The position numbers were made by a program, and so were the translations under genes. The notes beneath the pieces are model-generated. The model ran no database searches and had not been told where the DNA came from. It saw only the letters and a program-made list of their open reading frames with translations. A DNA stretch of 39,977 bases from Actinomycetota bacterium (GTDB lineage: Bacteria; Actinomycetota; Actinomycetes; Mycobacteriales; HKI-0501). Positions 1 through 39,977 of the stretch are shown here, in pieces. Positions within the stretch are counted from its first letter, which is position 1. Every line of letters begins with the position of its first letter. The stretch covers positions 1 through 39,977 of the forward strand of contig JAVEDU010000060.1 in assembly GCA_030840805.1 (NCBI GenBank), given 5' to 3'.

Positions 1-28
1 CCGGCCGACACGCCGGCGTGTCGGCCGG
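1..28. terminator. Perfect palindrome, probable terminator of an upstream gene
   Basis: Bases 1-14 are the exact reverse complement of bases 15-28, so the transcript can fold into a very GC-rich hairpin. There is no U-tract, which is common for actinobacterial terminators. The gene it would serve lies outside the window to the left. It separates that gene from the flgB promoter region; bases 29-243 contain no convincing gene. Confidence 0.55.
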
Positions 29-122
29 GAACCCCGTGATCAAACGCGCGGGGGTCCCGGTGCGCCGGGGTCGGCCGTTCGGGTGAACGTCCCACCCCAA
101 CCGGTCGGATCCACAGAAGTCA

Positions 123-150
123 CTCAAGGTGATGGGCAATTCGACCCGAA
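123..150 (+). promoter_or_regulatory. Putative sigma-28-type promoter of flgB unit
   Basis: CTCA at 123-126 and CCCGAA at 145-150 are separated by 18 bases. The same two-box arrangement recurs before flgD, flbD, fliM and flhA in this window. Transcription would start near 157 and leave a leader of about 85 bases before flgB. A 13-base sequence at 74-86 (GCCGTTCGGGTGA) recurs upstream of fliM, and a short palindrome (191-203, GGATCG-G-CGATCC) lies in the leader. The spacer is the longest of the five, so this is one of the weaker matches. Confidence 0.5.
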
Positions 151-243
151 GTAACACATGAGCACGGACTGCTCGCTGTGCGACCGCCATGGATCGGCGA
201 TCCGCACCCCCCAGACAGCACCATTGTCGAGAGAGGCAAGTCC

Positions 244-582
244 GTGTCCGACGTCACCTTTGTGGCGCTGCACAGTGCCCTGAACGGGCTCTCGCTGCGT
301 CAGCGCGTCATTGCCGACAACATCGCGAACATCAACACGCCGGACTACCACGCCAAGCGCGTGGAGTTCGAGAACGCGCTCTCCGGGGCGGTCAGCGAGG
401 GCACCGGCGCCACCTCGGCCACGGTCGGGACCTCGCTCGAGCCCACTCGCGAGGACGGCAACAACGTCAACCTCGACCACGAGACGCTCGCGAACGTCGA
501 CACCGGCCTGCGGTACCAGCTGATGCTGCGCGCGGTCGACTCGAAGTTCGGCCTCCTCCGCGACGCGCTCCGGAGCTCCTGA
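244..582 (+). CDS. flgB: Flagellar basal-body proximal rod protein FlgB
   Basis: Structural protein of the proximal rod, exported by the flagellar type III system and assembled on FliE and the MS ring. The 112-residue product has the rod/hook family N-terminal signature [13 protein letters not shown] and a C-terminal helix ending [17 protein letters not shown], as in FlgB. The GTG at 244 is preferred because an AGAGAGG ribosome site sits 7 bases upstream and it gives the family's usual N-terminus; an in-frame GTG at 178 lacks a ribosome site. It is the first gene of a run of overlapping flagellar genes, and its stop overlaps the flgC start by one base. Confidence 0.93.
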
Positions 583-986
583 TGCCCCTCTTCGGTGCCA
601 TCGGCACCGCGGGGACCGGCGTCACGGTGTACCGCAAGTGGCTCGACGCGATCTCGGACAACATCGCCAACATCAACACGGTGCGGCCGACCAGCGGCCC
701 GGCGTTCCAGGAGCGATTCGTGATCGCCCAGTCGGTGACCAGCCCGGACGGTACGGGCGGCGTACAGGTCGGCGGCATCGCGCTCGGCAACGCCGCGGGC
801 CGCATGGTGTACGACCCCCAGCACCCGATGGCGGATGCGGGCGGTTACGTCCGGATGCCCGACATCGACCTGGGCAGCCAGATGACTCAAATGATCATGG
901 CGCAGCGCGGTTACGAGGCGAATCTCGCCGTCGTGGACCGGGCGAAGGACGCCTACCAGGCCGCGATCCAGCTCGGGAGAAACTGA
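582..986 (+). CDS. flgC: Flagellar basal-body proximal rod protein FlgC
   Basis: Second proximal-rod protein, partner of FlgB. The 134-residue product starts [13 protein letters not shown], carries the rod signature SDNIANINT near residues 25-33, and ends with the FlgC-type helix containing [17 protein letters not shown]. The length matches the family. The start ATG shares its A with the flgB stop (TGATG), implying translational coupling, and its stop overlaps the fliE start in the same way. No flgF or flgG (distal rod) follows anywhere in the window. Confidence 0.94.
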
Positions 987-1312
987 TGACCGCCCCCATC
1001 GAGGCCATCATGACCAGCGTTGCCCCCACCACCGCCGTCGCTCCCCTCGAGATGGGGGACGTCTCCGGCGCCGCCGCCGCGGCGGGCCCGAACGAGGCCT
1101 TCGCCGCCAAGCTCGGCGGTGCCCTGGAGAACCTCCAGGCCACCCAGTCGAAGGCGGACGACCTCGCCGTGCAGGCCGCCACCGGCACCCTGCAGGACGT
1201 CCACGACTACACGATCGCGTCCACCGAGGCCGCCCTCGCCACCCAGCTGACCGTCGCGCTGCGTAACAAGGCCGTCGAGGCGTTCAACGAGATCATGAGG
1301 ATGCCGGCCTGA
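986..1312 (+). CDS. fliE: Flagellar hook-basal body complex protein FliE
   Basis: Adaptor between the MS ring and the rod, and the first export substrate of the flagellar apparatus. The 108-residue product has a low-complexity Ala-rich N-terminus, then the family core with [13 protein letters not shown] (about residues 39-51) and the C-terminal block [19 protein letters not shown] typical of FliE. F39-x3-L43 fits the Fxxx-hydrophobic gate-recognition motif known for early export substrates. It overlaps flgC and fliF by one base each (TGATG junctions). Confidence 0.93.
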
Positions 1313-2916
1313 TGGTGAACAAGGCGACCGACGCGTTCCGCCGGTTCGGGAAGACCTTCGGGTCGTTCTCCCCGGGCCAGAAGACCGTCGCCATCTTCGC
1401 GGTGCTCGCCATCGTGGTCGGCGGCTTCCTCTTCTCCAGCTGGGTCACCAAGCCCACCTACTCCCCCCTGTTCTCCAACCTCGCCGCGGCCGACGCCGCC
1501 GCGATCGTCGAGAAGCTGACCGCCGAGAACACCCCGTACCAGCTCGCCGCGGGTGGCCAGACGATCATGGTGCCGCAGGACAAGGTGTACGACCTGCGGC
1601 TGGCGATGTCCGGTGCCGGCCTCCCGGCCCAGCAGGACGGCGGGTACTCGCTGCTCGACAAGCAGGGCGTCACGACGAGCGAGTTCCAGCAGCAGGTCAC
1701 CTACCAGCGCGCGATGGAAGGCGAGCTGGCCAAGACCGTCAAGTCGATCGACGGCGTCCAGGCCGCGGTCGTGCACCTCGCGATGCCGGAGAAGTCGGTG
1801 TTCGCCGACGAGGAGAAGAAGCCCACCGCGGCGGTCCTCGTCGAGCTCGGCCCGGGCAAGAAGCTCGCGCCGCAGCAGGTGCAGTCCATCGTGAACCTCA
1901 CCTCCTCCAGCATCTCCGGGCTCGCCCCGGAGGACGTCACGGTCGCCGACTCCACCGGCGCGCTCCTCTCCACCGCCGGTGCGGTGGGCGGCGGCGCCGG
2001 AGTGGCCGACGCCCGGACGCAGGCCACCCACGAGTACGAGGACCGGCTCGCCGCGAGCATCCAGTCGATGCTCGACCAGGTCGTCGGCCCCGGTCACTCC
2101 GTGGCGAAGGTGACCTCGCAGCTCGACTTCGACCAGACCCAGACGAAGACCGAGAAGTTCACCAGCGACCCGAAGACCAAGGCGCTGAAGGAGAGCGCCA
2201 CCAACGAGACGTACAACGGCACCGGCGGCGGCGGCGCCGGCGTGCTGGGCCCGGACAACATCCAGGTCCCGGCCGGCACGGCGGCCGGCAACGGCACGTA
2301 CGACAAGAAGTCGAGCGCCACCGAGAACGCCGTGGACAAGGTCACCGAGGTCCGCAACGCGGCGCCGGGCGCCGTGGTCCGGCAGTCCGTCTCGGTCCTG
2401 CTCGACGCGAAGACGTCGGCCAGCCTGCCGGCCGGCGAGGTGCAGAAGCTGGTGTCCGGCGCGGCCGGGATCAACACGGCCCGCGGCGACCAGGTGTACG
2501 TCAGCCAGATGCCGTTCGACGGCACCGCGGCGACCGCCGCGCAGAAGGACCTCGCCGCGGCGAAGGCCGACGAGCAGCGGGCGCAGTACATGTCCATCGG
2601 CAAGACGGCGGGTCTCGGCCTGCTGGTCGCGCTGCTGGTCTTCTTCGCCTGGCGCCAGAGCAAGAAGACGCGGCGCAGCGACGTCAGCTACGCGGAGCTC
2701 GAGCGGCTCGACGACACCGAGCTCGCGGAGCTGGAGGGCTTCCGGGCCCGGGAGCTCGCCGCCGCGAACCGCACCGCGCTCGAGGGCGGTGCCCGCGGGC
2801 CGGCCGACCCCGATCCGTCCGCGCACAAGCGTGACGAGATCAGCGCCATGGTCGACCGCCAGCCGGACGAGGTCGCTCAGCTGCTCCGCGGCTGGCTCGC
2901 GGACCGGAGGAGCTGA
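1312..2916 (+). CDS. fliF: Flagellar MS-ring protein FliF
   Basis: Forms the membrane MS ring that houses the export gate and carries the C ring. The 534-residue product has an N-terminal membrane segment (about residues 24-43), a YscJ/FliF secretory domain with YSLLDKQGVTTSEF and QRAMEGELAKTV motifs, a second ring domain, a poorly conserved glycine-rich stretch (about 300-330), a second membrane segment near residues 430-445, and an acidic tail that would bind FliG. The length is usual for FliF. It is separated from fliG by two bases. Confidence 0.97.
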   Translation: MVNKATDAFRRFGKTFGSFSPGQKTVAIFAVLAIVVGGFLFSSWVTKPTYSPLFSNLAAADAAAIVEKLTAENTPYQLAAGGQTIMVPQDKVYDLRLAMSGAGLPAQQDGGYSLLDKQGVTTSEFQQQVTYQRAMEGELAKTVKSIDGVQAAVVHLAMPEKSVFADEEKKPTAAVLVELGPGKKLAPQQVQSIVNLTSSSISGLAPEDVTVADSTGALLSTAGAVGGGAGVADARTQATHEYEDRLAASIQSMLDQVVGPGHSVAKVTSQLDFDQTQTKTEKFTSDPKTKALKESATNETYNGTGGGGAGVLGPDNIQVPAGTAAGNGTYDKKSSATENAVDKVTEVRNAAPGAVVRQSVSVLLDAKTSASLPAGEVQKLVSGAAGINTARGDQVYVSQMPFDGTAATAAQKDLAAAKADEQRAQYMSIGKTAGLGLLVALLVFFAWRQSKKTRRSDVSYAELERLDDTELAELEGFRARELAAANRTALEGGARGPADPDPSAHKRDEISAMVDRQPDEVAQLLRGWLADRRS

Positions 2917-2918
2917 CC

Positions 2919-3926
2919 ATGGGCGACGCGAACGGCCTGCGGAAGGCCGCCGTCCTCCTGGTCCAGATGGGCAAGGACCAGTCGAGCAAGATCCTGTCCC
3001 AGATGCGGGACGCCGAGGTCGAGGAGCTCACCGCCGAGATCGTCCGGCTCCAGAACGTGGACGCCGAGCTCGCGTACTCGGTGATCGACGAGTTCCACGA
3101 GATGGTGACCGCGCGGCGCTTCGCCGGCGAGGGCGGGCTCAACTTCGCCCGCGACCTGCTGGAGTCCTCGCTCGGTGAGGAACGCGCCGCCGAGGTCATG
3201 GAGCGGCTGTCCGCCGCCGTGATGAACGCGCCGTTCAAGTTCGTCACCCAGGCCGACCCGCGGCAGGTGCAGTCGTTCCTCCAGGACGAGCACCCGCAGA
3301 CGATCGCGCTGGTGCTGGCGCACCTGTCCGCCGAGCGGGCCACCGCGATCATCGCCGGCCTCGTGCCGGCGCTGCAGGCCGATGTCGCGCACCGCATCGC
3401 GGTCATGGACCGCACTTCGCCGGACATCATCCGGCAGGTCGAGGAGCAGCTGGAGCGCAAGCTCTCCGGCGTCCTCCTCCAGGGCGACATGTCGGCGGAG
3501 GTCGGTGGCCTGCAGCCGCTGGTCGACATCATCAACCGCGCCGACCGGGCCACCGAGCGCCTCATCCTCGAGGGACTCGAGGGCCGGGACCCCTCCCTCG
3601 CGGAGGAGGTCCGGAGCCGGATGTTCATGTTCGAGGACATCATCACGCTCGAGGACCGCGCGGTGCAGCTCGTGCTGCGCCAGGTCGAGACGCCGGACCT
3701 CGCCACCGCTCTCAAGGGCGTGCGGGACGACGTCCGCGACAAGGTCATGCGCAACCTCTCCGAGCGCGCGTCGGAGAACCTCGCCGACGAGATCGAGATG
3801 CTCGGCCCGGTGCGCCTGCGCACGGTCGAGGAGTCGCAGGCCAAGATCGTCCAGGCCATCCGCGTGCTCGAGGAGTCCGGGCAGATCGTCGTGCGGCGAG
3901 GGGGCGACGATGAGTTCGTCGCATGA
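2919..3926 (+). CDS. fliG: Flagellar motor switch protein FliG
   Basis: C-ring protein that binds FliF and transmits stator torque. The 335-residue product begins GLRKAAVLLVQMGKDQSSKIL (FliG N domain), carries the middle-domain EHPQ motif (DEHPQTIALVLAHL, about residue 125), the MFMFEDI segment, and a C-terminal domain with LKGVRDDVRDKVMRNLSERA, where the torque-generating charged residues lie. The ATG follows the fliF stop by two bases and has GGAGG just upstream (in CGGAGGAGC). The last 17 bases overlap the start of fliH, so the two are almost certainly co-translated. Confidence 0.97.
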   Translation: MGDANGLRKAAVLLVQMGKDQSSKILSQMRDAEVEELTAEIVRLQNVDAELAYSVIDEFHEMVTARRFAGEGGLNFARDLLESSLGEERAAEVMERLSAAVMNAPFKFVTQADPRQVQSFLQDEHPQTIALVLAHLSAERATAIIAGLVPALQADVAHRIAVMDRTSPDIIRQVEEQLERKLSGVLLQGDMSAEVGGLQPLVDIINRADRATERLILEGLEGRDPSLAEEVRSRMFMFEDIITLEDRAVQLVLRQVETPDLATALKGVRDDVRDKVMRNLSERASENLADEIEMLGPVRLRTVEESQAKIVQAIRVLEESGQIVVRRGGDDEFVA

Positions 3927-4626
3927 GTTCCGGCCGCTGGGCCTGGTGAGCACCGAGGAGCCCACGGTGCGGGCCGCGGGGTTCACCACGGACCTGCGCC
4001 GGTCCACCCCGAAGGCGCCCGTCGCCGTCCCGGTGGACGGCGGCTGGCGGTCCGCGACGTCCGGCGACCTGATCGACCAGGTCCGCGAGGCCGCCCGGTC
4101 CGAGGGCTATGCCGCCGGCTGGGGCGAGGGACGCCGGGTTGCCGGTGCCGAGGCCCGGGCCCGCGCGGCCGCCGTGTCCGCCGAGGCGGGCGCCGCGGAA
4201 GGCGCCCGGCAGAAGCGGCACGCGTCCGCGGTCGCCGCGCTGGCCGATGCGGCCACCGCCCTGGAGACCCGGGCGGTACCGGTGCTGGACGAGTTCTCCG
4301 ACGCGATCCTCGCCGCCGCGCTGGTGCTCGCCGAGGCCGTGCTCGGGCGGGAGCTCGCGCTCGGCGGCGACGGCGGTGCGATCGCGCTCCGCCGGGCGCT
4401 GGACCTCGCCCCGAAGCTGCGGCCCGTGACGGTCCGCCTCCACCCGGAGGACCTCGTCACGCTGTCGCTCACCGGCTCCACCGTCGAGATCGACGGCCGC
4501 ACGGTCACCCTGGTGCCGGACGCGTCCGTCGGCCGCGGCGGGGCGATCGCGGAATGCGACGCCACCCAGGTCGACGCGCGGCTCGGTGCCGCGCTCGACC
4601 GCGTCGGAACGGCGCTCCTCCCGTGA
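3910..4626 (+). CDS. fliH: Flagellar assembly protein FliH
   Basis: Stator-like regulator of the export ATPase FliI in the cytoplasm. The 238-residue product has a poorly conserved N-terminus, a central Ala/Arg-rich helical region (about residues 75-130) likely to be coiled coil, and a C-terminal FliH/YscL-type domain with DEFSDAILAAALVLAEAVLGREL. Identification rests on that domain and on position between fliG and fliI. The ATG lies inside fliG (17-base overlap) and the stop overlaps the fliI GTG by four bases. Confidence 0.85.
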   Translation: MSSSHEFRPLGLVSTEEPTVRAAGFTTDLRRSTPKAPVAVPVDGGWRSATSGDLIDQVREAARSEGYAAGWGEGRRVAGAEARARAAAVSAEAGAAEGARQKRHASAVAALADAATALETRAVPVLDEFSDAILAAALVLAEAVLGRELALGGDGGAIALRRALDLAPKLRPVTVRLHPEDLVTLSLTGSTVEIDGRTVTLVPDASVGRGGAIAECDATQVDARLGAALDRVGTALLP

Positions 4627-5969
4627 CGGCGACCTCTGTCCTGCCGCCGTCGCTGCGGGCGCGGGTCGACGCCGCCGTGGCCGCTGCCCGTCCGCGCGTC
4701 ACCGGCCGCGTCACCGGAGTCCTCGGACTCACCCTGACGGCGGCCGGCGCGGACGCGGCGGTCGGCGAGGTCGTCCTCATCGGTACGGGCGCCAGCGCCG
4801 TGGCGGCCGAGGTCGCGGCCATCGGCGCGAACGCCGCCGGTCAGCCGACCCTCACCTGCATGCCGCTCGGTCAGCTGCACGGTATCCGGGTCGGCGACCC
4901 GGTCTCGCCGACCGGTGGGCCGCTCCAGATCTCGGTGGGGGAGTCGCTGCGCGGCCGGGTCCTCAACGGGCTCGGCCAGCCGATCGACGGCGGCCCGCCG
5001 CTGACCGACTGCCAGCTCGTCGCGGTCGAGGCCCTCGCCCCGAACGCCCTGCTGCGCCGCCGGGTCGACACCGCGCTGCCGCTGGGGGTGCGGGCCCTGG
5101 ACACCCTCGTGCCGTGCGGGCGCGGTCAGCGCCTCGGCATCTTCGCCGGTTCGGGCGTCGGCAAGTCCTCGCTGCTGTCCATGATCGCCCGCGGTACCGA
5201 GGCGGAGATCTCCGTCATCGCGCTGGTCGGCGAGCGTGGCCGCGAGGTCCGGGAGTTCCTGGAGAACGACCTGGGCCCCGAGGGCCTCGCCCGCTCGGTC
5301 GTCGTCGTGGCGACCGGTGACGAGCCGCCCGCGGTCCGGATGCGTGCCGCGTTCGTCGCGACCCGGATCGCGGAGTGGTTCCGCGACGAGGGCGCCGATG
5401 TCCTGCTGATGATGGACAGCGTGACCCGCGTCGCCCTGGCGCAGCGCGAGATCGGCCTGTCCGCGGGGGAGCCGCCGGCGACGCGGGGCTACCCGCCCTC
5501 GGCGTTCGCACTGCTGCCGCGCCTGCTGGAGCGGGCCGGGCCCGGTCAGCACGGCACGATCACCGGGATCTACACGGTGCTCGTCGAGGGCGACGACCAC
5601 AACGAGCCCATCGGCGACACGGCCCGGTCCATCCTGGACGGCCACATCGTCCTGGACCGGAGGCTGGCCACCGCCGGCCACTTCCCGACCATCGACGTGC
5701 TCGACTCGATCTCCCGGGTCGCCGGCACGATCACCACGCCGGAGCAGCGCGCCATCGCGACCGAGCTGCGCCGGCTGCTCGCCGCTCGGCGGGACGCCAA
5801 GGAACTGATCGAGATCGGCGCGTACGTCCCGGGTACCAACCCCGAGGTCGACCGCGCCACCGCGCTCACCCCGGCGATCGACGCCTTCCTCCGGCAGGCG
5901 ATGGACGACCAGACCCCGGCCGCGGTGTCCTGGCAGGCTCTCGGCGCCCTGCTCAGAGGTGCGGCGTGA
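4623..5969 (+). CDS. fliI: Flagellum-specific export ATPase FliI
   Basis: Cytoplasmic F1-beta-like ATPase that energises and orders flagellar protein export. The 448-residue product contains the Walker A loop GSGVGKSS (about residues 176-183), the strand VALVGERGREVREF, the Walker B strand VLLMMDSVTR, and the family signature PPATRGYPPSAF before a C-terminal helical domain. The start GTG overlaps the fliH stop (GTGA). The length matches the family. Confidence 0.97.
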   Translation: MTATSVLPPSLRARVDAAVAAARPRVTGRVTGVLGLTLTAAGADAAVGEVVLIGTGASAVAAEVAAIGANAAGQPTLTCMPLGQLHGIRVGDPVSPTGGPLQISVGESLRGRVLNGLGQPIDGGPPLTDCQLVAVEALAPNALLRRRVDTALPLGVRALDTLVPCGRGQRLGIFAGSGVGKSSLLSMIARGTEAEISVIALVGERGREVREFLENDLGPEGLARSVVVVATGDEPPAVRMRAAFVATRIAEWFRDEGADVLLMMDSVTRVALAQREIGLSAGEPPATRGYPPSAFALLPRLLERAGPGQHGTITGIYTVLVEGDDHNEPIGDTARSILDGHIVLDRRLATAGHFPTIDVLDSISRVAGTITTPEQRAIATELRRLLAARRDAKELIEIGAYVPGTNPEVDRATALTPAIDAFLRQAMDDQTPAAVSWQALGALLRGAA

Positions 5970-6409
5970 AGCGCGTGTTCCGGCTGGCGTCCGTGCTCCG
6001 GGTCCGCCGCGTCCAGGAGGAGGTGGCCCGTGCCGACCTCCTGCAGGCCAACCGCGAGGTCGGCCGGGCGTGGACGGATGTCGAGCGTCGCGACGCGTAC
6101 CTCGAGTCGCGGCGGGGCGGGTTCACCACCGGTACGTCGGCGGCGTTCATCGGCTCGCTGACGGCCGGGATCGCCCGCGCCTCCGACCTGTCCGCGGCCC
6201 GCGCCGCGCACCAGCTCGCGCAGGACGCCGCGGCCGACCGGGCCTCCGGCTGGACCGAGGCGGCGGCCCGCGTGCAGGCCCTGGAGTCGCTGGAGGAGCG
6301 GCATCGTGCGGCGGTGCGGCTCGCCGACGAGGCGGCCGAGCAGCGTGCCGCGGACGACCGCTCGAGCGCGCAGTTCGTCGCGCGCCGGGCCGCGGAGGAG
6401 ACCGAATGA
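5966..6409 (+). CDS. fliJ: Flagellar export protein FliJ
   Basis: Central stalk-like coiled-coil protein of the export ATPase complex. The 147-residue product starts KRVFRLASVLRVRRVQEEVA, which matches the FliJ opening (FRL..VL..R...E), and is predicted almost wholly helical and rich in Ala, Arg and Glu. Sequence conservation in this family is low; the call also rests on length and on position immediately after fliI. It overlaps its neighbours on both sides by four bases (GTGA and ATGA). Confidence 0.85.
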   Translation: MKRVFRLASVLRVRRVQEEVARADLLQANREVGRAWTDVERRDAYLESRRGGFTTGTSAAFIGSLTAGIARASDLSAARAAHQLAQDAAADRASGWTEAAARVQALESLEERHRAAVRLADEAAEQRAADDRSSAQFVARRAAEETE

Positions 6410-7389
6410 CGATCACCGAGGTCCAGTCCCGGATCAGCGACATCCAGTCCCGCATCGCGACGCTCGCCGGGCCGGCGGTCCTCCGCGCGGCGGGGACCAC
6501 GAAGGCCACCGCCGCCGGCGGCACGGCGTTCGCCGATGCGCTGGCCGGTGCGACCACCGCCGGTGCGTCGGGCGTCACCGGCGACGCCGTGGTCGCGGCG
6601 GCGAAGAAGTACCTCGGCGTGCCGTACGTCTTCGGCGGGACCAACCCGAAGACGGGCCTGGACTGCTCGGGCCTCGTCCAGCGCGTCTACAAGGACCTCG
6701 GCATCGACCTGCCGCGCCTGGTCCGCCACCAGCGGAACGAGGGCACCGCGGTGCCCAACCTCGCGGCGGCGAAGCCCGGCGACCTGCTGATCTTCGAGGG
6801 GTACCAGCACATCGGCATCTACCTCGGCAACAACAAGATGATCCACGCCCCGCAGCCGGGCGAGAGCGTCAAGATCGGCAGCGTCTACGAGAAGCCGACG
6901 TCGATCCGGCGGATCGTCTCCGACGGCGCGGGCGGGGCCGGGTTCAACGCGGCCTCGGTGGCGCGGACGGCCACGGCGGCCGGTGCCAGGCTCTCCGGGG
7001 TGCCGTACGCCGCCCAGTTCACCGCCGCGGCGGAACGGCACGGTCTGCCGCCGGCGCTGCTCGCCGCGGTCGCGAAGGTCGAGTCGAACTACAACCCGAA
7101 CGCGGTCAGCCCGGCGGGTGCCCGCGGGCTGATGCAGTTCATGCCCGCGACCGCCCGCGACTACGGCATCAACCCGATGAACCCGACCCAGGCCATCGAG
7201 GGTGCCGCCCGCAAGCTCTCGGCGGACCTGAAGAGCTTCGGCTCCGTGTCGCTCGCGCTGGCCGCGTACAACGCGGGCCCGGGCGCGGTACGCCAGTACG
7301 GCGGGATCCCCCCGTATGCAGAGACCCAGGCCTACGTCCCGAAGGTGCTCGCCGCGATGACGCGGATCGAGCGAGGAGGAGCCAGATGA
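6406..7389 (+). CDS. Flagellar-operon peptidoglycan hydrolase, NlpC/P60 plus SLT
   Basis: Two-domain wall hydrolase probably opening the thick cell wall for the rod, a job done by FlgJ in proteobacteria. Of 327 residues, about 58-172 form an NlpC/P60 endopeptidase with Cys87 (DCSGL), His135 (HIGIY) and His147 as the likely catalytic triad. About 203-320 form a lytic transglycosylase domain with Glu226 (KVESNYNP), the GLMQFMPATA block and AAYNAGPGAV. There is no signal peptide or membrane segment; instead F42-x3-L46 in the N-terminal 50 residues resembles the export motif in FliE and FliK. It overlaps fliJ and fliK by four bases each, so it belongs to the flagellar operon. Confidence 0.88.
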   Translation: MTITEVQSRISDIQSRIATLAGPAVLRAAGTTKATAAGGTAFADALAGATTAGASGVTGDAVVAAAKKYLGVPYVFGGTNPKTGLDCSGLVQRVYKDLGIDLPRLVRHQRNEGTAVPNLAAAKPGDLLIFEGYQHIGIYLGNNKMIHAPQPGESVKIGSVYEKPTSIRRIVSDGAGGAGFNAASVARTATAAGARLSGVPYAAQFTAAAERHGLPPALLAAVAKVESNYNPNAVSPAGARGLMQFMPATARDYGINPMNPTQAIEGAARKLSADLKSFGSVSLALAAYNAGPGAVRQYGGIPPYAETQAYVPKVLAAMTRIERGGAR

Positions 7390-8837
7390 CCGTCCTGCCC
7401 CTGCCGGTGTCCCCGGCACCGGCCCCCGCCGCCTCGCGCGGTGGGTCCGCCGGGCGTTCCAGCGGCGGCGGCGACTTCGCCGCGGCGCTCGCTGCCGCCG
7501 GTGACGGCGGCGCCCGCCCCGAGGCCCGCCCCGAGGCCCGGCCCGACGGCCGCCGTGCGGACGACGTCGACTGGGCCGGCGACCCGGTCGCCACCGACGC
7601 CGCCGCGCGTCCCGACGACGGCGCGGAGGCCGGTGCCACCGACCCCGGTGCCGCCGACTCCGTCACCACCGATGCCGCTACCACCGATGCCGGCACCACC
7701 GACGACGGCGTCCCGGCGGAGACCACCGGCGCGCCCGCCGGTGCCCCGGTCGTGCCCCTGACGCCGGTCCTCGGCATCCCGGCCGCCGTGGTCCTCGCGG
7801 CCATGGCCCCGGCGGCGGCCGCCGCCGAGCCGGCGACGGTTCCGGTGGAGACCGCCGGCGCAGCCGCTCCGGTGGCCATCCCGGCCGCGACCCCGGCCGG
7901 CGTCCCGGCCGCGTCCGGACTCCCGGCAGCCGTCCCGGCCGCGTCCGGACTCCCGGCGGCCGTGGCCGCCACGGGCGGGAGCCGTCCCGGCACGCACGCC
8001 GGAGCGCCTGTCCCGGCCGCGCCGGGCACCGCCTCGGCGAACGCCGCGCCCGCGGGTCCGTCCGACGGCGCCGCGACCCCCACCGTGGACGGCCCCACCC
8101 CGGCGCCCGGCACCACGCCGAACGCCGATGCCGGACCGACCGTCCCGCGGCCCGTCGCCGCACCGGTACCCGGGCAGCCCGGCGACGCGGCGCTCGCCGT
8201 GACGATCCCGGTCGCCGACCGTGCCCCGGCCGTGGACGCGGCACCGGTGGCGCCCGCTGCACCCGCCGCGCAGTCCGCCGTGCCCGCGAACGGCGTACCG
8301 GCGAACGCGATGCCCGTGAACACCGTGGCGCCCGCTCCGGCGGCGGCCGCGGCGCAGTCCGCCGCGCCGCTCCCGGGCAGCCCGGCGGCGCTCGCCGCGC
8401 AGGTGGTCACCGGGGTCACGCCGCTCCGGCAGGGCCCGGACGGCACGCACCACCTGACCCTCCGGCTCGACCCGGGCCACCTCGGCCCGGTCACGGTCGT
8501 CGCCGAGGTCAAGAACGGGTCGATCCGGCTGGAGCTCACCGCCGTGGTGCCGGCCGCGCAGGAGGCGCTGCGGCAGGCCGCGGGCGACCTGCGGCGCGAC
8601 CTCGCGGACGCCGGCTTCGGCAGCGCGGCCGTCGACGTCCGCTCCGGTGACGCGGGTGCGCAGAACCCGAACGGCGGGCTCGGCGACCGATCCGACCGGC
8701 GATCGGCTCAAGGTCCGGGCGGTTACGCCGATTCAGGAGGTGGACCGGTGCGCGAACCCCGCGGGGACCGCGCCGCCGACCGCGAGGCGGTCCGGTACCG
8801 GACCGGCGGTGTACGGGCGGTGGACGTCCGGGTGTGA
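7386..8837 (+). CDS. fliK: Flagellar hook-length control protein FliK
   Basis: Exported molecular ruler that measures the hook and switches FlhB specificity. The 483-residue product has a long Pro/Ala/Thr-rich unstructured part (about residues 40-340) with internal repeats, and a C-terminal FliK domain with HLTLRLDPGHLGPVTVVAEV and a helix AQEALRQAAGDLRRDLADAGF (about 355-415). F31-x3-L35 near the start fits the export gate-recognition motif. After the conserved domain comes a hydrophilic tail of about 65 residues whose DNA contains a candidate promoter for flgD. The ATG overlaps the upstream hydrolase stop (ATGA). Confidence 0.9.
   Translation: MTVLPLPVSPAPAPAASRGGSAGRSSGGGDFAAALAAAGDGGARPEARPEARPDGRRADDVDWAGDPVATDAAARPDDGAEAGATDPGAADSVTTDAATTDAGTTDDGVPAETTGAPAGAPVVPLTPVLGIPAAVVLAAMAPAAAAAEPATVPVETAGAAAPVAIPAATPAGVPAASGLPAAVPAASGLPAAVAATGGSRPGTHAGAPVPAAPGTASANAAPAGPSDGAATPTVDGPTPAPGTTPNADAGPTVPRPVAAPVPGQPGDAALAVTIPVADRAPAVDAAPVAPAAPAAQSAVPANGVPANAMPVNTVAPAPAAAAAQSAAPLPGSPAALAAQVVTGVTPLRQGPDGTHHLTLRLDPGHLGPVTVVAEVKNGSIRLELTAVVPAAQEALRQAAGDLRRDLADAGFGSAAVDVRSGDAGAQNPNGGLGDRSDRRSAQGPGGYADSGGGPVREPRGDRAADREAVRYRTGGVRAVDVRV
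7902..7961 (+). repeat. 30-base tandem duplication in fliK
   Basis: Two adjacent 30-base units (7902-7931 and 7932-7961) differ at one base and encode VPAASGLPAA twice in frame. They lie in the low-complexity ruler region of FliK, where length change would be expected to alter hook length. Confidence 0.9.
8707..8732 (+). promoter_or_regulatory. Putative sigma-28-type promoter of flgD-flgE
   Basis: CTCA at 8707-8710 and GCCGAT at 8727-8732 are 16 bases apart. This is the best match among five similar sites in the window and lies inside the 3' end of fliK, downstream of its conserved domain. Transcription would start near 8740, about 145 bases before flgD. An AGGAGG at 8735-8740 and an in-frame GTG at 8748 lie at the start of that leader. 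Confidence 0.6.
8788..8805. repeat. 18-base perfect palindrome near the fliK 3' end
   Basis: Bases 8788-8796 are the exact reverse complement of 8797-8805, centred on GGTACC. It sits in the predicted flgD leader between the candidate promoter and the flgD start, so it could be a leader hairpin or a protein-binding site. In this GC-rich DNA it may also be chance. Confidence 0.4.
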
Positions 8838-8883
8838 AGAACCCGCCGCCGATCACCGTGTAGTGCCGAACAAGGAGTCCCCG

Positions 8884-9318
8884 ATGACCACGCCGATCCA
8901 CACCCCGGTGACCACGCCGATCTCCCAGATCGGCGCCAACACCACCGCCAGCCCGACCCGCAGCGACCAGCTCGACAAGGACACGTTCCTCAAGCTGCTC
9001 GTCGCCCAGCTGAAGTACCAGGACCCGTCGAACCCGGCGGACAGCACGGCGTTCCTGGCGCAGACCGCGCAGTTCACGCAGGTCGAGCGTCTGAACGAAC
9101 TGAAGACCGTGAGCAGCGACCAACTGGTCGCGCAGATGATGCTCTCGGCGAGCGGGATGGTCGGCAAGACCATCACCTTCGCCGGACCGGACGGCAAGGA
9201 CGTCTCCGGTGTCGTCACCTCGGCTCACTTCAACGGCAGCGCCCCGACCCTTCGGGTGGGCGACAAGGATGTCCCGCTGCCGGCGGTCAAGGAAGTCAAG
9301 GCCGCCGCCGCCGGATGA
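8884..9318 (+). CDS. flgD: Flagellar hook cap / hook assembly protein FlgD
   Basis: Scaffold that caps the growing hook and lets FlgE polymerise. The 144-residue product has a short Thr/Pro-rich head and then the conserved FlgD core DKDTFLKLLVAQLKYQDPSNP (about residues 31-51), followed by EFLAQ-type and MLSASGMVGKTI segments. It is short compared with Gram-negative FlgD and seems to lack most of the C-terminal Tudor/FnIII part. AAGGAG at 8872-8877 precedes the ATG. The 46-base gap after fliK and a candidate promoter inside fliK suggest it can be transcribed separately with flgE. Confidence 0.93.
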   Translation: MTTPIHTPVTTPISQIGANTTASPTRSDQLDKDTFLKLLVAQLKYQDPSNPADSTAFLAQTAQFTQVERLNELKTVSSDQLVAQMMLSASGMVGKTITFAGPDGKDVSGVVTSAHFNGSAPTLRVGDKDVPLPAVKEVKAAAAG

Positions 9319-9362
9319 CCCGGCTCGCCCCGTAATCCAGCTCCGAAGGGAAACGTAACCCC

Positions 9363-10541
9363 ATGCTCCGCTCGCTCTTCGCCGGTATCAGCGGCCTCCG
9401 CGCCCACCAGACGATGATGGACGTGACCGGTAACAACATCGCGAACGTCAACACGGCCGGCTACAAGGCCTCGCAGACCGTCTTCCAGGACACCCTCAGC
9501 CAGATGATCCAGGGCGCCGGTGCGCCGCAGGGCAACGCCGGTGGTACCAACCCGGCCCAGGTCGGCCTCGGCGTCCGCGTCGGCGGCATCTTCACGAACT
9601 TCGGTCAGGGCTCGGCCCAGGCGACCGGCCGCAGCACCGACCTGATGATCCAGGGCGACGGGTTCTTCGTGGTCCGCAAGGACGGCCAGGACCTGTACAC
9701 CCGCGCCGGTGCCTTCAACTTCGACAGCCTCGGCCAGCTGGTCAGCCCCGACGGTGCCAAGGTGATGGGCTGGGGCGCCGTGAACGGCGCCATCAACACC
9801 AACGCCGCCGCCGCGCCGCTGTCGCTGCCGGTCGGCACCATGCTGCCCCCCGCCGCGACCGGGAACGTCACCGTCGGCGGGAACCTGCCCGGCGACTCGA
9901 CGTCCACCACCCCGATCACCACGTCGATCACGGTGTACGACGCGCAGGGCAACCCGATCGCGCTGAAGACCTCCTTCCTCAAGACGTCGCCGACGACCTG
10001 GGACGTCACGATGACCGACGGCACCACCACCGTCGGCCCGACCCCGCTGACGTTCAACGCGACCGGCACGGCCCCGACCCCGAGCTCGATGGCCTTCGGT
10101 GCCATCAACGTCGCCCTGAGCGGCATCACCAACTACGCCGGGGTGTCGACCGTCTCCGCGCTGAACCAGGACGGCTCGGCCGTCGGCTCGCTCCAGGCGT
10201 TCAGCATCTCGCCGGACGGCACGCTGGTCGGCGTGTTCTCGAACGGACTCCGGCAGGATCTGGGCCGGATCGCGATGGCGAGCTTCAACAACCCGCCCGG
10301 CCTGGAGAAGGTCGGCAACACGAACTTCCGCGCGACCGTCAACTCCGGCGTGGCGCAGCTCGGCACCGCCGGTGCCGGCGGCCGTGGTGCCCTCGCCGGC
10401 GGTTCGCTCGAGATGTCGAACGTCGACCTCGCGCAGGAGTTCACCAACCTGATCGTGGCCCAGCGTGGCTTCCAGGCGAACTCGAAGGTCATCACGGCCT
10501 CCGACGAGATCCTGCAGGACCTGGTCAACCTCAAGCGCTAG
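9363..10541 (+). CDS. flgE: Flagellar hook protein FlgE
   Basis: Subunit of the hook, the universal joint outside the cell. The 392-residue product begins MLRSLFAGISGLRAHQTMMD, has the rod/hook signature GNNIANVNTAGYKASQ (about residues 22-37), a FlgE D1/D2 region with DLMIQGDGFFVV, and the C-terminal block EFTNLIVAQRGFQANSKVI. Length and both ends fit FlgE and not FlgF/FlgG. A GAAGGGA ribosome site lies just upstream. It is the last gene before a strong hairpin at 10555-10587. Confidence 0.95.
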   Translation: MLRSLFAGISGLRAHQTMMDVTGNNIANVNTAGYKASQTVFQDTLSQMIQGAGAPQGNAGGTNPAQVGLGVRVGGIFTNFGQGSAQATGRSTDLMIQGDGFFVVRKDGQDLYTRAGAFNFDSLGQLVSPDGAKVMGWGAVNGAINTNAAAAPLSLPVGTMLPPAATGNVTVGGNLPGDSTSTTPITTSITVYDAQGNPIALKTSFLKTSPTTWDVTMTDGTTTVGPTPLTFNATGTAPTPSSMAFGAINVALSGITNYAGVSTVSALNQDGSAVGSLQAFSISPDGTLVGVFSNGLRQDLGRIAMASFNNPPGLEKVGNTNFRATVNSGVAQLGTAGAGGRGALAGGSLEMSNVDLAQEFTNLIVAQRGFQANSKVITASDEILQDLVNLKR

Positions 10542-10554
10542 TACCCGCCGGCAC

Positions 10555-10587
10555 CGGCCCCGTACCCCGCTCAGGGGTGCGGGGCCG
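10555..10587 (+). terminator. Terminator hairpin after flgE
   Basis: A 14-pair stem (10555-10568 with 10574-10587, one T-G wobble) closes a five-base loop GCTCA, starting 13 bases past the flgE stop. No T-tract follows. It lies between flgE and the candidate flbD promoter, marking a transcription unit boundary. Confidence 0.75.
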
Positions 10588-10636
10588 CCGTGTGTCCGAC
10601 GCCTCGGCGACCTCGCCCCCCGAATCCCCGCTTCGG

Positions 10637-10662
10637 CTCAGTTCCGGGCCCCGGCGACCGAT
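10637..10662 (+). promoter_or_regulatory. Putative sigma-28-type promoter of flbD-motAB-fliL
   Basis: CTCA at 10637-10640 and ACCGAT at 10657-10662 are 16 bases apart, matching the motif before flgD, fliM and flhA. It lies between the flgE terminator and flbD and would give a leader of about 50 bases. Bases 10588-10636 hold no gene. Confidence 0.55.
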
Positions 10663-10722
10663 GAGGACGGCGTGCCCAACGGACGGGCACGACCCGCAAT
10701 CCAAGGACGGACGGAACTCCAC

Positions 10723-11037
10723 GTGATACTCGTGACGCGCCTGAACGGGGACGGCTTCGCGCTGAACCCCGACCTCATCGAGCGTGCCGACGCCACGCCG
10801 GACACCGTCGTCACGCTGGTCGACGGCACCAAGTACGTCATCGCGGAGTCGGTCCCTGACCTCGTCGAGCTGGTGCGCGACTATCGCGCCTCGGTCATCG
10901 CCGCGGCGGGCGCCCTGGACGACGCGCGCCGCGCCGCGCCGCCCCTGCCGGGCCCGCACGCGGTGGCCCGTGAGCACACGAGCGTCGGCGAGCACCCCGG
11001 CGCGGTGGTGGCCCTGCATTCCCGGAGGGAGCACTGA
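10723..11037 (+). CDS. flbD: Flagellar protein FlbD family
   Basis: Small cytoplasmic protein of unknown biochemical role that is almost always linked to flagellar genes in Gram-positive bacteria. The GTG start gives VILVTRLNGDGFALNPDLIE, followed by PDTVVTLVDGTKYVIAES and a helix VPDLVELVRDYRASVI, which is the whole FlbD domain in the first 65 residues. The remaining 40 residues (Ala/Pro/His-rich) are an extension not needed for the family. The stop overlaps the motA ATG by one base. An AAGGACGG element upstream is a modest ribosome site. Confidence 0.85.
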   Translation: MILVTRLNGDGFALNPDLIERADATPDTVVTLVDGTKYVIAESVPDLVELVRDYRASVIAAAGALDDARRAAPPLPGPHAVAREHTSVGEHPGAVVALHSRREH

Positions 11038-11810
11038 TGGACCTCGCCGTCATCATCGGCGTGGTGATCGCCTTCGGTGCGATCTTCGCGTCCGTGTTCA
11101 TGGAGGGTGGCAGCCCGGTCGTCATCTTCCTGCTGCCGCCGCTGCTCCTCGTGTTCGGTGGCACCATCGGTGCCGCCATCGCCGGTGGCACGATGCAGGA
11201 CGCCAAGGGACTCGGTGGCCTGCTCAAGAAGGCCTTCACCGCGAAGATCACCCCGCCGGACGAGGCCGTGGCCACGCTCGTGTCGCTCGCCGAGCGCGCC
11301 CGCAAGGAGGGCCTGCTGGCCCTGGAGGATGCGGTCAAGGACGTCAACGACCCCTTCCTCAAGCAGGGGCTGGGGCTGGCCATCGACGGCACCGACCCGG
11401 ACGAGGTCCGGGGCATCCTGGAGTCGCAGGTCGACGCGAAGCGGGCCGTCGACAAGGCCGGCGCGAAGATCTTCGGTGACATGGGCGGCTACTCGCCGAC
11501 CATCGGCATCATCGGCACGGTGTTCGGCCTGATCCACGTGCTCGAGAACCTCTCCAAGCCGGCCGAGCTGGGTCACCTCATCGCCGCCGCGTTCATCGCC
11601 ACCCTCTGGGGCGTCATGTCGGCGAACGTGCTGTTCCTGCCGCTCGCGGCCCGCCTCAAGCGCATCTCCGACCTCGAGATCGGCCACATGGAGGTCGTGA
11701 TCGAGGGCGTGGCCGCCATCCAGGCCGGCGCGAACCCGCGGGTCGTCGCCCAGCGGCTGTCCAGCCTCCTGCCGCCGAAGCCGCCAGAGGCCGCGAAGAA
11801 GGCTGCCTGA
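11037..11810 (+). CDS. motA: Flagellar motor stator protein MotA
   Basis: Proton-channel stator subunit in the inner membrane, partner of MotB. The 257-residue product has four membrane segments (two near the N-terminus, two at about residues 150-205), the cytoplasmic loop with the charged stretch ERARKEGLLALED that contacts FliG, and the conserved SPTIGIIGTVFGLIHVL segment with the functional proline. GGAGGGA at 11024-11030 is its ribosome site. It overlaps flbD by one base and motB by one base. Confidence 0.96.
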   Translation: MDLAVIIGVVIAFGAIFASVFMEGGSPVVIFLLPPLLLVFGGTIGAAIAGGTMQDAKGLGGLLKKAFTAKITPPDEAVATLVSLAERARKEGLLALEDAVKDVNDPFLKQGLGLAIDGTDPDEVRGILESQVDAKRAVDKAGAKIFGDMGGYSPTIGIIGTVFGLIHVLENLSKPAELGHLIAAAFIATLWGVMSANVLFLPLAARLKRISDLEIGHMEVVIEGVAAIQAGANPRVVAQRLSSLLPPKPPEAAKKAA

Positions 11811-12682
11811 TGAGCGGCAGGCGACCTCGGAAGCACTTCGAGGAGGAGCACGTCAACCACGAGCGGTGGATGGTCAGCTACGCCGACATGCTGACCCTGC
11901 TCATGGTGCTCTTCATCGTGCTGTTCGCGATCAGCCAGGTCGACCAGAAGAAGTTCAACGCGCTGAAGAACGGCCTCGCCGGCGGGTTCGGCGCGCCCAC
12001 CGTCACGACCGGCGGTACCGGACCGGTGAGCGACGTGGGGGAGGCCCCCGGCTCGCTGTCGGTCGGCCCGCCGCAGAACCTCATCCCGCCGCAGGCGAGC
12101 GACCCCAAGGTCGACGCGGCCGTGCGGGCCGCCGACCGCGCCCGGCAGCAGCAGCTCACCAAGGCCGCCGAGCAGGAGGCGAACAACCTCATCAAGGTGC
12201 GCGAGAAGATGCGTGCCGCGCTGAAGAAGCAGGGCCTGCAGGACAGCGTGAAGTTCGAGATCAACGAGCGCGGGCTGGTGGTGTCGATCGTCACGGACAA
12301 GGTCATCTTCGACGGCGACAGCGCCGTCCTGCGCCGGGACGGGCTCCGCGTGCTCCACGCCGTGGGCCCGGCGCTGCGCAGCACGGGCAACGGGATCATC
12401 GTCGAGGGCCACACCAACCACCTCGGGGTCGCGAACCCGCAGTACCCGACGCTGTGGGAGCTCTCCGTGGCCCGGGCCGCCCGGGTGGTGCGCCACCTGA
12501 TCTCCGAGGGCATCGACCCGAAGCGACTGGAGGCGGCGGGGTTCGGCAAGGAGCGCCCCCGCTTCGCGCGCTCCGATCGCCGCGCGATCACCCAGAACCG
12601 CCGCGTCGAGGTCGTCGTCCTCTCCGCGCTCCCCACCGAGGCGAAGGCGCTGCTACCCGTGGTCGCCAACGCCCGCCGCTGA
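11810..12682 (+). CDS. motB: Flagellar motor stator protein MotB
   Basis: Stator subunit that anchors MotA to peptidoglycan and carries the proton-binding aspartate. The 290-residue product has a short cytoplasmic N-terminus, one membrane helix starting at SYADMLTLLMVLFIVL with Asp26 as the expected proton acceptor, a low-complexity plug/linker, and an OmpA-like peptidoglycan-binding domain (about residues 165-275) with VEGHTNH and NRRVEVVVL. The start overlaps the motA stop. The tail after about residue 275 is not conserved. Confidence 0.96.
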   Translation: MSGRRPRKHFEEEHVNHERWMVSYADMLTLLMVLFIVLFAISQVDQKKFNALKNGLAGGFGAPTVTTGGTGPVSDVGEAPGSLSVGPPQNLIPPQASDPKVDAAVRAADRARQQQLTKAAEQEANNLIKVREKMRAALKKQGLQDSVKFEINERGLVVSIVTDKVIFDGDSAVLRRDGLRVLHAVGPALRSTGNGIIVEGHTNHLGVANPQYPTLWELSVARAARVVRHLISEGIDPKRLEAAGFGKERPRFARSDRRAITQNRRVEVVVLSALPTEAKALLPVVANARR

Positions 12683-12709
12683 CCCGAGACCCAACGGAGT
12701 ACACGCATC

Positions 12710-13156
12710 ATGGCCAAGAAGGACACGAAGCTGGCGGCCGCGCCCGACGGCGACGCCAAGCCCAAGAAGCCGAAGAAGAAGCTCGTCCTCATCGCCGCCC
12801 TCGTGCTGGTGCTCGCCGGCGGCGGCGGCGGGTACTGGTTCTTCGTCCGGGACAGCGCCCCGGCCGCGCCGGTCGAGGGCGTCGTCGTGCCGCTGGACCC
12901 GATCAACATCAACCTCGCCGGGGGCCACTACCTGAAGGTCGGCCTGGCGCTCCAGGCCATCGAGGGCGCCTCCCACGAGCCGGACGGCTCCAAGGCGCTG
13001 GACCTCATGATCTCCGAGCTCAGTCACCGCACGGTCGCCGAGCTGTCCTCGAACGCCACCCGGGAGAAGGTCAAGGAGGAGCTGCTCAAGAAGATCGAGA
13101 AGGAGTACCACCACGACGTGATGGACGTGTACTTCACCGAGTTCGTCATGCAATGA
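12710..13156 (+). CDS. fliL: Flagellar basal-body-associated protein FliL
   Basis: Single-pass membrane protein that surrounds and supports the stator. The 148-residue product has a Lys-rich cytoplasmic head, one membrane helix (about residues 24-46), and a periplasm-side domain with LDPININLAGGHYLKVGLALQ and EELLKKIEKEY, as in FliL. A CGGAG element lies 10 bases before the ATG. It is the last gene before the fliM promoter region. Confidence 0.92.
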   Translation: MAKKDTKLAAAPDGDAKPKKPKKKLVLIAALVLVLAGGGGGYWFFVRDSAPAAPVEGVVVPLDPININLAGGHYLKVGLALQAIEGASHEPDGSKALDLMISELSHRTVAELSSNATREKVKEELLKKIEKEYHHDVMDVYFTEFVMQ

Positions 13157-13223
13157 CCGACTAGCCCCACCCGCAGTCGGGTATGCGGTCGCCCGGAATG
13201 AGCCGTTCGGGTGAGCCCGCGGG

Positions 13224-13250
13224 CTCAAGCCTTCGCCCAAAACGGGCGAT
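13224..13250 (+). promoter_or_regulatory. Putative sigma-28-type promoter of fliM unit
   Basis: CTCA at 13224-13227 and GGCGAT at 13245-13250 are 17 bases apart. The CTCA box is the right end of a perfect 16-base palindrome (13212-13227), and the second box lies in the right arm of a hairpin (13233-13249, TCGCCC/GGGCGA). A 13-base sequence shared with the flgB upstream region is at 13202-13214. The start would fall at about 13258-13260, so fliM may be leaderless. Confidence 0.5.
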
Positions 13251-13259
13251 GTTCACGGT

Positions 13260-14222
13260 GTGACAGTCCCCCAGCCGTCCACCAGCACCTCGGCGCGCCC
13301 CGCGCGCGGCCGGCCCAACCGCCGCGGAAAGAGCAGCGGCCCTCAGCCGTACGACTTCCGCCGCCCGACCAAGCTCTCCCGCGAGCACGTCCGCACGCTG
13401 CAGATCGCGTACGAGACGTTCGCCCGGCAGTACGCCACGCTGCTGACCACCTCGCTCCGGGTGGTCAGCCACGTCGGCCTCGTCTCCGTCGAGCAGCTGA
13501 CGTACGACGAGTACGTCAGCGCGCTGGAGAACCCCACGGTGATGGCCACCTTCACCGCGGAGCCGCTTCCCGGGGTCGGCATCATGGAGCTCTCGCTGCC
13601 GACCGCGATGACCTTCGTGGACCACCTCCTCGGCGGCCCCGGCTCGACCGACCAGCCGGGCCGCGCGATGACCGACATCGAGTCGATGCTGGTCCGCGGC
13701 ATCCTCGACCGGGCGCTCGCCGAGTTCCGGTACGCGTTCGAGTCGCTCGTCGCGTGCACGCCGAAGCTCGGGGCGGTCGAGTACAACCCGCAGTTCCTGC
13801 AGGTCGCCGCGCCCAGCGACACGGTGGTCGTGGCCTCCTTCGAGATGCGCGTCGGCGTGACCGAGTGCCTCGCCACCCTGTGCATCCCGTTCAACTCGCT
13901 GCTCCCGCGACTGCAGACCGCGGTCGGCCGCGGCCCGCTCTCGGCCCAGCAGCGACTCGCCCGCGACGTCGCGGCCCGGCAGATGGCGGACGCGCTCGAG
14001 GGTGCGCCGCTCGACGTGGCGGTCCGCTTCACGTCCACCACCGTCCGCTCCGAGGAGATCATGGGGCTCGCCGTCGGCGACGTCATCCCGCTCCGCCACA
14101 GCTCGGCCAAGCCGCTGGCCATCACGGCCGGGGACGTCGAGTTCGCCCATGCAGTACCCGGTAGCCACGGCAAGCGCCTGGCCTGCCTCGTCGTCGACGC
14201 TCCCCAGGAGGACCCCGCATGA
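13260..14222 (+). CDS. fliM: Flagellar motor switch protein FliM
   Basis: C-ring protein linking FliG and FliN. The 320-residue product has an Arg/Ser/Pro-rich first 35 residues, a CheC-like middle domain with the FliG-binding LLGGPG motif (about residue 125), and a C-terminal SpoA domain with [11 protein letters not shown]. The canonical N-terminal CheY-binding peptide (LSQxEIDALL) is absent. No ribosome site precedes the GTG and a promoter-like box ends 10 bases before it, so leaderless translation is likely. The stop overlaps the fliN start (ATGA). Confidence 0.92.
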
Positions 14223-15001
14223 CCGCCGCTGCCCCCACCGCCGACCAGGCTCTCATCGAGGCAGCGACGCGCGGTGCCGCCGCGGCGGCCGCCCTGCTGC
14301 CCTCCTCCTCCCCGCTCGACCCCGGTCCGGTCACCACGGACCTGACCGCGATCGACCTGCCCGACGTCGAGGCCCGCGCGGTCTGCGCCCGGTTCACCGG
14401 CGGCTTCCGCGGCGAGGTGGCCGTGATCGTCGGCAGTGACCTCGTCGAGGCCCTGCGCACCAGCCCGCTCGGTGAGCTGGACCTCGCCCAGGCCATCCAG
14501 CCGGCCCTCCAGGCCGCCGCCGAGGGTCTCGGCGCGATCGCGGTCGACCCCGGCCAGGCGCTCGACGCGCTCCTCGCCGTCGAGACGATCGGCCGGACCG
14601 GCTCGGCCGTCGCGGTCCCGCTGTACACCGGTGACGGTACCGACCGGACGGTCGGCGCGGTGGTGCTCCTCGGCATCGCGCCCGCCGCCGCCGCCGCCCC
14701 CACGGTCAGCCCGGCGGTACGCCGGAACGGCCTCGACCTCCTCCGGGACGTCGAGATGGAGGTCACGGTCGAGCTGGGCCGGACCCGGATGGCCATCCGT
14801 GAGCTGCTCGCCCTGGCGCCCGGCGCCGTGGTCGAGCTCGACCGGGCCGCCGGCAGTCCCGCCGATCTGCTGGTCAACGGCCGGCTGATCGCGCGCGGCG
14901 AGGTCGTCGTCGTCGACGAGGACTTCGGCGTCCGCATCACCGAGATCGTCGGCTCGCACGGCGAGACCGACGGCAACTCCGCCGCCGACACCGGCCGGTA
15001 G
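14219..15001 (+). CDS. fliN: Flagellar motor switch protein FliN with extra N-terminal domain
   Basis: C-ring subunit at the cytoplasmic base. The C-terminal 80 residues form the SpoA domain: [18 protein letters not shown], then [11 protein letters not shown] and [27 protein letters not shown]. The first 155 residues form a separate domain that resembles a degenerate FliY/CheC-like module in position and secondary-structure pattern, but I do not see the E-x2-N phosphatase motif. At 260 residues it is much longer than plain FliN. It overlaps fliM by four bases. Confidence 0.88.
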
Positions 15002-15011
15002 GGCAGCCGAC

Positions 15012-15470
15012 ATGGACATGCTCGGTTTCGCGGCACGCATCACGCTGTCGCTCGCCGCGGTACTGGGCCTGATGTGGCTGCTCGCGCGGATGGCACGCAA
15101 GCCACTGAAGGCCCGGGCGGCCGGAGCGGTCGCGGTGCTGGCCCGCCAGCAGCTCTCCCGCAACGCGTCCGTCGCGGTCGTCCGCATCGCCGACCGCGCG
15201 CTCGTCATCGGCGTGACCGAGGCCCAGGTGTCGCTCCTCGCGGAGACGGACCTGGCGGCGATCACCGAGGCGCTCGCGCAGCCCGAGGCGATCAGCCGGA
15301 CACCCGTCGACCTCACCGACGGGTCCGGGGACGCGGCCCCGGCCGCCGCCGTGACCGTCACCGACCTCGACTCCCGTCGCGGTGGTGCGCTGGCGGGCTC
15401 CGCCCTCTCGGCCGCCACCTGGAAGCAGGCCGTCGACATCCTGCGCGAACGAACGGCACGGCGGACGTGA
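15012..15470 (+). CDS. fliO: Flagellar biosynthesis protein FliO
   Basis: Membrane chaperone for assembly of the FliP-containing export gate. The 152-residue product has a single N-terminal membrane helix (about residues 5-27, RITLSLAAVLGLMWLL) followed by a FliO-type small beta domain with QQLSRNASVAVVRIADRALVIG. The family is weakly conserved; position directly before fliP supports the call. The stop overlaps the fliP GTG (GTGA). Confidence 0.87.
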   Translation: MDMLGFAARITLSLAAVLGLMWLLARMARKPLKARAAGAVAVLARQQLSRNASVAVVRIADRALVIGVTEAQVSLLAETDLAAITEALAQPEAISRTPVDLTDGSGDAAPAAAVTVTDLDSRRGGALAGSALSAATWKQAVDILRERTARRT

Positions 15471-16366
15471 CCGCGTCGACGTCGCGGCACGCGGATCCGA
15501 GCGCGCGCCGCCGGTTCGTGCTGGCCGTGATCGCCGGACTGTTTGCCGTGGTGGCCACGCTGCTCGGCACCGGGGCCCCCGCTGCCGCCGCCCCCGCCCA
15601 CACCGCGGTGGTCGCCCTGCCCGCCGGCTCCGGGGTGCTCGCCGCCCCGGCGGCGCCCTCCGCGCCGGCCACGCCGGCGAAGCCCGGTGCGACCGCCGAC
15701 GACGGCACGGTGTCGGTCAAGGTGAACGGTCCCGGCGGCAAGCCCAGCTCGTCGATCGTGACGATCCTGCTGATCACGGTGCTGTCGGTCGCCCCGGCGA
15801 TCCTGCTGATGTGCACGAGTTTCACGAAGATCTTCGTGGTGCTCAGCCTCACCCGCAACGCGCTCGGCCTCACCGCCGTACCGCCGAACCAGGTGCTCGC
15901 CGGTCTGGCCCTGTTCCTCAGCCTGTTCGTGATGGGGCCGGTGCTGTCCGACGTCAACAAGACGGGCGTCCAGCCCTACCTGAGCGGCACGAAGACCCAG
16001 GCCGTCGCCTTCGAGGACGGCGTCAAGCCGCTCCGCGAGTTCATGCTGAACCAGACGCGCGAGGAAGAGATCGCGCTGTTCACCAAGGCGGCGAAGAAGG
16101 ACGCACCGAAGAGCCGCGACGACGTACCGCTGACCACGCTGATCCCGGCGTTCGTCATCTCCGAGCTCCGGGCCGCGTTCATCATCGGCTTCGTCATCTA
16201 CATCCCGTTCCTGGTCATCGACCTCGTCGTCTCGGCGTCGCTGATGGCCCTCGGCATGATGATGCTGCCACCGGTGTCCGTGTCGCTGCCGTTCAAACTC
16301 CTGCTCTTCGTCCTCGTGAACGGCTGGGGATTGATCATCACCTCACTCGTCGCCAGTTACCGGTAG
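15467..16366 (+). CDS. fliP: Flagellar export gate protein FliP
   Basis: Core subunit of the FliPQR export gate. The 299-residue product has an Arg-containing N-terminus, a cleavable-type hydrophobic signal (about residues 17-42, ending in an Ala-rich stretch), an Ala/Pro linker, and the conserved FliP body: CTSFTKIFVVLSLTRNALGL, PPNQVLAGLALFLSLFVM, and LIPAFVISELRAAFIIGF. The long linker before the first gate helix is an addition compared with enterobacterial FliP. The GTG start overlaps the fliO stop. Confidence 0.95.
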   Translation: MTASTSRHADPSARRRFVLAVIAGLFAVVATLLGTGAPAAAAPAHTAVVALPAGSGVLAAPAAPSAPATPAKPGATADDGTVSVKVNGPGGKPSSSIVTILLITVLSVAPAILLMCTSFTKIFVVLSLTRNALGLTAVPPNQVLAGLALFLSLFVMGPVLSDVNKTGVQPYLSGTKTQAVAFEDGVKPLREFMLNQTREEEIALFTKAAKKDAPKSRDDVPLTTLIPAFVISELRAAFIIGFVIYIPFLVIDLVVSASLMALGMMMLPPVSVSLPFKLLLFVLVNGWGLIITSLVASYR

Positions 16367-16373
16367 GGACCTC

Positions 16374-16649
16374 ATGACCGACACCGCCGTCATCGGCATC
16401 GCCATCCAGGCGATGACCATCGCCGCCAAGCTCGCCGCCCCGATCCTGCTCACGTCGCTGATCATCGGCTTCGGCGTCTCGCTGTTCCAGTCGGTGACCC
16501 AGATCCAGGAGGTCACGCTGTCGTTCGTCCCCAAGGCGATCGGCGTGGGCGTGGCCGTGCTGCTCTCGGGGAACTGGATGCTGCACGAGATGATGACGTT
16601 CACCCGGCTGATGTTCGAGCAGATCCCGAACCTGCTGAGCCAGGGCTGA
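16374..16649 (+). CDS. fliQ: Flagellar export gate protein FliQ
   Basis: Small gate subunit with two membrane helices. The 91-residue product has the FliQ pattern LLTSLIIGFGVSLFQSVTQIQEVTLSF (helix one and turn; about residues 25-51) and a second helix KAIGVGVAVLLSGNWML. Length and position between fliP and fliR are as usual. The ATG follows the fliP stop by seven bases. Confidence 0.95.
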   Translation: MTDTAVIGIAIQAMTIAAKLAAPILLTSLIIGFGVSLFQSVTQIQEVTLSFVPKAIGVGVAVLLSGNWMLHEMMTFTRLMFEQIPNLLSQG

Positions 16650-16652
16650 CTC

Positions 16653-17417
16653 GTGGAGATCTCGGTCCCGATCGGCACGTTCGTGGCGTTCCTGCTCGCC
16701 ACGGTGCGGTCCGCGGCCTGGCTCGCGATCTCCCCGCCGTTCTCGTCGCGGGTGATCCCACCGCGCGTCAAGGCCCTGCTGGCCGCGGGGCTCGCGTTGG
16801 TCGTCACGCCGCGCATCGCCGCCACCGCGCCGGCGCTGGAGGTCGGGCCGCTCTTGGGTGCGATCCTCCAGCAGGTCGCGATCGGGGTGGCACTCGGCTT
16901 CCTCACGGCACTCGTGTTCTCCGCCATCCAGGCGGCCGGCGACCTGATCGACCTGTTCGGCGGGTTCTCGCTGGCGTTCGCGTTCGACCCGCTGATGCAG
17001 ACCGGCAACTCGGTGTTCGGCAAGATCTACGGCCTGCTGGCGACGACGCTGCTGTTCGCGTCCGGCGGGCACCTGCTGATCATCCGGGGCTTCCTCGCGA
17101 CCTACGACGTGCTGCCGCTGGACGCGTCGCTGTCCATGGGGCGGCTCGGTGACCTGCTGACCGAGGGGGTCGTGCAGATGTTCCTGTCCGCGCTGCAGAT
17201 CGCCGGGCCGCTGATCGCGGTGCTGTTCCTCGCCGACGTCGGGCTCGGTCTGCTGACCCGGGTGGCGCCGGCGCTCAACGCGTTCAGCCTCGGGTTCCCG
17301 GTGAAGATCATGCTGACCCTGATCCTGGTCGGCATGGCGTTCCCGCTCCTGCCCGTCGCCGTGGACGAGCTCACCAAGCGGTCGCTGTACCTCATGGCGC
17401 GGCTGGTGGGCGCATGA
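16653..17417 (+). CDS. fliR: Flagellar export gate protein FliR
   Basis: Gate subunit completing the FliPQR core. The 254-residue product has about six hydrophobic helices and conserved FliR segments: FSSRVIPPRVKALLAAGLAL, LGFLTALVFSAIQAAGDLID, and FLADVGLGLLTRVAPALNAF. The GTG start lies four bases after the fliQ stop. The stop overlaps the flhB ATG by four bases, as in many flagellar operons where the two are coupled or even fused. Confidence 0.95.
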   Translation: MEISVPIGTFVAFLLATVRSAAWLAISPPFSSRVIPPRVKALLAAGLALVVTPRIAATAPALEVGPLLGAILQQVAIGVALGFLTALVFSAIQAAGDLIDLFGGFSLAFAFDPLMQTGNSVFGKIYGLLATTLLFASGGHLLIIRGFLATYDVLPLDASLSMGRLGDLLTEGVVQMFLSALQIAGPLIAVLFLADVGLGLLTRVAPALNAFSLGFPVKIMLTLILVGMAFPLLPVAVDELTKRSLYLMARLVGA

Positions 17418-18520
17418 GCGGCGGGGGAGGGGGCGGCGAGAAGACCGAGAAGCCCACTCCGAAGAAGCTCGCGGACGCCCGCAAGGAAGGGCAGATCGGC
17501 AAGACCCCCGACCTCGGGGCCTGGGCCATGGTGCTGGGCGCCACGTTCGTGCTGCCGATGGTCATCTCGGGCACGGGCAGCGCCGCCACCGACCTGCTGA
17601 TGCAGGTAGGCGGGGTGATCCAGGACCCCGACCCGGCGAAGACCACCCATCTGCTCGGCACCGGGCTGAAGGCAGGCGCGTTCGCCCTCGCGCCGCTCGC
17701 GGCGGTGACGGTGCTCGTCGCGATCGCCGGTGCCGCCGTGCAGGGCGGGCTCCACCCCGCCACGAAGCTGCTCAAGCCCCAGCTCAAGCGGCTCAACCCG
17801 TGGCCGGGACTCAAGCGCAACTTCGGCCCGCACGGTGCGTGGGAGGCCCTGAAGACGACGATCAAGACGGCCGCGCTCGGGGTGGTGCTGTACGCGGTGA
17901 TCCAGACGCTCACCCCCGCGCTGCTCACCGCGGGTGCGATGCCGCTGGGCAGCACCGTTGCGTCGGCGGCCAACGCCGCCCTGACGCTGATCCGGCTCGC
18001 CTGCCTGACCGGCCTGATCATGGCCGCCGCGGACTACGTGATGGTGAAGCGGCGTTCCAACAAGCAGCTCAAGATGAGCCACCACGAGATCAAGCAGGAG
18101 CACAAGCAGTCCGAGGGTGACCCGCAGCTCAAGGGCGCGATCCGCTCCCGGCAGCTCGCGATGAGCCGCAACCGGATGATGACCGATGTCGCCACCGCCG
18201 ACGTGGTGATGGTGAACCCGACGCACGTCGCCGTGGCGCTGCGCTACGACCCGGCCAAGGGCGCCCCGCGGGTGGTCGCGAAGGGCGCCGGCCCGATCGC
18301 CGAGAAGATCCGGGAGATCGCCGACGAGAAGCGGGTGCCGATGGTGTCCGACATCCCGCTGGCCCGCGCGCTGTACAAGTCGTGCGAGGTGGGGCAGGAG
18401 GTGCCCCCCGAGATGTTCACGGCGGTGGCGACCGTGCTCGCGTTCGTGATGGCGCTGAAGTCGAAGGGCTCGGCGGCGGGCATGCACCGCGTACCGCAGC
18501 GGCCCGTGATCGCCTTCTAG
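17414..18520 (+). CDS. flhB: Flagellar export substrate-specificity switch protein FlhB
   Basis: Inner-membrane export protein whose cytoplasmic domain autocleaves to change from rod/hook to filament substrates. The 368-residue product begins with the family head EKTEKPTPKKLADARKEGQI, has four membrane segments, the conserved linker SNKQLKMSHHEIKQEHKQSEG, and the autocleavage site NPTH at residues 268-271 followed by VAVALRYD. It is the last gene before a strong hairpin. All residues needed for cleavage appear intact. Confidence 0.97.
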   Translation: MSGGGGGGEKTEKPTPKKLADARKEGQIGKTPDLGAWAMVLGATFVLPMVISGTGSAATDLLMQVGGVIQDPDPAKTTHLLGTGLKAGAFALAPLAAVTVLVAIAGAAVQGGLHPATKLLKPQLKRLNPWPGLKRNFGPHGAWEALKTTIKTAALGVVLYAVIQTLTPALLTAGAMPLGSTVASAANAALTLIRLACLTGLIMAAADYVMVKRRSNKQLKMSHHEIKQEHKQSEGDPQLKGAIRSRQLAMSRNRMMTDVATADVVMVNPTHVAVALRYDPAKGAPRVVAKGAGPIAEKIREIADEKRVPMVSDIPLARALYKSCEVGQEVPPEMFTAVATVLAFVMALKSKGSAAGMHRVPQRPVIAF

Positions 18521-18534
18521 CCGGTCCGGGTGGA

Positions 18535-18574
18535 GAGGCCCTCACCGACCACGGGGGAAGCCGGTGAGGGCCTC
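18535..18574 (+). terminator. Terminator hairpin after flhB
   Basis: Arms 18535-18547 and 18562-18574 are perfectly complementary over 13 bases around a 14-base loop. It begins 14 bases after the flhB stop, has no T-tract, and precedes the candidate flhA promoter by about 120 bases. The rest of the 276-base flhB-flhA interval holds no gene that I can support. Confidence 0.8.
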
Positions 18575-18694
18575 GCGACGAGCGTGCCACGTCCGGCCGC
18601 CGGGCGGGAGTCCCGCGCGACGGAGATGTCGCGATTGCCCGCGACCGCGTGGAACGTCACCTGATCGACCGGCAACTCCTGACCGTACGGCCCA

Positions 18695-18721
18695 CTCAAC
18701 CCGGCGTCGGCCGGCGTCGAT
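18695..18721 (+). promoter_or_regulatory. Putative sigma-28-type promoter of flhA unit
   Basis: CTCA at 18695-18698 and GTCGAT at 18716-18721 are 17 bases apart, like the boxes before fliM, flbD and flgD. It lies after the flhB terminator and about 75 bases before the flhA GTG, in an otherwise non-coding stretch, which is where a promoter is required. Confidence 0.55.
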
Positions 18722-18796
18722 GAGGTAAGAGCCAGGACGGCACCCCCCAGGCCACGGACTCAGGCCGCTGCAGGTCCACACTGCCCGGAAGGTGCC

Positions 18797-20851
18797 GTGA
18801 GCGCGAAGAGTCTGAGCAAGATGGCCGTGCCCATCGGCGTGGTCTCGATCATCCTGCTGATGGTCGTCCCGGTCCCCGCCGTCCTGCTGGACGTCCTGAT
18901 CGCCACCAACATCACCTTCGCCGTGGTGATCGTCCTCGTCGCGATGTACGTGAAGCGGCCGCTGGACTTCGCGGTGTTCCCCTCGCTGCTGCTCGTCGCC
19001 ACGCTGTTCCGCCTCGCGCTCAACATCAGCGCCACGCGGCTCGTGCTGACCGACGGGTTCGCGGGGAACGTGATCAACGCGTTCGGCCACTTCGTGATCG
19101 GCGGCTCGCTGGTCATCGGCCTGGTGATCTTCCTGATCCTGATCGTCGTCCAGTTCGTGGTCATCACGAACGGTGCGGGCCGCGTCGCCGAGGTCGGAGC
19201 CCGGTTCACGCTCGACGCGATGCCCGGTAAGCAGATGGCGGTCGACGCCGACCTCAACGCCGGTCTGATCGACGAGGACACCGCGCGGACCCGGCGCGCG
19301 GACATCGGCGCCGAGGCCGACTTCTACGGCGCGATGGACGGCGCCTCGAAGTTCGTCAAGGGCGACGCGATCGCGGCCATCATCATCACGCTGATCAATC
19401 TCATCGGTGGCTTCGTCATCGGCGTGGTCCAGAAGGGCATGCCGCCGCTCGAGGCCATGCAGACGTACAGCCTGCTGACGATCGGCGACGGCCTGGTCTC
19501 GCAGATCCCGGCGCTGCTGCTCTCGGTCGCGACCGGCCTCATCGTCACGCGGTCCACGTCCAAGGGCGACATGGCCTCGGACATGGCCACCCAGTTCGGC
19601 CGCCAGAAGCGCGCCATCCAGATCGCGGGCGGCGCCGCCCTGGCGATGTGCCTGATCCCCGGCCTGCCCAAGCTCCCGTTCCTGCTCGTCGGCGGCGGCG
19701 TGCTCCTGCTCGCCCAGCGCCTGCCCACCCCGGAGGCCGAGGCGGAGGGCGACGAGCTCGCGGCGCTGCCGCCGGGGCAGGCCCCGCCGGCGCCGGACAC
19801 CCCCGAGGCGATCATGGGCGAGATGCGGGTCGACCAGCTGGAGCTGGCCCTCTCGCCGGACCTGGTGGACCTCGTCGACACGAACGCGGGCGGTGACCTG
19901 CTCGACCGGATCCGGTCCCTGCGCCGGAAGGTGGCCCTCGACCTCGGTCTCGTGCTGCCCCCCGTGCGGACCCGGGACAGCCTCGACCTGCCGGTGTCTG
20001 CGTACGCGGTCCGCATCGGCGGCGTTGAGGTGGCGCGCGGCGAGGCCCCGCCCGGCACCGTGCTCGCCATCGGCGACTCGCTGGACGGCCTTCCCGGCCG
20101 GGCCGGCAAGGAGCCGGTGTTCGGGCTCGACGGCAAGTGGGTGCCGCACGAGCTGCGGCATCAGGCCGAGCTCGCCGGCGCGACCGTGGTCGACCGCGGG
20201 TCGGTGATCATCACCCACCTGTCGGAGATCGTCCGGACGCACGCCAGTCGCCTCCTCGGCCGCGAGGACGTCCGCGCGCTCACCGAGGTGCTGAACCGGA
20301 CCCACCCCGTGGTGGTCGAAGAGCTCACGCCGGCCCTGCTGTCGATGGGTGAGATCCAGCGGGTCCTGGCGGCCCTGCTGGACGAGGGCGTGTCGATCCG
20401 CGACCTGGTGCGGATCTTCGAGGCGCTGTCGCTCGAGGCCAAGGCCAACCCGAGCGTGGACGCGCTGGTGGAGTCCTGCCGCGCGGCGCTGGGCCCGGCG
20501 ATCGCCGCGCAGCACGCGGTGGACGGCACCGTCTCGGTCCTCACCCTGGACCCGCGCCTGGAACAGGGACTCCTGGAGTCCCTGCGCCCCGGTGAGAGCG
20601 GCGCCCAGCTGCTGATCGACGCCGAGGCCATCGAGGGGCTGGTGGGAGCGCTGCAGCGGATGACGGAGTCCGCGGAACAGCGCGGCATCTCGCCCGTCCT
20701 GGTGGCGTCCCCGCAACTCCGGGCTCCGCTGCGCCGGCTCGTCCGGCTCACGGTTCCCCGGTTGGCTGTCTTGTCGTATGGAGAGGTTTCCGCGGCTGCG
20801 CGGATCGAGACGATCGGAGTGGTGAGCGGTGCCGACGCGACTGCTGCTTGA
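18797..20851 (+). CDS. flhA: Flagellar export apparatus protein FlhA
   Basis: Largest export-gate protein; its membrane half drives proton-coupled export and its cytoplasmic half docks substrate-chaperone complexes. The 684-residue product has about eight membrane helices in the first 310 residues, the family signature FRLALNISATRLVL (residues 71-84), the FPEC-loop region, and a cytoplasmic domain with RIRSLRRKVALDLGLVLPPVR and SPQLRAPLRRLVR near the end. GGAAGG precedes the GTG start. The last 23 bases overlap flhF. Confidence 0.97.
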   Translation: MSAKSLSKMAVPIGVVSIILLMVVPVPAVLLDVLIATNITFAVVIVLVAMYVKRPLDFAVFPSLLLVATLFRLALNISATRLVLTDGFAGNVINAFGHFVIGGSLVIGLVIFLILIVVQFVVITNGAGRVAEVGARFTLDAMPGKQMAVDADLNAGLIDEDTARTRRADIGAEADFYGAMDGASKFVKGDAIAAIIITLINLIGGFVIGVVQKGMPPLEAMQTYSLLTIGDGLVSQIPALLLSVATGLIVTRSTSKGDMASDMATQFGRQKRAIQIAGGAALAMCLIPGLPKLPFLLVGGGVLLLAQRLPTPEAEAEGDELAALPPGQAPPAPDTPEAIMGEMRVDQLELALSPDLVDLVDTNAGGDLLDRIRSLRRKVALDLGLVLPPVRTRDSLDLPVSAYAVRIGGVEVARGEAPPGTVLAIGDSLDGLPGRAGKEPVFGLDGKWVPHELRHQAELAGATVVDRGSVIITHLSEIVRTHASRLLGREDVRALTEVLNRTHPVVVEELTPALLSMGEIQRVLAALLDEGVSIRDLVRIFEALSLEAKANPSVDALVESCRAALGPAIAAQHAVDGTVSVLTLDPRLEQGLLESLRPGESGAQLLIDAEAIEGLVGALQRMTESAEQRGISPVLVASPQLRAPLRRLVRLTVPRLAVLSYGEVSAAARIETIGVVSGADATAA

Positions 20852-22166
20852 GGGCCCAGACATCACGGAGCTGCTGGCCCGGATCCGCGCGGAGCACGGT
20901 GAGTCCGCGCGGATCGTGAAGGCCGAGAAGCTCCGGGTCGGCGGTTTCGCCGGCTTCTTCGCGAAGCAGCGATACGAGGTGATGCTGGAGATCGCGGACC
21001 TGGTGCCCGGCGGTCCGGCCGCCCCGGCCGCTCCGGTCGCTCCGGTCGCTCCGGCCGCGGTGACGACCACGCCGGCGACCGCCCCGGTGACCTCGGTCGA
21101 CCTGGCCGCCTCGATGGGCCTGGCGACGGCGCCCGGCTCGATCGAGGAGCTGGCCGAGCTCGCCGACCGCGCCGACACCGCGGAGCTGGCCGAGCTCGGC
21201 CGCCGCGTCCCCGCCGCCTCGGCGGCGCCGATCGTGGCGGCGGGCCCCCCGCCGGCCCGCGCCCCGGGCCGGTCCGTGTCGACGGAGTCCGACGACTTCG
21301 CCGCGGTCCTGTCCCGGCTGACGGTCGGCCTCGGCGCCGACGGCGTGGACTTCGACGCCCTGCCGCCGGCCCCGCTCGAGCTGCCCGCCGACTTCCGGCC
21401 GCTGTACGGCTCCTCGGTGGCCCCGCCCGCGCGCACCCCGGTCACCCCGCCGGCCGCCCCGACCACCCCGGCCGAGGAGCCGTACGAGAAGCTCCGCGCG
21501 CTCGGCGTACCGGCGCACCTCGCCGCGGCCGTGAACGGTGACGACCTGCACTCCGACCTGGTCCGGGTCTTCAAGACGCTGCCGACCGCGCCGGCGCTGC
21601 CGCGCCGCCCCGGGGACGTCGTCGTCGTCATGGGCGACGTCGCCTCGGCGCTGCCGGTCGGCCGGGCCCTGGCGAAGAAGCTGCGCCTGGACCCCACCCG
21701 CATCCTGCTGGCCGCGCCCAGCACCGCCGGGACCGGCGTGCCGGCCGCGCGCCGCATCTCCGGCCCCGCCGACGCGGAGCGGCGGGCCCGCCGGATGCAC
21801 CGTGACGACGTCCCGCACGTGGTCGTGGTGGACGTCCCGATCGACGGCGAGAGCGGCGAGTGGGCGGCCGACATCGCCGACGCGCTCGGCGCCAGCACGG
21901 TCTGGGCCGTCGTGGACGCCACCCGCAAGACCGGGGACCTGGCCGACCACCTGGAGCGACTCGGCTCGGTGGACGCGCTCGTCGTGCAGCGCACCGACGT
22001 GACCCGCGACCCCGCCGTGGTGCTGGACCTGCGCATCCCGGTGGCCCTGCTCGACGGTCGCAGCGCCACGCCGCGGGCATGGGCCGACCTGGTCTCCGAC
22101 CGCCTGGACGCGGACGAGACCACCGGCCGCGACACGCGGTCCCGGCGCCGGAGCCGGCGGTCGTGA
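20829..22166 (+). CDS. flhF: FlhF-like protein with a degenerate GTPase domain
   Basis: FlhF is an SRP-family GTPase that sets flagellar number and position. The first 55 residues match FlhF (LARIRAEHGESARIVKAEKLRVGGFAGFF in pieces, then RYEVMLEI), followed by an Ala/Pro-rich linker and a C-terminal alpha/beta domain from about residue 215. At the expected P-loop (about 264-282) the sequence is VVVVMGDVASALPVGRAL, without G-x4-GK(S/T); the DTAGR and TKxD motifs are also not recognisable. It likely cannot bind GTP in the normal way. It overlaps flhA by 23 bases and the PilZ gene by four. Confidence 0.78.
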   Translation: MPTRLLLEGPDITELLARIRAEHGESARIVKAEKLRVGGFAGFFAKQRYEVMLEIADLVPGGPAAPAAPVAPVAPAAVTTTPATAPVTSVDLAASMGLATAPGSIEELAELADRADTAELAELGRRVPAASAAPIVAAGPPPARAPGRSVSTESDDFAAVLSRLTVGLGADGVDFDALPPAPLELPADFRPLYGSSVAPPARTPVTPPAAPTTPAEEPYEKLRALGVPAHLAAAVNGDDLHSDLVRVFKTLPTAPALPRRPGDVVVVMGDVASALPVGRALAKKLRLDPTRILLAAPSTAGTGVPAARRISGPADAERRARRMHRDDVPHVVVVDVPIDGESGEWAADIADALGASTVWAVVDATRKTGDLADHLERLGSVDALVVQRTDVTRDPAVVLDLRIPVALLDGRSATPRAWADLVSDRLDADETTGRDTRSRRRSRRS

Positions 22167-22831
22167 CGGCGGTCCTGCCCGCGCTGAACTCGCTGGTCCG
22201 GGTGGTCCTCGCCGACGAGGAGGAGCGCCCGTCCCGGGTCGAGTCGCACGACGGCGGTCTGCTGACCGTCGCCGCACCGTGGCACGCCGCCACGCTCGCG
22301 CCGCAGGCGGGGGAGCCGCTGTCGATCCGCTGGCCCAGCGTCCGCGGCATCTGCGAGGTCGGCGCCACGCTGGTGGCCGTGGACCGCGAGAACGCCGTCC
22401 CGCTCTGGCGCGTCCAGCCCGAAGGCGAGGTCCGGATCCTGCAGCGCCGCCGGTTCGTCCGCGCGGACGCGTCGGCGCCGGTCACCGTGGCGCCGATCCC
22501 GGAGGACACCGAGACCGGGCGGATCGAGCCCGTCATGGCCACGCTCAGCAACCTCTCCGAGGGCGGTGCGCGCTGCCGGGTCGAGGGCATCACCGCGCTG
22601 GAGAAGGCGGGCCTGGTCGAGGACGGCGCCATCGAGATGCGGCTGAGCCTCGGTGCCGCGATCGTCCACGTCGTCGGCGTGGTCATCCGGATCACGCCGG
22701 ACGTGCCCTGGACGCCGAAGGACCGTGCCGAGATCGTGGCCGCCTTCGAGGCGCCCGACCAGGCCGCGGACCTGATCCGCCGGTACGTCCTCAACCAGCA
22801 GGTCCTCGCGCGCCGCGCGGCCCGCGACTGA
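22163..22831 (+). CDS. PilZ-domain protein, YcgR-like
   Basis: Likely cyclic-di-GMP-responsive motor regulator. The 222-residue product has an N-terminal beta-rich YcgR-like domain (about residues 5-90) and a PilZ domain with the binding motif RRRFVR (95-100) and NLSEGGAR (130-137), corresponding to RxxxR and (D/N)xSxxG. The GTG start overlaps the flhF stop (GTGA), so it is part of the flhA unit. YcgR proteins slow or bias the motor when cyclic-di-GMP is high; that role here is inferred. Confidence 0.85.
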   Translation: MTAVLPALNSLVRVVLADEEERPSRVESHDGGLLTVAAPWHAATLAPQAGEPLSIRWPSVRGICEVGATLVAVDRENAVPLWRVQPEGEVRILQRRRFVRADASAPVTVAPIPEDTETGRIEPVMATLSNLSEGGARCRVEGITALEKAGLVEDGAIEMRLSLGAAIVHVVGVVIRITPDVPWTPKDRAEIVAAFEAPDQAADLIRRYVLNQQVLARRAARD

Positions 22832-22873
22832 GCACCGCACCCACCCCAGACCCGAGACGAGAGGGACACCGAG

Positions 22874-23143
22874 ATGATCCGACTGGAGACACTGATGGCC
22901 GCGCTGGCCGTCAGTGCGCCGACGCTGTGGGGCGCGTTCGTGGTGGGGGACACCACGGTCGACACCGCGCTGGTGCGGTTCCTGCTGGCGGTGCCGGTGT
23001 GCGCGGTGGGGCTGATGCTGCTGCGCAAGGTGTTCCAGGCGTACTCCGGGCCCAGCGCGACGGTCGTGGCGGCCGAGCAGGCGCTGCACGACACCCGCGC
23101 GAGCTTCGCCCGGCGGCGAGCGGACGCCCCCGACGCGGCCTGA
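22874..23143 (+). CDS. Small two-helix membrane protein of unknown function
   Basis: I do not recognise this family. The 89-residue product has two predicted membrane helices (about residues 5-24 and 33-51) and a hydrophilic, alanine- and arginine-rich tail of about 35 residues. GAGAGGGAC just upstream is a good ribosome site for the ATG. It lies 42 bases after the PilZ gene and before csrA on the same strand, so it is probably co-transcribed with flhA-flhF and may be a motility accessory. Codon use matches its neighbours. Confidence 0.7.
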   Translation: MIRLETLMAALAVSAPTLWGAFVVGDTTVDTALVRFLLAVPVCAVGLMLLRKVFQAYSGPSATVVAAEQALHDTRASFARRRADAPDAA

Positions 23144-23191
23144 CGGCGGGCCGTGGCGAGGCGCCGCCCGGCCGTCCGCACCGGGGGCCTC

Positions 23192-23197
23192 TATGCT
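23192..23197 (+). promoter_or_regulatory. Possible -10 box of csrA
   Basis: TATGCT fits the actinobacterial TAnnnT -10 pattern and lies 42 bases before the csrA GTG. No clear -35 box is visible 16-19 bases upstream, so this is tentative. If used, csrA could be expressed apart from the flagellar unit. Confidence 0.35.
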
Positions 23198-23239
23198 GAG
23201 GTGGGAGTCCGCCCTGGCCGTCCACGGAAGGAAGTGCCG

Positions 23240-23500
23240 GTGCTCGTCCTCAGCCGCCGTGCCGGAGAGAGCGTCGTCATCGCCGACGACGTCGTGGTGA
23301 CCGTCCTCGAGGTGCGGGGTGACGTCATCCGGCTCGGTATCGACGCCCCGCGCCATGTCCGCGTGCACCGCGAAGAGGTGTACCGCGAGGTGCAGAAGGC
23401 GAACCAGGCCGCCGCGGCGGCCTCCGTCGAGGATCTCGACCTCGGGTCGCTGCTGCCGCGGCGGGAGCCCGGCCCGCAGGACCCCCCGCGGGCGCCCTGA
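23240..23500 (+). CDS. csrA: Carbon storage regulator / translational repressor CsrA
   Basis: RNA-binding repressor that in Gram-positives represses flagellin translation and is held by FliW. The GTG start gives VLVLSRRAGESVVIADDVVVTVLEV, with the family strand VRGDVIRLGIDAPRHVRVHREEVY; the RNA-binding residues near Arg5-Arg6 and VHR are present. The first 55 residues cover the CsrA fold; the extra 30-residue acidic/proline tail is longer than usual. The ribosome site at 23226-23234 overlaps two AnGGA sequences (ACGGA at 23224, AAGGA at 23228), the preferred CsrA target, suggesting autorepression. fliW is not in the window. Confidence 0.95.
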   Translation: MLVLSRRAGESVVIADDVVVTVLEVRGDVIRLGIDAPRHVRVHREEVYREVQKANQAAAAASVEDLDLGSLLPRREPGPQDPPRAP

Positions 23501-23610
23501 GCGGATCGCGAATACGTCCCCGGCCGGGGGTCCAGTGCGCGCCCCGATCTGCCGATACCCCTCCGTAGACCCGATTCTCGAACTCGGGTGCGAACTGGGA
23601 GGACCGGAGC

Positions 23611-24885
23611 GTGTCCTACGAGCAGCGGGCCGCTGCCGATGACGGCGTGACGGTGCGGGATACGGGTGCTTCCGATGCCGTGTATGTCGGGCGTCAGCCG
23701 ATCCACGACGCCGCGGGCGACGTGTTCGGGTACGAGATCTCGTTCCGTGACCTCGGTGCCGCCCTGTCGCCCGACGACATGGAGCGCGCGACGTCGCAGG
23801 TGCTCGTCACCACGTTCCTGGACCTCGGCATCGATCGCCTCGTCGGCGACCGCCCCGCGTTCGTGCAGGTCACCCGCCCGTTCCTGACCGGATTGCTGCC
23901 GATCCCCGCGACCCCCGCGCAGGTGGTGCTGGAGCTCGGCCCCGAGGTCGCCGGTGACGTCCCGCTGCTGGACGCGGTGAGCCGGTTCGCGGCCGAGGGG
24001 TACCGGATCGCCACCGACTTCGCGACCTACCGGGCCGGCGGCGGCGAACTGCTCGCGCTGGCCGGGTTCGTCAAGGTGGACGTCCGTACCGCCTCGCCGG
24101 GCGAGCTGGCCACGCACGCCGCACTGCTCCGGAGCCGCGGAGTGGTCCCGATCGCCGTGAACGTGGACGACGAGGCCGTGCTGGCCGCCGCCACCCGGGC
24201 CGGGTTCGCGCTGTTCGTCGGCCCGCTGTTCGCCCGTCCGCAGCTCGTCGGCGGGCCGGGGCTGAGCGCCTCCCGGGTCAGCTGCGTGCGGATGCTCGGC
24301 GCGATGCTCGCCGACGAGTTCGATCTCGACGAGCTGGAGGACGTGCTCCGCACCGATCCCGCCCTCGCCTACCGGGTGCTCCGGATGGCGAACAGCGCGG
24401 GCGTCGGCCTGCGGGGCCACGTCACCTCGGTGCGCCAGGCGCTGGTGCTCGTCGGCCCGGACAGCCTCCGCGGCTGGCTGGTCGTGATGGCGCTCGCCGA
24501 CATGGGCGCCACCGACTCCGACCGGCTGGGCTGGGCCCTGACCCGGGCCCGGATGTGCGAGCTGCTCGCCGAGCACGTGCCCGGCGTCGACGCCGACCAG
24601 GCGTTCCTGGCCGGGCTGCTGTCCGCGCTGGTCGAGCTGCTCGGTACCGACGTGACCGAGCTGGTGTCCCACGTCGGGGCCACGCCCGAGCTGGCCGCCG
24701 CGCTGATCTCCGGCAGCGGCCCGATCGGGCAGGTCCTCGGCGCCGTCGTGGAGTACGAGGCGGGCGGCATCGGGCTCGAGGTCATCGGGCCGGTCGACGT
24801 GGTGACCGCGCGGCGGGCGTACCTGGCGGCCATGGCGTGGTCGCTCCAGCTCAGCACCGTGGCGATGGGGCACATCAGCGCGTAG
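23611..24885 (+). CDS. EAL-HDOD signalling protein, YuxH family
   Basis: Regulator of the YuxH type, with a degenerate EAL domain joined to HDOD. The 424-residue product opens YVGRQPIHDAAGDVFGYEISFRD (about residues 25-47), where the catalytic E-x-L is replaced by EIS, so cyclic-di-GMP hydrolysis is not expected. The HDOD part (about 225-424) has VLRTDPALAYRVLRMANSA and RQALVLVGPDSLRGWLVVMAL. Position beside the flagellar, PilZ and csrA genes suggests a motility or signalling role. GGGAGG precedes the GTG. A GCCGAT box at 23551-23556 lacks a matching CTCA. The 3' end overlaps the convergent gene by 11 bases. Confidence 0.9.
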   Translation: MSYEQRAAADDGVTVRDTGASDAVYVGRQPIHDAAGDVFGYEISFRDLGAALSPDDMERATSQVLVTTFLDLGIDRLVGDRPAFVQVTRPFLTGLLPIPATPAQVVLELGPEVAGDVPLLDAVSRFAAEGYRIATDFATYRAGGGELLALAGFVKVDVRTASPGELATHAALLRSRGVVPIAVNVDDEAVLAAATRAGFALFVGPLFARPQLVGGPGLSASRVSCVRMLGAMLADEFDLDELEDVLRTDPALAYRVLRMANSAGVGLRGHVTSVRQALVLVGPDSLRGWLVVMALADMGATDSDRLGWALTRARMCELLAEHVPGVDADQAFLAGLLSALVELLGTDVTELVSHVGATPELAAALISGSGPIGQVLGAVVEYEAGGIGLEVIGPVDVVTARRAYLAAMAWSLQLSTVAMGHISA

Positions 24886-25216
24886 CGGGGGCCTCCGCCG
24901 CCGGGACGACCAACCCGAGCACCTCGAGCAGCTCGGCGGGGCCGGTGAGGATCAGCACGGTCTCGACGGGGGAGAGCTCGAGCGTCCACTCCAGCCCCGA
25001 GAGTGACTGCCGGCCGGCCCGGGCGAGCTCGGTCACCTCGATCGTGCTCCCCGGCGTGCTGCGGTAGACCGAGATGATCTTCCCCGGGTTGGCGAACCGC
25101 ACCTCCAGGGCCGCGGCGTCGAGCTCCCGCATCCGGCGAGCCAGGTCGGCGACCGGAACGGCGCCGTTCGGGGCGAAGCGGGCCGGAAGGGGCATCGGGG
25201 TCATGGCCGCCAGCAT
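24875..25216 (-). CDS. Hypothetical protein, unknown
   Basis: I do not recognise this 113-residue protein. It appears soluble and of mixed alpha/beta type, with a Pro/Ala-rich start, a charged helix (VADLARRMRELDAAALEVRF), a strand IISVYRSTPGSTIEVTEL and a C-terminal hydrophobic stretch VETVLILTGPAELLEVLGLV too polar to be a clear membrane helix. ATGs at 25216 and 25204 are both possible and neither has a good ribosome site. It lies 41 bases downstream of the ANTAR gene on the same strand, so the two may be co-transcribed. Confidence 0.55.
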   Translation of the reverse strand: MLAAMTPMPLPARFAPNGAVPVADLARRMRELDAAALEVRFANPGKIISVYRSTPGSTIEVTELARAGRQSLSGLEWTLELSPVETVLILTGPAELLEVLGLVVPAAEAPATR

Positions 25217-25257
25217 CGGGGGTCACGGCGTTTCGCACAACTCGGGCGCCCGGGTGC

Positions 25258-27066
25258 TCAGCCGCCGACCGTCCGGGTGTCGCCCGGCGCCTGCGGGCGC
25301 GGGCCGGCGTCGCGGCGGCCCACTCCGGCCCGGACCGCGCCGTCGATCCGCAGCAGGCGGCCGGTGGCGTCGCGCACCGGCTGGGCCGTCAGGCTGACCC
25401 AGCGCCCGGCCGGCACCGTCGCGAGTCCGAGCGTGACCGTGACCGACTGCCCGCCCAGCGCGAGCGCGGCGGCGTCGCGGGCGGCCGGCCGGTCGGCCGC
25501 GACGATCAACGGCAGCAGGTCCGACACCCGCAGCGCTCCCGGGCCGCCGGCGTGGCCCACCAGGCGGAACATGCCGGGCGAGCCGATCAGCTCCCCGGCC
25601 GAGACGTCGTAGGAGAACGACCCGCTGCCGGTGGCGTTCTCGGCGCGGGTCATCAGGTCGAGGAGCGCCAGGACCGGGGCCGGTGCGGGGCGCCAGGTCA
25701 GCAGGAGCCCGTCCCACAGGCGCGCGACGCGGATGTCGTACCGCACGTCGGCGCGGCCCTCGTCGACCCCGGCCGACAGGGGTACCGCGTCGAACTGGGA
25801 GGTGTTCCCGTCGAGGAGGGTCGCCCGGTAGGCGTCGAAGTAGCCGTTCGTGGCGAACGACGGGTACAGCTCCAGCAGCGTCCGGCCGATCAGGGCGCCG
25901 CCGGGGCGCCCGGCGATGTCGACCGTGGCCGCGTTGCAGTAGTCGAACCGGAAGTCCACGACCTCCCCGCCGACCCGGATCGGGGTGAGCAACGCCGCGG
26001 GGTTGAACATCGTGTCGAGCTGGACGAGCAGCGGCGAGGCCACCTCCGAGGCGGCGGGGTGGACGTCGCCGGCCCGGCCGCGCGGCGCCTGGGTGGAGGC
26101 GGCGGGGTCGTCCCGGGTCAGTTCGGCGATCCGGCCGGCGACGAGGTCCGCGACCCCGAGCAGGTAGCCGCGGTGCGTGTCGGTGATCTGCTCGGCGTGG
26201 TCCCAGGACAGGCCGAGGACGCCGATGCCGAAGCCGCCGGTGGACAGCGGCAGGGTGCAGAACGACGGGGCCACGCCGCCGGGCAGCGCCGCGAGCTGGG
26301 GGAACCGCCGGAGCGCCGCCTGGTCGTTCTCGACCCACAGCGGGACGCCGTACCGGCTCGTCACGGTGAAGGGCAGATCCAGACCGGGCGGGATGCGGCG
26401 CCACTCGGACAGCCCCCGGGCGGACACGCCGTGTCCGCCGAGCAGTCGCAGGGCGCCGTCGGGCTCCAGCGCGAACAGGTACGCGGTACGCGGAGCGGCC
26501 GGCCAGGCCACGTCGGCGACCACCGCCTCGAGCACCTCGTCGGGCGAGGACGTGGCCAGCAGCCGCGATCGCAGCAGCTCGAACCGGGCCCGGTCCTCCG
26601 CCGTGTCCGCCGGCGCCGGCCGGTCGTGCGGGGCGTGGTCCACCGGCCGCGGCAACGGCACGGTCGGGTCGAGCTCCGCGAGGATCTCGCCCGCCGTGTC
26701 GGGGTCCAGGGCGGCCTCGGCGACCTCGGTGGCCTCGGCCGGGGGCGCGGACACGTCCGCGCGCGGGGTCGGGGCCGCCGGGCCGGGGGTGGCCGCGGCG
26801 ACGACCGTCGCGGCGAGCTGGACGAGCTTGACGTTGTACCGCTGGGAGAGCGCGGTCAGCTCGGCGAACGCCTGGTCGGGCGTGCAGCCGTTCCGCTCGG
26901 CCAGCATGCCCTTGGCCTGCTCGATGACCGCGCGGTGCTGGAGGGCGCGGCGGAGGTGGTCCACCTCGGAGCGCAATCGCTGCACCGTGGCGGCGAACCG
27001 GCTGCCGTCGAGGGCACGCTCGGGCGATGGGGGCACGGCAGAAGGGTCGCCGGGCAGGCGTGTCAT
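25258..27066 (-). CDS. ANTAR-GAF-PAS-PAS signalling protein
   Basis: Putative sensor with an RNA-binding output. The 602-residue product has an ANTAR domain near the N-terminus (about residues 33-92: HRAVIEQAKGMLAERNG then QRYNVKLVQLAATVV), a GAF domain (about 165-340), a first PAS-like domain with FRFDYCNAATVDIAG and a second near the end. ANTAR usually sits at the C-terminus, so the order is unusual. ANTAR proteins bind paired hexaloop hairpins and prevent termination. The ATG at 27066 follows GAGAGGG by a normal spacing; an open frame continues upstream to 27159 but without a ribosome site. Confidence 0.82.
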   Translation of the reverse strand: MTRLPGDPSAVPPSPERALDGSRFAATVQRLRSEVDHLRRALQHRAVIEQAKGMLAERNGCTPDQAFAELTALSQRYNVKLVQLAATVVAAATPGPAAPTPRADVSAPPAEATEVAEAALDPDTAGEILAELDPTVPLPRPVDHAPHDRPAPADTAEDRARFELLRSRLLATSSPDEVLEAVVADVAWPAAPRTAYLFALEPDGALRLLGGHGVSARGLSEWRRIPPGLDLPFTVTSRYGVPLWVENDQAALRRFPQLAALPGGVAPSFCTLPLSTGGFGIGVLGLSWDHAEQITDTHRGYLLGVADLVAGRIAELTRDDPAASTQAPRGRAGDVHPAASEVASPLLVQLDTMFNPAALLTPIRVGGEVVDFRFDYCNAATVDIAGRPGGALIGRTLLELYPSFATNGYFDAYRATLLDGNTSQFDAVPLSAGVDEGRADVRYDIRVARLWDGLLLTWRPAPAPVLALLDLMTRAENATGSGSFSYDVSAGELIGSPGMFRLVGHAGGPGALRVSDLLPLIVAADRPAARDAAALALGGQSVTVTLGLATVPAGRWVSLTAQPVRDATGRLLRIDGAVRAGVGRRDAGPRPQAPGDTRTVGG

Positions 27067-27210
27067 GGATGCCCTCTCGCGGGTACCGATACCCGGGCCG
27101 CGTCTTGACCTGGGTGACCACACATTCACGTCGGTGACCCCCACGGGGGTCGCGGACAATTTACCCGTCGGCCGCCGCGCATCGCTGACAGGTCCCTCAG
27201 CTCGCCGGCG

Positions 27211-28458
27211 TCACCACCGCGGGCGCAGCGGCATCTCGGCCACACCCTCGTCCGCCCGGACGGCGAGCACCTGGTGGAGCTGGATGCGGTTGCGCTCGAA
27301 CCCCAGCCGGCTCGCGGCCATGTACAGCGCCCAGACCCGGGCCGTCCCGACCCCGACCTCGGCCACCGCCTCGTCCCAGTGGTCGGTGAGGTTGCGGCAC
27401 CAGCCGGCCAGCGTCAGCGCGTAGTGCTCGCGGAGGTTCTCGGCATGCCGGGGCTCGAACCCGTTGTCCTGAAGGTCCGAGATGATCCGGCCCACGCCGG
27501 TCAGCTCGCCGTCCGGGAACACGTACCGGTTGATGAAGCCGTTCGGCCAGATCGTCGGCTCGTCGGTGGTCGGCCGGGTGATCGAGTGGTTCAGCAGGCG
27601 GCCGCCGGGACGCAGCCGCCCGTGCAGGTGCCGGAAGTACGCCGGGTAGTTCTTCACGCCGATGTGCTCGGTGAGCCCGATCGAGCTGATCGCGTCGAAC
27701 CCGGTCTCCTCCACGTCCCGGTAGTCCAGGTGCCGCACCTCGGCCTGCTCGCCCAGGCCCTCCTCGGCGATCGTCTTGGCGGCCCACTCGGCCTGCTGGC
27801 GGGAGAGCGTGACGCCGAGCACGGTGACGCCGTAGTACTTCGCCGCGTGGAGGACCATGCCGCCCCAGCCGCAGCCGACGTCGAGCAGCCGCTGTCCGGG
27901 CTTCAGGTCGAGCTTGCGGCACACCAGGTCGAACTTCTCGGCCTGCGCGTCGTCCAGGGCGGTGTCCGGCGTGGGGAACACCGCGCACGTGTACGCCATG
28001 GACGGGCCGAGCACCAGCGAGTAGAAGCGGTTGCTCACGTCGTAGTGGTGCCTGATCACGGTGGCGTCCCGGCCGCGGGCGTGCCGCATCCCGCGCCGGA
28101 TCAGGCCGAGCCCGACCTCCTGGGGCGGTACCGGGGCCGGGCGCAGGATGCCGGGCCCGAGGTCGCGCAGTACCCGGAGGCGCTCGGCGAGCCCCCGCGG
28201 GGCGAAGGCGCCGCCGCCGAACCACCGCAGCATCACGTACAGGTCACCGTCGACGAGAAGGTCCCCGCTCACGAACGCCCGGGCGAGGCCCAGCTCTGCC
28301 GAGGTGACGGCGAGATGCGACAGGGCGCGCGGGGACGCGACGGTGATCCGGATCTCGGCGCCCGGCGGGCCGTAGCGGCTGCCGTCGTACGCGCGGATCT
28401 CCACCCCGGCCTGCGTGCCGATGACGCTGCCGATGACCTCGGCGATCGGACGTGCCAT
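27211..28458 (-). CDS. tmsB: SAM-dependent methyltransferase TmsB, cyclopropane synthase family
   Basis: Likely adds a methylene from S-adenosylmethionine to C10 of oleoyl phospholipids, the first step to 10-methyl-stearoyl (tuberculostearic) chains. The 415-residue product has an N-terminal lipid-binding region, then the cyclopropane synthase core: HHYDVSNRFYSLVLGPSMAYTCAVF, the SAM loop LLDVGCGWGG (residues 181-190) and SIGLTEHIG. The ATG at 28458 has GGAGGAGG upstream; an in-frame GTG at 28464 is less likely. It lies 24 bases downstream of the FAD oxidoreductase gene, the tmsA-tmsB pairing. A plain cyclopropane synthase is the alternative. Confidence 0.85.
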   Translation of the reverse strand: MARPIAEVIGSVIGTQAGVEIRAYDGSRYGPPGAEIRITVASPRALSHLAVTSAELGLARAFVSGDLLVDGDLYVMLRWFGGGAFAPRGLAERLRVLRDLGPGILRPAPVPPQEVGLGLIRRGMRHARGRDATVIRHHYDVSNRFYSLVLGPSMAYTCAVFPTPDTALDDAQAEKFDLVCRKLDLKPGQRLLDVGCGWGGMVLHAAKYYGVTVLGVTLSRQQAEWAAKTIAEEGLGEQAEVRHLDYRDVEETGFDAISSIGLTEHIGVKNYPAYFRHLHGRLRPGGRLLNHSITRPTTDEPTIWPNGFINRYVFPDGELTGVGRIISDLQDNGFEPRHAENLREHYALTLAGWCRNLTDHWDEAVAEVGVGTARVWALYMAASRLGFERNRIQLHQVLAVRADEGVAEMPLRPRW

Positions 28459-28482
28459 GACCACCTCCTCCTCTCGCGGTCC

Positions 28483-29880
28483 TCAGACGCGCTGCACGCA
28501 TTTCGCGTACAGGTCCGGGAACCGACCGTGCGGGTCATACCGCTTCTTGAGTGCGGCGAAGGCCGCCCCGTTGTAGAGGCGGTCGAACTCCGCCGGCGAG
28601 TAGAACGCCGTGGAGTACAGCGACTTGAAGCCGCCGAGCCGGCTCACCTCGGCCTCGACGCGCCGGTTGTGGGTGCTCGGCTCCTCGCCCGGTTCGAGGT
28701 CCACTGTGGACCAGAAGCCGAGGTTGACGTACAGCCGGTCGGGGTCGAGCGAGTACAGGCTCCACTCCGCCGCGGGGTCGCGCTGCCGAACCGGGCAGAT
28801 CCACAGTGGCGAGATGGCGAGCTCGCGGTGGAAGAACGCCAGGAACTCCGGCAGCCGGTCGACCGGTACGTCGACGTCCTGCACGACCTCCTCCTTCGCG
28901 GGGGCGCCGCGGAGCCGTTGCAGGCGTCCGTAGAGGCCGTACCGGCGCTCGAACGCGGCGATCTTCCAGTACGTCTCCGACCGCAGCAGGTGGCGCGGGA
29001 CGAACCGGCGGACCCGCGGGTCCTGCACGCCGAACGCCCGCGAGCACCAGAACCAGTCGGTGTCCCACCGCCACAGGTAGTCGTGGACGGTGAGGTGGTC
29101 CTCGGCGCGTCCGAGCAGCGAGCGGTAGTAGATCTGCGGGCCGGTGTAGTCGCTGACGTACGGCGCGGCGTCGGCGTACGTGCCGAGGGTGAGCACCAGC
29201 TCGTCCGGGCCGAACACCGTGCCGTCCACGAAGTCGACCGGTTCGCCCTCGTGCCGGCGGCTGGCGCAGACGTCGGCGAGCGCCGCGGCGTAGGACTCCG
29301 CGTCGCGGAACCGGCGGTGACGCAGGTGGACGTACGGGCGGACGGGTTCGAGCTCGATGGTCAGCTTGAGCGCGTACCCGAGCGTCCCGTAGGAGTTGGG
29401 CAGGCCGCGGTACAGGGCGCTGTGCTCCCCGTCCGGGGTGGCGGTGACGATCCGGCCGTCGCCGGTCAGCACGTCCGCCGCGAGGACGGACTCGTGCGGC
29501 ATCCCGTTGCGGAAGGCGGCCGACTCGATCCCCAGCCCGCTCACCGCGCCGCCGAGGGTGATCGTGCGCAGCTGCGGCACGACCAGCGGGCTGAGCCCGT
29601 GCGGCAGGGTCGCATCGACGAGGTGCTCGTACGTCGTCATCCCGCCGACCTCGGCGGTGCGGGCCTCGGGGTCGACGCCGAACACGCGGTCGAGGCCGCC
29701 GACGTCCAGCCGGTGCCGGGGCGCGGTGCGGCGGTCGCGGAACAGGTTCGAGGTCCGCTTGGCGAGCCGGATCGGCGCGCCCGGGGGCACGGCGGCCACC
29801 TCGGCCGCCAGCCGGTCCGTGACCTGCGCGTAGCCGTCGGGTCCCGGGGTCGCGCGGGGTGGCGCAGACCGGTCGGACAT
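28483..29880 (-). CDS. tmsA: FAD-dependent oxidoreductase TmsA
   Basis: Likely reduces the 10-methylene fatty acid intermediate made by TmsB to the 10-methyl form. The 465-residue product has a PCMH-type FAD-binding domain in the first half (VFGVDPEARTAEVGGMTTYEHL, then LRTITLGGAVSGLGIESAAF) and a less conserved C-terminal half ending LKKRYDPHGRFPDLYAKCVQRV, a usual ending for FAD_binding_4 enzymes. AGGAGGCC precedes the ATG at 29880. The function rests on pairing with the methyltransferase; DprE1- or DIMINUTO-like oxidoreductases are relatives. Confidence 0.82.
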   Translation of the reverse strand: MSDRSAPPRATPGPDGYAQVTDRLAAEVAAVPPGAPIRLAKRTSNLFRDRRTAPRHRLDVGGLDRVFGVDPEARTAEVGGMTTYEHLVDATLPHGLSPLVVPQLRTITLGGAVSGLGIESAAFRNGMPHESVLAADVLTGDGRIVTATPDGEHSALYRGLPNSYGTLGYALKLTIELEPVRPYVHLRHRRFRDAESYAAALADVCASRRHEGEPVDFVDGTVFGPDELVLTLGTYADAAPYVSDYTGPQIYYRSLLGRAEDHLTVHDYLWRWDTDWFWCSRAFGVQDPRVRRFVPRHLLRSETYWKIAAFERRYGLYGRLQRLRGAPAKEEVVQDVDVPVDRLPEFLAFFHRELAISPLWICPVRQRDPAAEWSLYSLDPDRLYVNLGFWSTVDLEPGEEPSTHNRRVEAEVSRLGGFKSLYSTAFYSPAEFDRLYNGAAFAALKKRYDPHGRFPDLYAKCVQRV

Positions 29881-30083
29881 CGGTATCGGCCTCCTGCAGT
29901 TGGCTTCTGCAACGGTGAACCTTGCCATCGCGGCGGCCCGCTGCCAAGGCACTTCTCGTAACGTTCTCGCGTCGCGCCGCGCACTGTTGATCATGGCGGT
30001 CCGGGCGGCCTCGCGGGAGCGGATGCCGAAACGCCGCGATCGGCCGGGCGGGCCGTCGCGGTGCGCCGGACCGCCGGCCGCCC

Positions 30084-30089
30084 TACGCT
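30084..30089 (+). promoter_or_regulatory. -10 box of a leaderless topoisomerase gene
   Basis: TACGCT matches the TAnnnT -10 pattern and ends 7 bases before the ATG at 30097, so the transcript would begin at or next to the start codon. No ribosome site is present, in agreement with leaderless translation. No -35 is evident. Confidence 0.45.
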
Positions 30090-30096
30090 CCCGCTG

Positions 30097-31116
30097 ATGC
30101 CCAGACTCCGTCGCTCCAACCCCGCCGCCCCGGGTGTCGCCCGCCGCCGGGCGGGCCGCGGGTTCACCTACCGCGACCACCTCGGCAACACGGTGACCGA
30201 CGCGGAGACGGTCGGCCGGATCCGCGCACTGGTGATCCCGCCCGCCTGGACCGACGTGTGGATCTGCCCGTGGCCGCACGGCCACATCCAGGCGGTGGGC
30301 ACCGACGCCGCGGGACGCCGCCAGTATCTGTACCACCCGGCGTGGCGGGCGCACCGGGATCGGGAGAAGTTCGACCGCATCCTCGAGCTGGGCGAACGGC
30401 TCCCGGTCGTCCGGGAACGGCTTCGTGAGCGGCTCGCCACCCGGGGCTTCCACCGGGACCGGGTGCTCGCGGCCGCGGTCCGGATGCTCGACCAGGGCTT
30501 CTTCCGGGTCGGGGGCGAGGTCTACGCCGCCGAGAACGGCTCGTTCGGGCTCGCGACGCTCCGACGTGACCACGTCGAGGTGGTCCGGGGCGCCCTGGTG
30601 TTCTGCTATCCCGCCAAGAGCGGGGTGCAGCGGCTGCATGCCGTCGCCGACGAGGATGTGGTGAAGGTCGTCAAGGGGCTGCTGAAGCGGGACGACCCGG
30701 ACCCCGAGCTGCTGTCCTGGAAGGACCGGTCGGGCTGGCACGACCTCCGCAGCCCGGACATCAACGCGTTCCTGTGCGAGATCACCGAGGGGGAGTTCAC
30801 CGCCAAGGACTTCCGGACCTGGCACGCGACGGTGCTGATGGCCGTGGCGCTCGCCGTCTCCCACCCGGTGGCCGCGTCGCCGGCGGCCCGTAAGCGAGCC
30901 GTCACCCGCGGCGTCAAGGAGGTCGCCGACTACCTGGGCAACACCCCCTCGGTGTGCCGCGCGAGCTATCTTGACCCGCGGGTCATCGATCTGTTCGCCG
31001 ACGGCGTCACGATCGAGGGCGCGCTCGACGACGTGGGCCGGGACGCGGTGGCCGGCGCGCTGGCCACCGAGGGTGCGATCGAACAGGCCGTGCTGGCGAT
31101 GCTTCACCGGAACTGA
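30097..31116 (+). CDS. DNA topoisomerase IB, poxvirus-type
   Basis: Relaxes supercoils by transient nicking through a 3'-phosphotyrosine. The 339-residue product has the N-terminal domain with IPPAWTDVWICPWPHGHIQAVG and the catalytic domain with Arg137 (FFRVGGEVYAAENGSFG), Lys184 (KSGV), Arg240 and His243 (DFRTWHAT), and the nucleophile Tyr291 (SYLDPRVID). All five catalytic positions of the type IB set seem present. The ATG at 30097 is preferred over an in-frame GTG at 30061 because of the -10 box placed for leaderless transcription. It is divergent from tmsA. Confidence 0.92.
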   Translation: MPRLRRSNPAAPGVARRRAGRGFTYRDHLGNTVTDAETVGRIRALVIPPAWTDVWICPWPHGHIQAVGTDAAGRRQYLYHPAWRAHRDREKFDRILELGERLPVVRERLRERLATRGFHRDRVLAAAVRMLDQGFFRVGGEVYAAENGSFGLATLRRDHVEVVRGALVFCYPAKSGVQRLHAVADEDVVKVVKGLLKRDDPDPELLSWKDRSGWHDLRSPDINAFLCEITEGEFTAKDFRTWHATVLMAVALAVSHPVAASPAARKRAVTRGVKEVADYLGNTPSVCRASYLDPRVIDLFADGVTIEGALDDVGRDAVAGALATEGAIEQAVLAMLHRN

Positions 31117-31144
31117 ATCGTTCGTCCGTGGTTACTTGATCGAT

Positions 31145-31164
31145 CGTGACACCAGAACGTCACG
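31145..31164 (+). terminator. Weak hairpin after topoisomerase IB
   Basis: CGTGAC (31145-31150) and GTCACG (31159-31164) are complementary around an eight-base loop, 28 bases past the stop. The stem is short. The interval 31117-31365 is AT-richer than its surroundings and holds no gene I can support; it probably contains the promoter of the STAS gene. Confidence 0.3.
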
Positions 31165-31365
31165 CGGCCGACTTGACCGGTCTGTGTTCATGGGTCATGG
31201 TCGGTTTTGCGGAGAGTGACCGGGGGGTCTCATGCTCCGCGGCCGATTTGTCGACCAGAGGGTGCTTTCCCTGGGCACCCGCGCCGCCACCGGTGCCGTC
31301 GTTGAGCAGACAGCGACATAGAGATAACTGTTCGTATTGTCTTGACACGCCTCACGGGGGCCTGC

Positions 31366-31758
31366 ATGACGCTTCTCGGCCACATCGGACTCGAACTGGA
31401 TCCGGAGTGCCGGCTCGAACTCGCCGGCGAGGTCGACGGGGCGTCCGCGGCCCAGATGCGGCAGGCCCTCGACCTGCTCGCCGCCGCACCACCCAGGGCA
31501 GTCACCGTCGACCTCGCCCAGGCCACGTTCTTCGACGCGAACGGTGCCCGATTCCTGTTCGCCGTCCACGATCTCGTCGCCACCGCGGGTGGCCACGTGA
31601 TCGTCGTCGGCGCGGGCGCACCGATCCGCCGGGTTCTGGAGTTCACCCGGCTCGACCGGGTCCTCGACGTCCGCGACTCTGCGGCGTCCGGGGCCTCGGT
31701 CCCGCCCGGGGCCGGAACCGCCACCACCACGCCGACTCCGGTCGGAGCAAGGGGTTGA
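31366..31758 (+). CDS. STAS-domain protein, anti-anti-sigma-factor-like
   Basis: Relative of anti-sigma factor antagonists such as SpoIIAA and RsbV. The 130-residue product has the STAS strand-helix pattern: CRLELAGEVDGASAAQMRQAL, then AVTVDLAQATFFDANGARFL, then HVIVVGAGAPIRRVLEFTRLD. The usual DSSG motif with the phosphorylated serine is DANG here, so control by an anti-sigma kinase through that residue looks impossible. The ATG at 31366 follows a GGGGG stretch; a TTG at 31342 is in frame but lies in a TTGACA sequence. No anti-sigma or sigma gene is adjacent. Confidence 0.82.
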   Translation: MTLLGHIGLELDPECRLELAGEVDGASAAQMRQALDLLAAAPPRAVTVDLAQATFFDANGARFLFAVHDLVATAGGHVIVVGAGAPIRRVLEFTRLDRVLDVRDSAASGASVPPGAGTATTTPTPVGARG

Positions 31759-31763
31759 GATCG

Positions 31764-31964
31764 ATGACGACCAGCGTGACGAGCTGCCTCACCACCGCAG
31801 AGGCCATGGCCACCCCGGCCCCGCCCTGCGACCGCTGCGGGCACCCCCTCCGGATCCGCTGGGTGGACGTCGCCTCCTCGAATGCCGCCCGGCCGATGTG
31901 GCGGGTGGAGCGGCAGTGGTGCGAGACCGCGGGCTGCATGCCGAGCGACATCTGGCTCGGCTGA
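31764..31964 (+). CDS. Small cysteine-containing protein, possible zinc ribbon
   Basis: I do not recognise this 66-residue protein. It has two cysteine pairs, CDRC (Cys22, Cys25) and C-x4-C (Cys53, Cys58), separated by a basic/tryptophan-containing stretch, a layout compatible with a small zinc ribbon. The ATG lies five bases after the STAS stop with GGGG-type ribosome site upstream, so the two genes are probably co-transcribed. Codon use fits a real gene. Confidence 0.6.
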   Translation: MTTSVTSCLTTAEAMATPAPPCDRCGHPLRIRWVDVASSNAARPMWRVERQWCETAGCMPSDIWLG

Positions 31965-32026
31965 CCGCGACGGAGATCACAGGAGGGAGCGGGGCCACGC
32001 GTGGTTGGATGGTCCGCGTGAGGCTC

Positions 32027-32101
32027 ATGGTGAACCGCCGCATCGGGAACTTCCTGGTGCCCGGCGCCGGTAGCTCGTTCTGGCGCTGTTGCTGTCGCTG
32101 A
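32027..32101 (+). CDS. Putative cysteine-tract leader peptide
   Basis: A 24-codon frame ends WRCCCR-stop, with three consecutive cysteine codons (TGT TGC TGT) just before the end. In-frame starts also exist at 32009 (ATG) and 32018 (GTG). AGGAGGGAG lies at 31981-31989, rather far upstream. After the stop comes a short hairpin (GCCGC 32124-32128, GCGGC 32132-32136) followed by CCTTTC, then the ribosome site of the next gene. Actinobacteria are known to use short poly-cysteine upstream frames for cysteine-responsive attenuation; applying that here is inference. Confidence 0.4.
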   Translation: MVNRRIGNFLVPGAGSSFWRCCCR

Positions 32102-32154
32102 CGCGACCCCAACCCTCCAGCCAGCCGCTCGGCGGCCCTTTCGTCGGAGTTACG

Positions 32155-32799
32155 TTGTCCCTCCGTTCCCGCGCTGTTGTCCGCACCCCCGACCTGATCA
32201 GCGTCGCGACCACCTCGCCCCAGCCCGCCGGCACGATCGGCTTCGTCCTGTACGGGGCGGTGCCCGCCGGGGACCTCACCCAGGTCCTCGACGTCGTGGA
32301 GGCCGTGCGATCCCTCGCCGTCGAGGCCCTGCCCGGGGCCCAGACCACGGCCGCGGTCACGCTCGCCGGCGACCCCTCGACCGCCGACCATGTGGAGCGG
32401 GTGCACCAGGCGGTCCAGGAGCTGCAGTCCCCCGGCGCCGCCCGCCCGACCGCGGATCCGCCGCTCCTCGCGGTCGTGGCGCCGCCAGCGGCCGAGCACC
32501 CGGCCGGGCTCGCGATCGACGCCGCGGCCCGGCGGGTCACCGTCGGGGGCGCCGAGGTGGCGCTCACCTTCCTGGAGTTCGAGCTGCTGGCGTTCCTCGC
32601 CGAGCACCCGGGCCGCGTGTACAGCCGCGCCGAGCTGCTCCGGTACGTCTGGGGCTACGAGCACGTCGTCGGCGGCCGGACCGTCGATGTGCACGTCAAG
32701 CGCCTGCGCGCCAAGCTCGGCACCGCGCCGGACGCGCAGATCGACACGGTCCGGGGCGTCGGGTACCGGTTCGCCGGCGGCCGGCCGGCGGCCGACTAG
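32155..32799 (+). CDS. Winged-helix (OmpR/PhoB-type) DNA-binding protein
   Basis: Transcription regulator with an unrecognised N-terminal half and a C-terminal OmpR/PhoB-type winged helix (about residues 115-210): LTFLEFELLAFLAEHPGRVYSR, then ELLRYVWGYEHVVGGRTVDVH and the wing IDTVRGVGYRF. There is no receiver domain, so it is not a standard response regulator. The TTG at 32155 is the likely start, with GGAG six bases upstream; another in-frame TTG is at 32089. The stop overlaps the convergent ku stop by four bases. Confidence 0.82.
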   Translation: MSLRSRAVVRTPDLISVATTSPQPAGTIGFVLYGAVPAGDLTQVLDVVEAVRSLAVEALPGAQTTAAVTLAGDPSTADHVERVHQAVQELQSPGAARPTADPPLLAVVAPPAAEHPAGLAIDAAARRVTVGGAEVALTFLEFELLAFLAEHPGRVYSRAELLRYVWGYEHVVGGRTVDVHVKRLRAKLGTAPDAQIDTVRGVGYRFAGGRPAAD

Positions 32800-33749
32800 G
32801 CCGTCCTCTTCGCCGCGGCCTTCTTCGCGGGGGTCTTCTTGGCGGTCGTCTTCTTGGCGGCGGCCTTCTTCGCGGGGGTCTTCTCGGCCGTGGTCTTCTT
32901 CGCGGGGGCCTTCTCGGCCGTGGTCTTCTTCGCTGCGGTCTTCCTCGCCGGCGCCGCGGCCTCCTCGCCGCGGCCCGACTTGGCCCGCTCGACGCTCGCC
33001 CGCAGCGCGCTCATCAGGTCCACGACCTGGCCGGTGCGCTCGGTCTTCGCGCCGGGCGTCTCCACCGTCTCCGCGCGGCCCTCCTTGGTCTCGATCAGGG
33101 CCTGCAGCGCCTCGCGGTACTCGTCGTGGAACTCGTTCGGGTCGAAATCGCCGGCCATGCTCTCCACCAGCGAGGACGCCATCTGCCTCTCCTGGGGCCG
33201 CAGCTGGACGTCGTCGTCGAGGAAGCCGAAGTCGGGCTGGCGCACCTCGTCCGGCCAGAGCAGCATCTGCAGCACGATCACGTCGTCGCGCACCCGGAGC
33301 GCGGCGAGGCTCTCCCGCTGGCGCAGCGCGACCTTCACGATCGCCACCCGGTCGGTCGACTTCAGTGCCTCCCGGAGCAGCACGTACGGCTTGGTCGCCT
33401 TGCCCTCCGGCTCCAGGTAGTACGTCTTCGCGTACATCACCGGGTCGACCTGGGAGTCCGGGACGAACTCCAGTACGTCGATCTCGCGGCTCGTCTTCAG
33501 GGGCAGCTGCGCGAAGTCCTCGTCGGTGAGGATGACCGTCTCGCCGTTGTCGAGCTCGAGGCCCTTGGCGATCTGGTCGTACGACACCTCCTGGCCGTCG
33601 ACCGAGCACGTCCGCTTGTACTTGATCCGCCCGCCGTCCTCCCGGTGCACCTGGTGGAACCGGATGTCGTGCTCCTCGGTGGCCGAGAACAACTTCACCG
33701 GGATGCTGACGAGCCCGAAGGACACCGCTCCCTTCCAGATGGCCCTCAT
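32796..33749 (-). CDS. ku: Ku, non-homologous end joining protein
   Basis: Homodimeric ring that binds double-strand DNA ends and recruits LigD. The 317-residue product starts MRAIWKGAVSFGLVSIPVKLF, the invariant bacterial Ku opening, and has the bridge region with RTCSVDGQEV and SREIDVLEFV. The last 50 residues (268-317) are a Lys/Ala/Thr-rich tail built of near-repeats such as AEKTPAKK; long lysine tails in Ku bind DNA and help threading. GAGGAGGGGG precedes the ATG at 33749. It is divergent from the polymerase gene, sharing a 113-base interval. Confidence 0.96.
   Translation of the reverse strand: MRAIWKGAVSFGLVSIPVKLFSATEEHDIRFHQVHREDGGRIKYKRTCSVDGQEVSYDQIAKGLELDNGETVILTDEDFAQLPLKTSREIDVLEFVPDSQVDPVMYAKTYYLEPEGKATKPYVLLREALKSTDRVAIVKVALRQRESLAALRVRDDVIVLQMLLWPDEVRQPDFGFLDDDVQLRPQERQMASSLVESMAGDFDPNEFHDEYREALQALIETKEGRAETVETPGAKTERTGQVVDLMSALRASVERAKSGRGEEAAAPARKTAAKKTTAEKAPAKKTTAEKTPAKKAAAKKTTAKKTPAKKAAAKRTA
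32866..32925 (-). repeat. 30-base tandem repeat encoding the Ku lysine tail
   Basis: Units 32866-32895 and 32896-32925 differ by one base; a more diverged copy lies at 32821-32850 with a 15-base half unit between. They encode the repeating AEKxPAKKTT pattern of the Ku C-terminal tail. Confidence 0.85.
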
Positions 33750-33814
33750 CGCACGTACCCCCTCCTCGACCTGCACGGTGTTCGACCTGCGCAGTCCCGC
33801 CGTACTGGGCAGGA

Positions 33815-33827
33815 TGACACCGTGTCA
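33815..33827. promoter_or_regulatory. Palindrome in the ku-ligD divergent interval
   Basis: TGACAC-C-GTGTCA is a perfect six-base inverted repeat around one base, placed between the two divergent end-joining genes. It may be an operator for joint control of both; no binding protein can be named. Confidence 0.35.
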
Positions 33828-33862
33828 CACCCCGCCGCGAGTCCGATCCGGACACTCACCCG

Positions 33863-34774
33863 ATGAGCGAGGCGAAGGTGCGGGTCGAGGTGGCGGGCCG
33901 GGAGCTCACCCTGACCAACCTCGACAAGGTGCTGTACCCGCGGGTGCACTTCACCAAGGGCGAGGTGATCGACTACTACAGCCGGGTCGCCGACGCCCTG
34001 CTGCCGCACCTCGCGGGCCGGCCGCTGACGCGCAAGCGGTGGCCCGACGGCGTCGACGGCCCGTTCTTCTTCGAGAAGAACGCGCCCCGCGGCACGCCGT
34101 CCTGGGTGCGCACCGTGACGCTGCCGGTACCCGGCAGCACCAAGCAGCGCGAGACGGTGGACTTCGTGGTGGTGGACGACCTCGCCGCGCTCGTCTGGAC
34201 GGCGAACCTCGCGGCGCTCGAACTGCACACGCCGCAGTGGCAGGTCGGCCCCCGTGGCGCGGTACGGGACCCCGACCTGCTGGTGGTCGACCTCGACCCG
34301 GGGCCGCCCGCCGGGCTCGCCAAGTGCCTGCGCGTCGCGGTGCTGGTCCGGGACCGGCTCGCCGCCGACGGGCTCACCGCGTACCCGAAGACCAGCGGCA
34401 ACAAGGGCATGCAACTGTGCGTGCCGATCTCCGGCCGGCAGTCCTCGGACGTGGTCTCCGAGTACGCGCACCGGATCGCCAAGGAGCTGGCGGCCGAGCA
34501 CCCCGACGAGGTGCTGTCCCGGATGACGAAGGCACTGCGCCCCGGAAAGGTGTTCCTGGACTGGAGCCAGAACAACGCCGCCAAGACGACGGTCACCCCG
34601 TACTCGCTGCGTGGCCGGGAGGAGCCCACCGTGTCGACCCCGCTCACCTGGGACGAGGTGGCGGCGGGCGAGCCGCTGCGGTTCTGGCCGGCCGACGTCC
34701 TGGCCCGGCTGGAGGAGCACGGCGACCTGCTCGCCCCGCTGCTGGAGCGGGGCCCGCGGGTGCCCACGAGCTGA
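33863..34774 (+). CDS. ligD: LigD-type DNA polymerase/primase domain protein
   Basis: Stand-alone archaeo-eukaryotic primase-type polymerase of end joining, which fills gaps at Ku-bound ends. The 303-residue product begins with VEVAGRELTLTNLDKVLYPR, has the metal-binding DLD (Asp133, Asp135) in VVDLDPG, a third acidic residue Asp223 (FLDWSQNN), and the nucleotide-binding motif PKTSGNKGMQL, where the usual histidine position reads Gln. Ligase and nuclease domains are absent and must be encoded elsewhere, a common split in actinobacteria. No ribosome site is obvious before the ATG. Confidence 0.9.
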   Translation: MSEAKVRVEVAGRELTLTNLDKVLYPRVHFTKGEVIDYYSRVADALLPHLAGRPLTRKRWPDGVDGPFFFEKNAPRGTPSWVRTVTLPVPGSTKQRETVDFVVVDDLAALVWTANLAALELHTPQWQVGPRGAVRDPDLLVVDLDPGPPAGLAKCLRVAVLVRDRLAADGLTAYPKTSGNKGMQLCVPISGRQSSDVVSEYAHRIAKELAAEHPDEVLSRMTKALRPGKVFLDWSQNNAAKTTVTPYSLRGREEPTVSTPLTWDEVAAGEPLRFWPADVLARLEEHGDLLAPLLERGPRVPTS

Positions 34775-34775
34775 C

Positions 34776-34796
34776 CCCCTCCCACGTCGGGAGGGG
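34776..34796 (+). terminator. Terminator hairpin after ligD polymerase gene
   Basis: CCCCTCCC (34776-34783) and GGGAGGGG (34789-34796) form a perfect eight-pair stem with a five-base loop, directly after the stop codon. No T-tract follows. Confidence 0.7.
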
Positions 34797-34823
34797 ACCA
34801 GAGCGGGGGTCGCCACACGCGGA

Positions 34824-34829
34824 TACCCT
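34824..34829 (+). promoter_or_regulatory. -10 box of a leaderless membrane protease gene
   Basis: TACCCT fits TAnnnT and ends 8 bases before the ATG at 34838, which lacks a ribosome site; transcription would start at the start codon. No clear -35 is seen. Confidence 0.45.
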
Positions 34830-34837
34830 TTGCCACC

Positions 34838-36070
34838 ATGACGTACGCGCCGCAGTGGCCGCCCACCCCGGCGCCCGCTCACCCGCTGCCCCCGCCGCAG
34901 GGCGCGGTCTACCAGCCCCTCCGCAAGAGCCGGGCCGGCCGGATCCTGCTGCTCGTCGCGCTGGTCACCGTCTTCACGCTGTGCGCGCTGGTGCTGGCCG
35001 TCATCATCGGGTTCCAGTTCGGGCCCTGGATTCCCCTTCTCGGCGTCGTCGCCGCGGCCCTGCCGGTGCCGATCGTGGTGCTGACCCTGCGCTGGCTCGA
35101 CCGCTACGAGCCGGAGCCGTGGCGGTACCTCGTCTTCACGTTCCTGTGGGGCGCCCTCGTCGCGACGGTGAGCGCGCTGGTCCTGCAGATCGTCGCCGGC
35201 CGGGTGGTCGCGGAGGGCGCCTCGGCGGTGCTGGTCGCGCCGCCGACGGAGGAGTTCGGGAAGGCGCTGCCGGTCCTGCTCCTGCTGCTGTTCCGGCGGC
35301 GGGAGTTCGGCGGCGTCGTCGACGGCATCGTGTACGCCGGGATGGCCGGCATCGGCTTCGCGTTCACCGAGAACATCCTGTACTTCAGCAGCGCGTACCA
35401 GTCCGGGGCCGAGCAGGGCCACGGGCTGCTCGCGCTGGTCGTCCTGTTCATCGTCCGCGGGATCATGTCGCCGTTCGCGCACCCGCTGTTCGCCGCCTGC
35501 GCGGGTATCGGGTTCGGCCTCGCCGCGATGTACCGCCGCCCGCTGATCCGGTGGGGCGCGCCGATCGCGGGATACCTGCTCGCGGTGCTCCTGCACGCGC
35601 TGTGGAACCTCATCGCCTCGGCGCAGTCCCTGGCGGTGCAGCTGCTCGGGTACCTGTTCGTGATGGTGCCGGCGTTCGGGGCGATGGTGGCGATCGCCCT
35701 GTTCGTCCGGTCGCGGGAGGCCAAGGTCGTCCATCGGGTGCTGCCCGCCTACGTGACGGCGGGCTGGATCACCCCGCCCGAACTGGCGTGGCTGTCGACG
35801 ATGTCGGCTCGGCGCGGTGCTCGGCAGTGGGCTCGCGCGGTGGCCGGCGAGCCGGGCGTCCGGGCGATCCACGAGTACCAGTTCAGCGCCACGAAGCTCG
35901 CCATGCTGCGGGAGCGGCAGGTTCGCGGCCACGTCGACCCGGACTTCGGCGCCCGCGAGCGGGACCTGCTCGCCGCGGTGACCCGGGCGCGGCAGTTCTT
36001 CCTGCAGTTCTCGCCGTACGGGCCGGTGCCCCCGCCGCCGCCCGCCGGATACCTCTCGGGCTACAGGTAG
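34838..36070 (+). CDS. PrsW-family intramembrane metalloprotease
   Basis: Multi-pass membrane protease related to PrsW, which cleaves an anti-sigma factor in Bacillus. The 410-residue product has a Pro-rich cytoplasmic head (residues 1-25), about eight membrane segments, and the family's catalytic motifs: Glu138-Glu139 (PPTEEFGK), Glu178 (FTEN), His215 (SPFAHP) and His253 (LLHALWN). A cytoplasmic C-terminal domain of about 110 residues follows, ending in a proline run. Its substrate is unknown; no anti-sigma gene is adjacent. The 3' end overlaps the convergent GroES-like gene by 10 bases. Confidence 0.88.
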   Translation: MTYAPQWPPTPAPAHPLPPPQGAVYQPLRKSRAGRILLLVALVTVFTLCALVLAVIIGFQFGPWIPLLGVVAAALPVPIVVLTLRWLDRYEPEPWRYLVFTFLWGALVATVSALVLQIVAGRVVAEGASAVLVAPPTEEFGKALPVLLLLLFRRREFGGVVDGIVYAGMAGIGFAFTENILYFSSAYQSGAEQGHGLLALVVLFIVRGIMSPFAHPLFAACAGIGFGLAAMYRRPLIRWGAPIAGYLLAVLLHALWNLIASAQSLAVQLLGYLFVMVPAFGAMVAIALFVRSREAKVVHRVLPAYVTAGWITPPELAWLSTMSARRGARQWARAVAGEPGVRAIHEYQFSATKLAMLRERQVRGHVDPDFGARERDLLAAVTRARQFFLQFSPYGPVPPPPPAGYLSGYR

Positions 36071-36405
36071 AGCCCGGTGGCGCCCGTCTCGACCCGCGGC
36101 GCCGCGACCGCGTGCACGTCTCGCTCCCGCAGCAGCATGTACATCCGGCCCTGGAGCTCGACCTCGGACCGCTCGTCCGGGTCGAACAGGACCCGGTCGC
36201 CGGCCTCGATCAGCCTGACGTTCGGGCCGACCGCGACGGTGCGGGACCACGCCAGCCGGCGGCCCATCGACGCGGTCGCCGGGATCACGATTCCGGAGGT
36301 GGACCGGCGCTCACCCTCGATGCCCTCCTCCACCAGGACGCGGTCGTGCAGCAGCCGGATCGGCAGCCCGGTGTCGAGGTCGGCGGGCGTTGTGTCGTGG
36401 GTCAC
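36061..36405 (-). CDS. GroES-like co-chaperonin family protein
   Basis: The 114-residue product has the Cpn10 fold signature IRLLHDRVLVEE (about residues 16-27), a mobile-loop-like segment RRSTSGIVIPATAS, and the dome-side strand AGDRVLFDPDERSEVELQGRMY followed by LLRERDVHAV. It is longer than GroES at both ends and is not next to a groEL gene, so it is probably a second, divergent family member rather than the housekeeping groES. The GTG at 36405 is the only usable start; no strong ribosome site is visible. Confidence 0.8.
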   Translation of the reverse strand: MTHDTTPADLDTGLPIRLLHDRVLVEEGIEGERRSTSGIVIPATASMGRRLAWSRTVAVGPNVRLIEAGDRVLFDPDERSEVELQGRMYMLLRERDVHAVAAPRVETGATGLYL

Positions 36406-36491
36406 GGTTCATCACCGTACAAGGGGTCGTGCCCACACCGGCCGGGAGGCCGCGACTCGGTTACGGTCATCTTCCGGCGGAGGGATGGAGC

Positions 36492-37799
36492 ATGACGGTG
36501 GCATGGCTGGACAGGGTCCGGACGACAGCCCGGGAGCGGCTCCACCGCGCCGAGGTGACCGAGGTCGAACCGGTGGCGCACGGTTCGCCGGAGCCCGAGG
36601 AGCACCGCCCCGAGGAGGACGTGCCGCGCGGCATCCGGGTGGCCTCCGCGTGGGCGTGGCGCCTACTCGTCCTCGCTGCCGCCATCTACGCGCTGGCCTG
36701 GGTCGCCGCCCGGCTGTCCACCGTGCTGATCCCGGTGGCGGTGGCCCTGTTGCTGGCCGCGCTGCTGCACCGGCCGGTCCGCTATCTCCGTGAGCGGGGC
36801 GCGCCCCAGTCGCTGTCCGCCGCCGTGGTGCTCGTCGGCGGCCTCGCCGTGGTCGGCGGCACGCTCGGCGTGGTCATCAACGCGATGGTCAACGGGTTCG
36901 CGGACCTGTCCAGCAACGTGACGCAGGGCGTCGGCAAGGTCCGGGACTGGCTCGTCGGTGGCCCGCTCGGGCTGTCCCAGACGCAGATCGACAACTACAT
37001 CGACAGTGCCACCAAGGCGATCTCGGACAACCGGTCCACGATCACGTCCGGGGCGCTGAGCACCGCGACGACCGTGGGGCACGTGCTGGCCGGGTTCTTC
37101 ATCGTGCTGTTCGTGACGTTCTTCTTCCTGCGCGACGGCGCGCAGATCTGGGCGTTCCTCACCCGGTTCCTGCCGCGGGGCGCCCGGGCGCCGATGTGGC
37201 GCGCGGGCAACGACGCCTGGGAGACGTTGCACTCGTACGTGAAGGCCACCGTGTTCGTGGCGTTCGTCGACGCGCTCGGGATCGGTATCGGCGCCGCGGT
37301 CCTCGGCGTACCGCTGGCGCTGCCGCTGGGCGCCCTGGTGTTCCTCAGCTCGTTCATCCCGGTGGTCGGCGCCACGCTGTCCGGCGTCGTCGCGATCCTG
37401 GTCGCGCTGGTCGCCAAGGGACCGGTGACCGCGCTGATCATGGTGGCCATCGTGATCGGCGTGCAGCAGCTGGAGGGGCATGTGCTCCAGCCGTTCGTCA
37501 TGGGGCGCGCCGTGGCGCTCCACCCGCTCGCGGTCATTCTCGTCCTGACGGCGGGCATCGTCATCGCCGGCATCGTCGGTGGCCTCGTCGCCGTGCCGAT
37601 CCTGGCGGTGCTCAACACGGCGGTACGCAGTCTGGCGGCGACTCGGAACGGGCCGACGAGCGGCGGCGCCCCACCCGGTACCGCGCCGCTCGCCGGACCC
37701 CGTGCCCCGGGTGCCGAGCCGGTGGCGGGCAGCGGGATCGCGGCCGCCGCCGCCCCGGCCGCCGACGAGCCGGTCCGCGCGGAGGCCCCGGCGAACTGA
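36492..37799 (+). CDS. AI-2E family transporter
   Basis: Membrane protein of the AI-2E/PerM family, which exports small molecules or ions; the substrate cannot be told from sequence. The 435-residue product has a charged cytoplasmic head (about 1-55), seven to eight membrane helices, the long soluble segment between helices three and four, and the family's conserved C-terminal region with FIPVVGATLSGVVAILVAL and LEGHVLQPFVMGRAVALHPLAV. The last 45 residues are Ala/Pro-rich and unconserved. GGAGGGATGGAG precedes the ATG at 36492. Confidence 0.92.
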   Translation: MTVAWLDRVRTTARERLHRAEVTEVEPVAHGSPEPEEHRPEEDVPRGIRVASAWAWRLLVLAAAIYALAWVAARLSTVLIPVAVALLLAALLHRPVRYLRERGAPQSLSAAVVLVGGLAVVGGTLGVVINAMVNGFADLSSNVTQGVGKVRDWLVGGPLGLSQTQIDNYIDSATKAISDNRSTITSGALSTATTVGHVLAGFFIVLFVTFFFLRDGAQIWAFLTRFLPRGARAPMWRAGNDAWETLHSYVKATVFVAFVDALGIGIGAAVLGVPLALPLGALVFLSSFIPVVGATLSGVVAILVALVAKGPVTALIMVAIVIGVQQLEGHVLQPFVMGRAVALHPLAVILVLTAGIVIAGIVGGLVAVPILAVLNTAVRSLAATRNGPTSGGAPPGTAPLAGPRAPGAEPVAGSGIAAAAAPAADEPVRAEAPAN

Positions 37800-37803
37800 T
37801 CCG

Positions 37804-39864
37804 TCAGCCCGCGGCGGTGCGGTCCGTCCGCGCGCTCTCGTCCAGTCGGCCGAGCGCGGCCAGCACCACGTCGCGCTGCGTCGTGTACCAGAACGGCGGC
37901 AGCGACCTGCGCAGGAAGTCGCCGTAGCGGGCGGTGTGCAGCCGGGAGTCGAGCACGGCGACCACGCCGCGGTCGCCCGCGGACCGGACGAGCCGGCCGG
38001 CGCCCTGGGCGAGCCGTACCGCGGCGTGCGGGACCGAGATCGAGGCGAACCCGGAGCCGCCCGCGTCGTCCACCGCCTTCGACCGCGCGGAGGACAGCGG
38101 GTCGTCCGGCCGCGGGAACGGCAGCCGGTCGATCACCACGAGCTGGCACGCGGGCCCCGGTACGTCGACGCCCTGCCAGAGCGACATGACGCCGAGGAGG
38201 CAGGCCCGCGGGTCCTCCCGGAACTTCCGGACGAGGTGCCCGAGGGTGTCCTCACCCTGGACCAGCACCGGGAGGTCGGTGCGGGCCCGGAGGACCTCGG
38301 CGGCCTGCCCGGCGGCCTTCCGCGAGGAGAACAGCCCGAGCGTCCGCCCGCCCGCGGCCTCCGCGAGCGCGACCAGCTCCTCCTGGGCGGGGTCGGACAG
38401 CCCGGACATGCCGGGCCGGGGGAGCCGGGCCGCGACGTACAGGACGCCCTGCCGCGCGTAGTCGAACGGGGAGCCGACGTCGAGCGCCCGCCACGGCTGC
38501 GGCCCCTGTTCCTCCTCGTCGTCGGAGGGCTCCGGCGGTTCCTCCGGTCGCGTGTCGCCGTTCGCCGGCGTGCGGCCGTACCGCTGCTCCAGCCCGAGGG
38601 ACCGCGCCACCAGGTCGAACCGCCCGCCGAGCGCGAGCGTCGCGGAGGTCGCGACCACCGCGCGGTTGCGGTAGAGCCCGCCGCCGAGCAGGGCGGCGAC
38701 CGACAGCGGGGCGACGGCGAGCGCGCGGCGGCCCCGGTCGTCGCCGGTGGTCCAGGCGACGTCGTACCGGTCCTCGGTGAGCAGCCGCTGCGCGGTCTCG
38801 GTGAGCCCGTCCACGGTGGACTTCGCCTGGGCGATGGCGACCGCGTCGGGGTCGTCGGTCGAGACGTTGCCGATCCCGTCGAGGACGCTCCGGCACGCGG
38901 CGTCGAGCAGGGTCAGCGCCTCCCGCAGTCCGGCGGGGAGTCCGGTCAGCCGGCCGACCGGGGTGCCGTCCAGTGCGATCCGGAGCAGCTCGCCGGCCTC
39001 CTCCAGGCGGTCGTGGGCGGCGGCGTCGACCTGCGGCCGGACCCGGCGGGCGGCTCGGGAGATCGCCTCGCCGGACAGCTCGGCCTGCGCGGCCGCGGTC
39101 ACCCGGTCGACCAGCTCGTGCGCCTCGTCGACGACGAGGAGGTCGTGCTCCGGGAGGATCTGGCGCGAGGCGACCATGTCCACGGCGAGCAGGCTGTGGT
39201 TGGTCACCACGATGTCGGCGGACCGGGCCCGGGCGCGGGAGGCCTCCGCGAAGCACTCCTCCCCGAACGGGCACCGCTGCGCGCCGATGCACTCCCGCGC
39301 CGGCATCGACACCGTGCGCCAGACGGTGTCGTCCACGCCGGGGTCCAGCTCGGTGCGGTCGCCGTGCTCGGTCGTGTCCGCCCACTCCCGGATGCGGGTC
39401 ATCTGCTGCCCGAGCCGGCCCGCCTGCGCCAGCCACTTCGGACCGTCGTCGAACAGTCCGTCGCCCTGGTCCTCGGCGGCCGAGCCGTCCAGCCGTGCCC
39501 GGCACAGGTAGTGGTGACGGCCCTTGAGCAGCGCGTACGTGGGACGGCGGCCGAGGACCGGGGTCACCGCGTCGGCGAGCCGGGGGAGGTCGGACTCGAC
39601 CAGCTGGGCCTGCAGGGCGAGGGTCGCGGTGGACACCACCACGCGGCGCCGGCTGTGCAGGGCCGGTACGAGGTACGCGAGCGACTTGCCGGTACCGGTG
39701 CCCGCCTGGATCAGCAGGTGCTCGCCGGTCTCGGCGGCCGTCGCGACCGCGTGGGCCATCGCGTGCTGGCCCTCCCGCCGGGTGCCGCCCGGGACGACGG
39801 CGACGGCCGCGTCGAGCAGCTCGTCCAGTGACGGGTTCTTCGCCGTCTTCCCCGTCGTTCCCAC
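37804..39864 (-). CDS. dinG: DinG-type ATP-dependent DNA helicase
   Basis: XPD/DinG superfamily-2 helicase that unwinds forked or R-loop structures. The 686-residue product has Walker A AGTGTGKS (residues 54-61), four cysteines for an iron-sulfur cluster (one in YLCRARL, then ECIG, RCPFG and ECF), the DEAH box VVDEAHEL, and C-terminal motifs LFSSRKAA and GAGRLVRS. The GTG at 39864 is preferred: TACCGT (39877-39872) lies 7 bases upstream, so the gene is probably leaderless. It converges on the AI-2E gene with four bases between stops. Confidence 0.92.
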   Translation of the reverse strand: MGTTGKTAKNPSLDELLDAAVAVVPGGTRREGQHAMAHAVATAAETGEHLLIQAGTGTGKSLAYLVPALHSRRRVVVSTATLALQAQLVESDLPRLADAVTPVLGRRPTYALLKGRHHYLCRARLDGSAAEDQGDGLFDDGPKWLAQAGRLGQQMTRIREWADTTEHGDRTELDPGVDDTVWRTVSMPARECIGAQRCPFGEECFAEASRARARSADIVVTNHSLLAVDMVASRQILPEHDLLVVDEAHELVDRVTAAAQAELSGEAISRAARRVRPQVDAAAHDRLEEAGELLRIALDGTPVGRLTGLPAGLREALTLLDAACRSVLDGIGNVSTDDPDAVAIAQAKSTVDGLTETAQRLLTEDRYDVAWTTGDDRGRRALAVAPLSVAALLGGGLYRNRAVVATSATLALGGRFDLVARSLGLEQRYGRTPANGDTRPEEPPEPSDDEEEQGPQPWRALDVGSPFDYARQGVLYVAARLPRPGMSGLSDPAQEELVALAEAAGGRTLGLFSSRKAAGQAAEVLRARTDLPVLVQGEDTLGHLVRKFREDPRACLLGVMSLWQGVDVPGPACQLVVIDRLPFPRPDDPLSSARSKAVDDAGGSGFASISVPHAAVRLAQGAGRLVRSAGDRGVVAVLDSRLHTARYGDFLRRSLPPFWYTTQRDVVLAALGRLDESARTDRTAAG

Positions 39865-39871
39865 GGACCGA

Positions 39872-39877
39872 ACGGTA
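39872..39877 (-). promoter_or_regulatory. -10 box of leaderless dinG
   Basis: Read on the minus strand, TACCGT fits TAnnnT and ends 7 bases before the GTG at 39864. No ribosome site precedes that GTG. The remaining 100 bases to the window end hold no supported gene. Confidence 0.45.
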
Positions 39878-39944
39878 CCGCCCGCAGTGGGCCGATCCGC
39901 GCCGTCCACAGGCGCGCCGTGCCGCAGGTCACCCCCCACCCCGC

Positions 39945-39955
39945 GTTGATCATGG
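39945..39955. repeat. GTTGATCATGG element, second copy
   Basis: The 11-base sequence also occurs at 29986-29996 between tmsA and the topoisomerase gene. It contains the palindrome TGATCA and lies in intergenic DNA both times. It may be one arm of a dispersed actinobacterial intergenic repeat; the window ends before a second arm could be seen. Confidence 0.35.
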
Positions 39956-39977
39956 ACTTTGCAGCACGACACGCCGG

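Follow-up and report, generated by a model that had tools for sequence, protein, structure and literature searches.

A gene slot downstream of fliI in flagellated Actinomycetota encodes wall-cutting enzymes whose catalytic part varies and whose N-terminus usually keeps a non-polar helix and an Fxxx-hydrophobic motif like that of early flagellar export substrates. One such enzyme, an NlpC/P60-SLT hydrolase, is encoded in the window (the whole stretch of 39,977 nucleotides that was analysed), and the placement and conservation of its N-terminal motif make it probable that the flagellar type III export gate handles this protein as an early substrate and that it cuts the wall at the tip of the rod. 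There is also a reasonable case for a broader reading, in which a portable type III address, the helix plus FxxxL, sends interchangeable wall-cutting domains through the channel in flagellated Actinomycetota; the slot would then be a wall drill acting only where the rod emerges, with a cutting head that has been changed at least 12 times. The original prediction concerned this one protein. Broadened here to a phylum-wide gene slot, its interpretation is largely supported at the level of sequence: the lack of a Sec-like N-terminus, the conserved motif and the sharing of that motif with the FliK slot stand, and double activity, full replacement of FlgJ and a universal phenylalanine do not.

The window hydrolase and its flagellar neighbours

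The hydrolase gene sits between fliJ and fliK and overlaps both, its ATG with the fliJ stop codon and its own stop codon with the fliK ATG at 7386 (Table 1). The export gate genes fliP, fliR, flhB and flhA all lie within the same window. The names given to the window's FlgB, FlgC, FliF, FliG, FliH, FliM, FliL, MotA and MotB come from inspection and gene order, without profile search.

Table 1. Positions in the window of the hydrolase gene, its parts and the flagellar genes discussed in the text
Feature	Position	Strand	Basis
Ribosome-binding-site-like GGAGGAG ahead of the hydrolase ATG	6394..6400	+	Role inferred from sequence
Flagellar-cluster peptidoglycan hydrolase, NlpC/P60 + SLT, 327 aa	6406..7389	+	ORF, Pfam, alignment
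N-terminal helix, residues 3-20, conserved RIxxIQ pattern	6412..6465	+	AlphaFold2 helix, pLDDT about 80
F42-A-D-A-L46, candidate gate recognition motif, in predicted short helix 39-49 (low confidence)	6529..6543	+	Sequence, AlphaFold2
NlpC/P60 domain, residues 71-164; C87 at 6664-6666, H135 at 6808-6810	6616..6897	+	NLPC_P60, E 1.7e-24, over cut-off
SLT domain, residues 205-302; E226 at 7081-7083	7018..7311	+	PF01464, E 4.3e-27, over cut-off
fliJ, overlaps hydrolase start	5966..6409	+	PF02050 and TIGR02473, over cut-off
fliK; DFAAAL, F31-L35 at 7476-7490	7386..8837	+	PF02120; motif
fliE; AFAAKL, F39-L43 at 1100-1114	986..1312	+	PF02049 (query without first five residues); motif
flgD; FLKLL, F35-L39 at 8986-9000	8884..9318	+	PF03963; motif
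flgE; FQDTL, F41-L45 at 9483-9497	9363..10541	+	PF07559 and PF06429; motif
flhB, presumed docking gate, A,P,A,L pocket	17414..18520	+	PF01312; alignment to 6s3l

Both catalytic domains had been described as intact, and this is borne out by the Pfam matches and by C87, H135 and E226, presumably the catalytic residues as in other NlpC/P60 and SLT enzymes, which are invariant in an alignment of 38 two-domain proteins that includes the window protein. In the AlphaFold2 model (mean pLDDT 86.5, pTM 0.49) residues 3-20 form the N-terminal helix. The linker is mostly disordered, and the motif lies in a short helix at 39-49 of low confidence. Both catalytic domains are modelled with confidence, the NlpC domain over residues 59 to 170 and the SLT domain over residues 182 to 322, approximately. 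Comparison with the PDB groups these domains with NlpC/P60 domains such as that of SagA (6b8c) and with transglycosylases such as Slt and MltD. A Pfam scan at E<=0.1 returned neither a glucosaminidase-type domain nor a match to PF10135 (FlgJ rod-binding) in the hydrolase, and the BB0259 model NF047373 matches it at 65 bits, under its cut-off of 234.

Rod and hook subunits are reported to carry the Fxxx-hydrophobic pattern as their gate recognition motif, required for binding to FlhB (PMC4183434, PMC10965912). The three instances first reported in the window, AFADAL in the hydrolase (F42, L46), DFAAAL in FliK (F31, L35) and AFAAKL in FliE (F39, L43), were all confirmed. A single match says little, since F-x3-[LIVMF] also occurs within residues 1-70 of the window's FliF, FliG, FliH, FliJ, FliN, MotA and MotB, several of which are not secreted. 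Seven window proteins are presumed early substrates, and in all of them the motif F falls at residue 31-42 (FlgB 42, FlgC 42, FliE 39, hydrolase 42, FliK 31, FlgD 35, FlgE 41); it is this position, together with conservation among homologues, rather than mere occurrence, that goes beyond chance. The Salmonella motifs are placed at 36-40 in FlgD and, from a deletion construct, at 39-43 in FlgE (PMC8983047). The same source describes non-polar residues near the N-terminus, distant from the downstream motif, as a feature of early substrates. I3, V6 and I10 of the hydrolase, upstream of the motif at 42, would fit this, and so would residues of most N-termini.

The gene slot and its N-terminal module

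Loci were drawn from a protein search in named genomes, in which the best 80 of 316 confirmed stretches were kept, and from a survey that used FliI as query so that loci were not chosen by the hydrolase itself. FliI matched in 49 of 394 genomes of a class sample and in 56 of 396 of a phylum sample, four genomes being common to both, and the region downstream of fliI was taken from 100 genomes with the window's own left out. The first homologues supplied the NlpC and SLT profiles with which slot ORFs were detected. An NlpC and/or SLT ORF followed fliI in 83 of the 100 regions, one of these ORFs (in L182) being a 64-residue SLT fragment. No NlpC or SLT ORF was found after fliI in the other 17, of which three end within 1 kb of fliI; in other empty regions fliJ seems, as read from translations, to be followed directly by fliK or a FliL-like gene.

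Where the initial stretch did not reach flgD (L164, L167, L172 and L175), extended regions were then examined. Two genomes with a displaced fliI, G595 and G695, encode an SLT enzyme upstream of flgD in which the helix is present and the motif reads FATML and FAQQL, respectively; G695 has no match to PF10135. The G695 enzyme is identical with that of a named locus (L043); the G595 enzyme (L261:4961-5917), in a genome where fliI is far from flgD, keeps the helix with FATML at F30, and was found later and excluded from all motif counts. The extended region of G576 holds no such enzyme up to flgD, and the slot of G662 cannot be judged, its contig breaking off some 570 bases before flgD. The enzyme is present in at least 85 of the 100 surveyed genomes, common rather than universal given that 17 regions showed no hydrolase at first and two of these later proved to be occupied. 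Five loci from flagellated members of the same class (L114, L145, L153, L156 and L157) have no NlpC or SLT ORF between fliI and flgD.

Within one genus (code g158), the full gene is present in L183 and L187, the slot is empty in L191, and the fragment in L182 lies at 4324-4515 (1747-1938 after turning the locus), an apparent case of recent decay or loss of the slot gene. In Bacillota, one Sporomusaceae locus (L075) has the same slot arrangement. An SLT protein of Ammonifex sp., also Bacillota (L041:3860-4543), has no Sec-like N-terminus and no recognised flagellar genes around it in a locus of 8.4 kb, and carries SDFAAALSSAL near its start, much like the hydrolase motif.

In all, 115 proteins with a usable start were obtained from the named loci (33 used), the FliI survey and the window; three with doubtful N-termini were dropped, and 99 of the remaining 112 are non-redundant. 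The absence of a signal peptide, first noted for the window protein, holds for its homologues at the same locus as far as hydropathy shows: a Sec-like N-terminus, defined as a 12-residue mean hydropathy of at least 2.0 within the first 45 residues, was found in none of the 99 proteins, the window protein included, and Sec export of the slot enzyme is therefore not supported by this rule. Among controls the threshold was exceeded by 12 of 30 other NlpC/P60 ORFs and by 26 of 48 further SLT ORFs; the rule is a crude one, as 18 of the 30 NlpC controls also fall below it, and the start sites of the controls are uncertain. The NlpC control rows include, at least twice, the same ORF from two overlapping loci, and the SLT controls include a slot locus lacking a usable start (L033) and an ORF beside flagellar rod/hook genes (L050).

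The motif F-x3-[LIVMF], lying between the N-terminal helix and the catalytic part in a linker whose sequence otherwise varies, is present in 89 of the 99 slot proteins. Shuffling the linkers gave it in a mean of 16.1 +/- 3.5 proteins, with a maximum of 31 in 2000 shuffles, and shuffling with the F positions held gave a mean of 17.2 and a maximum of 29. Taken alone, the FliI survey has the motif in 65 of 71 proteins (null mean 12.5, maximum 23), and the named loci with the window have it in 24 of 28 (null mean 3.7, maximum 10). When all 136 linker F residues are considered, a hydrophobic residue stands at +4 for 72% of them versus a background of 14%, with a weak rise at +8 (25%) and values of 4-19% at other offsets. 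On the evidence of the shuffles and this offset test, a chance origin of the motif was rejected. In the first motif of each of the 89 proteins, +4 is L in 80, and alanine stands at +1 in 57 and at +7 in 60, a pattern in keeping with a short amphipathic helix; the F of this motif lies at a median position of 38 (interquartile range 32-46). The gene after the hydrolase, mostly fliK by its place and FliL-like instead in some lineages, holds the motif at residues 15-60 in 79 of 91 cases (null mean 14.5, maximum 25). Comparable linkers of other NlpC/P60 ORFs, by way of control, hold it in 5 of 26. A permissive form of the helix pattern (RIxxIQ) occurs in 92 of these 99 sequences, a count obtained with a start picker biased towards that pattern.

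Comparison of the N-termini upholds conservation of the motif across the phylum in most slot proteins and not of F itself, which is W in Geodermatophilaceae. Ten of the 99 proteins lack the motif by the rule used. One (L194) has FSSAL ahead of the counted stretch, and four others (L155, L170, L200 and L210) are without it. The remaining five belong to a clade of Geodermatophilaceae and kin (L013-L019 and L132, one member placed there by the FliI tree) that has W instead of F and A at +4, and in which the hydrolase keeps its N-terminal helix and the FliK-slot gene keeps its F. In Salmonella, FlgB with F45W is described as weakly exported with wild-type FlhB and better exported with the altered pockets of suppressor mutants (PMC9307174). 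At the positions of Salmonella A286, P287, A341 and L344, the window's FlhB has A, P, A and L in the alignment to 6s3l, and 24 of 26 other FlhB sequences are identical at all four; the exceptions are a sequence with T at 286 and another that is truncated in the alignment. A compensating change in the FlhB pocket was rejected as the explanation of the F to W exchange, A,P,A,L being found in all six W-clade genomes examined. With the pocket unchanged, the gate offers no explanation of the W variants.

Changes of the catalytic part

The enzymes behind this N-terminus are of several kinds. Double activity, as originally proposed, is not general: among the 112 proteins the order NlpC+SLT occurs in 50 and its reverse, SLT+NlpC, in 5, and the rest are single-domain enzymes (SLT in 32, NlpC in 25). 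The motif is found with every architecture, in 41 of 46 non-redundant proteins with NlpC+SLT, 27 of 30 with SLT, 18 of 19 with NlpC and 3 of 4 with SLT+NlpC. Mapped on a 94-row FliI tree, a minimum of 12 changes is required for the architecture, versus 5 for presence of the motif; both counts are approximate because the tree comes from a quick, short search and 23 of its 91 inner branches are weak. As judged by these comparisons, the putative address is kept across Actinomycetota while the catalytic part is repeatedly lost, gained and reordered.

Export through the flagellar gate and its alternatives

The first 50 or so residues of the slot enzyme would constitute a two-part address, made of a non-polar N-terminal helix, a disordered linker and the Fxxx-hydrophobic motif. 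The motif would dock in the hydrophobic pocket of FlhB and bring the unfolded hydrolase to the gate, and the N-terminal signal would then help the gate to open, as has been proposed for FlgD (PMC8983047). Still unfolded, the enzyme would travel along the channel of the elongating rod and refold outside at the tip, where the SLT domain would cut glycan strands and the NlpC/P60 domain stem peptides, and this local cutting would let the rod and hook pass the thick wall. We infer the docking, the export through the channel, the action at the rod tip and a need for the enzyme in motility. In a monoderm, where no second membrane could keep a Sec-exported enzyme close to the basal body, passage along the rod would presumably confine the activity.

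The N-terminal module could instead serve to dock the enzyme on a flagellar protein (a rod subunit, FlgD, FliK or FliJ), with exit by some other non-classical route or by local leakage. Such an arrangement would account for the helix, whose conservation is not explained by a gate motif alone and which the W variants keep. We nevertheless regard it as unlikely, because the motif is the same as in the FliK-slot gene and other early substrates and stands at a similar position, and because, with no Sec-like N-terminus among the slot proteins, their sequences, judged by hydropathy only, give no sign of another export route.

A further proposal is that the hydrolase also acts as the rod cap, its N-terminal helices replacing the rod-binding domain of FlgJ so that it would be a full FlgJ replacement. 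The distribution of FlgJ speaks for it. The window's own genome is among the 92 of 101 flagellated genomes (60 + 41) that have no match to PF10135 at E<=0.001; a survey of the phylum likewise describes FlgF, FlgG and FlgJ as missing from later actinobacterial classes (PMC10746217). Nine genomes match PF10135, seven of them over the cut-off, and two of the nine, G467 (L165) and G576 (L167 with L248), which share a family code, have no NlpC or SLT ORF between fliI and flgD. A third is G662, the genome whose contig ends short of flgD. Six others (G398, G665, G586, G672, G439 and G595), however, carry a PF10135 match together with a slot hydrolase, although in two of the six the match is below the cut-off and in G665 (L198) the N-terminus of the slot enzyme is too doubtful to use. 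FlgJ and the slot hydrolase are therefore not mutually exclusive, and the enzyme is probably not a replacement of the whole of FlgJ. Moreover, with only some 50 residues, largely disordered in the model, and no PF10135 match, the N-terminal module makes a rod-cap function quite improbable. Of the FlgJ replacement first envisaged, only the wall-cutting half can be maintained, and on present sequence comparisons the slot enzyme is best seen as the wall-cutting partner kept in lineages where FlgJ was lost, a view that agrees with the published absence of FlgF, FlgG and FlgJ from later classes.

That a wall hydrolase placed in the cluster merely happens to hold FxxxL in a low-complexity linker is very improbable. 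Although several non-secreted window proteins also contain F-x3-hydrophobic, the slot proteins have it in 89 of 99 cases against a shuffled mean of 16, with an excess at +4, and do so across a catalytic part that changed a minimum of 12 times.

Several known proteins resemble the slot hydrolase in part. FlgJ of beta/gamma-proteobacteria is exported by the flagellar route. It is likewise a wall-cutting enzyme that lets the rod through the wall (PMC4183434, PMC8517470), but it consists of a rod-cap part and a glucosaminidase-type part, whereas the hydrolase has neither and carries NlpC/P60 and/or SLT domains instead. SltF of Rhodobacter sphaeroides is also an SLT-type flagellar lytic transglycosylase, but it is described as having a signal sequence, using the SecA pathway and working with FlgJ (PMC7277832), unlike the slot hydrolase with its N-terminus that is not Sec-like. 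BB0259 of Borrelia burgdorferi, again an SLT enzyme and one that the hook requires to get through the wall, differs in needing a Sec/lipobox signal and in having no NlpC among its described domains (PMC8517470). FliK and FlgD of the same cluster share the motif at a similar distance from the N-terminus, but as ruler and hook cap they are not enzymes. CwlQ of Bacillus subtilis was reportedly found by Sanchez in 2021 to be required for swarming and not for flagellar assembly. It resembles the slot enzyme as a member of the SLT family linked to motility (PMC10653849, PMC12153297).

The passage of a short rod through a thick Gram-positive wall has been named, in a survey of actinobacterial flagella, as a question for the future (PMC10746217), and the B. 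subtilis rod is inferred to find holes rather than make them, a dedicated flagellar wall enzyme being seemingly absent (PMC12153297). We found no description of the slot protein in the literature searched. The words hydrolase, transglycosylase and NlpC are absent from the main text of PMC10746217, and CwlQ is among its 50 queries; SLT-bearing slot members may have been scored as CwlQ in that survey. If the proposed export holds, the motif-bearing hydrolase, present in most of the flagellated actinobacteria surveyed, would give a direct and testable answer to wall crossing for the phylum, and the slot enzymes would supply a set of natural passengers for work on type III export.

PHROGs phage tail and lysis families match the window protein in one of its catalytic domains or in both (phrog_14342, for example, over residues 98-313), and the NlpC/SLT pair may occur in phage tail lysins too.
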